From assembly GCA_017472635.1 (NCBI GenBank), contig JAFUPU010000002.1:1-64000 (forward strand): a stretch of 64,000 bases of DNA, in the 5' to 3' direction. Both the position numbers and the translations under genes were made by a program. Source of the stretch: Bacteroidaceae bacterium (GTDB lineage: Bacteria; Bacteroidota; Bacteroidia; Bacteroidales; Bacteroidaceae). Numbering within the stretch: position 1 is the first letter of the stretch; each line of letters begins with the position of its first letter. Below the pieces are notes generated by a model. The model searched no databases, had not been told where the DNA came from, and saw only the letters and a program-made list of their open reading frames with translations. This document shows positions 1 to 64,000 of the stretch, one piece after another.

Positions 1-459
1 GAGTTTGCGCGCAGCACTCAGCGGCAAAATTACTTAGTGTGGATTGCCACTAAAGTGGCTGTCTCCCTCCACCATGTTGAAAGTGAAGACTTCCGTCCAT
101 CCGGGAAGCACGGGTTTTATCTTGAATCGCACCGGCTCTTTTCCGAAAGCCGAGTCAGAGGGGACAACGTCGAACTTCTCTTCATTGAACGCCACGGCCA
201 GTGCCTCCACACCATCGGGCAAGCTGTTGGAAAGCCCATCCACCCTCTCACCGGTAAAGAGGAATGTACTTCGATCTCCACTATACATTTGCAACTTGTA
301 GAGTTGGTCGGGGTCACGATGTTGCCGGTCATAACCATGCACCCACATCACTTCCGCCATCAGCACGTAGAAGATGACGAAAGCCAGACTCAGGCCCAGC
401 AGATTGAGCCAAAAGGTCGCACCGCGTGCGGCGAAGAGGTTTTTCAAGTTCTCATTCAT
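1..459 (-). pseudogene. ABC transporter permease (MacB/FtsX type), 5' part with in-frame stop
   Basis: The 141-residue open frame starts at 459 and ends at a TAA at 34-36. It has one strong N-terminal membrane segment (about residues 15-37) followed by the start of a periplasmic MacB-PCD-like domain, the layout of MacB/FtsX permeases, which normally run 400-800 residues. After the stop the same frame continues to the window edge as VILPLSAARKL, which resembles the next conserved stretch of this family (V/I-I-x-x-S-x-A-R-K-L-F). The gene therefore looks broken by a nonsense codon (or a base error) rather than naturally short. Such permeases usually work with a LolD-like ATPase in lipid, peptide or drug efflux. 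The rest of the gene lies outside the window. Confidence 0.7.
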
Positions 460-598
460 AATCGGTATGTTTTTACTTTTTCGCTTGTCGGTTTTTTATG
501 TCCAATTCCTAAATTTCGGCTTTTATGCTCCACAAAGTTAGGACTCCACATAATTACCATCAAGAAAAAAAGTAAAAATCGTACTTTTCAGCGTAAAA

Positions 599-617
599 GT
601 GTCCAAAAATTGGACAC
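599..617. promoter_or_regulatory. Operator-like palindrome GTGTCCAA-AAA-TTGGACAC
   Basis: Perfect 8-bp arms around a 3-bp centre, 140 bp upstream of the minus-strand permease start. A further half site TGTCCAA lies at about 500. The size and symmetry fit a dimeric regulator site; permeases of this type often sit beside NtrC-family response regulators, but I found no clear sigma-54 promoter between the palindrome and the gene, so the regulator is unknown. Confidence 0.5.
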
Positions 618-950
618 GACATTTTCAGGAAAGGCAAAAAACACCTTTTATATTAACGTGATGAAGAGGAAAGAACCGCGAAGTCTTCCATTATTGGTGT
701 CTTTTGAGGAAAACCTTCTTGTTATTGCGAATGTATATGCCTGGTCGGGTGACTTTGTCAACGACTCTTCCCGTCAGGTCATAGAGTATGCCGTCGTTTG
801 TCGGACCATATCTGACAGGTTGGATGGTATTGGGCGCAGCCTCTTCCCATTGCCATCCCATCTGACGGTTGGCAGGTGCAGAAATTTGTCTTTTTTTCGG
901 GTTTGTCAGGCGAAGTCTGTTATCAGGAATTCATAAGATGGAGGGTGTGA

Positions 951-1325
951 AAGATGAATGGAAGTACCTCCTTTCACCTGTAACCATCTGTAGTATAAGA
1001 TGGTATAGGTGAAATGAAACGAACGGAATGGGTGATGGAAATACAAGTATAGGAGGAGTGAATAAGAATATCAATTTTGTCGCAACGGATATAACAAATG
1101 TCTCATTCCACCTCTATCTGGCATAGAATGAGACTATTATAGGAATCATCTTTTCGAGACGGATTAGTTGCTTGAAAAATTCAGCTATCTCCTCGATAAT
1201 TTCAAAAATCTCCAGGACATAGCTTCATCTGTTGCAGGACTCAGCCACGTGAGTCCTGCAACCGGTGAGGCTGAGTCCTGCAACAGAATGACCTGAGTCC
1301 TGCCACTTTTTTTGCCTCGTATACA
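951..1325 (+). repeat. Dispersed intergenic repeat, copy 1
   Basis: About 350-375 bp that align end to end with the reverse complement of 34206-34550. Shared blocks include ATACAAGTATAGGAGG, CGGATATAACAAATGTCTC, TTTCAAAAATCTCCAGGAC and GAGTCCTGCAAC, in the same order. No coding frame and no transposase. The two copies form a long-range inverted pair about 33 kb apart. Confidence 0.8.
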
Positions 1326-1372
1326 CTTTTTCACATTCCGGCAGTGTTTGGTCGGTGTCAATGGATATTTCT

Positions 1373-4045
1373 CTACAATGCCCCTAACTTTCCTTCTGCT
1401 GTTATGGTCTCGGCACTGATGTTGATGTTGCGACAAGTAGGGGTATTATAGAAGGTTACTGTAGCTTCACCGTCAGCATTCGTTTTTACATTCGGATTCC
1501 AATAGAGTGTGCGCCGGAAGTCTTGTTCGTCGGGCAGGTCAGCATAGCTGTAGTCGGGCATGTAGAACATGCGTTGGGGAGTGAATCCCTGAATCTTTGT
1601 CTTGCGGTGTCCGCGCTTGTCTTTGTAACGGAAGTAGTCGTTGCGGACGAAAAGGGTGACATAGACGTAGTTGTGGCTCATCGTGTTTAAAGGGTCTAAC
1701 ATGGGGTCTTGCATATAACTTCCTGTATGATTCCCTTGTGTGCCTTCTTGGAATACGATTCTTGCATCCGGTTTGTCGCAGATGGTGATGGCCTCTACAT
1801 CGTTTATGGTCAAATCTTCAAGAAGGATGGCATGCTCTTGTACGCTTTCTGTGCCGGGTGTGAGCAACCATCCGCCAGTGCCCACGCGGCTTATCAGAAA
1901 TTTGATGGGACGTGATTTGTAGCTGGGTACGATAGAGTCGCCAATAAAACTATCAGTAGGAATGATAGACCGTGTTTGTGTGGAAGTGATGTTGCCTTCT
2001 TTTCTCTTCTTTATGGTCGTATATCCAAAGTAGGGATTGGTTTTCAATAACCAGTCCCAATATTCTTCCAGATACTCTTCGCCTGTTTCGTCCATCCGCA
2101 TCCGTTCGTCTTCCATGTCGTAGATGATGTTGTTCCATTTGCGCACAAACTCCGATTGCCACTCTTTTTGCCCTTCCACTTTTACGGTAGGCAGCAAGTT
2201 TTCCCACCGGTGTTTTTCCTCGGCTTCATACTCGATTACCGTGTCAGGTTGTACCAATGTCACTTCTGACATCTCCTGTAGATGCAACTCTGTTTCCCTG
2301 TTTTCGTATGTGCGTCCCTGCGGACTTTTCACCTTTTTCAGGTTTACGTTCATCTCCTTCGGCTTTCCGTCTTCATAAGTCATGATGTTCATTTGCCACC
2401 TTCCGGTGAAGTCTTCTGCAAGAAAAGCAAATTTACCTACCGAGTCGGTGACAGCGGTTCCGATGCGCTTGTCACCTGCTTCATTGAAGAGATAGACCTT
2501 CATCTCCACCCCCTCTTTCGCACGTTTTCTAAAAGTGGATGTCAAGTTGCCATGCACCATGATGCCCTCCTCTATAGGATATGTCACTTTGAACTCTTCG
2601 GGTCGGGTCAGCTCTTTCCATTCATATTTTCGCCACCCTTGGGTACAAAGAAGCAGGTCGAGGTGCAGACGGTGTGTACGGTCGTCAGACTCCAGGTAGT
2701 AGTCGATGTGGTGGATGTACCCCTTCAGCTCCGAGCCGAGCAGAAGGTTGGTAGCCATGGTTCCCCCTCCATACACGTTGTTGGTAGGAGTCATCGTATT
2801 GGCATCGCGCACTGATAGTGAGAAGGTGGTGCTTACGGGCTTTCCTGTGTTGTCCTTCACCTTGAAGTTCAAATCGACTTTTTGTCTGGGTTTCAATGCC
2901 TCTATTTTTTCTCCAACGAGAGAAATATTTTTTTCAGGTGAGGCAGAAATAAAAACCAGGCGTTCGGCATGAATCCGTCCCTCAGTGTCAAACAAGGTCA
3001 GCAGGTTTACCCCTTCAGGCAATTGCTTTTTGGGAACGTTCAGCAGCGCCGTGTTTTGCCCTTTCCATTCAATGGGTTTGAACATCACCACTTCGCCTCT
3101 GCATAGGATGGTCATCCCTATGGCACGTGTTGTGTCAGTCAGTCCGTTGCGTTTCAGTTGTACCACCAGGTTGTCGTCGCGCAGGTTGTTTACATTCATC
3201 ACATACCCTTGTCTTAAGGAGGCGGGCAGTTCGAATTGCAATGGCTTTCCGTCTTCTTCCACCATTATCTCGGCATGATATCTCTCTCCACCGTTGGGTT
3301 GCAATACAAAACGTCCCATACCGTCGTGTTGTGTCTGTAGGTTGCCTGCTGTTTCGCCTTTGTTGTTACATATCCGTCCTTTTGCTTCCAGCGGATTGCC
3401 CCATTTGTCGGTAACCTTGAAGGCAATGGTGGAAGAGAGCCCCTCCACTAAGTCTCCTCCCTCAGGGAAGAAAGTCAGCTTCACATTTTTGGAGTCTTCC
3501 CGTTCTTCTCTCATCTCGGGGAGTCGTTCGGTGTGCGACATCTTTATCATGCGTGGCTTGTCATATTCCCCCTCTTTCTTTGGTGCGTTGAAGATGGGAA
3601 ACACGCGTGAGAAGACCGGTGCATCCTCCCAATTGAGCATCAGAGCTGTGTAGGCACGCACTTCGTAAAATCCGGCATGAAGCAGGTCGGCAAGTGAAAA
3701 ACATCCGTGGCATTGTCCGTCCTCTATCTTCAGCTTCAGCGTCTGTAGCACACGTCCTTCAGGTGTCAGCAGTTCTGCATAGAGCACACGGCTCAGTCCG
3801 GTGGGCTTGAATCCTTGCGGATTCACCACATACGCCTTGAACCAAATGGTCTCTCCCATGAAATATCCCGTGTTGTCAAAATGGAGATAGACCTGCTCAC
3901 GTGGAAACAATTGGTTGTATACCTGTATGTTGCGCACAAAACGAGCAAGGCTGTCGGTGCTTGTCTGACCAAAAGCATGTATCCAACAGGTGAAGAAGCA
4001 TGCAAAAATGAGGGTGAATGATGATTTCATCATGGTGTTTGTCAC
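1373..4045 (-). CDS. Large exported protein with alpha-2-macroglobulin-like MG2 domain
   Basis: 890 residues with an N-terminal signal peptide ending near residue 26 (AFG-Q). Residues 53-74 hold YLHFDNTGYFMGE and GETIWFKAYVV, the signature of the MG2-type beta-sandwich found at the start of alpha-2-macroglobulin-like and large TonB-linked Bacteroidota envelope proteins. The C-terminus ends in a second macroglobulin-like segment (ATVTFYNTP). No thioester motif or TonB plug is visible. Likely periplasmic or outer-membrane-attached; exact function unknown. The start could also be Met5 or Met6 (4033/4030), because the -7 box at 4060-4067 would leave only about 8 nt of leader before 4045. It is monocistronic: the SDR gene upstream on the same strand ends in its own terminator. 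Confidence 0.75.
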   Translation of the reverse strand: MTNTMMKSSFTLIFACFFTCWIHAFGQTSTDSLARFVRNIQVYNQLFPREQVYLHFDNTGYFMGETIWFKAYVVNPQGFKPTGLSRVLYAELLTPEGRVLQTLKLKIEDGQCHGCFSLADLLHAGFYEVRAYTALMLNWEDAPVFSRVFPIFNAPKKEGEYDKPRMIKMSHTERLPEMREEREDSKNVKLTFFPEGGDLVEGLSSTIAFKVTDKWGNPLEAKGRICNNKGETAGNLQTQHDGMGRFVLQPNGGERYHAEIMVEEDGKPLQFELPASLRQGYVMNVNNLRDDNLVVQLKRNGLTDTTRAIGMTILCRGEVVMFKPIEWKGQNTALLNVPKKQLPEGVNLLTLFDTEGRIHAERLVFISASPEKNISLVGEKIEALKPRQKVDLNFKVKDNTGKPVSTTFSLSVRDANTMTPTNNVYGGGTMATNLLLGSELKGYIHHIDYYLESDDRTHRLHLDLLLCTQGWRKYEWKELTRPEEFKVTYPIEEGIMVHGNLTSTFRKRAKEGVEMKVYLFNEAGDKRIGTAVTDSVGKFAFLAEDFTGRWQMNIMTYEDGKPKEMNVNLKKVKSPQGRTYENRETELHLQEMSEVTLVQPDTVIEYEAEEKHRWENLLPTVKVEGQKEWQSEFVRKWNNIIYDMEDERMRMDETGEEYLEEYWDWLLKTNPYFGYTTIKKRKEGNITSTQTRSIIPTDSFIGDSIVPSYKSRPIKFLISRVGTGGWLLTPGTESVQEHAILLEDLTINDVEAITICDKPDARIVFQEGTQGNHTGSYMQDPMLDPLNTMSHNYVYVTLFVRNDYFRYKDKRGHRKTKIQGFTPQRMFYMPDYSYADLPDEQDFRRTLYWNPNVKTNADGEATVTFYNTPTCRNINISAETITAEGKLGAL

Positions 4046-4059
4046 TTTTGATTTGTGTG

Positions 4060-4067
4060 CAAAGATA
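4060..4067 (-). promoter_or_regulatory. -7 promoter box TATCTTTG
   Basis: Matches the Bacteroidetes sigma-ABfr -7 consensus TAnnTTTG (CAAAGATA on the plus strand), just upstream of the MG2-domain gene. Confidence 0.55.
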
Positions 4068-4129
4068 ATATAAGTATGTAAAAGAAAAAAGTAAAGTTAA
4101 CTTTTTCTTGAGGAGTTTATCCGATTGAC

Positions 4130-4188
4130 AGAAAAAATGAAAAGACTCTTCTTCAACCGGCTGATAGCCAAACTGAAGAAGAGTCTTT
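4130..4188 (-). terminator. Rho-independent terminator of the SDR gene
   Basis: Perfect 15-bp stem (4141-4155 with 4174-4188) with an 18-nt loop, followed in the minus direction by a T-rich run (TTCATTTTTTC). It lies about 100 nt beyond the stop at 4291. Confidence 0.75.
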
Positions 4189-4290
4189 GATATAAATTGT
4201 TATGCTTTCTGTATGTGACCTGTCGGTTCGCTTGTTACGGACGGTGTGTCGTCAACAAGTTTCCCGATTCTTTATGGTGAGAAAGTTAGA

Positions 4291-5103
4291 TTACATGGCA
4301 AATGTGTTGAAACCTCCATCGACAACGGCAACGGTGCCGGTCACGAACTTTGAAGCATCGCTGAGGAGGTATTGCACTGTACCGCACAACTCTTCAGGTT
4401 CACCGAAGCGCTTGAATGGAGTCTGGCGGATAACGTCTTGTCCACGCTCGGTGAGATTGCCTTTACCATCGGTGAGCAATAGCAGATTCTGCTCGGTAAG
4501 GAAGAAGCCCGGAGCAATGGCATTGACACGTATCTTTTCGGTAAACTTGCTTGCCACCTCATTGGCCATGAAGGCGGTGAAGTTTGAGATACCTGCCTTG
4601 GCGGCTGCATAACCACACACGCGGGTCATGGGGCGGAAGGCAGCCATGGATGAGAAGTTGATGATAGAGCCTTTACCTTGTTCTACCATGGGCTTCAAGA
4701 AAATCTGGGTGGGAATGACGGTGCCGGTGAGGTTGAGGTCGAGCACACGCTTGAACTGCTCGGGGTCGAGGTCGAAGAAGTTGCCTGTAGGTGCAATCGT
4801 AGCTCCCGGCATGTTTCCGCCTGCCGCATTGAGCAATGCGTCTACCCTGCCGTAGGCTTTCAGTATCTCTTGCAGGTTCTCTTCTACTTTGGTTGCATTC
4901 ATCACATCGGTTACCAGGAACATGGCTTCCCCGCCATTGGCTTTGATTTCATCTACTATCTGGTTGCCTATTTCGGCTTTTCTTCCCATTATGACCACCT
5001 TGGCTCCCTGGGTTGCCAAGTATTTGGCTATGCAGCGTCCCAACACACCTGTACCTCCGGTGATGACCACTACCTGGTCTTTAATGCTGAATAATTCGTT
5101 CAT
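4291..5103 (-). CDS. Short-chain dehydrogenase, probable D-mannonate/fructuronate oxidoreductase
   Basis: 270 residues from the chosen start, a classical SDR length. Visible motifs are the Rossmann glycine motif TGGTGVLG (residues 15-22), NAAGG, a catalytic Ser in INFSSMAA and the YxxxK pair in YAAAKAG, then a PGFF substrate loop and a VDGGF C-terminus. Sequence style and length resemble the SDR-type fructuronate reductases (UxuB/YjmF of hexuronate catabolism), which interconvert D-fructuronate and D-mannonate with NAD(P)H; this assignment is from memory of the family, and other sugar-acid or 3-oxoacyl reductases are possible. An upstream ATG at 5133 is open, but the -7 box at 5145-5152 would put the transcript start almost on it, so 5103 (MNELFSI) is preferred. 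A nearby pectinase (6072) fits uronate use. Confidence 0.8.
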   Translation of the reverse strand: MNELFSIKDQVVVITGGTGVLGRCIAKYLATQGAKVVIMGRKAEIGNQIVDEIKANGGEAMFLVTDVMNATKVEENLQEILKAYGRVDALLNAAGGNMPGATIAPTGNFFDLDPEQFKRVLDLNLTGTVIPTQIFLKPMVEQGKGSIINFSSMAAFRPMTRVCGYAAAKAGISNFTAFMANEVASKFTEKIRVNAIAPGFFLTEQNLLLLTDGKGNLTERGQDVIRQTPFKRFGEPEELCGTVQYLLSDASKFVTGTVAVVDGGFNTFAM

Positions 5104-5144
5104 GTTGTTTTGTTTTTTAGGGTTAGAACTCATTTAAATTTCCG

Positions 5145-5152
5145 CAAAGATA
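5145..5152 (-). promoter_or_regulatory. -7 promoter box TATCTTTG
   Basis: TAnnTTTG match upstream of the SDR gene; it decides the start at 5103 rather than 5133. Confidence 0.55.
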
Positions 5153-5321
5153 CTGTAAACTATCGTCAATGCAAAAAATATGGTGGGGCTTTTTGCATAA
5201 TTAAAGCTATAAAGAGGTTTATTGATGGTATGGGAGGGTAAAAACGGACGATTGTTTCTTTATTTAGTTGGTTAAAAACTTATTTATAGCAAGCGAAGTG
5301 GTGTTATATGAATATTTTGTG

Positions 5322-5329
5322 TATATTTG
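5322..5329 (+). promoter_or_regulatory. -7 promoter box TATATTTG
   Basis: TAnnTTTG match 25 nt before the methyltransferase start. It is divergent from the SDR promoter. Confidence 0.6.
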
Positions 5330-5353
5330 CACGGCAAGAACCTATGATAAGGT

Positions 5354-6034
5354 ATGAATATACTGAAACGTACATATGTGTGGTGTAGCCGTTTCCGTTA
5401 TCGGAAAGGCTATGGGGTGCATTCTCCGTTTGCATTCAACTTGATAACGGATGTCATCAATGAGCGTCGCCCCTTTTATGCCTATACAGAGTTGGGACGC
5501 TTGCACAAGAGAATGTCAAAGCAGCGTCCGTCGTATGAAAAGCGGGTGGAGAGGCTGCTCTTCAGATTGGCAAACTGGTGGCAACCGAAGTCGGTGATAG
5601 AGGTAGGAACCGGGAATGGACTTACCATTGGTGCATTGGCTACAGGAAACAAGAAGGCGGTGTGTACTTCGGTGTCTCATACCCCTATAGACGAGCAACT
5701 TGAAAAATTGGTCGAAGGGTATGGAAATGTTGCACTGGTGGCTGATGCCCGGTTGGATGCGTTAGGACAACTGTTGCACTCGAATGTCCCGGTAGGATTG
5801 GTGCATATTGCCTGCACGCCTCATTACCGCGAAGCGTTGGAGATGGCAATTCCTTATGTCGACAAGCATACGTTGATAGTGATTCAGGGTATCCATGACG
5901 ATAAGGAAAAACGGCAATGGTGGAAGACGGTGGTAAACGATCCACGCATAGGGGTGACGTTTGACCTCTATGAAGTGGGGCTGCTCTTTTTTGACATGGA
6001 GAAGAAGAAACAACACTATGTGGTGAATTTCTGA
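5354..6034 (+). CDS. Class I SAM-dependent methyltransferase-like protein
   Basis: 226 residues, soluble, no signal peptide. The N-terminus carries the RKGYGVHSPFAF sequence typical of a Bacteroidota family of small methyltransferase-fold proteins, and about residues 79-90 give the SAM-binding motif I (VIEVGTGNGLTIGALA). Later motifs are weak, and an expected acidic motif II residue is not obvious, so catalytic activity on a specific substrate cannot be inferred. It is separated by 37 nt from the GH28 gene and may share its transcript. Substrate unknown. Confidence 0.7.
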   Translation: MNILKRTYVWCSRFRYRKGYGVHSPFAFNLITDVINERRPFYAYTELGRLHKRMSKQRPSYEKRVERLLFRLANWWQPKSVIEVGTGNGLTIGALATGNKKAVCTSVSHTPIDEQLEKLVEGYGNVALVADARLDALGQLLHSNVPVGLVHIACTPHYREALEMAIPYVDKHTLIVIQGIHDDKEKRQWWKTVVNDPRIGVTFDLYEVGLLFFDMEKKKQHYVVNF

Positions 6035-6071
6035 AAACGAGTGGAAATCAGTAACAAAAGAATAAAATACA

Positions 6072-7622
6072 ATGAAAAGATTCATCAAAAAGATGGCGGC
6101 AGTAGCCGCTTTGGCATTGCCATTGGTCGGCTTGCCTGCTACGGCACAAATATGTAAAAGTGTATATGAGAACCTGCCTTTTGAGATGCAGGAGGTAAAA
6201 CAACCCTCTTTCCCTGACTATTCGGTAAATATCAAGGATTTTGGAGCGAAAGGTGACGGCATTTCGTTGAATACAGAAGCTATCAACAATGCCATTAGAG
6301 AGGTAAACCAAAAGGGGGGAGGAAAGGTAGTTATCCCTGCCGGAGTGTGGTTGACAGGTCCGATTGTTTTGCTCAGCAATGTGAATCTCTATACCGAACC
6401 CAATGCACTGGTTGTGTTCAGCGATGATTATAAGATGTATCCCATCATCAAGAACTCGTTTGAGGGATTGAATACACGTCGTTGCCAGGCGCCTATTTAT
6501 GCCTACGGAGCAGAGAATATAGCAATTACCGGTAGCGGTACATTCGATGGCTCGGGTGACAGCTGGCGTCCGGTGAAGAAGAGCAAGATGACAGCAGCCC
6601 AATGGGACAAGTTAGTGAAGTCGGGGGGTGTGGTTGATGGAAACATCTGGTATCCGACCTCCGGTTCGTTGAAAGGTGCGAAGGCAACCACTGACTTCAA
6701 CAATCCTACAGGCATTGAAACAGAGGAGGCTTGGGATGAGATTCGCCCCTGGTTGCGCCCGGTGTTGTTGAACATCGTCAAGAGCAAGCGCGTATTGCTG
6801 GAAGGGGTAACTTTCAAGAACTCGCCGGCGTGGTGTCTGCACCCTTTGTCATGTGAGGATATCACGTTGAACAACGTGAAGGTGTTTAACCCATGGTATT
6901 CACAGAATGGTGACGCCCTTGACCTGGAGTCTTGCAAGAATGCACTGGTGGTGAACTGTCTGTTTGATGCCGGTGATGATGCCATCTGTGTCAAATCGGG
7001 TAAAGATGAGGATGGTCGCCGCAGAGGAGAGCCTTGCCAGAATGTGGTGGTAAAAAACAATACGGTATTGCACGGACATGGCGGATTTGTTGTGGGAAGT
7101 GAGATGTCGGGAGGTGTGAAGAACATCTATGTGTCTGATTGTACATTCTTGGGAACTGATGTGGGCTTGCGTTTCAAGAGTACCCGTGGAAGAGGAGGCG
7201 TTGTGGAGAATATCTATATCAACAACATCAACATGATTGACATCCCCAACGAAGCCCTGTTGTTCGACCTCTTCTATGGAGGCAAAAAGGGAGTGGAAGG
7301 GATTCCTCCTGTGACTGAAGAGACACCTGCTTTCCGCAATATCTACATCTCTAATGTGACTTGCAAAGGAGCCGGAAAGAAGGCCATGTTCTTCAATGGA
7401 TTGCCCGAGATGCCGATTGAAAACGTAGCGGTGAAGGACGTGATTGTAAGTGAAGCGACAGAGGGTATTGTCATCAATCAGGCAAAAGGGGTCTCTTTTG
7501 AAAATGTGCGTATCGAAACGAAAGGCGAAGTGCTGAATGTGAAGAATGCAAAGAATCTGAAGGTTAACGGTACATTGTATAAAGAGATTGGCGAGGAAGG
7601 AAAAAATCTTCCGTTGGAATAA
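6072..7622 (+). CDS. Exported glycoside hydrolase family 28 (polygalacturonase-like)
   Basis: 516 residues with a signal peptide (cleavage after ATA, about residue 25). The right-handed beta-helix motifs of GH28 are all present: NxD (N279-D281), the catalytic DD pair (D302, D303), GHG (residues 335-337) and the R-x-K motif (R367-K369). GH28 enzymes hydrolyse alpha-1,4-galacturonosyl or rhamnogalacturonan bonds in pectin with inversion. The start region, VKDFGAKGDG, is the usual first beta-helix turn. No SusC/SusD pair is nearby, so this is an isolated enzyme rather than a full polysaccharide utilisation locus. Exo- or endo-acting mode cannot be read from sequence. Confidence 0.92.
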   Translation: MKRFIKKMAAVAALALPLVGLPATAQICKSVYENLPFEMQEVKQPSFPDYSVNIKDFGAKGDGISLNTEAINNAIREVNQKGGGKVVIPAGVWLTGPIVLLSNVNLYTEPNALVVFSDDYKMYPIIKNSFEGLNTRRCQAPIYAYGAENIAITGSGTFDGSGDSWRPVKKSKMTAAQWDKLVKSGGVVDGNIWYPTSGSLKGAKATTDFNNPTGIETEEAWDEIRPWLRPVLLNIVKSKRVLLEGVTFKNSPAWCLHPLSCEDITLNNVKVFNPWYSQNGDALDLESCKNALVVNCLFDAGDDAICVKSGKDEDGRRRGEPCQNVVVKNNTVLHGHGGFVVGSEMSGGVKNIYVSDCTFLGTDVGLRFKSTRGRGGVVENIYINNINMIDIPNEALLFDLFYGGKKGVEGIPPVTEETPAFRNIYISNVTCKGAGKKAMFFNGLPEMPIENVAVKDVIVSEATEGIVINQAKGVSFENVRIETKGEVLNVKNAKNLKVNGTLYKEIGEEGKNLPLE

Positions 7623-7637
7623 AAGTGTAACACTTAT

Positions 7638-8195
7638 ATGAAGATTTATACCAAAACCGGTGATGGAGGTACTACCAGCCTGGTGGGAGGGAATCGTGTG
7701 TCGAAAACCCACGTGAGGTTGGAGGCTTATGGTACGGTAGACGAGCTGAATGCACAACTGGGCGTATTGCTCTCTTATCTGACAACAGCTGAAGACGTGG
7801 AGCAGGTACGTTGGTTGCAACACAAATTGTTTACCTTGGGTACCATGTTGGCTACTGAAGAAGATTCACCTTTTTGGACTTCGATACCAACCATCGTGGC
7901 GGAGGATGTGCAGAGGCTGGAGCAGTTGATTGATGCCATTCAGCAAGAGCTGGCTCCCTTGCACGCTTTTGTTTTGCCGGGAGCCACCCGTGGCGAAGCG
8001 GTGTGTCATGTGTGTCGCACCGTATGCCGGAGGCTTGAACGTAGGGTCTTTGCCTTACAGGAAAGTGGAATTGGGGTAGCGGATGAATTGACCGGTTTTT
8101 TGAACCGTCTCTCTGATTATTTGTTTGTATTGGCAAGAAAAATGAATAGAATGTCCGGTAAGGATGATTTTTTCTGGAATAAATCTTGTGATTGA
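7638..8195 (+). CDS. Cob(I)alamin adenosyltransferase, PduO type
   Basis: 185 residues, the usual length of PduO/MMAB-type ATP:cob(I)alamin adenosyltransferases, which make adenosylcobalamin in the cytoplasm. The N-terminal ATP-binding motif TKTGDGGTTSL (residues 5-15) and the VDELNAQLG motif are intact, as is the C-terminal RRLERRVF and NRLSDYLFVLAR region that binds the corrin and ATP. It begins 15 nt after the GH28 stop and probably shares its transcript, though the functions are unrelated. Confidence 0.93.
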   Translation: MKIYTKTGDGGTTSLVGGNRVSKTHVRLEAYGTVDELNAQLGVLLSYLTTAEDVEQVRWLQHKLFTLGTMLATEEDSPFWTSIPTIVAEDVQRLEQLIDAIQQELAPLHAFVLPGATRGEAVCHVCRTVCRRLERRVFALQESGIGVADELTGFLNRLSDYLFVLARKMNRMSGKDDFFWNKSCD

Positions 8196-8207
8196 GAAAT
8201 TTTGTTT

Positions 8208-8215
8208 TATTTTTG
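8208..8215 (+). promoter_or_regulatory. -7 promoter box TATTTTTG
   Basis: TAnnTTTG match about 30 nt before the small acidic protein gene. Confidence 0.6.
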
Positions 8216-8245
8216 CGCCCAAATTTAAAAAAACAAGTTTAAGAT

Positions 8246-8467
8246 ATGTATTGGACATTAGAATTAGCATCTAAATTGGAAGACGCTCCATGGCCAGCTT
8301 CTAAGGACGAACTCATAGATTATGCAGTACGCTCAGGTGCTCCCCTCGAAGTCATCGAGAATCTTCAGGAAATAGAAGACGAGGGTGAGATCTATGAATC
8401 AATAGAAGATATTTGGCCCGATTATCCCAGTAAAGAGGATTTCTTCTTCGATGAAGACGAATATTGA
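8246..8467 (+). CDS. Small acidic DUF2795-like protein
   Basis: 73 residues with no signal peptide, strongly acidic at the C-terminus (FFFDEDEY). The start MYWTLELASKLEDAPWP and the block PASKDELIDYAVRSGAPLEVIENLQEI match a short protein common across Bacteroidota, usually labelled DUF2795. Function unknown. It has its own promoter box upstream and a strong terminator immediately after, so it is a single-gene unit and likely well expressed. Confidence 0.85.
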   Translation: MYWTLELASKLEDAPWPASKDELIDYAVRSGAPLEVIENLQEIEDEGEIYESIEDIWPDYPSKEDFFFDEDEY

Positions 8468-8510
8468 TGGATAATCGTTTTAAGAAGCACTGAGAACAGG
8501 CTGATATAGA

Positions 8511-8550
8511 AGATGCCGGAACTATAAAAGTTGCCGGCATCTTCTTTTTT
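8511..8550 (+). terminator. Rho-independent terminator
   Basis: AGATGCCGGaAC / GTtGCCGGCATCT stem followed by TCTTTTTTTAT, 43 nt after the stop at 8467. Confidence 0.85.
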
Positions 8551-8754
8551 TATGTAATTCTATGGGTTGTTGCTGTATTTCAAACCAGTGTAAAAAACGA
8601 AGTCCCACCGTGGTACGCATTGTCAAGAGGCGTGGTGGGAACTGTTGTTGCAAAGGTATGTGTTTTTTCTGTATTTACCAACGGATAGCATGAGAAAAGT
8701 TCTTTTAGCCCCAACTTTGACAAATGTCTATTATATATAATAAGGTATATAGAT

Positions 8755-8770
8755 AAGACCGTTGGTGATA
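8755..8770. repeat. 16-bp direct repeat, left copy
   Basis: TAAGACCGTTGGTGAT, identical to 15260-15275. The two copies bracket an AT-rich segment. A 16-bp match in 64 kb can occur by chance, so this is only suggestive of a boundary repeat. Confidence 0.35.
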
Positions 8771-8873
8771 GTGGAAGGACTTATTTCTCCTATTTCTTAG
8801 TGAATGCACAATTGTAATTGGTGAAAACTTATTTTTTTTAATCGGTTTTTGTTCTCAATTGGATTTTATGTAT

Positions 8874-8881
8874 TACCTTTG
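8874..8881 (+). promoter_or_regulatory. -7 promoter box TACCTTTG
   Basis: TAnnTTTG match with a T-rich TTG element about 22 nt upstream. No coding frame follows for 400 nt, so it should drive a non-coding transcript. Confidence 0.6.
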
Positions 8882-8887
8882 CACTAC

Positions 8888-9232
8888 CACTTGTGCATAG
8901 TCTGATGAAAGACCGGTGGCTTGTGGTGAACATAATGATGGAAAGGCGTTTACGACGCTTTGGTTTTGACGGTTAGAAATCCTAGGAAAATTTCAAGAGC
9001 AAGTCAATACAAAGCAACAGTGAATGCCCCTTGGGTGTATTATATACAATCCCTCCCTGTGTCGGTTGATAGCGCAGACTTTAGTTTGTGTATATTCGTT
9101 TGATAACAAGGGTTGTCATATCTATACATTCGGCGTGGGGTTTCTATGTTGCTCGTTTCGACTTGCGGGCAACATTCCTAGGAGCCTCTAACCGTGAAGC
9201 GAGCGAATGTACAGATTCCCACGTCTTTTTTA
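8888..9232 (+). ncRNA. Candidate structured non-coding RNA of unknown family
   Basis: A promoter box (8874-8881) is followed by about 345 nt without a plausible coding frame and then by a terminator-like end. Hairpins visible: AAAGGCGT/ACGCTTT near 8942; TGTATA..TGATAAC (9089-9107) with GTTGTCA..TATACA (9112-9128); ATGTTGC (9146-9152) with GCAACAT (9169-9175); and CGTGGG (9134-9139) with CCCACG (9218-9223) followed by TCTTTTTTAT. TACATTCG (9125-9132) can also pair with CGAATGTA (9204-9211), which crosses the last stem, so a pseudoknot or two alternative folds are possible. It does not match what I know of tmRNA, RNase P or SRP RNA. A leader for the HTH gene at 9298 is the main alternative. 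Confidence 0.55.
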
Positions 9233-9297
9233 TATTGCAAATTAGATAAAATACTCTTTTTAGGGAATCATGAGAGGCAGGTATAGTAAAGACGAGT

Positions 9298-9510
9298 ATG
9301 ATTCACGCTGGAACGCTCATCAAACAAACATTGCACAACCAGGGACGGACTGTCACTTGGTTTGCAAACCAGCTATGCTGTACACGTCCTAATATCTATA
9401 AGATATTTCAAAAAGAAAATATCGATATCCACTTGCTCTGGCGTATCTCTTGTATTCTTGACCACGATTTCTTTTTGGACATATCTGAGAATTACCACAT
9501 AAACAAGTAA
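9298..9510 (+). CDS. Small helix-turn-helix (XRE/Cro-like) DNA-binding protein
   Basis: 70 residues, almost only an HTH: VTWFANQLCCTRPNIYKIF fits a Cro/C1-type helix-turn-helix (about residues 19-37), followed by a stretch like the usual third part of the domain. Proteins of this size and type are seen in Bacteroidota, often near surface or secretion genes. The stop lies 10 nt before the 85-bp cassette whose second copy is at 13365, which makes this protein an obvious but unproven candidate to bind the cassette's inverted repeat. Confidence 0.65.
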   Translation: MIHAGTLIKQTLHNQGRTVTWFANQLCCTRPNIYKIFQKENIDIHLLWRISCILDHDFFLDISENYHINK

Positions 9511-9519
9511 AAAGAATTA

Positions 9520-9604
9520 TATAGTTCCATTTTGGCGACAGTTTCAGTGCTTTTATGGAACTATGGTTCCCCTCTTCTGCTTTTTGATTTTATATACTTT
9601 TGCA
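9520..9604 (+). promoter_or_regulatory. 85-bp promoter cassette, copy A
   Basis: 84 of 85 bases identical to 13365-13449. It contains a perfect 10-bp inverted repeat ATAGTTCCAT (9521-9530) / ATGGAACTAT (9555-9564) and a -7 box TACTTTTG at 9595-9602. It lies directly upstream of the 9639-13328 transcription unit. Confidence 0.8.
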
Positions 9605-9638
9605 TTTGAAAAGTTTTGTTGATTAAAAAAGTGTATAA

Positions 9639-10616
9639 ATGAAAAAGCATTTTATTTTTATTACTATAAGTCTGTTGTTTGTTAACGGATTGTCTGCTCA
9701 ACAAGTTGACTATTCGGTCGTGTCTGTACCTGAGGAATCAGGTATAGAATTTACGCCTATTACTACAGTCAGTGATTATGTATGTATGCCTCTTGTCAAA
9801 AGAGGATCTACTAGTATCAACTGGCTTTCCAATAGAATACTTGATATTTCGACTGATGGGAAACATATTGCATATTTGTCCCAGCGAAACAATGCAACTA
9901 ATATATTTATTAAGGATTTAGAGAAACAGGGAAGCTCTACCCAACGGACCAATCGGATTGCTGTTCTTGACTTTTCTTATTCTCCTGATGGAAAACATAT
10001 TTGTTTTTCAGAACAAAGAGGAAATACAAATCAGATATTCCAGACAGATGCGACGAATGGCTATGTTTGTAGGCAAATTACCAATGGGAATAATGATTAT
10101 TCACCTATTTATTCCTCTGATATGCAACATATCTTTTTTGCTCGCCAAGAAGCTAAAAGTGTGAGCGTTTGGAGTTACAATATACAAAACAATTTCCTTT
10201 CCAATTATACAACGGGAATGAATCCTTGTCCGGTATATGGTGAATCAGCTTTTCTGTGTAGCAGGTCTAATGCTGAGGGGCGTAATGAGATTTGGAAAAT
10301 AAACTATCAGACCGGTGTGGAAGAATGTATAGTCTCAGATTCTGAAAGAAGTTTTACGACTCCTTCTCTTTCTCCCAGTGGCGAATGGATTCTGTTTGTG
10401 GGAAGCAGCAAGATTTCTGCCGGGAATGTCAATTTCTTGAATACCGATATCTTTGTTTGTAGATTAGACGGAACTCAATTTACTCAATTGACTTATCATG
10501 CAGCAGATGATTTAAGTCCTACATGGGGTAAAGGCGGAGAGTATATTTATTTTGTCTCACAACGTGGTAGTGCTGTAGGAGCTGCTAATGTTTGGAAAAT
10601 GAGTTTTAACCATTAA
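9639..10616 (+). CDS. Exported TolB/PD40-type beta-propeller protein
   Basis: 325 residues with a signal peptide (cleavage after LSA, about residue 20). At least five repeats of the PD40/WD40-like type are visible, each with an SPDGKHI/SPSGEWI-like strand (ISTDGKHIAYLS, YSPDGKHICFSE, LSPSGEWILFVG, SPTWGKGGEYIYFVS). This is the TolB C-terminal propeller fold, used for protein or ligand binding; it lacks the TolB N-terminal domain and any protease domain. Periplasmic, role unknown. It starts a unit with a beta-barrel 16 nt downstream and the LtaS-like gene. Base composition is visibly richer in A and T than the neighbouring housekeeping genes. Confidence 0.75.
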   Translation: MKKHFIFITISLLFVNGLSAQQVDYSVVSVPEESGIEFTPITTVSDYVCMPLVKRGSTSINWLSNRILDISTDGKHIAYLSQRNNATNIFIKDLEKQGSSTQRTNRIAVLDFSYSPDGKHICFSEQRGNTNQIFQTDATNGYVCRQITNGNNDYSPIYSSDMQHIFFARQEAKSVSVWSYNIQNNFLSNYTTGMNPCPVYGESAFLCSRSNAEGRNEIWKINYQTGVEECIVSDSERSFTTPSLSPSGEWILFVGSSKISAGNVNFLNTDIFVCRLDGTQFTQLTYHAADDLSPTWGKGGEYIYFVSQRGSAVGAANVWKMSFNH

Positions 10617-10631
10617 TTAAATATTTTTTAT

Positions 10632-11264
10632 ATGAAGAATTTAAAGTTTTATTTAAGTGTATGTTTGTTGGCATGTTCAACAATGGTATCAGCTCAGTTT
10701 ATGAACTCAGGTTCAAAAACTTCAGTAAGTACAGCAACAGGTTCTGCCGGAACTTGGCAGGGGTTGAGAGTGTCGTATAAACCTGTCACAATTGATTTTG
10801 ATGGATCAGATGAAGATGCAACGGGTTTTTCTGCAGATTATGTATTCTCGTTCAAATTGTCAGAGAGTACTCCTTTGTTTTTGGAGGCAGGAATAGGGTA
10901 TCAGTATACAGGTTATGATGAAGATGAGCTGGAGATAACTTTGCACTCTTTGAATGTTCCATTGAATATTGGATATAAACATGCCTTTTCAGATCAGATT
11001 TCAGTGATGCCTTTTGTGGGAATTAACTTGAGGGGTAATCTTTCAGGAAAAGCGACCATGGATGGATATGATGAAGAATTAGACTTGTTTGACGATGATG
11101 ATATGGAGGATGCTTGGAAAAGATTCCAGATAGGCTGGCAAATTGGTGTTGGTGCCAATTTCAACAAGTTTTATGCAGGAATCAGTTATGGAGGTGATTT
11201 AAGTGAATTGGCAGTGGAGACTAAATTGAAGGCTACCTCTGTGACCATTGGTTTCAACTTCTAA
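10632..11264 (+). CDS. Small outer-membrane beta-barrel protein
   Basis: 210 residues with a signal peptide (cleavage after VSA, about residue 21). The rest alternates hydrophobic and polar residues (GIGYQYTGY, PLNIGYKHAF, VMPFVGINLRG, QIGVGANFNKFYAGISYGG) and ends in TSVTIGFNF, a typical outer-membrane C-terminal strand ending in Phe. One acidic loop (DLFDDDDMED) is likely surface exposed. It belongs to the PorT/OMP_b-brl type of 8-10-strand barrels; no specific function can be read. Part of the 9639-13328 unit. Confidence 0.8.
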   Translation: MKNLKFYLSVCLLACSTMVSAQFMNSGSKTSVSTATGSAGTWQGLRVSYKPVTIDFDGSDEDATGFSADYVFSFKLSESTPLFLEAGIGYQYTGYDEDELEITLHSLNVPLNIGYKHAFSDQISVMPFVGINLRGNLSGKATMDGYDEELDLFDDDDMEDAWKRFQIGWQIGVGANFNKFYAGISYGGDLSELAVETKLKATSVTIGFNF

Positions 11265-11348
11265 AATACAATATAGGGATAAAAGAAGAAAGGGGGGTGT
11301 GAAAAGGTTCATATCCCCTTTTTGTGTAATGGCTAATTCTATTTGTCT

Positions 11349-13328
11349 ATGAAGCAGAAAGAATACTCCGAAACGTTACTGACACTTTATATACAAATAT
11401 GGTGCTATCAAGCTGTTGGTATTTTGCTTTTAAGTATAGCCCGTATCTTACATCTTTCCGATTCACTTCAATCGCTTGTGGTTCATCATACAAATAGTGT
11501 TCCTCTGTTTTTATGGAATTCATGGAGATTTGATATTCAATCCATTACATATATTTCACTTCCCATTATTGTGGGAAGTCTTATCATTTTTTACTTAGGG
11601 AAAAAGGTGGTAGAGAGATTTACGGTATTTATGCAATGGTATTATACTGTTATGTTGACGATATTGTCTGGCATTGTGATTGCTGAGTTCTTCTTTGAAG
11701 CAAATTTTAATAGTCGCTATAACATTGTATTTTTTGACTTCTTTAATGAAGGACCTCTTGAATTATTGCAAACTATGTGGCAAGACTATCCTTTGCTTGG
11801 CGTTTTAATTGTGATATGTGCAATTAGCTTTGTCATTTGGTTGGTCGGGAGTCGTATTAAACATCTCTCTATTAAATCTTTTGAATTGAATAAACCATGG
11901 ATGACAATCGCATTTGGAGCTATGATTATTTGTTTGACTTTCATCTTTATGAGAGGGTCTATAACACGTTATACCCTTCAAGTGGAGGCGTTTGTGGTTT
12001 CGGTGGATGAAAATATCAACAAAGCAGTTCCTAATGCAATGTATCTTCTTAAAAAAGCCTATAAAGAAAAAATCAACAACTTTAGGCTTTACAGTGATGA
12101 AGACCTGATGAAACAAGAGGGGTTTTCCACGCTTGATGAAGTAATTGCTACTGCAGGATTTCCCATTTCGTGTGAAGATGACAACGAAAAGAAAGTAACA
12201 GAAGTTCTGTTTGCAAGAGCGAAAGGGAATCATGCACAAGGTCGTAAGCAGCCTAATGTCCTTATAATTCTGTGTGAAAGTTGGAGTCGATTTTTACTTG
12301 AAATGGATAAGGGGGATAGTCTTGATTTGCAATGTTCGATGCGCAAACATCTTGAAGAAGATCTTTTTTGGGGGAATATTCAATCTGTACGCAATGGAAC
12401 AATCTATTCGTTGGAGACTGTCACTATGTCTATGCCTTATCCTCATTTTTTCAATTCACGATATCGCTTCAGGAGCCTACCAACATCTATTGCGCATCCA
12501 TTCAAAGAAAGTGGTTACAGTACTGCATTCATAACAGGGATGGATCCTACGTGGGAAAATGTACAGGAAGGACTTTCACATCAAAGTTTTGACACCATTA
12601 TAGGAAGGCGGAATATTTTGCAGAGTATTTCGGGAAGTACTACAAGTGCAATTGGGGTATACGATGAATTTCTATTCAGTTACATACAACACTATTTGGA
12701 AGGAAACGATGACGATCGTCCAAAGTTTATCCTTGCGTTAACAACAACCAATCATCCTCCTTTCACTTATCCTGAAGATATGCGACTTCCACCGCTAAAC
12801 GAGAAATGGTATGAGTCTCCTTATCTGACTGGAGATAGAGCTGTACTGAAGAAATACGGGATGGGGGCACAATACACTAATAAATCTTTAGGAGATTTCT
12901 TGGAAAAAGTAAAAAGTAGTGCTTTGGCAGATAATACGATTGTGTTGGCTACAGGAGATCATAATGTGCGCAGTATCTTAAACTATAAAGTTGTTCCGCA
13001 GGTTTATAAACATGCAGTCCCGATGTACCTGTATTTGCCTGGAGTTTACAGAATGGATAGAGAGCTGGAGAAAAAAGTCACATGTCGGTATGGTTCTCAT
13101 TTTGACATTCTTCCAACATTGGCGCCATTAGTGCTAAATGAAGGTGTTTCTTATCTTTCTATCGGTCAAAATTTGTTGGATACAACCAAGTGCAATAAAG
13201 ACTATTATGGGTATAATGAGAAACAGATGCTTAGTCCAGATGTTCGTGCATTGGATTCACTATCTGAAATGATGCATGCCAGGGAATTGTTAATGAAGAT
13301 TTATTATCAGCAAAAGTTTCGCGAGTAG
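11349..13328 (+). CDS. LtaS-like membrane phosphoglycerol transferase (sulfatase fold)
   Basis: 659 residues. About five membrane segments occupy the first 210 residues, followed by a long extracytoplasmic alkaline-phosphatase/sulfatase-fold domain. Landmarks: NVLIILCESWSRFLLE (metal-binding Glu), NGTIYSLETV with the candidate nucleophile Thr, FITGMDPTWEN and the metal-binding ATGDHNVRS near the end. Related enzymes (LtaS, MdoB/OpgB) move glycerol-phosphate from phosphatidylglycerol to a lipid or glucan; Bacteroidota copies are mostly uncharacterised. ATG at 11349 is used in preference to a TTG two codons earlier. The PAP2 phosphatase and barrel encoded around it suggest envelope lipid or glycan decoration. 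Confidence 0.85.
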   Translation: MKQKEYSETLLTLYIQIWCYQAVGILLLSIARILHLSDSLQSLVVHHTNSVPLFLWNSWRFDIQSITYISLPIIVGSLIIFYLGKKVVERFTVFMQWYYTVMLTILSGIVIAEFFFEANFNSRYNIVFFDFFNEGPLELLQTMWQDYPLLGVLIVICAISFVIWLVGSRIKHLSIKSFELNKPWMTIAFGAMIICLTFIFMRGSITRYTLQVEAFVVSVDENINKAVPNAMYLLKKAYKEKINNFRLYSDEDLMKQEGFSTLDEVIATAGFPISCEDDNEKKVTEVLFARAKGNHAQGRKQPNVLIILCESWSRFLLEMDKGDSLDLQCSMRKHLEEDLFWGNIQSVRNGTIYSLETVTMSMPYPHFFNSRYRFRSLPTSIAHPFKESGYSTAFITGMDPTWENVQEGLSHQSFDTIIGRRNILQSISGSTTSAIGVYDEFLFSYIQHYLEGNDDDRPKFILALTTTNHPPFTYPEDMRLPPLNEKWYESPYLTGDRAVLKKYGMGAQYTNKSLGDFLEKVKSSALADNTIVLATGDHNVRSILNYKVVPQVYKHAVPMYLYLPGVYRMDRELEKKVTCRYGSHFDILPTLAPLVLNEGVSYLSIGQNLLDTTKCNKDYYGYNEKQMLSPDVRALDSLSEMMHARELLMKIYYQQKFRE

Positions 13329-13364
13329 TCTTATCATTATGCATAAATATGTATAAAAGGGCTG

Positions 13365-13449
13365 TATAGTTCCATTTTGGCGACAATTTCAGTGCTTTTA
13401 TGGAACTATGGTTCCCCTCTTCTGCTTTTTGATTTTATATACTTTTGCA
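13365..13449 (+). promoter_or_regulatory. 85-bp promoter cassette, copy B
   Basis: Second copy of the cassette at 9520, one mismatch (A for G). Inverted repeat 13366-13375 / 13400-13409; -7 box TACTTTTG at 13440-13447. It drives the PAP2/lipoprotein unit. Confidence 0.8.
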
Positions 13450-13526
13450 ATGGTGAAATTAGGAATTTAAGGAAGAGGGCAATTGATTGTTTTACACCCT
13501 CTCTCAAACAATTAATTGGTATATAA

Positions 13527-14252
13527 ATGAAGAGAATTTTCTGGGTGATACTTATCCTATTGGTACTTCAGAATGCAGCTAAAGCACAATCAGATAGTAT
13601 TACAGATTTTAAGCCAACTCAATTGATACTTCCCCTTTCATTGGTCACAATCGGTGCATGGGGAGTTAATAATGGTTGGGCTTGTACGATAAAAAACGAT
13701 GTGCGGGATGGCATGGAGAGTTTAAGAGGTGATTGCCGATGGCATGCAGATGATTATTTGCAATATCTGCCGACAGCTGCACATTTAGGGTTGGATTTTA
13801 TAGGGGTAAAAGGCAAACATAATTTTAAGGAGCGAATCGCTATTTCGGCAACCTCTTTTTTGGCAATGACTGCGATGGTGCGTGGGGTTAAATACTTCTC
13901 TAACGAGAAACGTCCTGATTCAAATGCTACAAACTCTTTCCCCTCAGGACATACTGCCACAGCATTCATGGGAGCTGAACTTGTCAGGATGGAATATGGG
14001 AATGGGTATGGAATAGGGGCTTATGCTGTAGCTGCAAGTGTTGCCTTTCTTCGTATATATAATGATAGACATTGGTTGAATGATGTGGTCGCAGGTGCGG
14101 GCTTTGGTATCTTAAGTGCCAAGATTGGTTATTGGCTGTTACCACTTAATCGGAAAATATTTAAGTTGGACAGCAAAAAATATGTATCGGTATTGCCTAC
14201 TTATGATAGTTATAATCAAAGTTTTGGCATTGCTTTGACGTATATGAGATAA
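13527..14252 (+). CDS. Exported PAP2-superfamily phosphatase
   Basis: 241 residues with a signal peptide (cleavage after AKA, about residue 20). All three PAP2 signature motifs are visible: K-x6-RP in KYFSNEKRP, PSGH in FPSGHTATAF, and R-x5-H-x3-D in RIYNDRHWLND. Such enzymes remove phosphate from lipid phosphates or undecaprenyl diphosphate, or act as phosphotransferases, on the periplasmic side. It has fewer membrane segments than integral PAP2 proteins, so it may sit in the periplasm or inside the outer membrane. First gene of the unit under cassette copy B, 27 nt before a lipoprotein gene. Confidence 0.88.
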   Translation: MKRIFWVILILLVLQNAAKAQSDSITDFKPTQLILPLSLVTIGAWGVNNGWACTIKNDVRDGMESLRGDCRWHADDYLQYLPTAAHLGLDFIGVKGKHNFKERIAISATSFLAMTAMVRGVKYFSNEKRPDSNATNSFPSGHTATAFMGAELVRMEYGNGYGIGAYAVAASVAFLRIYNDRHWLNDVVAGAGFGILSAKIGYWLLPLNRKIFKLDSKKYVSVLPTYDSYNQSFGIALTYMR

Positions 14253-14279
14253 ATCCTTTAATTTAAAAACAGTAATAAT

Positions 14280-15257
14280 ATGGTTAACTTAAAATTTTTG
14301 CAGAGATGCTTTATGTTCCTTTTTGTTGGAACTTCAATGTGTGTATTACAGGCTTGTAGTGATGATGACGAAGAGAGTGGTGGTTCACTCAATACGGATG
14401 TAGGTGAGGTTGTTGCCGGAAGTGGAGAGAAACTATTGTCAGCGGGCGACTATAACTTTTATTATTCAGAGGATGGTAAGATAAAGTATGCGACGGATGA
14501 CTGGACGCTTTACGAATTTTCATCAAACCAGCTGATATGTTATGAAGATTACGATTATGGTGAAACAGATAAATCGGTGACATCTTTGTCATATAATGGA
14601 GAAGGTTATATTTCCAAGATGCACCTGTCTGAAGTGTGGGATGAAGAAGGAGAGAGAGGTTCCTATTCCTCTACTTCAAATTTGGCTTATGATGGTGAAG
14701 GGCATTTGACTAAAGTTACGGTAAAATATTCAGGTGAATATGCTTATGATGGCGAAACAGAAAGGGAGAGTGGAACTTCAACTATCAATCTTACTTGGGA
14801 CGACGGATGTTTGGTGAAGTATGAATATGTGGCTTCGGATAACGAGGGATGGACGAATAAAGAAACAGCTACGTTTGATTATGAAGATGGAGAGTATGCA
14901 AATGAACATAAGCAATATGCTACTTTTGCAGATGATTTGTTTGGGGATGAAGCCACCGTATGTGCTTATATCGGTCTTTTCGGAAAAGGACCGGATTATC
15001 TTCCTGCAAAGGTAGAACTTGAGGAAGTAGAAATATATGATGGCGAAGAAGAATACTCTTACGATTATACCGCATATTATGCTTACAGCTTCAATGATGA
15101 TGGTACTATCCGTCGTGTAAACAGTGACTATTTTACGTATGGAACGATTGAAGAGCAAGGGGATATAGATGACTATCAAGCGAAAGTAACCCGGACTGAA
15201 AAGTCTCAAAAAAGAAACTTTGTATTCGGTTCACGTTTGAAGAATCATAAGAGATAA
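14280..15257 (+). CDS. Surface lipoprotein, DUF4595-like
   Basis: 325 residues. The lipobox is VLQAC with the lipidated Cys at residue 26, followed directly by SDDDEE, which fits the Bacteroidetes lipoprotein export signal (Ser plus acidic residues) for display on the cell surface. The body contains repeated YDGEG/YNGEGY-type turns with tyrosine-rich strands (SLSYNGEGYISKM, NLAYDGEGHLTKV), the pattern of DUF4595 proteins that resemble YD-repeat beta structures. Binding partner unknown. Co-transcribed with the PAP2 gene and followed by a strong terminator. Confidence 0.75.
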   Translation: MVNLKFLQRCFMFLFVGTSMCVLQACSDDDEESGGSLNTDVGEVVAGSGEKLLSAGDYNFYYSEDGKIKYATDDWTLYEFSSNQLICYEDYDYGETDKSVTSLSYNGEGYISKMHLSEVWDEEGERGSYSSTSNLAYDGEGHLTKVTVKYSGEYAYDGETERESGTSTINLTWDDGCLVKYEYVASDNEGWTNKETATFDYEDGEYANEHKQYATFADDLFGDEATVCAYIGLFGKGPDYLPAKVELEEVEIYDGEEEYSYDYTAYYAYSFNDDGTIRRVNSDYFTYGTIEEQGDIDDYQAKVTRTEKSQKRNFVFGSRLKNHKR

Positions 15258-15259
15258 GT

Positions 15260-15275
15260 TAAGACCGTTGGTGAT
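15260..15275. repeat. 16-bp direct repeat, right copy
   Basis: TAAGACCGTTGGTGAT, identical to 8755-8770; begins 3 nt after the lipoprotein stop. Confidence 0.35.
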
Positions 15276-15299
15276 GTTTTAACTTGCACCAATTATATA

Positions 15300-15350
15300 A
15301 AGAGTCTGTATAAACAAGAAGTCTTTGTTTGTACAGACTCTTGTTATATA
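15300..15350 (+). terminator. Rho-independent terminator
   Basis: AAGAGTCTGTA-TAAACAA / TTTGTTT-GTACAGACTCTT stem (15300-15342) with a short U-rich tail. Confidence 0.75.
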
Positions 15351-15403
15351 CCTCTTAATCTAAATTTCTATCATAGTTGGTAAGGTATTCGGGAATAAAT
15401 GCT

Positions 15404-15411
15404 TATCTTTG
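15404..15411 (+). promoter_or_regulatory. -7 promoter box TATCTTTG
   Basis: TAnnTTTG match 41 nt before the GH2 start. Confidence 0.6.
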
Positions 15412-15451
15412 CGGAGAAATGCAATTTAATAATGGTAGATAAAGATAAAAC

Positions 15452-18316
15452 ATGAGAAACTATTGGTTGTTGATTTCGGTAAGTGTGTGGTTGATGGTGA
15501 CATCGGCATTGGCACAAAAGACTGAGCGCCTGTTCCTTTCTGGTACCGGATCTGATGATACACGTACATGGGACTTCCGTTGTTCGGAAGGTATGAATTC
15601 AGGAAAGTGGAAAAAGATAGAGGTTCCTTCGTGTTGGGAACAACAAGGGTTTGGTGCATATACTTATGGGAGGTATTACAAAGTAAAAGGTGCCAAACCT
15701 GCAAGTGAAACCGGAGAGTATCGTACCTCTTTTAAAGTACCGGAAGGATGGGGAGAGAAGCGCGTCTTCATTGTGTTTGAAGGCGTGATGACTGATGCGG
15801 AGGTATGGATAAACGGGCAAAGTGCCGGTCCTGTCCATCAAGGTGGATTTTGCCAGTTTGAATATGAGGTTACCGACTTGCTTCTGCCTGGAAAGAAAAA
15901 TAAATTAGAGGTGATGGTTCACAAAGAATCAGCAAACAAGTCGGTAAACTCGGCAGAACGGATGGCAGACTGGTGGCTCTTTGGAGGAATCTATCGTCCT
16001 GTCTATTTGAAGGCTTTTCCACAGAGCCATATCAGTCATGTGGCTGTTGACCCCCGTATGGATGGTACGCTGAATGCAGAACTGCTTTTAGAAGGAATCA
16101 AGAATGGGACGACGTTAAAAATGGAACTTTGTGAAGCGCCTTCGATGATGAATGGAGGAAAGGAGGGAGAAGAGACACAGGTGCGTATGTTGTCGTTGAC
16201 TAATGATCAAAAGCAACAAGTGCAGGTCTGTTGGGAAGGAGTAAAACCATGGAATCCGGAGCATCCCAATCTTTATAATCTCACGTTGACATTATGTGCT
16301 GCCGATGGAAAAGCATTACATCAAGTGACCGAACGTATCGGATTCCGCACAGTGGAGTTTCGTCGGCACGATGGTATATATATAAATAATGTACGCGCGA
16401 TAGCCAAAGGTACCAACCGACATTCTTTTCACCCCGAGAGTGGACGCACGACCTCAAAGGCATTGAGTTTGCAAGATGCTATGCTCATTAAAGAGATGAA
16501 CATGAATGCGGTGCGTTCGCATTACCCTCCAGACAATCATTTCTTGGATGTGTGTGACTCGTTAGGTCTGCTCTATCTTAATGAGCTGCCTGGGTGGCAG
16601 ACCCGGTATGACGACACAACCGCGATAAAACTGTTGCGTGAGATGGTGATGCGCGATGTCAATCATCCCTGCCTCTATTTGTGGAGCAATGGAAATGAGG
16701 GAGGATGGAATACCTCTGTAGATAAACGGTTTGCAGATTTTGACCCGCAGAAAAGACATGTTGTGCACCCTTGGGCTGATTTTGACGGATTTGACACAAA
16801 CCATTATCCGGCTTACCAGACCGGTCCTTATCGGCTTGCCAACGGACACAATGTGTTTATGCCTACCGAATTTATGCACGGATTGTATGACCGTGGACAT
16901 GGTGCAGGTCTGGATGATTTCTGGGAGAGTTATTCACGTAATCCCCTTTTTGCTGGAGGATATCTGTGGTGTTATGTCGATGAGGCTGTGAAGCGGACCG
17001 ACAAAGCCGGGGTGTTGGATAGCGATGGTCGTAACGGACCTGATGGTATTGTTGGTGCTTATCGTGAGAAAGAGGGAAGTTTCTTTACAGTACGTGAGGT
17101 TTGGTCCCCCATTCGCATCGAACGTTTGCATGTCACTCCCTCTTTTGATGGAAGGGTGATGGTTGAAAATGCCTTTTTATATACCTCGTTGGCTGATTGT
17201 CGGATGGGTTATGCAACCTATAAGGTGATTTCACCATTGAGTCAAGAGGGAGATCCAGTTTCTATGTTGCTCCACCAGGGTGAAGTGAAACTTCCGGCTA
17301 TATCTCCGGGAGAACGTGGGTGGGCGGCATTTGAACTGCCTGAAAGGTTCTTTGATGGTGATGTGTTGCAATTGATGGCAATAGACCATCATGGTGATAC
17401 CGTATGTCAATGGTCTGCTCCGATAAAGCGGGCAGAGAAATATATCGTCCGGTTGCCATCGGGACAATCAGGGGTTGGTGCTTCAGTAAAGATGGAAGAG
17501 GGGCGTGCCATCCTTTCAGCAAAGGATGTTGCGGCTACATTTGATATGCAAGAAGGTTTATTGCTCTCTTTGGTGAGTGGAGGAAAAGAGATTGCTTTCA
17601 ACAATGGTCCGCGTCCAGTAGGAATAAAAGCGGAATTGATAGGCAGTTATGCCCGGATGGAAGGTGATGTGGCACTTTTTGTAGCCAAGTATCGGGGAGG
17701 TATAGACAGTATTGCATGGCGTATGACTCCTGATGGATTGTTGAATATGCAGGCTGTCTTGCTCAATAGTGAGAATGGTAAGCGCTATAAGGGTGCGTTT
17801 GTGGATGCCGGAGGTGCTAAGAATTTGGGGTTGACTTTCTCGTATCCCGAGGAACAAGCCGAAGGTATGACTTGGTTGGGACGTGGTCCTTATCGCGTAT
17901 GGAAGAATCGGGTGAAGGGAACCCAATTCGGTTTGCATAGCAAGAAATACAACAATACCATCACGGGTGAGTATGGCGAAGGGGCTTCTCCGATTATCTA
18001 CCCTGAATTTAAAGTGTATCATGCCGAAATTTATTGGGCGAGCATCGAGTCTGATTCTATGCCATTTGAAATCTATAGTGCAACCGAAGGGCTTTATTTG
18101 CATCTGTTCACACCGCGTGAACCTGTGCATATCGGCAACAATGACAATACGATGGAGCCTTGGCCTGAGGGGAACGTCTCTTTCTTGCTTGAGATTCCAG
18201 CCATGCGGTCGTATAAACCAATCAGTCAGTTGGGACCCCGTAGTCAACCATCAAACGTGCGTATCAAGCAGGGTGATGAAGGGTTCTGTATGGATGTGTG
18301 GATGGATTTCAGATGA
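15452..18316 (+). CDS. Exported glycoside hydrolase family 2 (beta-galactosidase-like)
   Basis: 954 residues with a signal peptide (after ALA, about residue 23). Domain order: sugar-binding jelly roll (WINGQSAG, residues about 115-122), immunoglobulin-like domain, TIM barrel starting at AIAKGTNRHSFHPESG, and a C-terminal beta-galactosidase small-chain-like domain (TWLGRGPY). The acid/base Glu lies in NGNEGGWN and the probable nucleophile Glu in PTEFMHG. GH2 enzymes cleave beta-galactosides, beta-glucuronides or beta-mannosides; the sequence does not fix the substrate, although the small-chain domain favours beta-galactosidase. It precedes the T9SS genes but has no C-terminal T9SS sorting domain. 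Confidence 0.9.
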   Translation: MRNYWLLISVSVWLMVTSALAQKTERLFLSGTGSDDTRTWDFRCSEGMNSGKWKKIEVPSCWEQQGFGAYTYGRYYKVKGAKPASETGEYRTSFKVPEGWGEKRVFIVFEGVMTDAEVWINGQSAGPVHQGGFCQFEYEVTDLLLPGKKNKLEVMVHKESANKSVNSAERMADWWLFGGIYRPVYLKAFPQSHISHVAVDPRMDGTLNAELLLEGIKNGTTLKMELCEAPSMMNGGKEGEETQVRMLSLTNDQKQQVQVCWEGVKPWNPEHPNLYNLTLTLCAADGKALHQVTERIGFRTVEFRRHDGIYINNVRAIAKGTNRHSFHPESGRTTSKALSLQDAMLIKEMNMNAVRSHYPPDNHFLDVCDSLGLLYLNELPGWQTRYDDTTAIKLLREMVMRDVNHPCLYLWSNGNEGGWNTSVDKRFADFDPQKRHVVHPWADFDGFDTNHYPAYQTGPYRLANGHNVFMPTEFMHGLYDRGHGAGLDDFWESYSRNPLFAGGYLWCYVDEAVKRTDKAGVLDSDGRNGPDGIVGAYREKEGSFFTVREVWSPIRIERLHVTPSFDGRVMVENAFLYTSLADCRMGYATYKVISPLSQEGDPVSMLLHQGEVKLPAISPGERGWAAFELPERFFDGDVLQLMAIDHHGDTVCQWSAPIKRAEKYIVRLPSGQSGVGASVKMEEGRAILSAKDVAATFDMQEGLLLSLVSGGKEIAFNNGPRPVGIKAELIGSYARMEGDVALFVAKYRGGIDSIAWRMTPDGLLNMQAVLLNSENGKRYKGAFVDAGGAKNLGLTFSYPEEQAEGMTWLGRGPYRVWKNRVKGTQFGLHSKKYNNTITGEYGEGASPIIYPEFKVYHAEIYWASIESDSMPFEIYSATEGLYLHLFTPREPVHIGNNDNTMEPWPEGNVSFLLEIPAMRSYKPISQLGPRSQPSNVRIKQGDEGFCMDVWMDFR

Positions 18317-18369
18317 TAAAAAAGGCGGATAGATAGAATAAAATCCTTTTTTTAACGTTTTTGTAGTTG

Positions 18370-19323
18370 ATGAGGAATAAGATACTCCTATTGGTGTTGA
18401 TGTCTTTGCTCTGTTGGGGACGGGCGAAGGCACAGTTTGATGCGCAATTCGGTCAGTATTGGGCTTTGGAGTCTTATTATAACCCTGCAGGCATCGGGTT
18501 GTCAGGAAAACTAAACTTGTGTGGTTCTTATAGTTCCCAACTGACTGGGTTTAAGCGCTCGCCACAGACTATGTATTTTGGGGCAGATATGCCGCTTGTG
18601 TTTTTCAATGAACGCCATAACATAGGTTTGAGCCTTTTCAATGAAACTATAGGACTTTTCACCAACCAACGTTTTGCGTTCCAATATGCTTATCGTACCC
18701 GTTTGTTTGGAGGACGTATCAGCGGAGGCATTCAGTTGGGATTGTTGAGTGAGGGATTTGATGGGAGTAAGGTAGACTTTGGTGAGGCTGAAGGTTCAGC
18801 AGAAAGTGATCCGGCATTCCCTACGTCTGATGCAACGGGTTCAGGGCTTGATATTGGAGTCGGAATACATTATGTACACCGCTATTTTTCGGTTGGTATT
18901 TCAGTTTCACATCTCAATTCTCCCGAGATATTGTTGAATGAAACGAATGAATTTCAGATAAATCCCACCTATTATTTCATGGGTGAAGGCAATATTCGGT
19001 TGCGAAATCCGTTACTTTCCATACAGCCCTCTTTGATGCTACAGAGTGATGGGGTAGGGTGGCGTGCCGACATTACGGGGCGTTTGACTTATACCAACGA
19101 TGGAAAACAGTATTATGGAGGGCTTGGGTATAGTCCGGGTATCTCGTGCAGTGTCTTGTTGGGATGTCTGTTTCAAGGAGTCAATTTCGGATATGCCTAT
19201 GAGTTGTTTACCAGCGAGATAGGGATTGCTAATGGAAACCATAATCTCTTCATTGGCTATCAGATGGACTTGGACTTCTTTAAAAAAGGAAAAAACAAAC
19301 ACAAGAGTGTAAGAATCTTGTAG
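18370..19323 (+). CDS. porP: T9SS outer-membrane protein PorP/SprF family
   Basis: 317 residues with a signal peptide (after AKA). The mature start FDAQFGQYWALESYYNPAGIG is the hallmark of PorP/SprF proteins (Q-F-Q/G-Y-x-x-x-x-x-x-NPA). The rest is an outer-membrane barrel with Gly/Tyr-rich strands. PorP proteins anchor T9SS substrates or interact with PorKN/PorE at the outer membrane. ATG at 18370 is preferred over an overlapping TTG at 18367. It stands 21 nt before porK, giving the gene order porP-K-L-M-N known from Porphyromonas gingivalis. Confidence 0.93.
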   Translation: MRNKILLLVLMSLLCWGRAKAQFDAQFGQYWALESYYNPAGIGLSGKLNLCGSYSSQLTGFKRSPQTMYFGADMPLVFFNERHNIGLSLFNETIGLFTNQRFAFQYAYRTRLFGGRISGGIQLGLLSEGFDGSKVDFGEAEGSAESDPAFPTSDATGSGLDIGVGIHYVHRYFSVGISVSHLNSPEILLNETNEFQINPTYYFMGEGNIRLRNPLLSIQPSLMLQSDGVGWRADITGRLTYTNDGKQYYGGLGYSPGISCSVLLGCLFQGVNFGYAYELFTSEIGIANGNHNLFIGYQMDLDFFKKGKNKHKSVRIL

Positions 19324-19344
19324 AAAAGAGAAAATAACCAAAAT

Positions 19345-20781
19345 ATGAAAAAGGGAATTATCATTTTAAGTATGCTTGCAGTAGTGCTGCTCTCATCGTG
19401 TATGGGGTCAGGACGTAACGCCATGGCATCTGGAGGCGAACTGACCGGAGTAAGTGGTACAAGCATGAGTGAACCCACACCATATGGCATGACCTTGATA
19501 GAACGCGGCTCGCTGAAAGTGGGTGTTGAGGAAAACGACAGTCTTTGGGGAACCATTATCCCAACGAAAGAGATTTCTGTAGATGCTTTCTGGATGGATG
19601 AAACGGAAGTGACGAATGCTGAGTACAGGCAGTTTGTATATTGGGTGCGCGATTCTATTATCCGTGAGCGTCTGGCTGACCCCGCCTATGGTGGTGATGA
19701 AACTTATAAGATTGAAGAAGACAAGTATGGAGAGCCTATTACTCCGCATCTTAACTGGAAAAAGGCAATTCCTTGGAAGAAACCTACTGAGGATGAATTG
19801 CGTGCCATAGAGAGTGTATATAAGATACACCCTATTGATGGTACCCGCATGTTGGATGCCAGTCAGATGAACTATCGTTATGAAGTGTTTGATTATGTGC
19901 AGGCCGCATTGCGCAAAAATCGGATTAATCCCAGCGAACGGAATAGAAATACCGATGTGCAAGTCGACCCTGAAGAAGTGGTGATGATATCAAAAGATAC
20001 TGCCTACATTGATGAAGACGGACGTATTGTACGTGAAACCATTACGCGTCCACTTAGTGGTTTGCATGATTTCTTGCATACCTATATTGTAAATATCTAT
20101 CCCGACACTACTTGTTGGGTAAATGATTTCAATAATGCCAACAACGAGGCTTATATGCGCCTCTATTTCAATCATCCGAACTATAGTGATTATCCTGTGG
20201 TGGGTGTTAGTTGGGAGCAGGCGAATGCATTTTGTGCATGGCGTACTGATTTCTTGTTGCGCGGTTTGGGAAGAAATGCCCGTTATATCCAACGTTACCG
20301 TTTGCCGACGGAGGTTGAATGGGAATATGCAGCCCGTGGAAGAGAGGGCAATCCTTTCCCTTGGAAAAGTCAGAATTCGAAGAATGAAGATGGCTGTTTC
20401 TTTGCAAACTTCAAGCCCGATCGTGGAAACTATACTAAAGATGGTAATCTGATAACATCGCGTGTAAAGACCTATGATGCCAATTCCAATGGTCTGTATG
20501 ACATGGCAGGAAATGTGGCAGAGTGGACATCGACGGTCTACACCGAAGCAGGTGTTTTGTCGATGAGTGACGTGAACCCGAGCCTTGAATATAATGCGGC
20601 TAAAGAAGACCCCTACAACATGAAGAAAAAGAGTGTGCGTGGTGGTTCGTGGAAAGATCCTGAAACTTTTATCCGTTCAGCATGGCGTACCTATGAGTAT
20701 CAGAATGAAACCCGTTCATACATCGGATTCCGTTGTGTACGCACACAAGTGGGAAACAGTAATAAAAAACAAAAAAGATAA
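19345..20781 (+). CDS. porK: T9SS ring lipoprotein PorK/GldK
   Basis: 478 residues. Lipobox LLSSC with Cys at about residue 19. The protein has the formylglycine-generating-enzyme (sulfatase-modifying factor) fold: DAFWMDETEVTNAEYRQF, VVGVSWEQANAFCAWR, YRLPTEVEWEYAARG, NGLYDMAGNVAEWT and SVRGGSWKDP, in the usual order. In T9SS this fold has a structural rather than enzymatic role: PorK with PorN forms the large ring under the outer membrane. Length agrees with GldK/PorK. Lies between porP and porL. Confidence 0.95.
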   Translation: MKKGIIILSMLAVVLLSSCMGSGRNAMASGGELTGVSGTSMSEPTPYGMTLIERGSLKVGVEENDSLWGTIIPTKEISVDAFWMDETEVTNAEYRQFVYWVRDSIIRERLADPAYGGDETYKIEEDKYGEPITPHLNWKKAIPWKKPTEDELRAIESVYKIHPIDGTRMLDASQMNYRYEVFDYVQAALRKNRINPSERNRNTDVQVDPEEVVMISKDTAYIDEDGRIVRETITRPLSGLHDFLHTYIVNIYPDTTCWVNDFNNANNEAYMRLYFNHPNYSDYPVVGVSWEQANAFCAWRTDFLLRGLGRNARYIQRYRLPTEVEWEYAARGREGNPFPWKSQNSKNEDGCFFANFKPDRGNYTKDGNLITSRVKTYDANSNGLYDMAGNVAEWTSTVYTEAGVLSMSDVNPSLEYNAAKEDPYNMKKKSVRGGSWKDPETFIRSAWRTYEYQNETRSYIGFRCVRTQVGNSNKKQKR

Positions 20782-20868
20782 TAAACTATAGTCTTGTGTG
20801 TTATTGGATTCCTCAAAACAGTAAATAGTGAAGAGGGTAAAACGCAAGAATTTTAAAACTCAAATAAT

Positions 20869-21705
20869 ATGGCAGGTATTAAGCAGCTCAATTTTTTGGC
20901 TAAGATACAACGTTGGTTAAATAGCGTTTCTGGTAAGACATTCATGAACTACGCCTACAGCTGGGGAGCAGCTGTGGTTGTGTTGGGTGCCTTGTTTAAG
21001 ATTACCCACTTGCCGGGAGGTGATATCATGTTGTTTATCGGTATGGGTACCGAGGTGTTTGTCTTCTTTATCTCAGGTTTCGACCGTCCGTTTGATGCCG
21101 AATTGCAACGTGAGATTGCTGAAGTTGATGCAGCAGAGAGGGAACTCTCAGGTGACAATGTATCCGGTGGAAGCGGTGTTGTTGGCGGAGGCACCGTCAT
21201 TATTTCAGGTGGCGGTGGTGCAGTCGTAGGCGGTGGTACTCCTGTAGGAGGCAATGTGTCTGTTGCCGCAGTTGCTGGAGAGGTTCCGGAAGATATGGCT
21301 TCTATGACTGGTGGTGCAAGTGGTCCGGTTGTTTTGGGTGGCAGCGGTGGTAGCTACGTAGGCGGTCCCGTTGGCGGACAACCTTTCACTACTGAGATGG
21401 AAGAGGCTACAGCCAAGTATGTAGAGCAGTTGCAGAAACTTACCGAAACACTTGAAAAGGTATCAAAGCAAGCTGAACTGATGACTGGTGAGACCGAAGA
21501 GATGACCGTGATGAACCGTAATATCACAGGCATCAATGCCATGTACGAGTTGCAGTTCCGTACTGTCAGTGCACAGATGGCAACGATTGACCAGATTAAC
21601 GAAGAAAACCGCAAGATGGTAAAACGTATTGAAGAGCTCAATGCGGTATATACCCGTATGCTGGAGGCAATGACTACAAACATGAACATGAATCTGAAGG
21701 CATAA
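20869..21705 (+). CDS. porL: T9SS inner-membrane motor protein PorL/GldL
   Basis: 278 residues without signal peptide. Two membrane helices lie at about residues 31-49 (AAVVVLGALFKI) and 56-74 (MLFIGMGTEVFVFFISGF), with the conserved acidic residue in the second that takes part in proton-driven rotation. After FDRPFDAELQREIAEVDAAE comes an unusually glycine- and valine-rich linker (about residues 100-170), then a coiled coil (VEQLQKLTETLEKVSKQAE). PorL and PorM make the proton-powered motor of T9SS. 42 nt separate it from porM. Confidence 0.95.
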   Translation: MAGIKQLNFLAKIQRWLNSVSGKTFMNYAYSWGAAVVVLGALFKITHLPGGDIMLFIGMGTEVFVFFISGFDRPFDAELQREIAEVDAAERELSGDNVSGGSGVVGGGTVIISGGGGAVVGGGTPVGGNVSVAAVAGEVPEDMASMTGGASGPVVLGGSGGSYVGGPVGGQPFTTEMEEATAKYVEQLQKLTETLEKVSKQAELMTGETEEMTVMNRNITGINAMYELQFRTVSAQMATIDQINEENRKMVKRIEELNAVYTRMLEAMTTNMNMNLKA

Positions 21706-21747
21706 AGCAGGGCTTTAGGCTTTAATTCTTAACTTTTAGATTTACCT

Positions 21748-23316
21748 ATGGCAGGAAATAATCATAGAGAAAGCCCACGTCAGAAGATGATCAATCTGAT
21801 GTATCTGGTGTTGCTGGCTATGTTGGCATTGAATGTCTCTTCAGATGTGCTCAACGGATTTTCGTTGGTCGATGAGAGTCTGAATCGTTCGACCAACAAT
21901 GCATCTGTGCAGAATCAGACCATCTATAGCAATTTTGCCGAATATATGGAGAAAAACCCTGAGAAGGTGGGCGAATGGCATGAGCGGGCTCAATATGTGA
22001 AAAGCATTTCAGACTCTTTATATAATTTGGCTGAAGAGTTGAAAGAACGCATCGTGCATAGATCAGATGGCGATGATGGAGATGTGAGAAATATAGAAAA
22101 CAAAGAGGACTTGGATGCTGCAACTACAGTCATGTTGTCACCTGTAAGTGGAAGAGGAGGAGAAGTGTATGATGACATCAACCATTATCGTGAAGAGATT
22201 TTGAAGATGGTAACCGACACTATCAAGCGTAGGATTATCAACGACAATCTCAGCACTGAGGTGCCCAAGCGTGGATTGTTGCAAGGCAAGAATTGGCAGG
22301 AATATATGTTTGAAAATACACCGGTTGTGGCAGCTGTAACCTTGCTTACCAAGTTGCAGAACGATGTACGCTATGCCGAAGGCGAAGTGTTACATACCTT
22401 GGAAAACAATATTGATGTGGGCGACCTGCGTGTAAACGAAATCAATGCTTATGTTATTCCCAATTCGCAAAGCGTGGTGCGTGGGGGCAAATTTGCAGCT
22501 CAAATTATTTTGGCAGCTGTAGACTCTACACAACGACCGAAAATATTCATAGACGGAAAACCATTTGACTCAGAGACCGGATATTATGAGGCTATCTGTA
22601 ATGCTACCGGAGACTATACGTTAGACGGATATCTTGAACTTGACCATGGCAATGGAGAAGTGCTTCGTCGAGACTTTTCCCAAAAATATACAGTAGTAGA
22701 GCCTTCAGCAACCGTTTCGGCAACCTTGATGAATGTGCTTTATGCCGGATATGACAACCCTATCAGCATTTCAGTACCGGGAGTTCCTAACAACCGCATT
22801 CATGCAACGATGTCTAATGGTACCTTAAAACCTGTTGCCGGTGGATATATAGCTCGTCCGGCTACTATCGGGCAGGATGCCGAAATCACCGTTTCTGCAG
22901 AAATGGAGGGACGCACACAGGTTATGGCAAAACATGCATTCCGTGTACGTTCATTACCCGACCCGATGCCTTTCATCGAGTATACCGACCAGGATGGCAA
23001 TGTGAAACGTTACCGCGGTGGTGGGGCTGCTATTCTGAAAGGACAATTGTTGGCTTCTGAAGGTATAGTGGCTGCAATCGATGACGGATTGCTCAACATC
23101 GGTTTCCGGGTAATCAGTTTTGAAACCCTTTTCTTTGACAACATGGGTAATGCCGTACCCGAAGTGTCGGCAGGAGCCAGCTTCTCAGCTCGTCAGAAAG
23201 ACCTTTTCCGTAAGTTGTCACGCGGAAAGAGATTTTTTATCCGTGGTGTCAAAGCCGTAGGACCTGATGGAGTAGAACGTGAACTGACTTCGGTGCTTGA
23301 GGTGAAAGTACAATGA
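21748..23316 (+). CDS. porM: T9SS motor protein PorM/GldM
   Basis: 522 residues, the normal GldM/PorM length. The N-terminus MAGNNHRESPRQKMINLMY leads into a single membrane helix (YLVLLAMLALNVSSDVL) and then a long periplasmic region made of a helical bundle and beta domains that reach the PorKN ring. The C-terminal part (RGGGAAILKGQLLASEGI) matches the last GldM domain. With PorL it forms the rotary motor that powers T9SS export. Its stop overlaps the porN start by 4 nt (ATGA), implying translational coupling. Confidence 0.95.
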   Translation: MAGNNHRESPRQKMINLMYLVLLAMLALNVSSDVLNGFSLVDESLNRSTNNASVQNQTIYSNFAEYMEKNPEKVGEWHERAQYVKSISDSLYNLAEELKERIVHRSDGDDGDVRNIENKEDLDAATTVMLSPVSGRGGEVYDDINHYREEILKMVTDTIKRRIINDNLSTEVPKRGLLQGKNWQEYMFENTPVVAAVTLLTKLQNDVRYAEGEVLHTLENNIDVGDLRVNEINAYVIPNSQSVVRGGKFAAQIILAAVDSTQRPKIFIDGKPFDSETGYYEAICNATGDYTLDGYLELDHGNGEVLRRDFSQKYTVVEPSATVSATLMNVLYAGYDNPISISVPGVPNNRIHATMSNGTLKPVAGGYIARPATIGQDAEITVSAEMEGRTQVMAKHAFRVRSLPDPMPFIEYTDQDGNVKRYRGGGAAILKGQLLASEGIVAAIDDGLLNIGFRVISFETLFFDNMGNAVPEVSAGASFSARQKDLFRKLSRGKRFFIRGVKAVGPDGVERELTSVLEVKVQ

Positions 23317-24386
23317 TAAAAAAAGAAACAGCATATATGATGACGATGAAACGTATTTTATTCATAGCCATGGTGGCTTGTGTGTCATTGCAGACGATGG
23401 CACAGCCTCCTCGCAGACGTACACAAGAAAAAGAAGAGAAAAAGGAGAACAGCGCAGCAGTGGCGCTCTCCGAACGTGCCAAGTTGCAGTATAATGTGCG
23501 TACGCAGATGCCTGAAAATGTGGTATGGAAACGTGATGTATACCGCACATTGGACCTTGAAAAAGACCAAAATGCCGTGCTTTACTATCCGGTTGAGCCT
23601 ATGAATGGACAGATGAATCTTTTTACCTTGCTTTTCAAATTGTTATTGGATGACCAGATTCCTGCATATGAATATCGGCTGGATGGTACTGAAATTCTCA
23701 CTACCGACCAGCGCATCAAGGTAAAGGATGTACTTGACCGTTTTCATATCCTTTATGAAGAGAAGGACAAGAAGTTTGTTGTAGAAAACAGTGATATCCC
23801 CTCGTCTGAGGTGCTCAGCTATTACATCAAGGAGAGTTCGTTTTACGACCACCGTACAGCTACCTATCAGACTCGTGTGACTGCACTCTGCCCGGTGCTC
23901 CATCGCGATGACGGATTCTCTGAACAGGCAACACGTTATCCCATGTTTTGGATAAACTATGACGAGGTGTGTTCATATCTTGAGCAGATGGGGGTTATGA
24001 CCAGCAGTTACAACAATGCAACCAACATGAGCATCAACGACTTCTTTGTTACCCGTCGTTACAAAGGAGATATCTATAAGACTACCAACTTGCGCAATCT
24101 TACCATAGCCCAATATTGTCAGGGCGACAGTGCTATTGCCAAGGAGCAGAAAAAGATAGAAAGCCAGTTAGTGGCTTTCGAGCGCAACTTGTGGGAAAAA
24201 GATGAACCCGAAGTCGAAGAAGCTTCCGACTCTACCACTGTGACCAAGAAAGAGAAGAAAACCAGCCGTCGTGCATCGCGCAACAGAGAAAAAGAAGATG
24301 ACACAGAAAAGGTAGAGAAAAAGCAGAAGAAAGAGAAAAGCAGCTCTTCAGCGCCTCGTGTTTCAGTCCGTCGTCAACGTCGATAA
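23313..24386 (+). CDS. porN: T9SS ring protein PorN/GldN
   Basis: 357 residues. Exported: signal peptide MKRILFIAMVACVSLQTMA within the N-terminal part, with Met12 at 23346 as the likely true start; 23313 is the start that overlaps porM. Core motifs of GldN are present (VWKRDVYRTLDLEKDQNAVLYYP, IPSSEVLSYYIKE, DFFVTRRYKGDIYKT). The final 60 residues are a highly charged Lys/Glu/Arg tail that looks disordered and is longer than I expect for the family. PorN binds PorK to form the periplasmic ring. A strong terminator follows, closing the operon. Confidence 0.94.
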   Translation: MIKKETAYMMTMKRILFIAMVACVSLQTMAQPPRRRTQEKEEKKENSAAVALSERAKLQYNVRTQMPENVVWKRDVYRTLDLEKDQNAVLYYPVEPMNGQMNLFTLLFKLLLDDQIPAYEYRLDGTEILTTDQRIKVKDVLDRFHILYEEKDKKFVVENSDIPSSEVLSYYIKESSFYDHRTATYQTRVTALCPVLHRDDGFSEQATRYPMFWINYDEVCSYLEQMGVMTSSYNNATNMSINDFFVTRRYKGDIYKTTNLRNLTIAQYCQGDSAIAKEQKKIESQLVAFERNLWEKDEPEVEEASDSTTVTKKEKKTSRRASRNREKEDDTEKVEKKQKKEKSSSSAPRVSVRRQRR

Positions 24387-24422
24387 ATATAAATGTCTGA
24401 TAATTCAGCTGTTATTAAACTT

Positions 24423-24455
24423 AAAGAGGGTGTGATGCACCCTCTTTTTTTGTGT
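24423..24455 (+). terminator. Rho-independent terminator of the por operon
   Basis: AAAGAGGGTG / CACCCTCTTTTTTT stem-loop starting 36 nt after the porN stop. Confidence 0.88.
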
Positions 24456-24620
24456 GAATATTGCTGTTTCAAGATGCTTCCATTTACTTTGTATTTGCTG
24501 GTGGAAAGCCTATTCCAGATACTCCTTCCTTGAATTATGCTCTTGTTGGTTGATTTATAGATTTGTATATGTATAGAGCATATATTAAATATACTTGAAG
24601 AGTAATCTTCTTATGCCGTC

Positions 24621-24700
24621 TCACCCGAGTGATAGACCCTTATCACCCGGGTGATATATTCGCATCACCCAAGTGATAAACTCGTCTTACACGTGTGATA
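24621..24700. repeat. Four 14-bp palindromes at exact 22-bp spacing
   Basis: TCACCCGAGTGATA (24621), TCACCCGGGTGATA (24643), TCACCCAAGTGATA (24665) and TTACACGTGTGATA (24687). The outer TCAC/GTGA arms are kept while the centre varies between copies. The spacing equals about two DNA helix turns, so bound dimers would line up on one face. It lies between the por terminator and the promoter at 24936. Multi-site operator or small tandem repeat; no spacers and no cas genes, so not CRISPR. Confidence 0.75.
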
Positions 24701-24935
24701 CGATATTATAGAAGGGGATTTTTGCTGCCTTAAACCTGCCTGTCAGGCTATGCAAGCCTTATCTATAGTAGCAGCAGATGTCTTTTGCTGCGGATGTAAC
24801 GATATCCGGTCATCTTTTTGAATATTAATTCGATGAATGATATGCAAAATGAATAATCAGCCCAAAAAGGATACAAAGATTCAGGAGGGAAACGATTTTT
24901 AACACTCATTTTTCTCTTTATTCATATATTAAGAC

Positions 24936-24943
24936 TACTTTTG
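24936..24943 (+). promoter_or_regulatory. -7 promoter box TACTTTTG
   Basis: TAnnTTTG match 320 nt upstream of the next coding start; it marks the 5' end of the structured region at 24950-25190. Confidence 0.55.
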
Positions 24944-24949
24944 CGAATA

Positions 24950-25190
24950 ATTAGCCTATAGTGGTGGGCTAAAACTGACATTGCGGAAAAGATATAGCGT
25001 TTGCTATTATTCTATATCGTCGTTGAAACTTAGGAACTTTCAAAGATTATACGGTAAGAATAAGATGGCAGATGCCTGCGCATAGCGCAGGTGCATCTTG
25101 TTACTTTGTATAATCGGGTATCCTAAGACCTCAACGACGAAGGGCATAAAAGGTGTGCTTGCGCTTCTTTTATATGTCTGAGGCTTAGGA
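24950..25190 (+). ncRNA. Rod-shaped structured RNA or leader (6S-like shape)
   Basis: After the promoter box come a small hairpin TTAGCC/GGCTAA (24952-24971) and a long rod: CGTCGTTGA (25018-25026) pairs with TCAACGACG (25131-25139), TTAGGA (25030-25035) with TCCTAA (25121-25126), GATTATAC (25045-25052) with GTATAATC (25108-25115), GTAA with TTAC, AAGATG (25062-25067) with CATCTT (25094-25099), and a cap TGCGC-ATA-GCGCA. A rod with a central internal loop recalls 6S RNA, but I cannot confirm the family. It may instead be the 5' leader of the envelope operon starting at 25266. Confidence 0.6.
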
Positions 25191-25265
25191 TACTACTTTC
25201 ACTATTTTCCCCTTTCTGCTATCAGGTGGTGAAACTGATTAGTTAATCGTTAAAACAATAGAGAC

Positions 25266-25952
25266 ATGAAAAAGTTTATGATTGCCGCCATGGCATTGAT
25301 GTTGTGCGGAACTGCTGCTACTTATGCACAGACTGCCGAAGAAAAGAGAGAACAACGTAAGGAAATCGCAAAAATGACTCGCGATGAAGTGACCAAGAAA
25401 GTGACCAAAGAGGCACGCAAAGAGGCAAAGCGCCTGAAGCGTGAAGATTGGGAAGTGGCTCCTGGTGCACTGCCTATGGAGAAGCAGCTTGACCGTTCGT
25501 TTGCTATGCAGTATGAGGTAGACGATGACGGATATCCAAAGTACCTGATGAGTGAGGCTATGAGCATTGGGGAAAACTATGATGCCGCCAAGGTACAGGC
25601 GATAGCGCTGGCAAAACAGAATTTGGCAGGAAACGTGCAGACCGAAGTGAGTGGACTGATTGACAACATGGTTTCAAACAAGCAACTGACTGCCGGTGAG
25701 GCTGCTTCGCTGACCGAGACAACGATGGCAAGCAAAGCACTGATTTCACAAAACATTGGTCGTACGATCACTGTCACAGAGATGTATCGTGACTTGAGTA
25801 ACAACAAAAAAGAGGTGTTGGTGCGTATTGCCTATAGCAACGACCTTGCCATCGAGGCAGCTAAGAAAGCAATCCGTCAAGGCATGCAGGACAAGGGCGA
25901 TGCACTGCTTGGAAAGCTGGAAGAATTGTTGAACAAGCTGGGCGAGAAATAA
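25266..25952 (+). CDS. Exported LPP20-like protein
   Basis: 228 residues with a signal peptide (after TYA, about residue 21). Residues 22-60 are a charged helix rich in Lys, Arg and Glu (EEKREQRKEIAKMTRDEV). The remainder contains the AKVQAIALAKQNLAGNV helix and an ITVTEMYRDL..KEVLVRIAYS strand pair, the pattern of LPP20/FlgT-N-type alpha-beta domains that occur in outer-membrane-associated proteins. Function unknown. It opens a run of same-strand genes: the next start lies 3 nt after its stop, indicating one transcript with the DUF4384 gene. Confidence 0.7.
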   Translation: MKKFMIAAMALMLCGTAATYAQTAEEKREQRKEIAKMTRDEVTKKVTKEARKEAKRLKREDWEVAPGALPMEKQLDRSFAMQYEVDDDGYPKYLMSEAMSIGENYDAAKVQAIALAKQNLAGNVQTEVSGLIDNMVSNKQLTAGEAASLTETTMASKALISQNIGRTITVTEMYRDLSNNKKEVLVRIAYSNDLAIEAAKKAIRQGMQDKGDALLGKLEELLNKLGEK

Positions 25953-25955
25953 AGA

Positions 25956-26852
25956 ATGAAGTTACGCTTACTTGCAATGTGTGTGCTGGCAATGCTCTGT
26001 GGAGTGTTGCCGGCACACAACACCAAGACCGTAGAGGCTACCTATATATATATAGCTTCTCGCAACGAGTCTCTTGAAGCTGCATGTGAGAAAGCACTCG
26101 AACGTGCCAAGCTGCAAGCCATAGCCGATGAGTTTGGGACGTTGGTTACTCAAACCGATATCACCCATGTGGTAAACCGGGACGGTGAATCGTCTATCGA
26201 TTTTGAAGCGTTGGGTGGCACGGAGGTCAAGGGCGAGTGGTTGGAGACCATTGGCGAACCGGAGTTCAAAGAAGATTGGGATGCAGAGAAAAAAATGCAT
26301 GTAGTCACCTGTAAGGTGAAGGGACGCATTCGGGAAATAAAGTCGGCTGCAGTAGATTTCGAGGCAAAACTACTCTACAATCATGCCGACCCGCAGTCTG
26401 AGAAATACGAGTTTCGGCATGGCGAGAAGTTTTATCTCTCATTCCGTGCACCGGTCAATGGATATGTGGCTGTATATATGGTAGACAACATTTCGGGAAG
26501 AGCCTTTCGTTTGTTGCCCGACCGCTATGACGACGATGGGCAGGTGCAGGTCAAGCGTGAAAAGCAATATTGTTTCTTCTCAAAAAGGTCAGCTCCACGC
26601 GGACAACGGGTTTCTGAATATATGGCAACCTGCCACGACGAGGTTGAGGTAAACTATCTTTATATCCTCTTTTCGCCTAACCGGTTCTTCAAGGCTTTAG
26701 ACAATCCGGTCAGTCAAAAAGAGGGAACCGACCTTATGTTGCCTAACTCGTTGACAATAGAGAAATTTCAGAAATGGCTGACCAAGTGTCGTGTCAAAGA
26801 CAATGAAATGCGGGTAGAGATTAAAAGTATAACGTGTAGAAAGAAAGAATAG
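25956..26852 (+). CDS. Exported FlgT-N-like plus DUF4384 protein
   Basis: 298 residues with a signal peptide (after LPA, about residue 20). The first half has the alpha-beta pattern of FlgT-N/LPP20 domains (EACEKALERAKLQAIADEFG, then a CKVKGRIRE strand). The second half, FYLSFRAPVNGYVAVYMVDNI onward to LYILFSPNRF, matches DUF4384, a beta-sandwich that is often encoded beside or fused to caspase-fold peptidases and kinases. This fits its position two genes before a caspase-fold protease. Periplasmic, probably a binding or scaffold protein. Separated by 3 nt from the barrel gene at 26856. Confidence 0.75.
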   Translation: MKLRLLAMCVLAMLCGVLPAHNTKTVEATYIYIASRNESLEAACEKALERAKLQAIADEFGTLVTQTDITHVVNRDGESSIDFEALGGTEVKGEWLETIGEPEFKEDWDAEKKMHVVTCKVKGRIREIKSAAVDFEAKLLYNHADPQSEKYEFRHGEKFYLSFRAPVNGYVAVYMVDNISGRAFRLLPDRYDDDGQVQVKREKQYCFFSKRSAPRGQRVSEYMATCHDEVEVNYLYILFSPNRFFKALDNPVSQKEGTDLMLPNSLTIEKFQKWLTKCRVKDNEMRVEIKSITCRKKE

Positions 26853-26855
26853 ATC

Positions 26856-27359
26856 ATGAAAAAAATAATACTTGTTTCACTATTACTGATGGTGAGTCTT
26901 GTTGGTTTTGCTCAAAAAGGCAGACATGCTGTAGGGGTGGATGTTGCGATGAAAGCATACGATGCAGGACATGATGAAATATTTGGAATGTTTGGAGGTC
27001 TCTTTTTTGGGGTGAAATACCAATATAATTTTCATGATTATTTTCGGGTTGAGCCTTCTTATCAACGTAAACAAGATGATAAAGCAGGTTATACGGATAT
27101 CTTCGGAGTCAATCTGCATGGATTCTTTATGTCTCCCAGACCCTTCAGACCTTATGCTTTTATAGGAGTTGGAGGAGGACAGGCTGAATATGATTTACCT
27201 GATGCGACCTATAATAAATACGATGAAACCGAATTTTATATGCAGGCAGGAGTGGGAGTTGATTGGCGAATTGGTTACAGGCTTTCGTGGCAATTGGAAG
27301 TCGGTGGGAATATATCAATTGCTCCTATTATTTCTACCGGTTTAACATATGGTTTCTAA
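26856..27359 (+). CDS. Small outer-membrane beta-barrel protein
   Basis: 167 residues with a signal peptide (after GFA, about residue 19). Strand-turn patterns such as FGGLFFGVKYQYNFHDYFRVEPSYQ, FRPYAFIGVGGGQAEY and SWQLEVGGNISIAPIISTGLTYGF with a C-terminal Phe mark an OmpA-N-like 8-strand barrel. More A+T-rich than its neighbours. It lies between the DUF4384 gene and the first caspase gene; no specific role is visible. Confidence 0.75.
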   Translation: MKKIILVSLLLMVSLVGFAQKGRHAVGVDVAMKAYDAGHDEIFGMFGGLFFGVKYQYNFHDYFRVEPSYQRKQDDKAGYTDIFGVNLHGFFMSPRPFRPYAFIGVGGGQAEYDLPDATYNKYDETEFYMQAGVGVDWRIGYRLSWQLEVGGNISIAPIISTGLTYGF

Positions 27360-27382
27360 ATAAGGAAATAAGTTGGAATAAG

Positions 27383-28777
27383 ATGAAGAATAGGATATTA
27401 CTTCTGTTTTTTGCCGTTATATCAACATCGGCTTATGCCCAACACAGTATCAATATAGAAGGTACTGAGTTTAATTTGTCGGTTGACAATAACAACATGA
27501 CAGCTGCCATTGTTGATTATGAATATCGGGTGGATGAACGAAAGTATCCGATGTATGAATGGAAACGTAAGTTGGCAAATGTTAAAAATATAAGGGTATT
27601 AAATATTCCTGCTACTGTAGCAATAGACGGCTATGAGTATACTGTTACATACATCGGACGGGCTGCTTTTGCAGGTTTTCGGAATATAGATCAGGTGATA
27701 ATCCCTAATACTGTGCAAAGCATTGGAGATTATGCCTTCTTTCGCTCTTCGGTTACGAGTGTAGAGATTCCTGCTTCCGTTAAATCTATTGGAGATCGTG
27801 CTTTCGGACATTGTACGAAGTTAAAGAAACTGACGTTGCCTAATGCTACAATCAAATTGGGAAAAGACCTCTATTCCGAAAGTAAGTATTTAGTCGTAGA
27901 CTATGCCCAACTGCTCACAAAGGATGTTGCAGAATCTACCCCGAAAGTACCAGAAGGGAAACAACCGAATCCGACAGTTCCAAGCTCTCTTGCTTCCTCC
28001 GACGTTGATATAGATATCCCCACTGTATCGGGAAGTAATGAAAGTACCTTTGCCATCATCATAGCCAATGAGTATTATCAGACAGAGAGTGCGGTACATT
28101 ATGCCCTCAATGATGGACGTACATTCAAAAGTTATTGCCAGAATGTGTTGGGCATTCCTGAAGAGAATATCCACCTGCGTGAAAATGCAACACTCAACAA
28201 TATACAGGCAGAGATAGATTGGGTGGGTAAGGTTGCCAGAGTCTATGAAGGACAAGCCAACATTATTGTCTATTATGCCGGACACGGGATACCCGATGAA
28301 GCTACCGGAAGTTCTTATCTGTTGCCGGTAGATGGTGTGGGCAACAATGTGAAGACCGGCTATAGCCTGGAAACACTCTATGCTACATTGGGTGCCATGC
28401 CTGCCAAAGCTGTTACTGTTTTTATGGATGCCTGCTTCAGCGGCTCGTTGCGTGGCGATGGCATGTTGGCGGCAGCTCGTGGCGTAGCCATCTATGTGGA
28501 GGAAGAAGCACCACAAGGAAACATGGTTGTCTTCTCGGCAGCACAAGGCGATGAAACGGCTTATCCCTATGCTGAAAAGGGACACGGGCTCTTTACCTAT
28601 TACCTGTTGAAGAAACTGAAAGAGACCAAAGGTAATGTTTCATACGGTGAGTTGGCTACTTACCTGAAGCAACAGGTCAGCCGTCGTTCTATAGTGGTGA
28701 ACAGCAAGTCACAGACACCGGTCACTTCAGCATCGGTAAACATGGATGGGAAGTGGGAAAAGATGAAATTACGATAA
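27383..28777 (+). CDS. Exported caspase-fold protease with BspA-like leucine-rich repeats
   Basis: 464 residues from ATG at 27383, which gives a clean signal peptide (MKNRILLLFFAVISTSAYA); a longer upstream frame overlaps the previous gene and is rejected. Residues about 75-165 are LRR_5/BspA-type repeats (YIGRAAFAGFRNIDQVIIPN, SIGDYAFFRSSVTSVEIP, SIGDRAFGHCTKLKKLTLP). The C-terminal half is a C14 caspase/metacaspase-like domain with catalytic His301 in YYAGHG and Cys351 in MDACFSG. An LRR module for recognition joined to a cysteine protease, exported, suggests action on envelope or host proteins; substrate unknown. 18 nt before the paralogous caspase gene. Confidence 0.88.
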   Translation: MKNRILLLFFAVISTSAYAQHSINIEGTEFNLSVDNNNMTAAIVDYEYRVDERKYPMYEWKRKLANVKNIRVLNIPATVAIDGYEYTVTYIGRAAFAGFRNIDQVIIPNTVQSIGDYAFFRSSVTSVEIPASVKSIGDRAFGHCTKLKKLTLPNATIKLGKDLYSESKYLVVDYAQLLTKDVAESTPKVPEGKQPNPTVPSSLASSDVDIDIPTVSGSNESTFAIIIANEYYQTESAVHYALNDGRTFKSYCQNVLGIPEENIHLRENATLNNIQAEIDWVGKVARVYEGQANIIVYYAGHGIPDEATGSSYLLPVDGVGNNVKTGYSLETLYATLGAMPAKAVTVFMDACFSGSLRGDGMLAAARGVAIYVEEEAPQGNMVVFSAAQGDETAYPYAEKGHGLFTYYLLKKLKETKGNVSYGELATYLKQQVSRRSIVVNSKSQTPVTSASVNMDGKWEKMKLR

Positions 28778-28795
28778 ACATGAAATAACATAGAT

Positions 28796-30466
28796 ATGAA
28801 GAAAACAATATTCTTTTTGTTAGCATGCCTGTTTGCGGTAGCCGGGATGGCACAACGTTTCAGTTACACCTATAAGGGGGTGACCTTCAGGTGTAAGGTC
28901 GAAAAGAAGAGTTATGTATGCATCACTCAGTTTGATGTTGATGCCGACAAGGTGGTGATACCTGCCAACGTTTCTCATGAGGGGAAATCGTATCCGGTGA
29001 AGCGGATAGACACCTTCATCAATGGTCATAACTATCTGGCAACCTCGTTGCTCGTCGAAGAGGGCGTAGAACAAATCGATGCCTATTCGTTCAATGAGTT
29101 CCGCAAACTCAAAGAGGTGATACTTCCTTCGTCCATCAAGCGGGTAGGGAAGAATGCTTTCCGTGAAAACAAAGGGATGACCTTCAACCTTGCCTCTGCT
29201 GCTTTGAGCGAGGCAGACCTGCGTGACGGAAAGAGTATAGAACCGGGCAAGTCATCTCGTTCGGACAATACCCTGTTGGCAAAACGGGAGGTTGAGTCCA
29301 AAAAGGAACAGAAGGAAGTGACAGTCAATATCAATGCTTTGAGCCTCTCTCCGAAGAAACCGAGCGTGCCGTCGGTAGACCTGAAACGTCAGGAGAAAGA
29401 ACGCAAAGCCCGTGAAAAAGCAGAAGAGGAGGCGCGCAAGCAAGCAGAACAGCAGGCAAAAGAGGCTGAACAGTTGCGATTGGCACAACTGAAGGCTGCT
29501 GAGGAAGAGCGTATCCGTAAAGAGAAAGAGGAAGCACGCCTGGCAGAGGAAGAGCGAAAACGTCAACTGGCTTTGGCTGAAGAGCAACGCAAAGAGCAGG
29601 AACGGTTGGCGAAAGTGAAACGTGAACAAGAGGCACTCCGCTTGGCAGAAGAGCGTAGAAGACAAGAAGAGTTGGCGCGCTTGAACATCAACGTAGACAA
29701 GAATATACCCGAGAATACGCGCTACAATGGCGACACCTATTGTGTGATTATCGCCAACGAGAACTATACCGATGTTCCTAAGGTAGATTATGCATTGAAC
29801 GACGGACGGGTATTCAAGGAGTATTGCGTAAAGACGTTGGGAATACCCGAGAAGCGCATCCGCACCTTCCTCGATGCTTCATATACCGACATGAAGCGTG
29901 CCATTGCCTTTATGGAGAATGCTGCCAAGGTCACTCAGGGAAAGGGAAGGCTCATCTTCTACTATGCCGGACATGGTATGCCTAACGACCAAGACAAGGC
30001 TGCTTATCTGATACCTACCGATGCCTATCCGAAAGAGATTTCTACCTGTTTCAAGATGAGTGACCTTTACCGTCAGTTGGGACGGCTGAATGTGGCAAGC
30101 TGCACGGTGTTGCTCGATGCCTGTTTCAGTGGTGTGCAGCGTGGTAAGGAGGAGATGCTGATAGCCGGGCGTGGTGTAGCCTATGCACCTGACGAAGAGG
30201 AACTGACCGGTAATGTGGTAGTGCTCTCGGCTGCCAGCAAAGAAGAGACAGCCCATGCCTACGAAAAGCACCAGCATGGTATGTTCACTTATTTCTTGTT
30301 GAACAAGCTGTCGCAGACCAAAGGCGATGTTACCCTCGAAGAACTCTTCAAGTTTGTCAACGCCAACGTGATGCAGACTTCGTTTGACGAGAACCAGAAA
30401 CTGCAGACACCCTCGGTCAATGCCTCCGATGCCATGACAGAGAAGTGGAAGGAAATCTATTTTTGA
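28796..30466 (+). CDS. Exported caspase-fold protease with long coiled coil
   Basis: 556 residues with signal peptide (after GMA, about residue 19). An N-terminal module resembles one or two BspA-type repeats (VEQIDAYSFNEFRKLKEVILP). Residues about 198-295 are an almost uninterrupted charged coiled coil rich in Glu, Arg, Lys and Ala. A C14 caspase domain follows, with His393 in YYAGHG and Cys443 in LDACFSG. The catalytic domain is clearly paralogous to that of the preceding gene (YALNDGR, YCVKTLGIPE, LSAASKEETA). The coiled coil may span the periplasm or drive oligomerisation. Function inferred only from fold. Confidence 0.88.
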   Translation: MKKTIFFLLACLFAVAGMAQRFSYTYKGVTFRCKVEKKSYVCITQFDVDADKVVIPANVSHEGKSYPVKRIDTFINGHNYLATSLLVEEGVEQIDAYSFNEFRKLKEVILPSSIKRVGKNAFRENKGMTFNLASAALSEADLRDGKSIEPGKSSRSDNTLLAKREVESKKEQKEVTVNINALSLSPKKPSVPSVDLKRQEKERKAREKAEEEARKQAEQQAKEAEQLRLAQLKAAEEERIRKEKEEARLAEEERKRQLALAEEQRKEQERLAKVKREQEALRLAEERRRQEELARLNINVDKNIPENTRYNGDTYCVIIANENYTDVPKVDYALNDGRVFKEYCVKTLGIPEKRIRTFLDASYTDMKRAIAFMENAAKVTQGKGRLIFYYAGHGMPNDQDKAAYLIPTDAYPKEISTCFKMSDLYRQLGRLNVASCTVLLDACFSGVQRGKEEMLIAGRGVAYAPDEEELTGNVVVLSAASKEETAHAYEKHQHGMFTYFLLNKLSQTKGDVTLEELFKFVNANVMQTSFDENQKLQTPSVNASDAMTEKWKEIYF

Positions 30467-30505
30467 AAACAGTTCGTTTAATCCATAATATAATAAAGAA
30501 ACAGT

Positions 30506-31093
30506 ATGAAAAAGCTTGTAACCCTGTTGGTTGTAGCCCTAATGGCATTGACCGCCTCAGCCCAAGTGACTTGGAATGTAAAAGGTGGCGTGGGCGTGGC
30601 ATCGTGCATTATGGAGGGGGAAGATGAAGAGAATGAAAAATTCGTAGGTAAAATCGGGTTTGGCATAGAGGTTCCTTTTGCTTCCGACTGGTCGCTGATG
30701 CCGTCGTTGGAGATGGCTTGGAAGGGAGCCGTATGGGAAACGCCTGATTTCGATTATAAAGAGACGTTGAATGAGTCGTACCTGCAGATTCCCGTGCTGG
30801 TGGCTTACCGGCTGAACCTGAATCCCCGTTGGAACATGACAATCAAGGCAGGACCTTACGTAGCGCTGTTGCTCTCGGCAAAAGACAAAATTGAATTTAT
30901 GGGTGAAGAACAAGAGGTAGACTTGAGCGATTTGGATGCCAATAAGATAGATGTCGGTATCGATATCGGTGTTGACTTTGAGTATCATCGCTTTGTCTTT
31001 GGCTTGGAGTACGAACTCGGCTTTGTCTCCATGTTGCCGGATGTCGACATCAAAAACTCCGCTGTCTATTTCACCGCCGGGTATAAGTTTTAA
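30506..31093 (+). CDS. Outer-membrane beta-barrel protein (PorT-like)
   Basis: 195 residues, signal peptide after ASA (about residue 19). The mature protein begins QVTWNVKGGVGVAS and ends SAVYFTAGYKF, typical of small Bacteroidota barrels of the PorT/OMP_b-brl type. The stretch GIDIGVDFEYHRFVFGLEYE is nearly repeated in the gene at 32642 (GLNVGIDFEYHRFVFGFEYE), so the two are duplicates flanking the transglutaminase gene. Likely co-transcribed with the caspase genes (39-nt gap). Confidence 0.82.
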   Translation: MKKLVTLLVVALMALTASAQVTWNVKGGVGVASCIMEGEDEENEKFVGKIGFGIEVPFASDWSLMPSLEMAWKGAVWETPDFDYKETLNESYLQIPVLVAYRLNLNPRWNMTIKAGPYVALLLSAKDKIEFMGEEQEVDLSDLDANKIDVGIDIGVDFEYHRFVFGLEYELGFVSMLPDVDIKNSAVYFTAGYKF

Positions 31094-31117
31094 TGAATAG
31101 GAACAAAACATACAACT

Positions 31118-32611
31118 ATGAATAAGAAACATTTCATTATTGCATTCGTTATGGTGTTTGGCTGTACGACCATGCAGGCACAGACTATCGATGACTTCCG
31201 CAAACAGTTTGAAGAGGCAACCGCATTGTGGAAAAAGCAGTTCCGCGACTTCCGCGAAAAGTGCAACCAAGAGTATGCCGACTTTATCCGTCAGCATTGG
31301 GAAGAAAAAGGGGTAGAGCCGCCCCGCGTGATGCCTGAAGACGGCAAACCCATTCCGCCCGACTTCTTGCCCGAGAAAGACCGTCAATTGGTGTTGCAAG
31401 ACAAGTTGGTGCCCCTGTTTGAGATAGTTCCTTATAAGATGCCCGAACCTCAACCAGAGCCGGTGGAACCTATTAAAGAGGTGCCACTGCCCGAGATAGA
31501 AGAGGAGACCACTTTCACCTTCACTTTCCGGGGTACACAAGCCACTGTACGGTTGGGCGACAAGCATCGCTTCCGTATGAACGACTGCACCGAAGAGAGC
31601 GTGGCAAAGGCTTGGGAACATTGCTCGAAGGTTGAGTTTGACAACCTGCTGTTTGATTGCCTGGAACTGCGTAACAAATATCAGCTCTGCGACTGGGCAT
31701 ACCTCGATATGTTGCGCACGTTGGGACGCTCGTTCTTTGGTAAGGGCACCAACGAGGCTGTGTTGCTTACCTCTTACATCTATTGCCAGTCGGGCTATAA
31801 GATGCGTATGGCAAGGGGCGATAGCGGACGCCTTTATATGCTTTATGCCAGCAAGCACCACATCTACGGATACACCTATTTCGTCATAGACAACGAGAGT
31901 TACTATACCATCGACTGCGAAGAAGAGAGCCTGCACATCTGTAAGGCTACCTTCCCCAAAGAGCGTCCCATGTCGCTGTTGGTGGGCAAGGCACCCCGCT
32001 ACGATGTAGGACAGACCAAAGAGCGCACCCTGCAGTCGGCACGTTATGCCAATGTGAAAGCTACTGTGCAGATAAACAAAAACCTCATCGACTTCTACGA
32101 CAGCTATCCACGCTCGGGTTCTGAGATTGACGATAACTTCATGACCCGTTGGGCGATATATGCCAACACCCCATTGGCGGAAGATATCAAGCAGTCGCTC
32201 TATCCGGCACTGCAACAGGTGATTGCCGGACTCTCGGAGAAAGAGGCAGCCAACCGCCTGCTCAATTTCGTACAGACAGGGCTTACCTATGAGTACGACG
32301 AAAAGGTGTGGGGTGACGACCGTGCCTTCTTTGCCGAAGAGAGTCTCTACTATCCCTATGCCGACTGTGAAGACCGTTCGGTACTCTTCTCACGTCTGGT
32401 GCGCGACCTGTTAGGGTTGAAGGTGGTGCTTGTCCACTATCCCGGTCATTTGGCTACGGCTGTCTGCTTCAACGACGAGGTGAAGGGCGACTTCATCCAA
32501 GTCAACGACCAGAAGTTCGTCGTATGCGACCCCACCTTCATTGGCGGTCCGGTAGGATGGACCATGACCAGCTGCCGTAACCAACCTACCACGGTGATAT
32601 TGCTGGATTGA
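31118..32611 (+). CDS. Exported transglutaminase-fold protein
   Basis: 497 residues with a signal peptide (after MQA, about residue 21). The first third is helical with a proline-rich patch (PEPQPEPVEPIKEVPLP). The C-terminal part has the complete papain/transglutaminase-like triad: Cys417 in YADCEDRSVLFS, His444 in PGHLATAV and Asp471 in VCDPTF. Bacterial members act as proteases, amidases or cross-linking enzymes. It shares the operon with two caspase-fold proteases, so the locus exports three cysteine-dependent enzymes. Substrate unknown. Confidence 0.85.
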   Translation: MNKKHFIIAFVMVFGCTTMQAQTIDDFRKQFEEATALWKKQFRDFREKCNQEYADFIRQHWEEKGVEPPRVMPEDGKPIPPDFLPEKDRQLVLQDKLVPLFEIVPYKMPEPQPEPVEPIKEVPLPEIEEETTFTFTFRGTQATVRLGDKHRFRMNDCTEESVAKAWEHCSKVEFDNLLFDCLELRNKYQLCDWAYLDMLRTLGRSFFGKGTNEAVLLTSYIYCQSGYKMRMARGDSGRLYMLYASKHHIYGYTYFVIDNESYYTIDCEEESLHICKATFPKERPMSLLVGKAPRYDVGQTKERTLQSARYANVKATVQINKNLIDFYDSYPRSGSEIDDNFMTRWAIYANTPLAEDIKQSLYPALQQVIAGLSEKEAANRLLNFVQTGLTYEYDEKVWGDDRAFFAEESLYYPYADCEDRSVLFSRLVRDLLGLKVVLVHYPGHLATAVCFNDEVKGDFIQVNDQKFVVCDPTFIGGPVGWTMTSCRNQPTTVILLD

Positions 32612-32641
32612 TAGAATGCTATTCTCATTATTGAAGATTGT

Positions 32642-33250
32642 ATGAGAAGAATTATAATTCTGGTGTTTGCTAGTATGATAGCATGGAGTGTGTCAGCGCA
32701 AATTACTTGGCATGTTAGGGGAGGGGTAGGTTCTTCCTCTGTTGGTACGGAATATGACGGAGATATTGATATTAAAACAAAAATAGTGGGTAAAGTAGGA
32801 ATGGGACTTGAGATACCCTTCGATGCCGATTGGTTATTGATGTCTTCGTTAGAAATAGCTGGAAAAGGAGTAAAGTTCGTAGATGATAAGGCATGTGTTG
32901 ATTACGATCTATTTCTTTATTATGCACAAATACCGATAAATGTTGCTTATCGGCTAAATTTGAGTAATTATTGGAATATGGTATTTAAAGCAGGTATTTA
33001 TTTAGCTTATGCTTTTTCTGGAAAAGACAAGAATGAGAGTATTGTAGAAGGTATGTTAGTTGGAGCATGGGGCGAATATGAATATTATACCCGCCATTTT
33101 GATTTTGGTCTTAACGTTGGGATTGATTTTGAATATCATCGTTTCGTCTTTGGCTTTGAATATGAGCCAGGATTTATTCCTATAATAGAAGATGAATACG
33201 TCAAAGGATGTAACTCAGTTGGTTATGTAACCATAGGGTATAAATTTTAA
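32642..33250 (+). CDS. Outer-membrane beta-barrel protein, paralogue of 30506
   Basis: 202 residues, signal peptide after VSA (about residue 19). Shares QITWHVRGGVGSSS, PFDADWLLMSSLEIAGKG, INVAYRLNLSNYWNM and FEYHRFVFGFEYEPGF with the barrel at 30506, and ends YVTIGYKF. The two proteins are alike along their whole length, but this gene is visibly richer in A and T, hinting at relaxed selection or separate acquisition. Last gene of the 25266-33250 run; the next gene is on the opposite strand. Confidence 0.82.
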   Translation: MRRIIILVFASMIAWSVSAQITWHVRGGVGSSSVGTEYDGDIDIKTKIVGKVGMGLEIPFDADWLLMSSLEIAGKGVKFVDDKACVDYDLFLYYAQIPINVAYRLNLSNYWNMVFKAGIYLAYAFSGKDKNESIVEGMLVGAWGEYEYYTRHFDFGLNVGIDFEYHRFVFGFEYEPGFIPIIEDEYVKGCNSVGYVTIGYKF

Positions 33251-33289
33251 AGCTAAAGTGAATGTTTTAATCCCCTCTCCACTTAATCC

Positions 33290-33973
33290 CTATTGAGCCT
33301 TTATTGTTTGCTCATCAAACATGTCATTGTCATCAGATTGATTTTGAGTTTGAACCGTTTCTGTTTGAGGGTTTCTGGAACGGTTCATTTCAATGGATGC
33401 CCACAATAATCCCCCGCCTATAAAAAACGTTATACATACAATAACCAAAGAGCGATAACGCATTTGCATAAAATAACGACTGCTCAACAAAACTCCTGCC
33501 GACAGACCTATAAGAGCTAAAGAAATAACAAAAGGCAATACGGCATCAAGTATGGCAAACACACACATTAACGGATAATATATGATGCAAGCATAGAGCG
33601 TCGGTTCGATAAGGAAATGTCCTACAAGTGGCCATATTATAGAATTGAACATCGTCTCTATCATGTCTTGGTTCTTCTCCGTGTGTTTTCTGCCATATTC
33701 ATCCTTGTATACATCATATGCTTGAGTACTCCAATGTCCAAACTTCCCCCAATTTGCAATGGCGAGCACAAATCCTATAGGGAATAAAATACCTAACCAT
33801 GCCGATTCAAAAATATTCCATTCGATAGTAATGCCAAAATCATCTGCGCTAAACATTTCGATAATGAAGAATATGACAATTGCAGATAATGTTCCTCCAC
33901 AAATATAACTGGCTTTTACAAAGTTTGAATCAGAAAACTCTGGTATTTTTTTTAGGTAAGATGATATGTTCAT
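33290..33973 (-). CDS. Multi-spanning membrane protein, unknown function
   Basis: 227 residues, no signal peptide or recognised domain. About five hydrophobic segments can be seen: residues 24-40 (ICGGTLSAIVIFFIIEM), 56-72 (LGILFPIGFVLAIANWG), 125-150, 150-165 (LALIGLSAGVLLSS) and 176-192 (LVIVCITFFIGGGLLWA). A polar, Gln/Asn/Asp-rich tail ends the protein. It converges with the envelope operon (39 nt between stops). I do not recognise the family. Confidence 0.55.
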   Translation of the reverse strand: MNISSYLKKIPEFSDSNFVKASYICGGTLSAIVIFFIIEMFSADDFGITIEWNIFESAWLGILFPIGFVLAIANWGKFGHWSTQAYDVYKDEYGRKHTEKNQDMIETMFNSIIWPLVGHFLIEPTLYACIIYYPLMCVFAILDAVLPFVISLALIGLSAGVLLSSRYFMQMRYRSLVIVCITFFIGGGLLWASIEMNRSRNPQTETVQTQNQSDDNDMFDEQTIKAQ

Positions 33974-34205
33974 GTCTATGAGAGATTATTGCGACAAATT
34001 TATATAATAATCTTGATAATATGATAATTTCCTTTATCATTTTTATAGTAAAGAGCGGAATAATAGAAAAATAGTGAGTTTCTTCCTATTTCTGATATGA
34101 TTATTTCTTTTGTTAGGGATAAAAGTCGCCTGTGAAGTGGATGATGTCGCTAGAGTTGTTGAGACAGTGACTAAAAAGAAGAAAAATCCCTTAAATTGTC
34201 TATTT

Positions 34206-34550
34206 ACGAGATAAAAAAAGTGGCAGGACTTGGGTTGTTCTGTTGCAGGACTCACGCGGCTGAATCCTGCAACAGACGGAGCTATGTCCTGGAGATTTTT
34301 GAAAATAGTGAGGATATGATTGAGAAAATCAAGCAACCAAGCCATATTGAAAAGACACATCCCGTAAATGTCTCATTTCATGTCCGATAGAGGTGGAATG
34401 AGACATTTGTTATATCCGTTGCAACAAAATTGATAGTCTCATTCTACCTCCTATACTTGTATTTACATCACCTCATTCCGCTCGCTTCATTTCACCTCTA
34501 TCGTTTTGTGCAACAAATGGTTACGGGTGAAAGGAAGTGCTTCCATCTTT
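34206..34550 (-). repeat. Dispersed intergenic repeat, copy 2 (inverted)
   Basis: Reverse complement aligns with 951-1325 over its length, including the GGAATG..GTGATG block, CGGATATAACAAATGTCTC, CTCCAGGACATAGCT and GCGTGAGTCCTGCAACAG. Differences are scattered substitutions and small indels, so the copies are not recent. Non-coding. Confidence 0.8.
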
Positions 34551-34638
34551 CTTTCACGACTTCCATCAACCCTTCAACCCTTTTTAGGCGGATGACCGCG
34601 GATTTTTTCAAACTATCAACTCTTTCAACTTCTCAACC

Positions 34639-34676
34639 GCGCGAAGCGCTATCAACCAATCAACTGCGCGAAGCGC
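34639..34676. repeat. Two copies of GCGCGAAGCGC, 27 bp apart
   Basis: 34639-34649 and 34666-34676, each able to form a GCGC/GCGC mini-hairpin, with CATCAA or TATCAA following. Embedded in a TCAAC-rich stretch (34565-34690). Non-coding. Confidence 0.5.
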
Positions 34677-34756
34677 CATCAAGCACATCATTGGTGAGAA
34701 TTTTCAAAAAAGGCACTTTAAGGCATTTTTCTCCCTTCTTATTACGTTTCCAATAA

Positions 34757-34885
34757 CTCTGGACACTTACTGAAAATCTCTGGACACTTACTGAAAAAAG
34801 TATCAAGGAGGACTGAAATAAGTGTCCAGCGTAAATCGAAAAACTCTGGATACTTTTTCCAGTAAGTATCCATAGATTTTTGAAT
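34757..34885. repeat. Cluster of TGGACACTTACTG motifs in both orientations
   Basis: CTCTGGACACTTACTGAAAA occurs at 34757-34776 and again at 34778-34797 (21-bp period). An inverted relative lies at 34811-34829 (GACTGAAATAAGTGTCCAG) and an inverted pair TGGATACTT/AAGTATCCA near 34847-34873. The TGGACAC core equals the half site of the palindrome at 599. Resembles a multi-site operator upstream of the gene at 35046. Confidence 0.6.
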
Positions 34886-35045
34886 AAGTTTGGAGAGTTA
34901 ATTTTTGCGTTTTCTAAGATGTAACGTTTTCGGAAGTGGGATATGGAGAAAAGAAGATGATGAATAGCGACTATTGTTGTCGGTTCTCACAATTATCAAA
35001 CAAAAGTTCCGATGCCTTTGTTTTTAGAGGTATAGGACTTTAAGA

Positions 35046-35609
35046 ATGAAAAATTGGGTGAATGTTTTGTCTATAGTGGCTGTGGCTACGAGTGTGGCTG
35101 CACTTGTTGTATCGTTGTGCAGGATTGAACCGGTAACAGCCGAATGGCTTGGTTTATTCGTGGGAATACTTGGTATGCTTACATCGGTGTTGCTTGGGTG
35201 GCAAGTGTTCAGCATTATCAATTTGAGGGGAATGGAAAGCAAGCTGAAGACGCTGGAAGAGGTGTCGCGTAAAGGCGATTCGGAAGCGATAGGGAAAGCC
35301 TACGATGGAATAGCCACTTTGTATATCACCTCGATTCCCGATGAGAATAAAACGCAAGAAGAGGTGGTGTCCAATCATCTCTACGGATATGTGTTGTTTT
35401 CAACCTTGTCAATGGTAACACATAGCGAGGCTGGAAAATACGAGTATTGTGAATCTACGATAGGTCATCTGCTGAAAATGAATTGGGATAAGCTGAAGAT
35501 AAACGAACGGCAGAGAGATAATATTTTTGATGTGGCAGTAAAAATAACATCCCATGGGAATATAAAGAACTATCCGGATTATTTGCGGTGGATATCCACG
35601 CTTGTGTAG
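35046..35609 (+). CDS. Membrane protein of unknown function, two N-terminal helices
   Basis: 187 residues. Two membrane helices at about residues 5-25 (VNVLSIVAVATSVAALVVSL) and 33-57 (EWLGLFVGILGMLTSVLLGWQVF), then a soluble helical domain of about 125 residues with no catalytic motif. The layout suggests a small membrane-anchored adaptor with a cytoplasmic C-terminus. No recognised family; stand-alone gene between long non-coding regions. Confidence 0.6.
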   Translation: MKNWVNVLSIVAVATSVAALVVSLCRIEPVTAEWLGLFVGILGMLTSVLLGWQVFSIINLRGMESKLKTLEEVSRKGDSEAIGKAYDGIATLYITSIPDENKTQEEVVSNHLYGYVLFSTLSMVTHSEAGKYEYCESTIGHLLKMNWDKLKINERQRDNIFDVAVKITSHGNIKNYPDYLRWISTLV

Positions 35610-35810
35610 AGCGGATTGTTGGAGCGCTCGTTTATTATTTCTGCTTGATGTACAACAGGAATGGGGCTCATATACAATCTTTTTGAGACTGGTTGATGGA
35701 TGCCAGATGATGAGTTTTTGTTGTCCGAAAACAAAGCAATAGGCTATGTTGTTGATATAATTATTGATGAAAAGAGGGTGCTTTGGGGTGAAAAAAGAAA
35801 AAAAACTCCT

Positions 35811-35847
35811 TTTTATTTTGTTCTCCGCCAGGCTTACATTATCTTTT
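35811..35847 (+). promoter_or_regulatory. Extended promoter, shared with 58673
   Basis: TTTTATTTTGTTCTCCGCC, then 10 nt, then TATCTTTT. The same 19-mer (one difference) at the same distance from a -7 box precedes the gene at 58731. Confidence 0.5.
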
Positions 35848-35874
35848 CAGGCGTAATTAATAAAATATAAAACA

Positions 35875-36528
35875 ATGAAAAAGATTTTAAGTACATTGAT
35901 GGTGGCTGTTGCCCTGTTGTTTGTAGCAGCACCTGCACAAGCCCAGTTTAGCTGGGGTATCAAAGGTGGTGTAAACCTTTCGAAGGTTGATTTTAGTGAT
36001 GCTCCTGCTAATTTGAAAGCCGATAATTTTACCGGTTTCTTCGTTGGTCCGATGGCTGAGTTTACCCTTCCTATCGTAGGGTTGGGTATTGATGGTTCTT
36101 TGCTCTACTCTCAAACAGGTATATCGTTTACAGGTGACGATGAAGAGACTGGTGATAAAATAGATGAAACATTGAAGAGCCACAGCATTGAGATTCCCAT
36201 CAACTTGAAATATTCTATCGGATTGGGAAAATTGGCTTCGGTATATGCGGCTGCCGGTCCTCAGTTTGCTTTTGCTTTGTCACAAGATGAATGGAAAAAT
36301 TACCTGTCAAAGCCTTTTAAGAAAAGCCAACTTAGCTTGAATCTTGGTGTGGGTGTGAAACTCATCAACCATTTGCAGGCTGGTGTAACTTATAATATCC
36401 CATTGGGAGACACTGCAGACTTTGAGGATATTAAAGATGGTGATGCCGGTGATATGATGAATGCCGGATGGAGTGCTATCACTGCCAAGAACAAAACGTG
36501 GAAAATCCATGTAGCCTATATCTTCTGA
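35875..36528 (+). CDS. PorT-family outer-membrane beta-barrel
   Basis: 217 residues with signal peptide (after AQA, about residue 24). The mature start FSWGIKGGVNLSKVDF and the strands TGFFVGPMAEFTLP, GLGIDGSLLYSQTGIS, IEIPINLKYSIGLG, VYAAAGPQFAFALS and LSLNLGVGVKLINHLQAGVTYNIPLG are the pattern of PorT/OMP_b-brl_2 porin-like proteins; the C-terminus ends IHVAYIF. Function unknown; some family members (PorT) take part in T9SS, but resemblance alone does not show that here. Single gene with its own terminator. Confidence 0.85.
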   Translation: MKKILSTLMVAVALLFVAAPAQAQFSWGIKGGVNLSKVDFSDAPANLKADNFTGFFVGPMAEFTLPIVGLGIDGSLLYSQTGISFTGDDEETGDKIDETLKSHSIEIPINLKYSIGLGKLASVYAAAGPQFAFALSQDEWKNYLSKPFKKSQLSLNLGVGVKLINHLQAGVTYNIPLGDTADFEDIKDGDAGDMMNAGWSAITAKNKTWKIHVAYIF

Positions 36529-36555
36529 TGTAAGCAGATAGAAACAGTATAACAG

Positions 36556-36605
36556 ATGGTCTCTGTGTTTGCCTATGGGCAGATGTAGAGACCATTTTTC
36601 TTTTT
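36556..36605 (+). terminator. Rho-independent terminator
   Basis: ATGGTCTCT (36556-36564) / AGAGACCAT (36587-36595) followed by TTTTTCTTTTTAT. Confidence 0.85.
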
Positions 36606-36727
36606 ATCTGAGAGGAAAATGATAGCATAGGCTGATAGGATGGAAATATTTTTGTGTAGTCAAGCTCTTATTAGTTGTGCTTATTGTTAATAAATGTATT
36701 TTATCTCATTATCTTATAGATTCTTTA

Positions 36728-36735
36728 TACCTTTG
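36728..36735 (+). promoter_or_regulatory. -7 promoter box TACCTTTG
   Basis: TAnnTTTG match 17 nt before the first ATG of the GH115 gene. Confidence 0.6.
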
Positions 36736-36751
36736 TAACAAAGAAAAATAG

Positions 36752-39109
36752 ATGAGTATGATGAATCGATTGATTTTAAGCTTATTGTTGCTTTGTGGAT
36801 GGAGTGGAATGGCTTTGGCAAAGTCGCTCCCGCATTTTGTGATGTCAGCCGGTGAACCGGTAGTCGTGGCTGTAGACAGCGATGAAGAGAAGGTTGTGCA
36901 TATAGCCGTAGAGTTGTTGAAACGCGATGTAGAAGCTGTGCTTGCTGCTGACCTGAAGACGGATGGGAAGCAGGGTGATATATTGGTGGCGACTTTCGGA
37001 AAGAGTGATTTGTTAGACGACATGAAGACCGAGGTTGCTGTGCTGGAGGGAAAACATGAAGCATTCTTGTTGAAAGTGTTGCCCGACGGTCGCTTGCTGG
37101 TGGCAGGAAGTGACAAGCGTGGAACAGCCTATGGCGTGTTGGAACTTTCGCGCATGTTGGGTGTGTCGCCCTGGGAATGGTGGGCAGATGCTACACCGGT
37201 CAAGCGTGAGACCTTCTATCTGCCTGCAGGTTATAGGAATGAGCAGGCACCGACAGTTCCTTATCGGGGTATCTTCTTGAACGATGAAGATTGGGGATTG
37301 CTGCCTTGGAGCAACCAGACCTATGAACCGCATAAAGACAAAAACCATATAGGACCGCGCACGTACAGCCGAATATTTGAACTGATGTTGCGCTTGCGGG
37401 CAAACACTATGTGGCCAGCCATGCATGAGTGTACATTGCCTTTCTTCTTGACAGAAGGAAACAGGCAGGCTGCTGCCGACTATAGTATTTTCATAGGAAG
37501 TTCGCACTGTGAACCGATGGTGTGTAATGCCGCCGGTGAATGGAGCCGTCGGGGCGAAGGAGCCTATGACTATGTGAATAACAGCAAAAAAGTCTATGAT
37601 TTTTGGGAAACACGTGTGAAGGAGGTTGCCGGGCAAGACAACATCTACACCTTGGGTATGCGCGGTGTGCACGATGGAAAGATGCAAGGAGCCAAGACGG
37701 TGGCTGAGCAGAAAGCCGTGTTGGACCGCGTGCTTGAAGACCAGCGCGGGCTGATAGCCAAGTATGTAAACGAAGATGTAACGTCGGTACCCCAAGTCTT
37801 TATCCCCTATAAAGAGGTGCTTGACATCTATAATGCCGGCTTGGAAGTTCCCGACGAGGTGACACTGATGTGGTGTGACGACAACTATGGGTATATTCGT
37901 CATTTTCCTACAGCCGAAGAGAGAGCTCGTAAAGGGGGAAATGGCATCTATTACCATGCATCGTATTGGGGGCGTCCGCATGACTATTTGTGGTTAAATA
38001 CCATGCATCCGGCGTTGATATTCCAACAGATGAGCGAAGCTTACAACCATGGCATACAGCAAATGTGGATCTTGAATGTTGGTGACCTGAAACCGGGTGA
38101 ATACCAGACGGAACTGTTCATGGATATGGCATGGGATTTTGACGAGGTGACACGCATGGGAGTAAAAGAGCACTATCGTAATTTCTTGAACCGCGAGTTT
38201 GGTAAACAAGTCGCAGATGAGTTGCAACCGGTGATGGAGGAGTATTACCGGAGAAACTTCATACATCGACCGGAGTTTATGGGAAGTACGCGCACCGAGG
38301 AGAAAGCACCGGCATGGAAGGTGGTAAAAGACCTGCCTTTGAGTGAGAAGGAGGTGCGTGCATGGATAGATGTCTGGAAACGTCTGTCTGATAAGGTGGA
38401 AGCAACTTGGAAGCTGATACCTGAAGCAAAGCAGGATGCCTACTATCATTTGGTGAAATATCAGGTGCAGGGTTCGGCGCAGATGAACATGAAAATGTTG
38501 AATGCCCAGTTGGCGCGACACGGCAAGGGCGGCTGGGAACAGAGTGATGCGGCGTATGACAGTATAGTGGCTCTGACACAAAGGTATAATGAAGGATTCC
38601 ACAACAACGGGAAATGGAACAAGATGATGACGCATCGTCCGCGCAAACTGGCAGTTTTTGACCGGGTTAAGCGAGATACGGTAGAGGCTTCGTTGCAGGA
38701 AACACCTTGTCCGCAAGTGGTGTGGAATGGCGTAGAGTATGCTGCGGGTAATCCGGTTGCCTGTGAATGGTTAGGGTATGAAGGTGGCGCAGTGGCTATA
38801 AAACAAGGTGAGTCCATCTCTTATGAAACAGGACAATTGCCAGGTGACACGGTGAAGGTTTGTTTGACGTTCTTGCCCAATCATCCTATTGAGGGTAATG
38901 CATTGCGTGTGGCAGTTTCGTTAGATGGATCAGCTCCCAAGATTGTTTCGTATGAAACCAAAGGACGTAGTGAAGAGTGGAAAGAGAATGTATTGTGGAA
39001 TTGTGCAACCCGCCAGGTGGTACTTACCTTGGGAAAGAGTCATGTACACCGGGTGACATTGACTCCTCTTGACAAAGGGGTGGTGCTTGACCAGGTGAAA
39101 CTCTATTAA
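36752..39109 (+). CDS. Exported glycoside hydrolase family 115 (xylan alpha-glucuronidase-like)
   Basis: 785 residues with signal peptide (after ALA, near residue 23; Met1, Met3 and Met4 are possible starts). After a small N-terminal alpha-beta domain (GTAYGVLELSRMLGVSPWEWWAD) comes the conserved GH115 barrel: YRGIFLNDEDWGLLPW, LMLRLRANTMWPAMHE, FIGSSHCEPM, TLGMRGVHDG, VTLMWCDDNYGYIR, YYHASYWGRPHDYLWLNT and MWILNVGDLKPGEY. GH115 enzymes remove (4-O-methyl-)glucuronic acid from xylan side chains. A C-terminal beta domain completes the protein. No xylanase or SusCD genes are near. Confidence 0.9.
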   Translation: MSMMNRLILSLLLLCGWSGMALAKSLPHFVMSAGEPVVVAVDSDEEKVVHIAVELLKRDVEAVLAADLKTDGKQGDILVATFGKSDLLDDMKTEVAVLEGKHEAFLLKVLPDGRLLVAGSDKRGTAYGVLELSRMLGVSPWEWWADATPVKRETFYLPAGYRNEQAPTVPYRGIFLNDEDWGLLPWSNQTYEPHKDKNHIGPRTYSRIFELMLRLRANTMWPAMHECTLPFFLTEGNRQAAADYSIFIGSSHCEPMVCNAAGEWSRRGEGAYDYVNNSKKVYDFWETRVKEVAGQDNIYTLGMRGVHDGKMQGAKTVAEQKAVLDRVLEDQRGLIAKYVNEDVTSVPQVFIPYKEVLDIYNAGLEVPDEVTLMWCDDNYGYIRHFPTAEERARKGGNGIYYHASYWGRPHDYLWLNTMHPALIFQQMSEAYNHGIQQMWILNVGDLKPGEYQTELFMDMAWDFDEVTRMGVKEHYRNFLNREFGKQVADELQPVMEEYYRRNFIHRPEFMGSTRTEEKAPAWKVVKDLPLSEKEVRAWIDVWKRLSDKVEATWKLIPEAKQDAYYHLVKYQVQGSAQMNMKMLNAQLARHGKGGWEQSDAAYDSIVALTQRYNEGFHNNGKWNKMMTHRPRKLAVFDRVKRDTVEASLQETPCPQVVWNGVEYAAGNPVACEWLGYEGGAVAIKQGESISYETGQLPGDTVKVCLTFLPNHPIEGNALRVAVSLDGSAPKIVSYETKGRSEEWKENVLWNCATRQVVLTLGKSHVHRVTLTPLDKGVVLDQVKLY

Positions 39110-39288
39110 TATATATATAATAAGGTATAATAGCATGGGGTAAAACGAAATGGATCTGGTTTGCATTTTAACTTGTAAAAAGTACAATTTTACAAAAAAA
39201 ACGGCATTTTATTGCACAGACAGCCAAAAAGTGTGCAATAAAATGCAAATATTTGCTTGAATGTTTGCTCAAAACAATAAATATGTGT

Positions 39289-39296
39289 TCCTTTGC
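39289..39296 (+). promoter_or_regulatory. Probable -7 box TTCCTTTG
   Basis: Seven of eight positions fit the TAnnTTTG pattern, 53 nt before acpP. An A/T-rich leader follows. Confidence 0.35.
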
Positions 39297-39348
39297 ACCC
39301 GAAATAGAAAATAACAAACCATATTAATTAATTTAAAAAGATAAAGTT

Positions 39349-39582
39349 ATGTCTGAAATTGCATCAAGAGTAAAAGCTATCATCGTTGACAAATTAGGCG
39401 TTGAAGAATCTGAAGTAACAAACGAAGCAAGCTTCACCAACGATTTGGGAGCTGATTCTTTGGATACTGTAGAATTGATCATGGAGTTCGAGAAGGAGTT
39501 CAACATCCAGATTCCCGATGATCAATCAGAGAAAATCGCCACTGTAGGTGATGCTATCGCTTATATCGAAGCTAACAAGTAA
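39349..39582 (+). CDS. acpP: Acyl carrier protein
   Basis: 77 residues. Contains the phosphopantetheine attachment site [12 protein letters not shown] with Ser near residue 39, and the usual acidic helices. Carries growing acyl chains in type II fatty-acid synthesis. Standard partner gene fabF follows after 29 nt. Confidence 0.97.
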
Positions 39583-39611
39583 TATTAAAAAGAAACGGTT
39601 TAATACCTGAT

Positions 39612-40876
39612 ATGGAATTAAAGAGAGTCGTAGTTACAGGTCTTGGCGCGTTGACTCCCATCGGAAACACCGTAGACGAGTTTTGGAAAAACTTGGTGGA
39701 TGGTGTAAGCGGAGCGGGTCCTATTACCCACTTCGACGCTTCGGCTTTTAAGACCCAATTTGCGTGTGAGGTCAAAGGCTTCAATGCTGCTGACTTCGTT
39801 GATCGTAAGGAAGCACGTAAGATGGATTTGTATACCCAATATGCAGTTGCTGCTGCAAAAATGGCAGTTGCTGATTCGGGTATGGATGTTGAAGCAGAGG
39901 ATCGTAATCGCATTGGTGTTGTTTATGGTGTAGGTATCGGAGGTATTCATACCTTTGAAGAGGAAGTGTCCAACTATGCTATAAATGGTGCTACCATGGG
40001 ACCTAAATTCAACCCTTTCTTCATCCCTAAGATGATTGCTGACATTGCGTCCGGTCAGATTTCTATCATGTATGGATTCCATGGTCCGAACTATACAACT
40101 ACTTCAGCTTGTGCCTCTTCATCGAATGCTATTGCCGATGCTTTCAATCTTATTCGTCTGAATAAGGCTAACATCATTTTGGCAGGTGGTGCTGAGGCTG
40201 CAATCTTCCCTGCAGGTGTCGGTGGATTCAATGCGATGCACGCGTTGTCGACTCGCAATGATGATCCTGAACATGCAAGTCGTCCGTTCAGCGCGAGTCG
40301 TGATGGCTTCATCATGGGTGAAGGTGCAGGTTGTTTGGTGTTGGAAGAGTTGGAGCATGCAAAAGCTCGTGGAGCTAAAATCTATGCAGAACTTGTCGGT
40401 GCAGGAATGTCTGCAGATGCTCATCACCTGACAGCATCACATCCAGAAGGATTGGGTGCTAAATTAGTAATGTTGAATGCTTTGGAAGACGCAGCCATGA
40501 AACCCGAGGAAATTGATTATATCAATGTACACGGAACTTCAACACCGGTGGGCGATGTTTCAGAGTGTAAAGCTATTAAGGAGGTCTTTGGTGAGCATGC
40601 TTATAAATTGAATATCAGTTCTACAAAATCCATGACTGGTCACCTTTTGGGTGCAGCCGGTGCGGTGGAAGCCATTGCTTGTACATTGGCTGTTAAGAAC
40701 GATATTGTTCCTCCGACCATCAATCACGAAGAAGGAGACAATGACGAAAATATTGATTATAACATGAACTATACCTTTAATAGGCACAGCATCGTGTGGT
40801 TAATTCGGCTTTGTCAAACACCTTTGGTTTTGGTGGACACAATGCATGTATAATCCTTAAGAAATACGTGGGTTAA
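39612..40876 (+). pseudogene. fabF: 3-oxoacyl-ACP synthase II with apparent 1-base frameshift near the 3' end
   Basis: Beta-ketoacyl-ACP synthase elongating acyl chains. The catalytic Cys167 lies in TTSACASSSNA, and the two His residues lie in VHGTSTPVGD and KSMTGHLLGAAG. The open frame reads to 40853, but from about 40782 (AAT AGG CAC) it diverges from the family. Adding one A there (AAT AAG GCA) restores KAQHRVVNSALSNTFGFGGHNA and a stop at 40874-40876, 2 nt before rnc. As written, the protein loses the conserved GFGGHN loop that closes the active site and ends in 29 unrelated residues. Because fabF is normally essential unless a second copy exists, a sequence error is the simplest explanation; a genuine mutation is possible. 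Confidence 0.85.
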
Positions 40877-40878
40877 CC

Positions 40879-41790
40879 GTGTCTCTAAGAGATATTGCAA
40901 CTTATATAAGACTCCTTTTCCGTAAGGATAGGGAGTCTTATTTTGTTTTGTATCGGATTATGGGCTTCTTCCCATGTAATATCCGATATTACGAGCAAGC
41001 ATTGCTGCATAAATCATTGTCGGTACGCAATACGGACGGGCATTTATTGAACAATGAACGATTGGAATTTTTAGGTGATGCCATATTGGATGCTGTAGTA
41101 GGAGACATCGTCTATCAGCATTTCCAAGGAAAACGTGAAGGTTTCTTGACTAATCAACGTTCGAAGATTGTGCAGCGGGAGACATTGAATAGGATTGCCG
41201 TAGAGATGGGATTGAATAAATTGATAAAGTCTAGTTCTACGGCGCATAGTCACAACAGTTATGTGTGCGGAAACGCTTTTGAGGCTTTTGTCGGAGCTAT
41301 CTATCTGGACCGTGGATATAAGTATTGTATGCGCTTCATGAAGAAACGCGTAATGGGTAGGCTGATAGATATAGACAAGTTGGCTTCTCAAGAACAGAAT
41401 TTCAAAAGCAAACTTATTGAATGGGGGCAAAAGAGGCATCTGCAAATAAATTTTGAGTTGGTGGATGAACGTTTGAGCAAGCAGGAAGCATGTAGCCCTA
41501 TTTTTGAGAGTCAAGTGTTGGTTGAAGGCATTGTATGTGGACGTGGAGTAGGTTATAGCAAGAAAGAGAGCCAGCAACTGGCATCTAAACATGCAATGAA
41601 ATTCTTAAAAACAGAGAAAGAGGTGTTGGAATCTGTTTATGCAGCTAAGGAACAGCGTGAACGGCAGAATGAAATTGTATTGGAAGAGTCTGTAGAAGCA
41701 AGTGAACTTGAATATGTGACTGATTGTCCGGAATCTTGTGTGACAGAAGAACAAACTCAGTTGGAAAAAGATGGAACAAAGACAGTATAG
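40879..41790 (+). CDS. rnc: Ribonuclease III
   Basis: 303 residues from a GTG start placed 2 nt after the restored fabF stop, which suggests translational coupling. The signature NERLEFLGDAILDAVV (about residues 57-72) and the second acidic motif NAFEAFVGAIYLDRG are intact, followed by a double-stranded-RNA-binding domain (about residues 172-245, GVGYSKKESQQLASKHAM). A C-terminal Glu-rich tail of about 50 residues extends beyond the usual length. Processes rRNA and structured transcripts. Its end overlaps the lytic transglycosylase gene by 20 nt. Confidence 0.95.
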   Translation: MSLRDIATYIRLLFRKDRESYFVLYRIMGFFPCNIRYYEQALLHKSLSVRNTDGHLLNNERLEFLGDAILDAVVGDIVYQHFQGKREGFLTNQRSKIVQRETLNRIAVEMGLNKLIKSSSTAHSHNSYVCGNAFEAFVGAIYLDRGYKYCMRFMKKRVMGRLIDIDKLASQEQNFKSKLIEWGQKRHLQINFELVDERLSKQEACSPIFESQVLVEGIVCGRGVGYSKKESQQLASKHAMKFLKTEKEVLESVYAAKEQRERQNEIVLEESVEASELEYVTDCPESCVTEEQTQLEKDGTKTV

Positions 41791-42730
41791 TATAAAATGT
41801 TTGTTGCTTGGAGTGACATTTGCCTTGGGAATAGGGGTGATACCTACGTTTGCCCAATATCCGGAAGCGATTCCTCCTTATGAGGTTGTAAATCCCTATG
41901 TGCCGTCTAAGATGGTGTTTGCTGGTGATACATTGGATTTGCAACGCGCAGACTTGCATGAACGCATTGATCGTGAACTGATAACTTTTACTTTTGGACA
42001 TACAACAACGTTGTTGATGTTCAAGCGTGCCAACCGATATTTTCCTGTTGTTGAACCTATCTTGAAAGAGTGTGGAGTTCCCGATGATTTCAAATATTTG
42101 ATGGTGATAGAAAGCAATGTGGATATTTGGGCTTATTCACCAGCAGGAGCTGCAGGGCTTTGGCAATTTATGCCTGCCACTGGGAAGGAGTTTGGATTGA
42201 AGATTGATGCTTACGTTGATGAGCGTTATCATGTGGAGAAGGCCACGCGGGCAGCTTGTGATTATTTGAAAGAGGCATATGCGAAGTATGGAGATTGGCT
42301 GACTGTTGCAGCCAGTTACAATGCCGGACAAGGACGCATCACCACTGAATTGGCGAAACAACAAGTGGCTAAAGCTACTGATTTGTGGTTGAATAAGGAA
42401 ACTGCCCGGTATAGGTTTCGTATATTAGCAGCCAAACAGGTATTTAGTTTTCCTCGTATGTATGGTTTTGTTCTCCATGCCCGTGATTTATATCCGATGT
42501 TGCCTGTAGAAAAGGTAGTCGTGAGTGAAACTATCTCAGATTTGGCTCTGTATGCCAAAGGGAAAGGATGCTCATATTATATGCTTAAACAAGCAAATCC
42601 ATGGATTAAGGGCAATGTATTACCTGCGAACGCATCTCGTCCGGTTACTTTGTTACTCCCAATTGCTGCGGAATGGGAATATGAACCAACATCAACAATT
42701 CCTCATGTGAAAAATTGGGTTGTTGATTGA
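41771..42730 (+). CDS. Exported lytic transglycosylase (MltD/SLT type)
   Basis: 319 residues. Signal peptide to TFA (about residue 28). The SLT domain is clear: catalytic Glu in MVIESN, then SPAGAAGLWQFMPATG, and AASYNAGQGRI further on. It cleaves the MurNAc-GlcNAc bond of peptidoglycan with 1,6-anhydro product formation. A C-terminal region of about 60 residues resembles a single weak LysM-like repeat (YAKGKGCSYYMLKQANPWIKG). The first 20 nt lie inside rnc in another frame. Confidence 0.9.
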   Translation: MEQRQYSIKCLLLGVTFALGIGVIPTFAQYPEAIPPYEVVNPYVPSKMVFAGDTLDLQRADLHERIDRELITFTFGHTTTLLMFKRANRYFPVVEPILKECGVPDDFKYLMVIESNVDIWAYSPAGAAGLWQFMPATGKEFGLKIDAYVDERYHVEKATRAACDYLKEAYAKYGDWLTVAASYNAGQGRITTELAKQQVAKATDLWLNKETARYRFRILAAKQVFSFPRMYGFVLHARDLYPMLPVEKVVVSETISDLALYAKGKGCSYYMLKQANPWIKGNVLPANASRPVTLLLPIAAEWEYEPTSTIPHVKNWVVD

Positions 42731-42736
42731 TAAGGG

Positions 42737-42759
42737 CATTAAGCGGTTTTTGCCTAATG
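42737..42759. terminator. Weak bidirectional stem-loop between convergent genes
   Basis: CATTAAGC / GCCTAATG with one mismatch and a T-rich loop, between the stops at 42730 and 42775. Confidence 0.4.
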
Positions 42760-42774
42760 GAGACAGGTCTATCT

Positions 42775-44106
42775 TTAGACTTCGGGAAGTTTGTTGCCGT
42801 TGATTTTTCGATAAAGTTCTAACGCATACACGTCTGTCATTCCAGAAATGTAATCGAGTACAGCTTGTATTTTCCCATACAGAGTAGGGGCATTCATATC
42901 GTATTGTTCAGGAATCCGGTTGATAAGCAATTGAGAATAAGTCTTTTCGGGATGCATCACGGCTTTGATGGTCAGACTTAACAAGGTGGTGATTATTTGG
43001 TATCCAGCCAATTCAATATCAAGTACTTCTTTTGAACGATAGATGCGGTTAAGGGCTGTATTAGCACAAGTGTCATATGCCTTTTTGATTGATCCGGGAA
43101 GTTGTTTTATTAAGCTTCCACTGAAAACTCCTTCTAAGATTTCTTGTTCATTCTCAATGAAAACCTGGGTACATTCGTGTAGGAGCAATCCGATGATGGT
43201 CGAACGTAAATAGGCGATTTGTTCATTGGGGTCGGCTACTAAATTGAAGACTTCACAGGCACGTTGCTTTTGGCGGTCGTTTAGAAACAGCATGAATAGG
43301 TCAACGGTCTCTTGCAATGTGAGTAATTTCAATTTATATGCATCTTCGATATCCATCAGTTGATAGCATATATCATCAGCAGCTTCGACTAAGTAGACTA
43401 ATGGATAGCGGGCAAATTGGACGGGTTCATTGGGAAGGCTTTGTTGCTTGATGCCTAATTCGTTGGCTATTCTTAAAAAGTCTTCTTGCTCGCTTTGAAA
43501 GAATCCGAATTTCCCTTTTTTCCCAGAAAGGATAGAAGCATAGGGATACTTGATGATGCTTGCCAGCGTGGAGTATGTCATAACATATCCCCCTTTGCGC
43601 CTTCCCTTGAACTGGTGGGAAAGTAAACGGAAAGCATTGGCATTTCCTTCGAAATGTGTGAAGTCACTCCACTCAGCATCGCTGAAAAGTGGGCGTAGTG
43701 ACAAACCTTCTCCTTCAGAAAAGAATGTGCCGATAGCTTTCTCTCCAGAATGACCAAAGGGCGGATTCCCTAAATCATGAGCTAAACAAGCAGCAGCTAC
43801 AATGGAACCTATTTCTTCGAGGTGTGTTGTAGCCAGTTTGGGATATTTATTGATTAGTTCTTTGGATACATTGATGCCTAAAGAACGTCCAACGCAAGCA
43901 ACTTCTAAACTGTGAGTCAGTCGATTGTGTACAAAAACGCTTCCAGGTAAGGGAAATACCTGTGTCTTGTTTTGTAAACGACGGAACGGGGCAGAAAATA
44001 TCAGCCGGTCATAATCGCGTTGGAATTCTGTACGGTCGTCTTTATGGGTGGAGTGAAATTGTTCCATCCCTAAACGTTTATTTGATATGAGTTGTTCCCA
44101 GTTCAT
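42775..44106 (-). CDS. dgt: dGTP triphosphohydrolase-like HD protein
   Basis: 443 residues from MNWEQLISNKRLG; the longer frame upstream runs into the divergent promoter region and is rejected. HD-domain metal ligands appear in THSLEVACVGRSLG and CLAHDLGNPPFGHSGE, and FRRLQNKTQVFPL precedes them, as in dGTPases of the deoxyguanosinetriphosphate triphosphohydrolase-like family. These cleave dNTPs (often dGTP) to nucleoside and triphosphate. It is divergent from dut, so both genes concern nucleotide pools. Confidence 0.92.
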   Translation of the reverse strand: MNWEQLISNKRLGMEQFHSTHKDDRTEFQRDYDRLIFSAPFRRLQNKTQVFPLPGSVFVHNRLTHSLEVACVGRSLGINVSKELINKYPKLATTHLEEIGSIVAAACLAHDLGNPPFGHSGEKAIGTFFSEGEGLSLRPLFSDAEWSDFTHFEGNANAFRLLSHQFKGRRKGGYVMTYSTLASIIKYPYASILSGKKGKFGFFQSEQEDFLRIANELGIKQQSLPNEPVQFARYPLVYLVEAADDICYQLMDIEDAYKLKLLTLQETVDLFMLFLNDRQKQRACEVFNLVADPNEQIAYLRSTIIGLLLHECTQVFIENEQEILEGVFSGSLIKQLPGSIKKAYDTCANTALNRIYRSKEVLDIELAGYQIITTLLSLTIKAVMHPEKTYSQLLINRIPEQYDMNAPTLYGKIQAVLDYISGMTDVYALELYRKINGNKLPEV

Positions 44107-44197
44107 AAATGATTGTTTTCTAATGCAAAAGTAACGTAAAAAAGTGATGCATGCTATAGTTTTCAAGAAAAAATGTTGTCGTTTGCTCAAAATTCCT

Positions 44198-44205
44198 TAT
44201 TTTTG
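44198..44205 (+). promoter_or_regulatory. -7 promoter box TATTTTTG
   Basis: TAnnTTTG match; transcript start would be near 44212, so dut should begin at 44244 and not at the ATG at 44217. Confidence 0.6.
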
Positions 44206-44243
44206 CACATCGTCAAATGTCTATAAGAAAATATACGATTCAT

Positions 44244-44678
44244 ATGAAAATTCAAATCATCAATAAATCACATCATGATTTGCCGGCTTATGCAACATTG
44301 GCATCAGCAGGAATGGATTTGCGTGCGAATTTGGCTGAGCCAGTTGTGTTAAAACCTTTGCAACGTTGTTTGATACCGACCGGACTCTATATGGCTCTCC
44401 CGATTGGGTATGAAGCACAAGTACGTCCACGCAGTGGGTTGGCTATCAAGAAGGGTATTACAGTCTTGAATTCTCCGGGAACAATAGATGCTGATTATCG
44501 TGGTGAAATATGTGTGATTCTGGTAAACCTCTCTTCTGAAGAGTTTGTCATCGAAGATGGTGAACGTATTGCTCAAATGGTGATAGCCCGCCATGAACAG
44601 GTCGAATGGGAAACTGTTGATACGTTGGGTGATACAGAACGTGGTGCTGGTGGTTTTGGGCATACAGGTAAAGATTAG
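44244..44678 (+). CDS. dut: dUTP pyrophosphatase
   Basis: 144 residues. All five trimeric dUTPase motifs are visible: [42 protein letters not shown] and [10 protein letters not shown]. Converts dUTP to dUMP, keeping uracil out of DNA and supplying thymidylate synthesis. An in-frame ATG at 44217 would add nine residues but lies too close to the promoter box. Nine nt separate it from the TPR lipoprotein gene, so the following four genes may be read from this promoter. Confidence 0.95.
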
Positions 44679-44687
44679 TTTTTGCAG

Positions 44688-46472
44688 ATGAAGAAAAAAA
44701 TAAGTTTCATATCTGCCATGATGTGGTGGGAGAGAAGAAGTGCTTGGATGTTATGTGTGGTTGTGGCGACATTGTTTTCGTGCTCTTCACATAAACAAAC
44801 AACTTTGAATGAAAAGCCTCAACTCTCTTACGAAGAAATGCGTAAGTATGATTATTATTTTTTGGAAGCCACCCGAATGAAGGAGAAAGGGGAATATGCT
44901 GCCTCTATGGAATTGTATGAGCATTGTTTGGCAATCAATCCCTCTTCTGCAGTTTCGATGTATGAGTTGGCGCAGTATTATGCTTATTTGTCTCAACCCA
45001 AGCGCGCACGGGATTTGTTGGAACGGGCTGTCTCTTTGGAGCCCGATAACTTTTGGTATCGACAGACATTGGCAGCATTTTATCGAAAATTAAAAGAGAA
45101 TGATAAAGCTATTGCGATGTATGAGCAGATGGTAGAACAATTCCCCGAAAAGAGTGAACTGCTGATGCTGCTTTATGAGCTATACAGTCAAGAGAAAGAT
45201 TATGCCAACATGGTTAATGCATTAGACCGATTGGAGTTAAAGGAGGGGAAGAATGAACAGATGAGTATGGAGAAATTCCGTCTTTATAACCAGTTGGATG
45301 ATAAAGAGAATGCATTCCGCGAAATAGAGTCGTTGTTGGAAGAGTTTCCGAACGATCTAAACTATAAGGTGTTGTTAGGCGATTGCTATCTTGACAGTGA
45401 GCAACCAGAAAAAGCCTTTCAGGCTTATCAAGAGGTTTTGGATAAAGACCCAGAACATGTAATGGCAAACCACTCGTTGATTTATTATTATTCAAAGCAA
45501 GGGATGGACTCTTTGGCACAGGTCGTACAGAATCGTTTGTTGGAAAATCCGAAATTGGAGTCTTCGGTACGCGTCTCTTTGATGCAGAATTTGATAGCTA
45601 AGGCTGAGAATGAAAACCGAGACAGCATCTATGTATTGCAGATGTTTGACAAACTGCTGAAAGAGAAACAGCGTGATGCTGATATGGCGATGCTTTGTTA
45701 TAGTTATATGAAGCATAAAAAGATGTCAGATGAGGCGGTCAGACCGGTATTGGAAAAAATCTTGGAAATAGAGCCGGACAATGTGGCTGCTCGCTATAAT
45801 CTGCTGATGATAGCGGTGAGAAAGAATGATTATGAGGATGCTGTAAAAATTTGCGAGATGGGGGTCCAGTATTCTCCAGGGCAATTGCCGTTTTATTATT
45901 ATTTGGGAATGTCTTATTTGAATGTATCGCGTGAAAAAGAGGCGCTTGATATATTTCGTCGTGGGGTGAAATTGACAACTCAAGAAACGGATCGTTCGTT
46001 AGTTTCTGACTTTTATCAAATGATAGGAGATTTGAGTTATGCGCAAAATGATAAGATTGCTGCTTATGCTGCTTATGACTCAGCTTTGGTGTATAAGCCT
46101 GATAATATAGGGGTGTTGAATAATTATGCCTATTTCCTCTCTTTAGACAGAAAAGATCTTGATAAAGCTGAAGAGATGATATACAAAGTGATAAAAGCCG
46201 AACCAAAAAGCAGTACTTATCTTGATACTTATGCTTGGGTATTGTTTGAAAAAGGGCGTTATTCTGAGGCACGCATATATATTGATGAGGCATTGAAGAA
46301 TGAAGGAGAGAGAAGTGTGGATATTGTGGAACATTGTGGTGATATATATTATATGTGTGGAGAGGTTGAGAAAGCTGTAAAATATTGGATACAGGCAGAT
46401 GAAATGGGAGGAAGTAAATCAAATGTATTGAGAGATAAGATATTACACCGTAAATATATAAAAGCAAAATGA
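44688..46472 (+). CDS. TPR-repeat lipoprotein
   Basis: 594 residues. After an Arg-rich start a lipobox TLFSC places the lipidated Cys near residue 31. The rest is built of about 12-14 tetratricopeptide repeats (for example AASMELYEHCLAINPSSAVSMYELAQYY, with the W/LG/Y/A/P spacing; AYAAYDSALVYKPDNIGVLNNYAYFL). TPR lipoproteins act as assembly scaffolds at the envelope. The downstream DUF4292 gene overlaps its stop by 4 nt, and that gene overlaps the EnvC-like gene by 4 nt, so the three are translated together and probably work together on cell-wall or outer-membrane maintenance. Confidence 0.85.
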   Translation: MKKKISFISAMMWWERRSAWMLCVVVATLFSCSSHKQTTLNEKPQLSYEEMRKYDYYFLEATRMKEKGEYAASMELYEHCLAINPSSAVSMYELAQYYAYLSQPKRARDLLERAVSLEPDNFWYRQTLAAFYRKLKENDKAIAMYEQMVEQFPEKSELLMLLYELYSQEKDYANMVNALDRLELKEGKNEQMSMEKFRLYNQLDDKENAFREIESLLEEFPNDLNYKVLLGDCYLDSEQPEKAFQAYQEVLDKDPEHVMANHSLIYYYSKQGMDSLAQVVQNRLLENPKLESSVRVSLMQNLIAKAENENRDSIYVLQMFDKLLKEKQRDADMAMLCYSYMKHKKMSDEAVRPVLEKILEIEPDNVAARYNLLMIAVRKNDYEDAVKICEMGVQYSPGQLPFYYYLGMSYLNVSREKEALDIFRRGVKLTTQETDRSLVSDFYQMIGDLSYAQNDKIAAYAAYDSALVYKPDNIGVLNNYAYFLSLDRKDLDKAEEMIYKVIKAEPKSSTYLDTYAWVLFEKGRYSEARIYIDEALKNEGERSVDIVEHCGDIYYMCGEVEKAVKYWIQADEMGGSKSNVLRDKILHRKYIKAK

Positions 46473-47314
46473 AAAAGATAATAAATCTGCGGTTGGCATT
46501 GGTTGTGATGATTATAGGAGTGTTGGCTTCATGTGGAACCAAGAAAAGTACCGTTTCTTCGGAGAGCAATTTGAGTGCGTTGTCTGATGGAGCATATTTA
46601 AAAAGGGTTTTAGCTAATGCTCCTGAGTTTGAGGAGTTTTCTTCTAAGATGAAATTTACCTTGCAGTATGGACAAGAACGAATTTCTGTGGGAGGCAGTA
46701 TAAAAATGGTAAAGGATGAGGTTATTCAGCTCTCTTTGGTGGCTATAGGTATTGTAGAAGCTGCTAAAATAGAGATAACTCCCAAAAGAATCTTGATTCT
46801 CGATAGAATAGGACGTCGGTATATTGATATTCCTTATAAAGATTTTAGTTTCTTTGCAGAGAGTGATGTAGATTTTTATACGTTGCAGTCACTTTTTCGT
46901 AATGAATTGTTTTTGCCTGGAGTAAAACGCTTGAAGAATAGTGAGTTGGTTGAATTTAAGGTGACTAAGGGAGAGACTCAAGCGACACTGACAGCCCGTG
47001 AAAATCGTAAACTGACTTATGCGTTTCTTGCTGCTCTTGCTGATGGAACTTTGCAAAAATCGCAAATCTATGTGACTGCAAAGCAAACATCCAAGTATCA
47101 GATGAGTTGGGGGTATGCTGATTTTCTTTTGCTTGATGGAAAGAATTTCCCTGCTCAAATGGATTTGTCTTTGACAGGAACAACCAAACCCGTAAAAGCC
47201 GCTTTCACTTTTTCTCGTTGGAAGACTGAAGCTGAATACGAACCTGTGACAATTCCAAATCGCTATAAAGAAGTAGAACCTGTTGAAATCTTGAAGCATC
47301 TGTTGGCTTTATGA
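46469..47314 (+). CDS. DUF4292 lipoprotein (LolB/LppX-like fold)
   Basis: 281 residues. Lipobox VLASC with Cys near residue 22. The body matches DUF4292, a family of Bacteroidota lipoproteins predicted to adopt an open beta-barrel like LolA/LolB/LppX (FSSKMKFTLQYGQERISVGGSIKMVKDE, FFAESDVDFYTLQSLFRNELFLPG). Such folds bind lipid chains; a role in carrying lipids or lipoproteins is a guess. It has 4-nt overlaps on both sides (ATGA type), tying it to the TPR and EnvC-like genes. Confidence 0.82.
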   Translation: MKKIINLRLALVVMIIGVLASCGTKKSTVSSESNLSALSDGAYLKRVLANAPEFEEFSSKMKFTLQYGQERISVGGSIKMVKDEVIQLSLVAIGIVEAAKIEITPKRILILDRIGRRYIDIPYKDFSFFAESDVDFYTLQSLFRNELFLPGVKRLKNSELVEFKVTKGETQATLTARENRKLTYAFLAALADGTLQKSQIYVTAKQTSKYQMSWGYADFLLLDGKNFPAQMDLSLTGTTKPVKAAFTFSRWKTEAEYEPVTIPNRYKEVEPVEILKHLLAL

Positions 47315-48621
47315 TGAGTTTGCGTTTAACGTTTGTGTTGTTTGTCTCCTTTTGGATGCAATTCGCTTTTGCACAGTCAAGCAAGAAAATTAAAGAGCTT
47401 GAAAACCAAAGGGGGGAATTGCTGGAACAGATAGAGCAATCTGAAACGTTGTTGCTTTCCACTAAAAAGGATGTGAAGAGTCAATTGAGTGATTTGAACT
47501 TGATGAACAGCCGTATCGGAGAACGCAAAAAACTGATTGCTTCTATTGAAAAGGATATCCGGACATTGGATGAAGAGGTGCTTGCGCTTGAACGTCAAAT
47601 GAAGCAATTGGAAACAGAATTGAACGAGAAACAGCAGAAATATGCTTCTTCGGTATTGTATATGCGTAAAAATCGGTCAATACACGAGAAACTGATGTTT
47701 ATTTTTTCTGCCCAAACGTTAAATCAAACCTATCGGCGCTTGCGATATGTAAATGAGTATGCAACATTCCAGCGTGTACAAGGAGAACAGATTAAGGAGA
47801 AGCAGCAACAGGTCATTGCAAAAAAACAGGAGGTGTTGTTGGTGAAGGGAGAGAAAGCTAATTTGTTGCAGCAGCGTACCGAGGAGCAGAGAAAGATGGA
47901 AGAGCAGGAAAAACAACAACGTGCATTGGTTGCCAAACTTCAAAAGAAACAACGTGGAATACAAAGTGAACTGAATCGTCAACGCAAGGAACAAAAAAGA
48001 TTGAATGACCGCATTGACCGCCTGATAGAAGAAGAGATTGCGGCTGCTAAGCGCAGAGCTGCTGAAGAAGAGCGTAAGCGAAAGGCTGAAGCGGCTAAAC
48101 AGAAGCAGGGCAGTAGAGAAGGGCATAAAGTTGATGCTTCGGTAAAGCCTATAGACAAAAGCGTACCTATGATGGACGCTTATAATGGAGACTTGCGCTT
48201 GTCCAGCAACTTTGAGCAGAATCGTGGACGTTTGCCGGTTCCTATTGAAGGTGCTTATGCTGTTGTGGGACATTTCGGTCAATATAATGTGCAAGGGTTG
48301 AAGAATGTCAGGTTAGACAACAAGGGTATAGACATTCGGGGAAAAGCAGGTACACAAGCTTGTGCTGTTTTTGATGGTGAAGTGTCTGCTGTATTTCAAG
48401 ACCCATCGGGTCGAAAGACATGGGGAGTCCTTATTCGTCATGGGAACTATATTTCCGTTTATTTCAATTTGGCAACAACCACAGTGAAGAAGGGGCAAAA
48501 AGTGAAGACTCGTGCTCCTATTGGGAAAGTGGCTGTAGATGCTTCAGGAAGTACAGTATTGCATTTTCAATTACGTAAAGAGAAAGCCAAACTGAATCCT
48601 GAGCGGTGGTTGAAGTTGTAA
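47311..48621 (+). CDS. EnvC-like coiled-coil protein with degenerate LytM (M23) domain
   Basis: 436 residues with signal peptide (after AFA, near residue 20). Residues about 22-265 form a long coiled coil in two arms. The C-terminal 130 residues are a LytM/M23 fold (GKAGTQACAVFDGEVSAVF, WGVLIRHGNYISVYFNL, GSTVLHFQLRKEK). The zinc ligands are lost: the HxxxD motif reads NKGID and the HxH motif reads HFQ. The domain is thus expected to be inactive and to activate an amidase, as EnvC and NlpD do for AmiA-C. The relevant amidase is not in the window. Confidence 0.88.
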   Translation: MMSLRLTFVLFVSFWMQFAFAQSSKKIKELENQRGELLEQIEQSETLLLSTKKDVKSQLSDLNLMNSRIGERKKLIASIEKDIRTLDEEVLALERQMKQLETELNEKQQKYASSVLYMRKNRSIHEKLMFIFSAQTLNQTYRRLRYVNEYATFQRVQGEQIKEKQQQVIAKKQEVLLVKGEKANLLQQRTEEQRKMEEQEKQQRALVAKLQKKQRGIQSELNRQRKEQKRLNDRIDRLIEEEIAAAKRRAAEEERKRKAEAAKQKQGSREGHKVDASVKPIDKSVPMMDAYNGDLRLSSNFEQNRGRLPVPIEGAYAVVGHFGQYNVQGLKNVRLDNKGIDIRGKAGTQACAVFDGEVSAVFQDPSGRKTWGVLIRHGNYISVYFNLATTTVKKGQKVKTRAPIGKVAVDASGSTVLHFQLRKEKAKLNPERWLKL

Positions 48622-48652
48622 TTGTTGCGTTATCCGGTGTGAACATTTTTAT

Positions 48653-48694
48653 GAATCGGGCTGTTTTGAACATGTTTAATCAAAAAACCGATTC
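48653..48694 (+). promoter_or_regulatory. Stem-loop abutting the porin start codon
   Basis: GAATCGG (48653-48659) pairs with CCGATTC (48688-48694), and TTTTGA (48664-48669) with TCAAAA (48680-48685). The base of the stem ends 2 nt before the ATG at 48697, with no T run after it. It could control translation of the porin, or RNA stability at the operon junction. Confidence 0.45.
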
Positions 48695-48696
48695 AA

Positions 48697-49974
48697 ATGA
48701 AAAGTTCAGTAAGAAATCTATTTTGGGTATGCTCAATGGGCATGACCTCTTCTGTATTGTTTGCACAGAACAATGTTGTAATAGAAAATCAAGTGCCCAA
48801 CAGTATTATGCTTGTTTCTGTCAATCAGGCAGGCGATGAGATTATCCGTATTTTAAATGAAAACCAACTGCCTCATTTTCATGACACACAGGCACCCCGT
48901 TTCCTGTTGACAGACCGTGAAGGGAATTATGCATTGGGTATAGGAGGGTATGTTCGTGCGGTAGCCGAATATGATTTGGGGGGAATTGTGGATGATGTGG
49001 ATTTTGCTCCTGCTTTAATTCCGAATCATAGTGATATCCGTAATCAGTTCCAAATGGATGCAAGTACAGCCAATCTCTTTTTGAAGTTGGTGGGACGTTC
49101 TGATTTGTTGGGCGACTTCATTGTGCATACAGAAGGAAACTTTCGTGGAACTGGGAATACCTTTAAATTGCGCAATGCTTACATCGCCTTCCGTAATGTG
49201 ACGCTTGGTTATACCTATGGCGGTTTTATGGATGCTGCTGCCATGCCGTCAACCATCGATTTTCAGGGACCCAATGGAGCCACTTTCTATCGTACGACTC
49301 AACTTGCTTATACATATAAAGGATGGAGCGATCTGTGGTTAAATGCTTCTGTTGAAATGCCGGAGGTGAGTGCTACTTCGGGTGGAGGAACCACAATAAC
49401 CCATCAACGTTTGCCTGACTTTACAGCTTATGTTCAGTACAATTGTGGTTACAACAGTCATCTTCGGTTAGGAGGAATCATCCGCAGCATGACTTACAAT
49501 AATGAGGCGACCGGGAAAAATGCTGATGTTACGGGCTACGGTGTTCAGGCTTCTGCCGTATTGGGGATGGATGCTTTCCGGTTTTTTGGACAGTTCACTT
49601 ATGGAAAAGGTATCGGTCGTTATTTCAATGATTTAGGGGAATTGGATGTCGATTTGGTTGAATGTGCCAATGAAGATGGGCGTTTACAAGCATTGCCTAT
49701 GTTAGGATGGTATGCCGGATTGCAATACAATATTACTCCTTCATTGTTTACTTCTGCAACTTACAGCATGTCACGTCTTTATTCTGAGAATGGTTATGCT
49801 TCCCTTTCTCCGGATAATTACCGCTATGGTCAATATCTTGTGGCTAACCTCATTTGGAATGCGAGTCAAAACCTACAATTGGGTGCTGAATATCTGCGTG
49901 GGTGGCGGACCGATTTTGACCATTCGTCTCATCATGCCAATCGAATCTGTCTGATGGCTAAATATGCGTTCTGA
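48697..49974 (+). CDS. DcaP-like outer-membrane porin
   Basis: 425 residues with a signal peptide (after LFA, near residue 23). The mature protein has a short coiled N-terminal part, then a barrel: YALGIGGYVRAVAEYDLGG, LFLKLVGRSDLLGDFIVHTEGNF, FKLRNAYIAFRNVTLGYTYGGFMD, ending ICLMAKYAF. The GGFMDAAAMPSTIDFQGPNGATFYR segment resembles the constriction region of DcaP-type trimeric porins. Probably lets small anionic solutes cross the outer membrane; the substrate is unknown. Confidence 0.85.
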   Translation: MKSSVRNLFWVCSMGMTSSVLFAQNNVVIENQVPNSIMLVSVNQAGDEIIRILNENQLPHFHDTQAPRFLLTDREGNYALGIGGYVRAVAEYDLGGIVDDVDFAPALIPNHSDIRNQFQMDASTANLFLKLVGRSDLLGDFIVHTEGNFRGTGNTFKLRNAYIAFRNVTLGYTYGGFMDAAAMPSTIDFQGPNGATFYRTTQLAYTYKGWSDLWLNASVEMPEVSATSGGGTTITHQRLPDFTAYVQYNCGYNSHLRLGGIIRSMTYNNEATGKNADVTGYGVQASAVLGMDAFRFFGQFTYGKGIGRYFNDLGELDVDLVECANEDGRLQALPMLGWYAGLQYNITPSLFTSATYSMSRLYSENGYASLSPDNYRYGQYLVANLIWNASQNLQLGAEYLRGWRTDFDHSSHHANRICLMAKYAF

Positions 49975-50091
49975 TATGGTATACTGGTTGTCAGGCAAGT
50001 CTGTTTTGCCGTTATAAGGTTTTTCTTCCTTAAATTACATTAATTTTTTCACTTGTCTTAGTTTCTTGCTTCGGTTATTTTCTACCTTTGC

Positions 50092-50099
50092 ATCATATT
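50092..50099 (+). promoter_or_regulatory. -7 promoter box TACCTTTG
   Basis: TAnnTTTG match 54 nt before the lipoprotein gene start. Confidence 0.6.
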
Positions 50100-50153
50100 A
50101 TGAGCTAAAGAATAGATTACAAAAAGAATACCGACTAATTAATAGACTGAAAG

Positions 50154-51854
50154 ATGAAGAAAATGTGGATGCCATTGATGATGGCGTTGGTTGCCGTACT
50201 GACATCGTGCGGTAGCAAAATGGGAGAATTGAATGCGGAGTTGTTCACTACCACCCCGGGAGTTTTAGAAGCAGTGGGCGGACAGGTGCCGGTAACCATT
50301 AATGGGAAGTTCCCCGAGAAGTATTTCAACAAGAAAGCTCAGGTAACGGTGACTCCTGTGTTGAAGTGGAATGGCGGACAGGTGGTAGGAACCTCGGCAA
50401 CCTTCCGTGGAGAAAAGGTGGAGAGTAACGACCAGATGATCAACTATCGGTTAGGAGGAAACTACACGATGAAGACCACCTTTGACTATGTGCCTGAGAT
50501 GGCAAAAAGTGAACTGTATCTGCAGTTTACCGCCAAGGTGGGTAAAAAGGAGGTTGAGATACCGGCTGTGAAGATTGCAGACGGAGTCATTGCTACATCT
50601 GAGTTAGTGGGGACTACTGTGAAGAGTGCTACAGCTGCAGTGGCAGAAGATGCATTCCAACGCGTGATAAAGCAGGCTAAGGAAGCCAATATCAGATTCT
50701 TGATACAGCAGGCAAACTTGAGAGCCAGTGAACTGAAGAGCCAAGAGATGACTGAGTTCAATGAGACTATGGCAGGCATCAAGGCTGATGAAGAGCGCAA
50801 AATCCTGAGCAATGTAGAAGTTACAGCCTATGCTTCACCTGATGGCGAGTATGGATTGAACGAACGCCTGGCAGGAAACCGCGAGACCAACGCTGCCAAG
50901 TATGTAGAGAAGCAGTTGAAGAAAGAGAAGCTCGAGGGATATGTAGATACCAAATATACAGCAGAAGACTGGGACGGATTCCGTGAACTGGTAGAACGTA
51001 GCAACATACAAGACAAAGAGGTGATACTGCGTGTACTCTCAATGTATACCGACCCCGAACGTCGTGAGCAAGAGATTAAGAACATCTCTTCGGTTTACAA
51101 GACGTTGACCGATGAAATCTTGCCCCAATTGCGTAGGGCACGACTGACTTTGAACTACGAACTCATCGGACGTTCTGACGATGAGATTATGCAGACTTAT
51201 GCAGCCTCACCGCGTGAACTGAGTGTTGAAGAATTGCTTTATGCTGCTACATTGGTTGAGAGTATAGCTGATAAGGAAGCTATTTATCGGAAGACTGCTG
51301 AAATCTATCCTAACGATTATCGTGCGAACAACAACTTGGCAGAACTTGCATACAAGCAGGGAAAATTGGAAACGGCCCTTACTTATCTTGAAAAGGCTGC
51401 AGCTATCAATCCGGCTGCTTCTGAGGTGAATGCCAATATGGGGCTGATTGCACTTGCTAAGGGTGATAAAGAAACGGCTGAAACCTATTTTTCAAAAGCG
51501 TCAGGAGTCAAAACCCTGAATGAATCATTGGGAAATCTTTATATAGCCCAAGGACAGTATGACCGTGCGGTAAGTGCATTCGGTGAAGCTGAAACTAACA
51601 GCGCAGCTTTGGCACAGATTTTGGCAAAAGATTACAATAAGGCAAAAAATACGCTGCAAGCAGTAGCAAACCCTGACGGATACACAGAATACTTGAAAGC
51701 CGTATTGGGAGCACGCACCGGAAATACAGCGATGGTACTTGCAGGTTTGAAGAAAGCAGTAGAACAAGATCCTACTTTGGCAAAAAAAGCATTGGAAGAC
51801 CTGGAATTTGCCAAATATGTAACCAATGCCGACTTTTTGAACGCATTGAAATAA
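50154..51854 (+). CDS. Lipoprotein with OmpA-like and TPR domains
   Basis: 566 residues; lipobox VLTSC with Cys near residue 19. The N-terminal 150 residues form a beta domain (QVTVTPVLKWNGGQVVGTSATFRGE). The middle part contains an OmpA-C-like peptidoglycan-binding pattern (VEVTAYASPDGEYGLNERLAGNRE, the ASPDG-x-x-x-N-x-x-L-S/A-x-x-R type), and the last 200 residues carry TPRs (DYRANNNLAELAYKQGKLETALTYLEKAAAINP). This kind of protein tethers envelope machinery to the cell wall. Own promoter; a stem-loop follows the gene. Confidence 0.8.
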   Translation: MKKMWMPLMMALVAVLTSCGSKMGELNAELFTTTPGVLEAVGGQVPVTINGKFPEKYFNKKAQVTVTPVLKWNGGQVVGTSATFRGEKVESNDQMINYRLGGNYTMKTTFDYVPEMAKSELYLQFTAKVGKKEVEIPAVKIADGVIATSELVGTTVKSATAAVAEDAFQRVIKQAKEANIRFLIQQANLRASELKSQEMTEFNETMAGIKADEERKILSNVEVTAYASPDGEYGLNERLAGNRETNAAKYVEKQLKKEKLEGYVDTKYTAEDWDGFRELVERSNIQDKEVILRVLSMYTDPERREQEIKNISSVYKTLTDEILPQLRRARLTLNYELIGRSDDEIMQTYAASPRELSVEELLYAATLVESIADKEAIYRKTAEIYPNDYRANNNLAELAYKQGKLETALTYLEKAAAINPAASEVNANMGLIALAKGDKETAETYFSKASGVKTLNESLGNLYIAQGQYDRAVSAFGEAETNSAALAQILAKDYNKAKNTLQAVANPDGYTEYLKAVLGARTGNTAMVLAGLKKAVEQDPTLAKKALEDLEFAKYVTNADFLNALK

Positions 51855-51866
51855 AAATAGCGCACA

Positions 51867-51956
51867 AGTGATAAGCTGCAAACGACGGGCGATGGGCATC
51901 TGAGTGCATTAGTACCGCACATGGCTTACTCGTCGTTTGTAGCTTCACTACTTTTT
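51867..51956 (+). terminator. Stem-loop terminator
   Basis: AGCTGCAAACGACG (51874-51887) pairs with CGTCGTTTGTAGCT (51931-51944) with one mismatch; outer AGTG/CACT pairs and a CTTTTTC tail follow. Confidence 0.6.
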
Positions 51957-51976
51957 CAATTTTTGAATCGTTAATT

Positions 51977-52999
51977 GTGAATTGTGATTTGAAACATCTG
52001 CCTTTATTCTTTTTTATTCTTTTGTTTGCTTCTTGCCAGAGCGAGGAGAGCAACCTTTTTCGTCTGAAAGGAGACTTGCATGGGCTGACAGATACGGTTG
52101 TTTATCTTTATCCGGCTTTCTCAGAGCCTGATACCCTGATAGAAGTACCTGTCAAGCAAGGAAAATTCAGCAATTCATTTCCTTTGGACACAGTCCATCC
52201 CTTTTGTTTGTATATAGGTAGTCTTGACTGCAACGTAGTGTTGTTTGCAGAGAGTGGAAAGACGTTAGAGGTGAAGGGAGACACGTCGGTCTGGAGCGTG
52301 AGTGGAGGCGGAAATTTGCAGGCTGAATGGAATGAATTCTTTGCGCTTGCCGCACGGGCGCAAGATTATGAACGGGAGTTGCATCTGGCAGACAGTTTTA
52401 TTTCAACTCATCCCCATTCAGAGGTCAGTCTCTATTTGATTGAACGTTATTTCCTGCAAGCCAGGCGTCCCGATGAAGATTTGGTGAACCGCCTGCTTGA
52501 CCGCTTGAGCGGGAACATGCAAGACCACCCCTATGTGAACGTATTGCGTGGAAAGAGCGGGCAGAAAACCACCCCACGTCACAGTCGGATGCTGCCTGTC
52601 GTGAGCCTGCCGGATACAACCGGGAAGGCGGTTGTGACCAACGACCTGAAAGGGAAATATGTGGTGGTAAACTTTTGGGCATCGTGGGACGAAGCTTCGC
52701 GGGAACGGCAAAAACAGTTAGACAGGTTGGTGAAGAAATATGCCAAGCAACCGGTCGTCTTCTTGAATGTATCGTTGGACGTTGACCGTCAGGCATGGAT
52801 TTCGGCAATCAAGGAAGATACGCTTGCCGGAGTGCAAGTGTGTGATTTCAAAGGGTGGGGAAGTGCATTTGTCAAGCAGTCGGGTGTCTCAAAGCTACCT
52901 CATAGTCTGGTGCGGAACAAAGGAAAAGACATCATTGCTACCGACCAGTGGGAGTCAGCATTGGAAGTTCTGTTGGATGGGCAGCTGAAAGCGCGTTGA
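51977..52999 (+). CDS. Thioredoxin-fold lipoprotein lacking both active-site cysteines
   Basis: About 340 residues from GTG at 51977; TTG at 51989 gives a cleaner lipoprotein start (KHLPLFFFILLFASC, then QSEES). An N-terminal DUF4369-like beta domain (LKGDLHGLTDTVVYLYPAF) precedes an AhpC/TSA/TlpA-like thioredoxin domain (KYVVVNFWASWDEASRERQKQL). The usual WCxxC pair is replaced by Asp238 and Ser241, so disulfide exchange by this site is not expected. The cis-Pro (KLPHS) is kept. Probably binds a peptide or partner at the membrane; role unknown. Confidence 0.78.
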   Translation: MNCDLKHLPLFFFILLFASCQSEESNLFRLKGDLHGLTDTVVYLYPAFSEPDTLIEVPVKQGKFSNSFPLDTVHPFCLYIGSLDCNVVLFAESGKTLEVKGDTSVWSVSGGGNLQAEWNEFFALAARAQDYERELHLADSFISTHPHSEVSLYLIERYFLQARRPDEDLVNRLLDRLSGNMQDHPYVNVLRGKSGQKTTPRHSRMLPVVSLPDTTGKAVVTNDLKGKYVVVNFWASWDEASRERQKQLDRLVKKYAKQPVVFLNVSLDVDRQAWISAIKEDTLAGVQVCDFKGWGSAFVKQSGVSKLPHSLVRNKGKDIIATDQWESALEVLLDGQLKAR

Positions 53000-53044
53000 C
53001 CCCGTTGTGTATGGACAATATTTAACTTTAAATTCTGATATCAA

Positions 53045-54586
53045 GTGTTGGTAAAATCATATAGTGCAGCAGTACAAGGGATTGAAGCAACCGTCGTGAC
53101 GATTGAAGTAAATCTTTCCCGTGGTATAAAGTTCTTTTTAGTAGGTTTGCCCGATTCGGCTGTCAAAGAGAGTCACGAACGTATCGTTGCAGCCCTTCAG
53201 GTAAACGGGTATAGATTCCCTACAGCCCAGATTATCATCAATATGGCTCCGGCAGACATCCGCAAGGAAGGCTCTGCCTACGATTTGCCTTTGGCAGTCT
53301 CTATCATGGCTGCCAGTGGCAAGGTGAAGACCGATAAGCTCCACCGTTTCCTGATGTTGGGAGAGTTGGGGCTTGATGGTGCGTTGCAGCCTGTGAAAGG
53401 TGCATTGCCGGTGGCTATCCGTGCGCGTGAGATGGGTTTTGAAGGACTGATTTTACCCCGGCAAAATGCACGCGAAGCAGCGGTTGTCAACAAATTGAAG
53501 GTCTATGGAGTAGATAATCTGTGTGAGGTGATGGAGTTCTTCAACGACGAGCGCGAGTTGGTGCAGACTGAGGTCAATACGCGTGAAGAATTCTATGCGC
53601 AACAGAGCCATTTTGAGTTTGATTTTTCAGAGGTGAAAGGGCAAGAGAGTGTCAAACGTGCATTGGAAGTTGCTGCTGCCGGCGGACACAACCTGATAAT
53701 GGTAGGACCTCCGGGAAGCGGAAAGTCTATGATGGCAAAGCGTTTGCCTTCCATCTTGCCTCCCCTGTCGTTGGCAGAAAGTCTTGAAACAACCCAGATT
53801 CATTCTGTAGCCGGCCGGTTGGGGAAAGACAGCACACTGATAGCCCACCGCCCCTTTCGGAGTCCTCATCACACGATATCCCCGGTTGCTTTGGTCGGAG
53901 GAGGACAAAATCCTCAGCCGGGCGAAATCAGTCTGGCTCACAATGGAGTGCTCTTTGCTGACGAGTTGCCGGAATTCAACCGTGCCGTACTGGAAATGCT
54001 TCGCCAGCCCTTAGAGGACCGATGTATCACGGTGGCGCGTGCAAAATATACGGTCGAATATCCTGCCTCATTCATGCTGGTGGCGAGCATGAATCCCTGT
54101 CCGTGCGGTTACTACAACCATCCGACGAAACCTTGTGTGTGCAATCCCGGGCAGGTGCAAAAATACCTCAATCGTATATCCGGACCTCTGCTCGACCGCA
54201 TAGACATTCAGGTTGAAATTGTGCCGGTGCCGTTTGAGAAGCTGGCAGACACCCGCAGTGCGGAGCCCAGTTCGGTCATTCGCGAGCGGGTGGTCAAAGC
54301 GCGTAAGATACAAGAGCAGCGCTTTGCCGGTGTTGCCGGTGTGCACTGCAATGCACAGATGACGCCCCGTATGCTGACCGAATACGCAAGCCCCGATGAG
54401 ACGGGAAAGCAGATGTTGAGCAGTGCCATGGAGCGTTTGAACCTCTCGGCACGTGCCTATGACCGCATCCTGAAAGTTGCCCGTACCATTGCAGACCTGG
54501 AGGCAAGCGATCGGGTGATGCCGCATCACATTGCAGAAGCCATTGGCTACCGCAATCTCGATCGGGAGAACTGGGCAGAACGGTAG
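53045..54586 (+). CDS. comM: YifB/ComM-family Mg-chelatase-like AAA+ ATPase
   Basis: 513 residues from GTG (MLVKSYSAAVQGIEATVV). An N-terminal Lon-protease-like S16 fold (residues about 20-150, LVGLPDSAVKESHERIVAAL) is joined to a Mg-chelatase-type AAA+ domain: Walker A GPPGSGKSMMAK, Walker B GVLFADELPEF, and the C-terminal four-cysteine CPCGYY..CVC motif of ComM. ComM is a helicase that promotes branch migration during natural transformation in Proteobacteria; the role in Bacteroidota is less clear. Confidence 0.92.
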   Translation: MLVKSYSAAVQGIEATVVTIEVNLSRGIKFFLVGLPDSAVKESHERIVAALQVNGYRFPTAQIIINMAPADIRKEGSAYDLPLAVSIMAASGKVKTDKLHRFLMLGELGLDGALQPVKGALPVAIRAREMGFEGLILPRQNAREAAVVNKLKVYGVDNLCEVMEFFNDERELVQTEVNTREEFYAQQSHFEFDFSEVKGQESVKRALEVAAAGGHNLIMVGPPGSGKSMMAKRLPSILPPLSLAESLETTQIHSVAGRLGKDSTLIAHRPFRSPHHTISPVALVGGGQNPQPGEISLAHNGVLFADELPEFNRAVLEMLRQPLEDRCITVARAKYTVEYPASFMLVASMNPCPCGYYNHPTKPCVCNPGQVQKYLNRISGPLLDRIDIQVEIVPVPFEKLADTRSAEPSSVIRERVVKARKIQEQRFAGVAGVHCNAQMTPRMLTEYASPDETGKQMLSSAMERLNLSARAYDRILKVARTIADLEASDRVMPHHIAEAIGYRNLDRENWAER

Positions 54587-54620
54587 GATGGCTGCATATA
54601 AAATTGGATAAAGCATAAGT

Positions 54621-54681
54621 GTCATGCTGAAGAATTCTTGTGAGGGGCTTGCCTGCAAGATGCTTCAGCATGACTTTTTTT
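54621..54681. terminator. Stem-loop between convergent genes (REP-like)
   Basis: GTCATGCTGAAG (54621-54632) and CTTCAGCATGAC (54663-54674), then seven T. Acts as terminator for the ComM gene and probably in the other direction for 54684. Confidence 0.75.
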
Positions 54682-54683
54682 CT

Positions 54684-55760
54684 CTATTGGATGTGGATTT
54701 TCTCTACCGGTTGCTGCTGCACCTTGTCGAGCGGATGTGATTGGTAGGCGACTTTGGCGAAGTCGATGTCTGCCAGTTCAATGCAGCGGATGGTGTTGTT
54801 GTAGGCAGTCTTGTAATAGACAATCCGGTGTGTGAGGTCGACAGCAATGGTCCATTGGGTGGCGCTGGGGATGTCGGGAGCTTCGCCCAATGGATGTTCA
54901 ACACCGATGGGAACATCAAAGTTGTTGAGCAGGTGGAAGCATTGGACCACCGTCTCAAAGGCGTCGGCTCTTTGGGGAGCTGTGGCGCGGAAGAAAGCTG
55001 CCCTGACGAAACGTGAAGGCGGGGTGAAGTCACCGGGAAGTCCCAAGAGTCCGGAGTCTCCCCCGAAGTAATGCAGGTCGACACCTCCGAGTTTCCATAG
55101 CGGGGCATCGCCCGGAGCGAGGTTGATGTAGTTGTTGAGGTTGGTGACATGCCATTCAAAGCCGGGGGAATTGGTGATTACCCCTACGCTGTTTTCGTAG
55201 AAATGTGCTTTCCCGTCGATGATTTCTACTACCACCTGTCTCCCGTCAGGTTCGCTGATGCGCCAATGTACAGTTGAGGCTATTTGAGGGTCAAGTGATA
55301 CGATGTGCACCTTGTCGATAGCACTCTTTACTTCGTCGATGGTTGAGAATTGGGTCAATATCCAGGGTACAACCTGCAAGTCGGCAAGTGTCTGAGCGTT
55401 CAGTTTGGGGTCATATTCGACGTAGCTGCCATAGCGGGGGAAGTAAAACAGTCCGGCAGCCAGTCCTGCCTCGTTGATGCCGTCAACGATAAACTCCTTT
55501 TCAGCCGTAGAGAGTCCCACTACCCCGTGTCTGGCATGGAATGAGATGCCGTTTTTGCCCGTTGGGGTGAAAGAGGTGAGTTGTTCGCCTCGTGGTACAA
55601 TCACATATTCGCTTTTCAGCGCACTGCCTGCCCATTCGATGGTGCGTGCATGTACAAAACTGCCGTCTTTGGCGGTGAGGGAGATGCCGGTACAGGCGAA
55701 TGCCGGTGTGAGACTGCTGCATGCCGCAGCAATGCCCACAATGATTTTCTTAGATTCCAT
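54684..55760 (-). CDS. Choloylglycine hydrolase / penicillin V acylase family amidase
   Basis: 358 residues from MESKKIIVG; the longer upstream frame is intergenic. Signal peptide to FA, and the next residue Cys23 would be the Ntn-hydrolase nucleophile (ACTGISL). Family landmarks follow: the HARTIEWAG arginine motif (Asp of the usual R-x-x-D-W is Glu here), HGVVGLSTAEKEFIVDGINEAGLA, and the ITNSPGFEWHVTNLNNY substrate-loop motif. Enzymes of this family deconjugate bile salts, penicillin V or N-acyl homoserine lactones. An exported copy in a gut Bacteroidales makes bile-salt hydrolase plausible but unproven. Confidence 0.9.
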   Translation of the reverse strand: MESKKIIVGIAAACSSLTPAFACTGISLTAKDGSFVHARTIEWAGSALKSEYVIVPRGEQLTSFTPTGKNGISFHARHGVVGLSTAEKEFIVDGINEAGLAAGLFYFPRYGSYVEYDPKLNAQTLADLQVVPWILTQFSTIDEVKSAIDKVHIVSLDPQIASTVHWRISEPDGRQVVVEIIDGKAHFYENSVGVITNSPGFEWHVTNLNNYINLAPGDAPLWKLGGVDLHYFGGDSGLLGLPGDFTPPSRFVRAAFFRATAPQRADAFETVVQCFHLLNNFDVPIGVEHPLGEAPDIPSATQWTIAVDLTHRIVYYKTAYNNTIRCIELADIDFAKVAYQSHPLDKVQQQPVEKIHIQ

Positions 55761-56008
55761 ATGCTGTTTCTTTTGATGAATACATATCACCCTAACATCT
55801 GTGGAAGCTAAAGGTTCATTTCCCCGTCTTGTCTTGTAGCGGTGCACCCCCTGTGCGATTTGGAAAAAAGTAGAATGATTGCGGGCGAGGTGTATTGAAA
55901 AACGTATATAAGCATTTTTTACAACCGCCCTTTTTTGAGGGTGAAAACGGGTAGTGTCGTCTGATTTTCCCCTCTTTTTAGTGGTTTTTATCGCCCATAA
56001 ACTGAAAA

Positions 56009-56095
56009 ATGTCCTGGATATTTTTTGCTGAGTCCTGCTACAAAGTCCGTTGGGTCCTGCCACTCGCAAGGCTGAGTCCTGGGACCGGAGTTTTT
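56009..56095. repeat. Degenerate third copy of the GTCCTGC-type repeat
   Basis: Four GTCCTG words in 85 bp, in the same setting (ATGTCCTGGA..GAGTCCTGC) as copies 1 and 2, but without their other blocks. Confidence 0.45.
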
Positions 56096-56257
56096 TCTCC
56101 CCTTTTTCTCCATTAGGGAGAAGTTGATGAGGCAGAAATGGCTGTTTTTTGAAAAAAGAGGTCAAAAGAGCTCCTTTTTTACAAAATGGTCATCTCCTCT
56201 TCTCGAAACGGGCTCTTTTCAGCCCTTCTGGCGGACTTTCTCACTCTTGGGTATACA

Positions 56258-56292
56258 ATAATACCCCCAAAAACGAATTTCGGGGGTATTAT
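56258..56292. terminator. Stem-loop downstream of RNase R gene
   Basis: Perfect 11-bp stem with a 13-nt loop about 60 nt beyond the rnr stop. No T run on the minus side, so termination is uncertain; it may protect RNA ends. Confidence 0.45.
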
Positions 56293-56353
56293 CGGGCAGG
56301 GTTTTGTGGTAAATGTCTGAGACGCTATAGAGGGGTCAGACCGGCAGATTATT

Positions 56354-58567
56354 TTACTTTCTCCGTCTCTTCTCGTGCTCTTTTTTACGTGATACGGCGT
56401 GGTACGGCTCAATTTCGGGGGCATCTTTCCCCGCCAATTCAAAGTCGAGTTGCTTTTTCTCCAGATTGGCGCAGGCGACCCTGATTTTGAGCGTGTCGCC
56501 CAAGTTGTAGCGTTTGTGGGTCTTGCGTCCGATGAGGCAGTAGTTCCGCTCGTCGAACTCGAAGTAGTCGCTTCCCAAGTTGCGTATGGGTATCATGCCT
56601 TCACACTTGTTTTCGATGATTTCAACGTAAAGTCCCCACTCGGTGATGCTGCTGATTATGCCATCGTAGGTCTGCCCCACGTGTTCGCTCATAAACTCCA
56701 CCTGTTTGTACTTGACGCTGCTCCGCTCGGCACTTGCTGCCAGTTGCTCCATTTTGGATGAGTGTTCGCACAATTCCTCGTATTTGCTGGCAGAAGCTGT
56801 ACGTCCTCCATCAGAGTAACGGGTGAGCAGGCGGTGAACCATCATATCCGGATACCGACGGATGGGCGAGGTGAAGTGGGTGTAGTATTCAAATCCCAGT
56901 CCGTAGTGTCCGATGTTGTGTGTGCTGTATTTTGCCTTTTGCATGGCACGCAATGCGATGTTCTCGATAAGTGCCTGCTCTTTTTTCCCCTTGACATCGG
57001 TCAGCAGCTTGTTGAAACTCTTGTTCACCTCCCCCTGGCTTCCTCCGGTTCGCAGCTTATAGCCGAATTTGACGATAAACTGTTTCAGGTTTTCCAGCTT
57101 CTCGCTGTCGGGCACGTCGTGTATGCGGTAGGGGATGACTTTGGCTTTCTTGTTTCGGGGCACTTTGCCGATGTGTGCGGCAACGGTGCGGTTGGCAAGC
57201 AGCATGAACTCTTCGATGAGCTGGTTTGACTCTTTTGCCTCTTTGAAGTATACGCTGATGGGTTTGCCCGTTTCGTCGATTTCAAATTTCACCTCCACCC
57301 GGTCGAAGTCGATGGAGCCGGCTGAAAATCTTTTTTCGCGCAACTTCTGTGCCAGTTTGTTCAGGGTCAGAATCTCTTGGTTGTAGTCTCCGTTTCCGGT
57401 TTCAATGATCTGCTGTGCCTCTTCGTAGGTAAAGCGGCGGTTGCTGCGTATGAGGGTGTGTATGATTTCATAGTCCTTTACCTCGGCACGGTCGTTGATG
57501 GTGAAGATGACTGAATAGGCAAGCTTGTCTTCATCGGGTCTGAGCGAACAGAGTTGGTTGCAAAGCCGTTCGGGCAACATGGGGATGGTGCGGTCGACCA
57601 GGTAGACCGATGTGGCGCGTCGCAGCGCCTCTTTGTCGATGATGTCCCCCTCTTTTACATAGTGGGTGACATCGGCAATGTGTACGCCCACTTCCCATAG
57701 TCCCGCTTTCAGAGGTCTGATTGAAAGGGCATCGTCGAAATCTTTGGCGTCGCGTGGGTCGATGGTGAAAGTGGTGATTCCGCGCATATCTTTGCGTCGT
57801 GCTATCTCTTTGGGGTCAATCTCTTCGGGAATCTTCAGTGCAGCCTTCTCTACGTTTGCCGGGTAGCTGTATGGCAAACCGTATTCGGCGAGTATGGCAT
57901 GCATCTCGGCATTGTTCTCACCGGTTTTTCCCAAGATGTCCACGACTTGTCCGATGGGATTCTTGTAGTCGCTTGGCCACTCTACAATCTTCACTACGGC
58001 TTTGTCTCCATCTTTCCCGTTTTTCAGGCGTGTCTTTGGTATGAAGATGTCGTTTGCCAACGTCCGGTTTTCGGTAAGCAGGAAGGCAAAGTTCTTTTCA
58101 ACCTTCAAGGTGCCCACGAATGTGTCGTTGGCACGTTCGACTATCTCTATCACTTCGCCTTCTTTGTTTTTTCGCCTTCTGCGGGCAAAAAGTGCCACTT
58201 TCACGCGGTCGCCATGCATGGCATGTGCCGAATTGCGCTCGGCCACCATTACCGGTTCGCCGCCATCGTCGGGGATGAAACTGTTCTTGCCGTTGGTCTT
58301 TCGTTGGAAGATTCCCTCAAGCACCTGCCCTGAATTGTAGGGCTTGAAGCTTCCTCTTGATACTTCCTTCAGATACTCGTCGAACACCAGGTCGGCAATA
58401 ATGTCGGTACACAACATTTTGGCAGGATGGGTCTTTAGGTCCAGTCTTGCGAAGATTTGTTTGTAGGTGATTGTGTCGTTAGGGTTTTGTTGAAACAAAT
58501 CAATCAAAGCAGCGGTAAGTTCTTTCTTTGTGATTCGTTTGCCACCTTTCTTTCCTGCTTTTCCCAT
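56354..58567 (-). CDS. rnr: Ribonuclease R
   Basis: 737 residues. Order: N-terminal winged-helix-like region, cold-shock domains (HGDRVKVALFARRRR), RNB catalytic domain with TFTIDPRDAKDFDDALSI acidic cluster and the RPTIP-like DRTIPMLPERLCN segment, then S1 domain and a basic tail (KKEHEKRRRK). A 3'-5' exoribonuclease acting on structured RNA in the cytoplasm. Length is typical. A weak TTCCTTTG box lies upstream on the minus strand near 58600. Confidence 0.94.
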   Translation of the reverse strand: MGKAGKKGGKRITKKELTAALIDLFQQNPNDTITYKQIFARLDLKTHPAKMLCTDIIADLVFDEYLKEVSRGSFKPYNSGQVLEGIFQRKTNGKNSFIPDDGGEPVMVAERNSAHAMHGDRVKVALFARRRRKNKEGEVIEIVERANDTFVGTLKVEKNFAFLLTENRTLANDIFIPKTRLKNGKDGDKAVVKIVEWPSDYKNPIGQVVDILGKTGENNAEMHAILAEYGLPYSYPANVEKAALKIPEEIDPKEIARRKDMRGITTFTIDPRDAKDFDDALSIRPLKAGLWEVGVHIADVTHYVKEGDIIDKEALRRATSVYLVDRTIPMLPERLCNQLCSLRPDEDKLAYSVIFTINDRAEVKDYEIIHTLIRSNRRFTYEEAQQIIETGNGDYNQEILTLNKLAQKLREKRFSAGSIDFDRVEVKFEIDETGKPISVYFKEAKESNQLIEEFMLLANRTVAAHIGKVPRNKKAKVIPYRIHDVPDSEKLENLKQFIVKFGYKLRTGGSQGEVNKSFNKLLTDVKGKKEQALIENIALRAMQKAKYSTHNIGHYGLGFEYYTHFTSPIRRYPDMMVHRLLTRYSDGGRTASASKYEELCEHSSKMEQLAASAERSSVKYKQVEFMSEHVGQTYDGIISSITEWGLYVEIIENKCEGMIPIRNLGSDYFEFDERNYCLIGRKTHKRYNLGDTLKIRVACANLEKKQLDFELAGKDAPEIEPYHAVSRKKEHEKRRRK

Positions 58568-58672
58568 ATTCTTTTTGCTTGATGGTTTGTAATATTACTG
58601 CAAAGGAAATAAAAATATGGGAAAGTGGAGAAATTTTTTGAAAAGTTTTTTATTGTAGGGATAAAAAAGAGA

Positions 58673-58709
58673 TTTTATTTTGTCCTCCGCCTAACTTGCA
58701 CTATCTTTG
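58673..58709 (+). promoter_or_regulatory. Extended promoter with -7 box TATCTTTG
   Basis: TTTTATTTTGTCCTCCGCC, 10 nt, then TATCTTTG (58702-58709). Same layout as at 35811. It also rules out a TTG start at 58707 for the following gene. Confidence 0.6.
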
Positions 58710-58730
58710 CACCCCGAAAGAGTGTGTAGC

Positions 58731-59768
58731 ATGAAGATATTGATAACAGGCGCAAGCGGGTTTATTGGAAGCTTCCTTTGTGAAGAGGGTTTGGCACAGG
58801 GACACGAGGTGTGGGCAGGTGTGCGCAAGAGCAGCAGCCGTGCATATTTGAAAGATTCGCGTCTGAAGTTTGCCCAGTTGGACTTTGCAGACCCTCAGGT
58901 GTTGCATGGGCAATTGGTGGACCATGCAACCGAGCATGGCGGCTGGGATGTGGTGATTCACTGTGCCGGTGTCACCAAGTGTCTTCATCCCGAGGATTTT
59001 GAGCGTAACAACTATCTGTATACCCGTCACTTGGTTGAAGGGTGTATCAGGGCAGGCATCAAACCCAGACAGTGGGTCTATCTGAGTTCGCTCAGTGTGT
59101 TCGGACCTATCCGTGAGGAGGTGGCGCATGCCGGTTTCCCGAAGACATCTTCCACGCTCTATGCTCCTATCCGCGAGACAGACGAGCCTTGTCCCAACAC
59201 GGCTTACGGGCGCAGTAAGCTGAAAGCCGAAAAGTATCTGCAACAAACGGCATTGCCTGTGGTGATTTTCCGTCCTACGGGAGTGTATGGTCCGCGCGAA
59301 CGCGACTATTACCTGATGGCAAAGTCTATAAAGGGACATTTGGACTTTGCCGTAGGATACCGTCGGCAAGAGATAACGTTCATCTACGTGAAAGATTTGG
59401 CAAAAGCCATTTTTCAGGCAGTGGCAAAGGAGGTCGTCGGGAGGGCGTACTTTGTAAGCGATGGAGGAGTCTATGAGAGCCGTGCATTCAGCGACTGCAT
59501 TCAGCGTGAACTGGGAAATCCGGGGGTGCTGCACATAAAGGCACCGCTTTGGGTGCTTCGCCTGATTTCGGCGGTTGCCGGATGGGGCGCAAGGTTGTTG
59601 GGCAAGGTGAGTACGCTCAATAATGATAAATATCAGATAATGAAACAACGGAATTGGCAATGCGATATCCGCCCGTTGACGGACGAGCTGGAGTTTGTCC
59701 CCGACTATGACCTCGAACGCGGGGTGCGGGAAACCATTGCCTGGTATAAGAAAGAAAAATGGCTTTGA
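58731..59768 (+). CDS. NAD(P)-dependent epimerase/dehydratase-fold reductase
   Basis: 345 residues from ATG at 58731 (MKILITGASGFIG). Extended-SDR features: TGASGFIG Rossmann motif, IHCAGVTK, catalytic Ser in YLSSLSVFGP and YGRSK (Y-x3-K), VVIFRPTGVYGPRERD. The overall style resembles a Bacteroidota reductase linked to sphingolipid synthesis (3-ketosphinganine reductase type), but sugar-nucleotide epimerases share these motifs, so this is only a suggestion. It overlaps the next gene, a PAP2 membrane phosphatase, by 10 nt, which fits lipid metabolism. Confidence 0.82.
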   Translation: MKILITGASGFIGSFLCEEGLAQGHEVWAGVRKSSSRAYLKDSRLKFAQLDFADPQVLHGQLVDHATEHGGWDVVIHCAGVTKCLHPEDFERNNYLYTRHLVEGCIRAGIKPRQWVYLSSLSVFGPIREEVAHAGFPKTSSTLYAPIRETDEPCPNTAYGRSKLKAEKYLQQTALPVVIFRPTGVYGPRERDYYLMAKSIKGHLDFAVGYRRQEITFIYVKDLAKAIFQAVAKEVVGRAYFVSDGGVYESRAFSDCIQRELGNPGVLHIKAPLWVLRLISAVAGWGARLLGKVSTLNNDKYQIMKQRNWQCDIRPLTDELEFVPDYDLERGVRETIAWYKKEKWL

Positions 59769-60724
59769 TTGAAGATTTGTTTGCCCGTAGCGAAAAGCCG
59801 CTACGGGGCTTGTTGGCTGTTGAGACCATCGGTCTGCTCTATAATTTGTTGACCTCGCTGCTGGTTGGTTGCTTTTACAGCCGGATGGACCATCCGGAAA
59901 CCATGTTGGTTGAGCATGGCTGTATCTTGTTGGGCACGGTAGGACTTTATCTGCTCTATCGGGGCTATGCCTGCAAGATGACTCTGTTTTTTAGGGTAGT
60001 AGGACAATTGGGATTGCTGGCTTATTGGTATCCTGAGACCTATGAGTTTAACAAGCTGTTCCCCAATCTGGACCATCTGTTTGCGGGATGGGAACAGATG
60101 CTGTTTGATTGCCAACCCGCCATTACCTTCAGCCAATATTGTAGCGGGACGCTGTGGAGCGAAGCTTTCAACCTCGGATATTTTTCTTATTATCCGATGA
60201 TATTTGCCGTGGTGCTTTTTTATTTCTTTGCCCGGAATGAACGTTTCTTGCGGGTATCGTTTATAGTGCTCGGTTCGTTTTTTGTGTACTACCTTGTATA
60301 TATGTTCCTGCCGGTGACCGGTCCGCAGTATTACTTCCATGCGATAGGGCTTGACAATGCCATGGCGGGAATCTTTCCGGAGGTGGGCAATTATTTCTCT
60401 ACCCATTGCGAAATGTTGCCGGGACCGGGCGATGCCGATGGACTTTTTTATGGATTGGTAGAGCAGTCGCAGGCAGCAGGTGAGCGGCCTACAGCAGCTT
60501 TCCCCAGTTCGCATGTGGGTATTTCCACCATCTTGATGATTTTGGCATGGCGCGGCAAGCGCATGTTGTTTGTGGTACTATTGCCATTCTATCTGTTGCT
60601 CTGTTGTGCAACGGTATATATACAAGCGCATTATCTGATTGATGCATTAGCGGGGTTTGTTTCGGCAATAGGGGTCTTCTTGTTCGTCGAATGGCTGTAT
60701 GACCGCTTTTGGGGATGGGAGTAA
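59759..60724 (+). CDS. Integral-membrane PAP2-family phosphatase/transferase
   Basis: 321 residues with about six or seven membrane helices. The PAP2 motifs are PSSH in FPSSHVGIS and H-x3-D in YIQAHYLIDALAG; the first (K-x6-RP) motif is not obvious, as in the inositol-phosphorylceramide-synthase-like PAP2 branch. Possible reactions: lipid-phosphate hydrolysis or head-group transfer on the outer face of the inner membrane. The 10-nt overlap with the reductase gene implies coupled translation. Confidence 0.82.
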   Translation: MALIEDLFARSEKPLRGLLAVETIGLLYNLLTSLLVGCFYSRMDHPETMLVEHGCILLGTVGLYLLYRGYACKMTLFFRVVGQLGLLAYWYPETYEFNKLFPNLDHLFAGWEQMLFDCQPAITFSQYCSGTLWSEAFNLGYFSYYPMIFAVVLFYFFARNERFLRVSFIVLGSFFVYYLVYMFLPVTGPQYYFHAIGLDNAMAGIFPEVGNYFSTHCEMLPGPGDADGLFYGLVEQSQAAGERPTAAFPSSHVGISTILMILAWRGKRMLFVVLLPFYLLLCCATVYIQAHYLIDALAGFVSAIGVFLFVEWLYDRFWGWE

Positions 60725-60782
60725 ACAGGTGGGTGGCTCCTTAAAATTTCTTAATTCTTGGTGAAAAGGGAAGGAGAATTTC

Positions 60783-60845
60783 ATGAAATACTTTACCTTT
60801 GCCTTGAATTTTATAGGCGTATGCTTATTTATAGTCATAATTTAA
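60783..60845 (+). CDS. Possible 20-residue membrane peptide
   Basis: Open frame MKYFTFALNFIGVCLFIVII, nearly all hydrophobic, one membrane span. An AAGGAG stretch stands 7 nt before the ATG, stronger than for most genes here. Too short to judge from coding statistics; it could be chance. Confidence 0.3.
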   Translation: MKYFTFALNFIGVCLFIVII

Positions 60846-61306
60846 ACAAATCAAAGAATACTGTACATTGCTTGACTTGGGCACTCAGGATGTAGCACAT
60901 CCGGTCTCCGAGAGAGGTAATGTTGTGTTCTTTGGCATGTTGATACATGGCCGGTTCTGAGTGGGCAGAAGGCTGTCTGTTATAGGTGTGAACCGGATGA
61001 ATTGTGACTTGGAAAATTGTTTCGCTTTGAGGCGGCGGGACCTTGTATGAGGTCTCTTCTTCTTTTTTGAGTTCTAATTTTTATTTTTTTGAAGGGGATT
61101 TGCCCGAATTGGTTGCGCATAGGACTGCTTTGATGATAGGCAGAACGGACTGATTGTCTCATAACCTGTCAATAGTCCTGTTGTATCAATCATTTGCTAA
61201 TGCTTATCGGCTTCGCATTGTCAATGGTGAATTGTATCTGCTGCATAGTGTATGACGGACTATGCATTGTTAATAGTGATTTATTAATTTTAAAAACTGA
61301 AAGACT
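60846..61306. other. Intergenic region without recognised gene
   Basis: Contains a small GGATGT/ACATCC hairpin (60888-60902) and imperfectly repeated GCATTGTCAATGGTGA / GCATTGTTAATAGTGA words near 61217 and 61264. No promoter of the TAnnTTTG type is convincing before the gene at 61307. Confidence 0.5.
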
Positions 61307-63943
61307 ATGAATAGAAAAGAAAAAAACAATAATGAATACGATGAAATGATGAATTTCTCTCTTCCTGCCTTGGATGGACAACGTGTTGCAGACACAAGGT
61401 TGGGAGATAAAACCTGCTATCAGGTTTACTCTTGTGAGAGAGGGGAAGATATTACGTTTGAAGACTTTGATCTCTTTCTGGGTGGACACAATATGACGCG
61501 TGAAAATGGCGGTTATCAGCACGTTGCGTATATTGAAGATTGGGATAGGGACTGTTCTTTTGTGATGATGATGCTCAATGACGTCTTTTGTGATGGAGAT
61601 TCTGAGGGAGAGGTGAGACTGACACTTTATCGGAGAGGTGAACCCCAACCTTTAGCAACGCAGGTGAAGAAGGTGTATGAGAGTAGCAAAGATATAAGTT
61701 ACGTCCTCGAGGTGATAGACTTTGAACCAGGGGATTATTTCTTGCGCATAGATGGTGCAAAGCCAGAAGATGAGTCGGTTTGGCAGAGCATAGGAGAAAG
61801 CGTAGAACTTCCTTTTGTGGTGTTGGAAACAGGAGAAAAGAGAAACCATCCGGTGGTGGTGGCTCCAAACTTGAAGGTGAAGAAAGCCTTGGTTGAAGAA
61901 GACAGAGAAATGCCGGTGTTTGAATATCGGCAGAGAGGGCTTTTTTCATGGGAAGATGAATATGCTGTCTATTGCTATACCGACGATTTCACACTGATAG
62001 CAAAGGATAGCCAACAGGGAGGTCGGCATACCGGTGGACAGAGCGAACTCAAGATGAAATGGAGGCTTGAAACTAAGCGCATCTGGCAACCGGGAACTTA
62101 CCATCTGGTGTTGGCACACAACCGTGTTCCTTTTTACGTCATTCCCTTTGAGTGGACCTCGCAAGGGTGCAGGCTGGGAAAAGGATGTCAGGTGGACGAG
62201 GAGGATATTTGGTATCCTTTGGTGCGTGAAGTGGCTGTTTCTGAGCAAGTAGAGGTGAAACGTCTGTTTGAGACCTATGGTACCGGTGATATGCGCAGAC
62301 GGGTGTTGGAATGTTGGAAGCAACGAAATCTTTACCGTGCAAGTTGTCAGAAAGGATTGGAGCCTTATGTGGCGAACCGATTCTTTGTTTGCGATGGAAA
62401 TTACGAACAGAGTGATTGGAGAGTATACCCCGATTTTGCCATTGCTGCCGGAAACTGGAAAGATGTTTCAGTGGTGAATATGGCGGATATTGAAGATTGG
62501 GATGATTTGCGCGACCAGATAGAAGCCCGCGACATGCTGCTGTTTTATAATCTGGACGACTTCTGTGGAAAATGGGGGGATAAGTTGATGGGGTACCTTG
62601 AGGAGAAACTCTATGAAGAGGTTGACTGGGGAATGATGCTGATAGGCAGGAAGGCAGAAGTGGAAGCTTTATTGCAGCGATACCCGATATTGAAACCGTT
62701 CTTTGCTACGGGAATTCATGCACGGTATTCGGGGGAATATACCGACAGAGAAAAAATATACAGCGTAGAAGATTGGTTGCAGCTGAACGGATATTCTCTC
62801 TCTAACAAGGCAAAATCTGCTTTGTTGGAAGGTATTGTGCAGTGTGGAGACATCAAGTGGGGATATGATACAGGACGTAGGCTTGTGCGTGAAGGAATGT
62901 TGCAGAAACATGCAGCCCGGATGACTCATTTGATGGCACAAGGTGTCGAGCATGTTTGTAAAAAAGATATGCAGACAATTGAAGTGGCAGACATTGACTT
63001 TGAAGCTTTTATTGCAAATTCGCAGGAAAAAGATCTCTTTAAGCAATATAAGAAGAGTATCGAGCAGCTGAATCAAATGATAGGCTTGGACGAGGTGAAA
63101 CAAATGATTATTCGTACAGCCAATCGGGTACTTTTTAATCAGGCACGTCGAGAAAAAGGGCTGAATGTACTGGCGGATGAAACCCATCACATGATTTTCT
63201 GCGGGAATCCGGGAACAGGAAAGACAACGGTAGCCAAAATGATAGGTGCAATCTTTCATTCGTTAGGAATTCTTTCGAAAGGAGAGGTTGTGGTGACCGA
63301 GCGTACAAGTTTGGTCGGACAGTATATTGGAGAAACCGAGGAGAAGATGATGAAGGTGTTGGAGAAGGCAAAAGGTAACGTCTTGTTCATAGATGAAGCA
63401 TACACCCTCTACAACGGAGCCGAGGATAGTAAAGATTTTGGCAAGCGTGTGATTGAAAGTCTGCTTACTTTCTTGGCACAAAAGTCGCCTGACATGATTG
63501 TTATCCTGGCAGGATATGAAAAAGAGATGCAGCAACTTATTGATTCAAACGACGGATTGCGTGGACGCTTCCCTCACCATCTTCATTTTCCAGACTATTC
63601 TGTGGGCGAGCTTATGCAGATAGCAAATAATAGGCTGGGAAAAGAGAATCTTGTGCTCAGTGAAGATGCTTTACGGTGTATGCAAGAGATTGTTTTCCGT
63701 ACTCTTTCTCGAAAATCGTCGGATTTCAGCAATGCCCGTTGGATTGAGCAGTTTGTTGCTCACGGTATTCTTCCTGCCATGGCTGACAGGGTCATTGCAG
63801 AGGGTCGGTTGGAAAGTGTGCAAGCTTGCACGCTTGTATTGCCGGCAGATGTAGAAAACGGATATCGTCTGATAACCCCTGTTACAGAAGGTTCTACTTG
63901 TATTCCACTCAGGAGAAAAATTGGTTTCCGGGCTTGTTCCTGA
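61307..63943 (+). CDS. Large protein with C-terminal CbbX/SpoVK-type AAA+ ATPase
   Basis: 878 residues, no signal peptide. Residues 1 to about 580 are not recognised; they look like beta-rich domains (about 20-290, with VRLTLYRRGEPQP and PGTYHLVLAHNRVPFYVIPFEW) followed by a mixed alpha-beta part. Residues about 590-860 form an AAA+ module of the CbbX/SpoVK branch: IGLDEVKQMI, Walker A GNPGTGKTT (633-641), pore-like VGQYIGETEEKM, Walker B VLFIDEAY (D696), sensor region VILAGYEKEM and the arginine-finger region GLRGRFPHHLHFPDY. Such ATPases remodel protein complexes. Its partners may lie past the window edge. Confidence 0.85.
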   Translation: MNRKEKNNNEYDEMMNFSLPALDGQRVADTRLGDKTCYQVYSCERGEDITFEDFDLFLGGHNMTRENGGYQHVAYIEDWDRDCSFVMMMLNDVFCDGDSEGEVRLTLYRRGEPQPLATQVKKVYESSKDISYVLEVIDFEPGDYFLRIDGAKPEDESVWQSIGESVELPFVVLETGEKRNHPVVVAPNLKVKKALVEEDREMPVFEYRQRGLFSWEDEYAVYCYTDDFTLIAKDSQQGGRHTGGQSELKMKWRLETKRIWQPGTYHLVLAHNRVPFYVIPFEWTSQGCRLGKGCQVDEEDIWYPLVREVAVSEQVEVKRLFETYGTGDMRRRVLECWKQRNLYRASCQKGLEPYVANRFFVCDGNYEQSDWRVYPDFAIAAGNWKDVSVVNMADIEDWDDLRDQIEARDMLLFYNLDDFCGKWGDKLMGYLEEKLYEEVDWGMMLIGRKAEVEALLQRYPILKPFFATGIHARYSGEYTDREKIYSVEDWLQLNGYSLSNKAKSALLEGIVQCGDIKWGYDTGRRLVREGMLQKHAARMTHLMAQGVEHVCKKDMQTIEVADIDFEAFIANSQEKDLFKQYKKSIEQLNQMIGLDEVKQMIIRTANRVLFNQARREKGLNVLADETHHMIFCGNPGTGKTTVAKMIGAIFHSLGILSKGEVVVTERTSLVGQYIGETEEKMMKVLEKAKGNVLFIDEAYTLYNGAEDSKDFGKRVIESLLTFLAQKSPDMIVILAGYEKEMQQLIDSNDGLRGRFPHHLHFPDYSVGELMQIANNRLGKENLVLSEDALRCMQEIVFRTLSRKSSDFSNARWIEQFVAHGILPAMADRVIAEGRLESVQACTLVLPADVENGYRLITPVTEGSTCIPLRRKIGFRACS

Positions 63944-64000
63944 TGAATTGGCTCTGTAGAGTCAGGGAAGAAAAAGAGAGGCACGGATTGGTCGAGCCGA
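63944..64000. other. Short non-coding end of the window
   Basis: 57 nt after the AAA+ gene; GGCTCTGTAGAGTC could form a small hairpin. Nothing else seen. Confidence 0.4.

Follow-up and report, generated by a model that had tools for sequence, protein, structure and literature searches.

Eight genes in the window, the 64,000-nucleotide stretch of a Bacteroidaceae contig that we analysed, probably form an operon for exported enzymes and surface proteins that was acquired horizontally and would be switched by a structured RNA leader, a reading to which we give somewhat better than even odds (roughly 0.57). The genes, g1 to g8, are tandem + strand open reading frames at 25266-33250 separated by gaps of 3-39 bases (with g4 taken from the ATG at 27383), and we treat them as a putative single operon from this spacing (Table 1). 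All eight had been listed in the initial annotation of this DNA, and the open reading frames bear them out.

Table 1. Features of the leader, the gene set and its flanks, with positions counted in the window
Feature	Position	Strand	Description and basis
Terminator-like hairpin and T-run after porN	24423-24451	+	Intrinsic-terminator-like; 11-pair stem 24423-24447, then T-run
Bacteroides-type -7 box	24936-24943	+	TACTTTTG; sequence pattern
Predicted structured leader RNA	24951-25170	+	Copies, covariation
Leader 5' hairpin	24951-24972	+	
Leader H1	24994-25007	+	
Leader nested stems P1-P5	25017-25140	+	
Switch strand d	25085-25096	+	3' arm of apical stem P5; complementary to c (25074-25081) and f (25153-25164)
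Leader segment f	25153-25164	+	U-rich tail after
g1	25266-25952	+	228 aa, signal-peptide-like start; family label LPP20a only
g2	25956-26852	+	DUF4384-like
g3	26856-27359	+	Small outer-membrane barrel (Pfam)
g4	27383-28777	+	BspA-LRR and caspase domain, His301/Cys351
g5	28796-30466	+	LRR-like N-terminus, charged coiled coil (by eye), caspase domain, His393/Cys443
g6	30506-31093	+	Outer-membrane barrel (Pfam)
g7	31118-32611	+	Predicted transglutaminase/LapG-fold cysteine enzyme, Cys417/His444/Asp471
g8	32642-33250	+	Outer-membrane barrel (Pfam)
Right flank barrel gene	35875-36528	+	In two related genomes (L188, L189) its homologue is the gene right after porN

The predicted RNA leader upstream of g1

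The gap before g1 holds a promoter-like box followed by a structured RNA element of about 220 nt, which the initial annotation had missed. The box fits TAnnTTTG, which we take to be the Bacteroides-type -7 consensus, and this pattern stood upstream of all 14 close copies of the RNA and of 58 of all 80 copies, against 3.0 expected from letter shuffles; the element is likely transcribed. Searches of Rfam 15 with the window and 20 loci carrying RNA copies gave no match to the leader RNA at the gathering score, and below it the leader body drew a chance-level match to SQ1002 only (15.9 against 128 bits).

Base pairs of the leader covary beyond controls, which identifies it, on comparative grounds, as a predicted structured RNA. 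An unfitted alignment of 10 sequences contained two-sided changes at 12 pairs (28 cells), compared with 3-6 pairs (4-10 cells) for slid partners, and the alignment of all 80 copies, which was fitted to the structure, contained them at 44 pairs (1076 cells) compared with 24-27 pairs (134-183 cells). By eye, the stems vary freely and the internal loops stay. The apical stem has a competitor in a second pairing, between strands d and f, which often lies next to a U-run: Watson-Crick runs of at least 6 occurred in 41/80 own d:f pairs, against 21.5% of mismatched and 2.4% of shuffled pairs. The d:f run reached at least 7 in 70 copies and stayed below 7 in 10 of the 80, and a T5 run was absent in 30/80. 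A further competing pairing, of the H1 flank with P3/P4, was weak. On the unfitted alignment RNAalifold picked competing pairings rather than P1-P5; we read the long hairpin and the competing fold as two states of a switch, although they could be two attempts at one fold.

Of 15 sites with a close copy of the leader, 11 had a caspase module after it, among them each of the three in this genome, and a close copy was found at only 9 of 50 caspase-bearing loci, some of which end before the first gene. Divergent copies, found in 59 of the 295 genomes of the order, preceded methylase, helicase and other genes; some headed restriction-modification genes, and elsewhere in Bacteroidales the leader preceded DNA-methylase and repeat-protein genes. 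By these neighbourhoods the leader is not specific to the caspase module. We took the 64 divergent hits (34.6-80.9 bits) as one set, in which 55 carried the H1 pattern and a few (e.g., L272, L275, L283, L290 and L292) are doubtful. With the RNA model R1, three of its members also scored 23-25 bits when read on the reverse strand, and low scores are therefore not trusted. At 58 of the 64 divergent sites a same-strand open reading frame of at least 60 aa started within 135 bases, although some of the short ones are perhaps spurious. Pfam was run on 20 first genes after divergent leaders, hand-picked from 63 by starts and length, so the resulting 13/20 is no rate. Four stretches from viral collections had the H1 pattern, and only two of them had the RNA. 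Plasmid records gave no match to the leader DNA and one match to the g7 protein, at 30% identity.

These distributions bear on the reading, which we consider unlikely, that the hairpin element acts alone, be it as a small RNA, as a mobile element's recognition site in single-stranded DNA, or as a template of retron type travelling with acquired islands. Its position ahead of many unrelated genes, several of often-acquired kinds, its presence in two viral-collection contigs, and its free stems with fixed internal loops, resembling structure-recognised DNA sites by eye, are what such an element might display. However, the excess of promoter-like boxes before the copies and the closeness of open reading frame starts at the divergent sites amount to the layout of a leader, and, for the retron form, Pfam and NCBIfam found no reverse transcriptase in g1-g8 and, as the sole transposase match, a far sub-threshold one in the coiled coil of g5. 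We favour a leader that would switch the operon.

The predicted exported proteins and their enzymes

All eight proteins begin with a basic start followed by a hydrophobic stretch, in agreement with the signal peptides called in the initial annotation, and a strong later membrane segment is absent from every one of them; from these N-termini we infer probable export to the periplasm or outer membrane. The barrel families of g3, g6 and g8 exceeded the Pfam cut-offs, as did Peptidase_C14 in g4 (3e-20, 73.3 bits) and g5 (4e-21, 76.4 bits; cut-off 21.4), so the barrel and caspase calls stand. Leucine-rich repeats had been assigned to g4 only: the BspA LRR of g4 exceeded its cut-off, but g5 has an LRR-type match marginally under it (26.9 against 27.7 bits), and an LRR-type N-terminus thus appears to be common to both caspases. 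The naming of g1 as LPP20-like found no Pfam match to LPP20, leaving that label unproven, and the DUF4384 match of g2 was seen yet fell short of its cut-off (23.8 against 27 bits); the g2 model has an alpha/beta domain at the N-terminal end and a beta domain at the C-terminal end. We therefore use DUF4384 and LPP20 as provisional labels rather than family memberships.

The catalytic residues named for g4, g5 and g7 were all present in the translations (g4 numbered from ATG 27383), and they are conserved among relatives. The caspase His-Cys dyad was kept in 41 of 42 aligned domains chosen from 69 found, the exception (L120:6222-7016) being without both residues, and the g7 triad was invariant in all 21 chosen sequences. 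A structure search with the g7 model, mainly with residues 254-497, predicted a transglutaminase/LapG fold for residues ~340-497, though the Transglut_core match was under the Pfam cut-off (16.5 against 23 bits); one relative exceeded the DUF553 cut-off (21.0 against 20.5 bits). The succession of helices and strands in the g7 model hinted at tandem transglutaminase domains, but these were rejected when a profile comparison of the two halves came back empty (hhalign probability ≤0.1). Two residues ahead of the catalytic Cys both caspases have an Asp, a feature indicative of Arg/Lys specificity in metacaspases. The likely role of the caspases and the transglutaminase-fold (TG) enzyme is proteolysis in the cell envelope.

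Relatives of g1, g2 (the DUF4384 family), the caspases and the TG enzyme recur together in related genomes on one strand, as the idea of a co-located set had predicted. Among the best 80 of 530 relatives of g7, with families counted in all six frames, the g1 family lay on the strand of the TG gene at 48 loci, DUF4384 at 35 and a caspase at 40, and on the opposite strand at 0, 0 and 2. An earlier neighbourhood count is a lower bound: the open reading frame picker drops genes lying under longer antisense frames, as with g6 and g7 in the window. In a table of 295 genomes, at least 45, picked by eye, had both a TG and a caspase gene, and at least 15, likewise picked by eye, carried the two genes on the same strand of a single contig no more than 10 kb apart. 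Outside the order, DUF4384 matches in a phylum sample were weak apart from the genome's own (7/345 genomes with it). The proposal of a single envelope machine gains comparative support from this recurrence and is plausible for the TG enzyme, caspases and barrels, but only the g1-DUF4384 pair is tight (34/35), and 40 of the 80 TG loci were without a same-strand caspase within the stretch read.

Could these proteins instead be an anti-phage or cell-death system with caspase effectors, like cytosolic bacterial caspase systems? The caspase model of PADLOC matches g4 (6e-12) and g5 (2e-5), the distribution is patchy, some divergent leaders head restriction-modification genes, and passages of PMC7159879 and PMC8195603 describe caspases and transglutaminase-like peptidases as alternative peptidase effectors of conflict systems, also in Bacteroidetes. 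Nevertheless, the proteins look exported, the caspase matches cover the profile only partly, and no other PADLOC model, including those of the partner genes of the caspase system, matched at 0.01 among g1-g8; we regard such a role as quite improbable. Still less credible is the reading of g4 and g5 as polymorphic-toxin-like proteins that are secreted and attack rival cells through a C-terminal caspase domain: polymorphic toxins with such a domain are described in Bacteroidetes as well as in further phyla (passages of PMC3482391), but a small immunity-type gene is absent beside g4/g5 and both caspases sit in a recurring multi-gene set.

The genomic site and the type IX secretion genes

The operon starts 880 bases after porN, and the initial annotation had suggested from this position after porPKLMN a link to secretion. 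porK and porN were confirmed by NCBIfam, and porL and porM have homologues in the same order in relatives. Between porN and g1, however, lie a terminator-like hairpin and a separate promoter-like box. In a same-genus genome porN directly precedes the barrel gene that here is 11 kb away, and in a related genome the site of the module is only a short gap. Searches with blastp for porP, porL, porM and porN gave no match in the 80 TG loci; porK matched at 6/80, and these were taken for other proteins sharing its FGE-sulfatase domain. Because of the porN terminator, the porN-barrel junction without a module and the 0/80 loci with porL, porM or porN, we interpret g1-g8 as an island at a variable site.

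Co-occurrence gave no association with porN for either DUF4384 (6/8 against 36/53, p = 1) or TG (13/16 against 29/45, p = 0.35). The module and porN were on separate draft contigs in five genomes (G005, G013, G046, G053 and G057), and two (G002 and G010) had module genes with porN undetected. Pfam found no C-terminal sorting domain (Por_Secre_tail) in the g1-g8 proteins, and the NCBIfam matches to PorG in g3 (20.9 against 130 bits) and PorU in g4 (14.4 against 40 bits) were far sub-threshold. An accessory role of g1-g8 in type IX secretion, which those two matches and the closeness to porN might suggest, is thus hardly tenable and was rejected, the reading being largely refuted by the gene neighbourhoods, the terminator and the lack of association.

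Proposed mechanism and known systems

A two-state leader switch appears to be the best candidate mechanism for the putative acquired operon. Transcription would start just past the TAnnTTTG box and produce the leader RNA. The long hairpin P1-P5 would form in one state. In the alternative state, strand d would be released from the apical stem to pair with f beside the U-run, so that RNA polymerase would be halted or slowed, or the start region masked; a signal of some kind would decide whether the operon is read. The d:f stem would span a long loop, which is unusual for an intrinsic terminator. At the envelope, the LRR-type N-termini may recognise a ligand and keep the caspase domains in place, the g1 and DUF4384-like g2 proteins may scaffold the caspases, and these together with the LapG-like TG enzyme may cleave or link envelope proteins surrounding the three barrels.

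There is about an even chance that the leader represents a new class of RNA switch, widespread in Bacteroidales, that gates operons after their recent acquisition by letting one strand alternate between an apical hairpin and a pseudoknot next to a U-run. The operons gated by it would be those of exported caspase/transglutaminase machines and giant repeat surface proteins, as well as restriction-modification and helicase genes. Provided that the leader does act as a switch, a single class of RNA would time the expression, in gut Bacteroidales, of acquired operons for restriction-modification, surface repeats and exported proteases, and this would explain how patchy, costly islands are kept silent once transferred. 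In abundant gut bacteria, the operons for exported caspases and TG-fold enzymes would form a proteolytic system at the surface, for which the open-licence literature searched contained no described function; searches of the same kind found no paper on the gene set or the RNA by title, and a prior description is possible.

DUF4384 and caspases come up together in PMC7475262, PMC6426788 and PMC8283722. The conflict systems of PMC7159879 and PMC8195603, as the passages cited above describe them, have NTPase/MoxR-vWA or adaptor domains, whereas Pfam found none of these in g1-g8. With the family C14 caspase-fold proteases (orthocaspases), g4 and g5 share the fold and the His-Cys dyad, but they differ in being in tandem, in their signal-peptide-like starts, in their TG-fold and barrel neighbours, and in the structured RNA upstream. 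Similarly, g7 shares the C-H-D triad and the predicted fold of residues ~340-497 with LapG and transglutaminases, yet it has 340 further N-terminal residues, including a proline-rich stretch, and its sequence family is sub-threshold. DUF805b (RF02914) gave a sub-threshold match (20.5 against 35.6 bits) just 3' of the RNA in one divergent leader, whereas the leader RNA body is without an Rfam match at the gathering score. Transcription attenuators and antitermination leaders are promoter-proximal and have competing pairings with a U-run after one of them. The leader resembles them in all of these features but differs in that its second pairing crosses the long hairpin, in a predicted pseudoknot-like arrangement.

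Module genes and their recurrence

The module consists of eight same-strand genes (g1–g8) with 3–39 bases between neighbours (g4 starting at ATG 27383), on contig C86 of a genome (G000) that is 65% complete. Pfam identified outer-membrane barrels in g3, g6 and g8, BspA-type LRRs with a C14 caspase in g4, and a sub-threshold LRR match and a C14 caspase in g5, between which a charged coiled coil was seen by eye; g2 matched DUF4384 under the cut-off, g7, the predicted transglutaminase/LapG-fold enzyme (TG), had a sub-threshold match to Transglut_core, and g1 had no match in the Pfam scan. The catalytic residues named in the initial annotation were found in the module proteins, and 8/8 N-termini were signal-peptide-like, suggesting that all eight products are exported.

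These genes recur as a set: the g1 family, DUF4384, caspase and TG were found together in other genomes. Counting the window's genome, 8 of the 61 genomes searched had DUF4384 relatives and 16 had TG relatives, and the two were neighbours in several genomes, including a G005 contig (C23) with TG, DUF4384, the g1 family and a caspase. Of 530 named loci found with g7 we took the 80 best, where six-frame profile searches gave same-strand counts of 48 for the g1 family, 35 for DUF4384 and 40 for a caspase, against 0, 0 and 2 in the other orientation. None of the three occurred in 59 background loci, which were shorter (4.8 vs 17.2 kb) and not random. The g1 family accompanied DUF4384 in 34/35 of the DUF4384-bearing TG loci. 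TG was often the final gene of its row and the remaining members differed between loci, with caspases bearing LRR, TPR or other N-termini alongside WD40-like, PEGA and FGE-sulfatase proteins, CHASE2, a second caspase type and a sigma-factor-like protein. Order-wide, 70 of 295 genomes had TG, 128 a caspase match and 45 both (p = 9e-5), and by eye the two lay within 10 kb on the same contig and strand in 15.

G000 also has a second TG gene on contig C39, where a close leader copy was not found, and two more caspase modules, on C59 (L025) and C89 (L026). Elsewhere, neither catalytic residue survives in one caspase-domain gene among paralogues (L120; His is replaced by Leu and Cys by Pro), whose product is perhaps a decoy or regulator.

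The probable insertion site and type IX secretion

Position directly after porPKLMN had been taken to suggest a link to type IX secretion, which our comparisons did not uphold. A predicted terminator lies behind porN. At L188, from the same genus, a homologue (72.6% identical) of the window gene right of the inserted stretch begins 131 bases 3' of porN, and at L189, from another genus, porN is likewise followed by a homologue (47%); in the window, the module plus at least two more genes separate the pair. The remaining five of the seven porN loci fetched have different genes after porN, so this site is variable. Furthermore, porN and module genes lay on different draft contigs in G005, G013, G046, G053 and G057, and no porN was detected in G002 (76% complete) or in G010, which belongs to the window's genus and is 99% complete; both have DUF4384, caspase and TG. 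The 80 TG loci held no blastp match (1e-6) for porP, porL, porM or porN; porK matched in six, which we took for other proteins with an FGE-sulfatase domain. Across the 61 genomes, module genes and porN showed no association. The link is left with adjacency and far sub-threshold matches of g3 to PorG and g4 to PorU, and nothing else.

To the right of the island lies a dispersed repeat with matches of 73–95% identity elsewhere, among them in another part of the window, at G000's second TG locus and at its C59 and C89 caspase loci; it may mark how such islands move.

Coordinates of features in the window and in compared loci
Feature	Location	Strand	Remark
abiF RNA	window 8603-8639	-	44.3 vs 37 bits gathering score
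Match to dispersed repeat	window 937-1321
Predicted terminator behind porN	window 24423-24447		stem, then T-run
TAnnTTTG box	window 24936-24943
Leader element	window 24951-25170
Strand c	window 25074-25081
Strand d	window 25085-25096		3' arm of stem P5
Segment f	window 25153-25164
Module g1–g8	window 25266-33250	+
Inner gene 1 of inserted stretch	window 33290-33973	-	no NCBIfam match
Dispersed repeat	window 33974-35045		also matches L083, L025, L026
Inner gene 2 of inserted stretch	window 35046-35609	+	far sub-threshold NCBIfam match only
Gene right of inserted stretch	window 35875-36528		homologues follow porN in L188, L189
Second TG gene of G000 (L083)	C39:3299-4825
Caspase-domain gene without catalytic residues	L120:6222-7016
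LRR-type gene behind a close leader copy	L220:1668-15170	-
Leader copies on IMG/VR contigs	L230:5254-5393; L232:4104-4243
DUF805b RNA match	L226:4947-4981		sub-threshold

A predicted structured leader RNA and its close copies

Within the gap ahead of g1 (24387-25265), a segment folds much better than its shuffles (z -5.8; core z -8.7). The leader DNA is 72–90% identical to segments 5' of the first gene in other modules, whereas module proteins are mostly 40–64% identical. The TAnnTTTG box, a Bacteroides-type -7 box, precedes all ten of the first copies, which share a long hairpin fold (z -2.4 to -9.5; L026 least clear), and a plain MAFFT alignment gave two-sided changes at 12/46 pairs (28 cells vs 4–10 with partners slid).

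A covariance model found 75 sites in 26/61 genomes, 11 scoring at least 115 bits and the next 81 bits and below. These 11 close copies head eight caspase modules (three in G000, on C86, C59 and C89), two LRR genes and one unrelated gene. With four more from named loci (L092, L109 and L113 with a caspase; L128 with TG and no caspase), a caspase module lies downstream of 11/15; conversely, 9/50 caspase-bearing loci have a close copy. At L220, a close copy is followed by one 4500-residue LRR-type protein with no caspase domain match.

Divergent copies and competing pairings

The weaker hits point to a wider RNA class: the H1 hairpin (AGC...GCU) was present by pattern in 55/64, and most share similar internal loops by eye and carry segment f (often GUCC-CGC) and a U-run, both outside the model. 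Aligning 80 copies to the model gave 91.3% of cells in pairs, with two-sided changes in 1076 vs 134–183 when slid; being fitted to the structure, the alignment is biased that way. Pair counts come partly from fitted alignments, and sources are mostly draft or metagenome. Independently of the model, the TAnnTTTG box lies upstream of 58/80 copies vs 3.0 expected from letter shuffles, and a T5 run within 45 bases downstream of 50/80 vs 15. Order-wide, at least 59/295 genomes carry the RNA, a lower bound with up to 10 candidates scored per genome. Among 20 first genes after divergent leaders, chosen by us for scanning, 11 encode DNA methyltransferases (L248 on a PADLOC match, the other 10 on Pfam matches), two helicase-type proteins (L227, L256) and one TPRs (L237); other first genes start like those of lipoproteins or exported proteins (by eye, uncounted). 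Two IMG/VR contigs carry copies with different stem sequences, and on one (L230) a 565-aa gene 5' of the RNA had no NCBIfam match.

Strand d has two possible partners: c, in P5 within the long hairpin, and f, which lies beyond that hairpin and beside the U-run; each pairing covaries and they are mutually exclusive. Again independently of the model, f fitted d of its own RNA better than d of other copies. Runs of at least nine f:d pairs occurred in 40/80 RNAs vs 18% of mismatched and 4% of letter-shuffled combinations, and Watson-Crick-only runs of at least six in 41/80 vs 21.5% and 2.4%. Pairing of the H1 flank with the P3/P4 5' strand (Watson-Crick, at least seven) also exceeds chance, at 34/80 vs 17% and 7%, and is weaker than d:f. 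This layout suggests the anatomy of a leader that would choose between transcription continuing or stopping, or between an open or hidden start region. Going beyond sequence, covariation and fold prediction, we infer that the products of the putative operon would gather at the envelope, where LRR-type N-termini may be the sensing part of both caspases, g7 a LapG-like enzyme, the DUF4384-like and g1 proteins a scaffold and the barrels membrane partners.

The only Rfam match above gathering score in the window was an abiF RNA. Neither the window's leader nor 20 copy-bearing loci matched Rfam 15 at gathering score; the nearest family was DUF805b RNA, matched below threshold 3' of one divergent copy and before the start codon, and this motif may be a tail part of some leaders.
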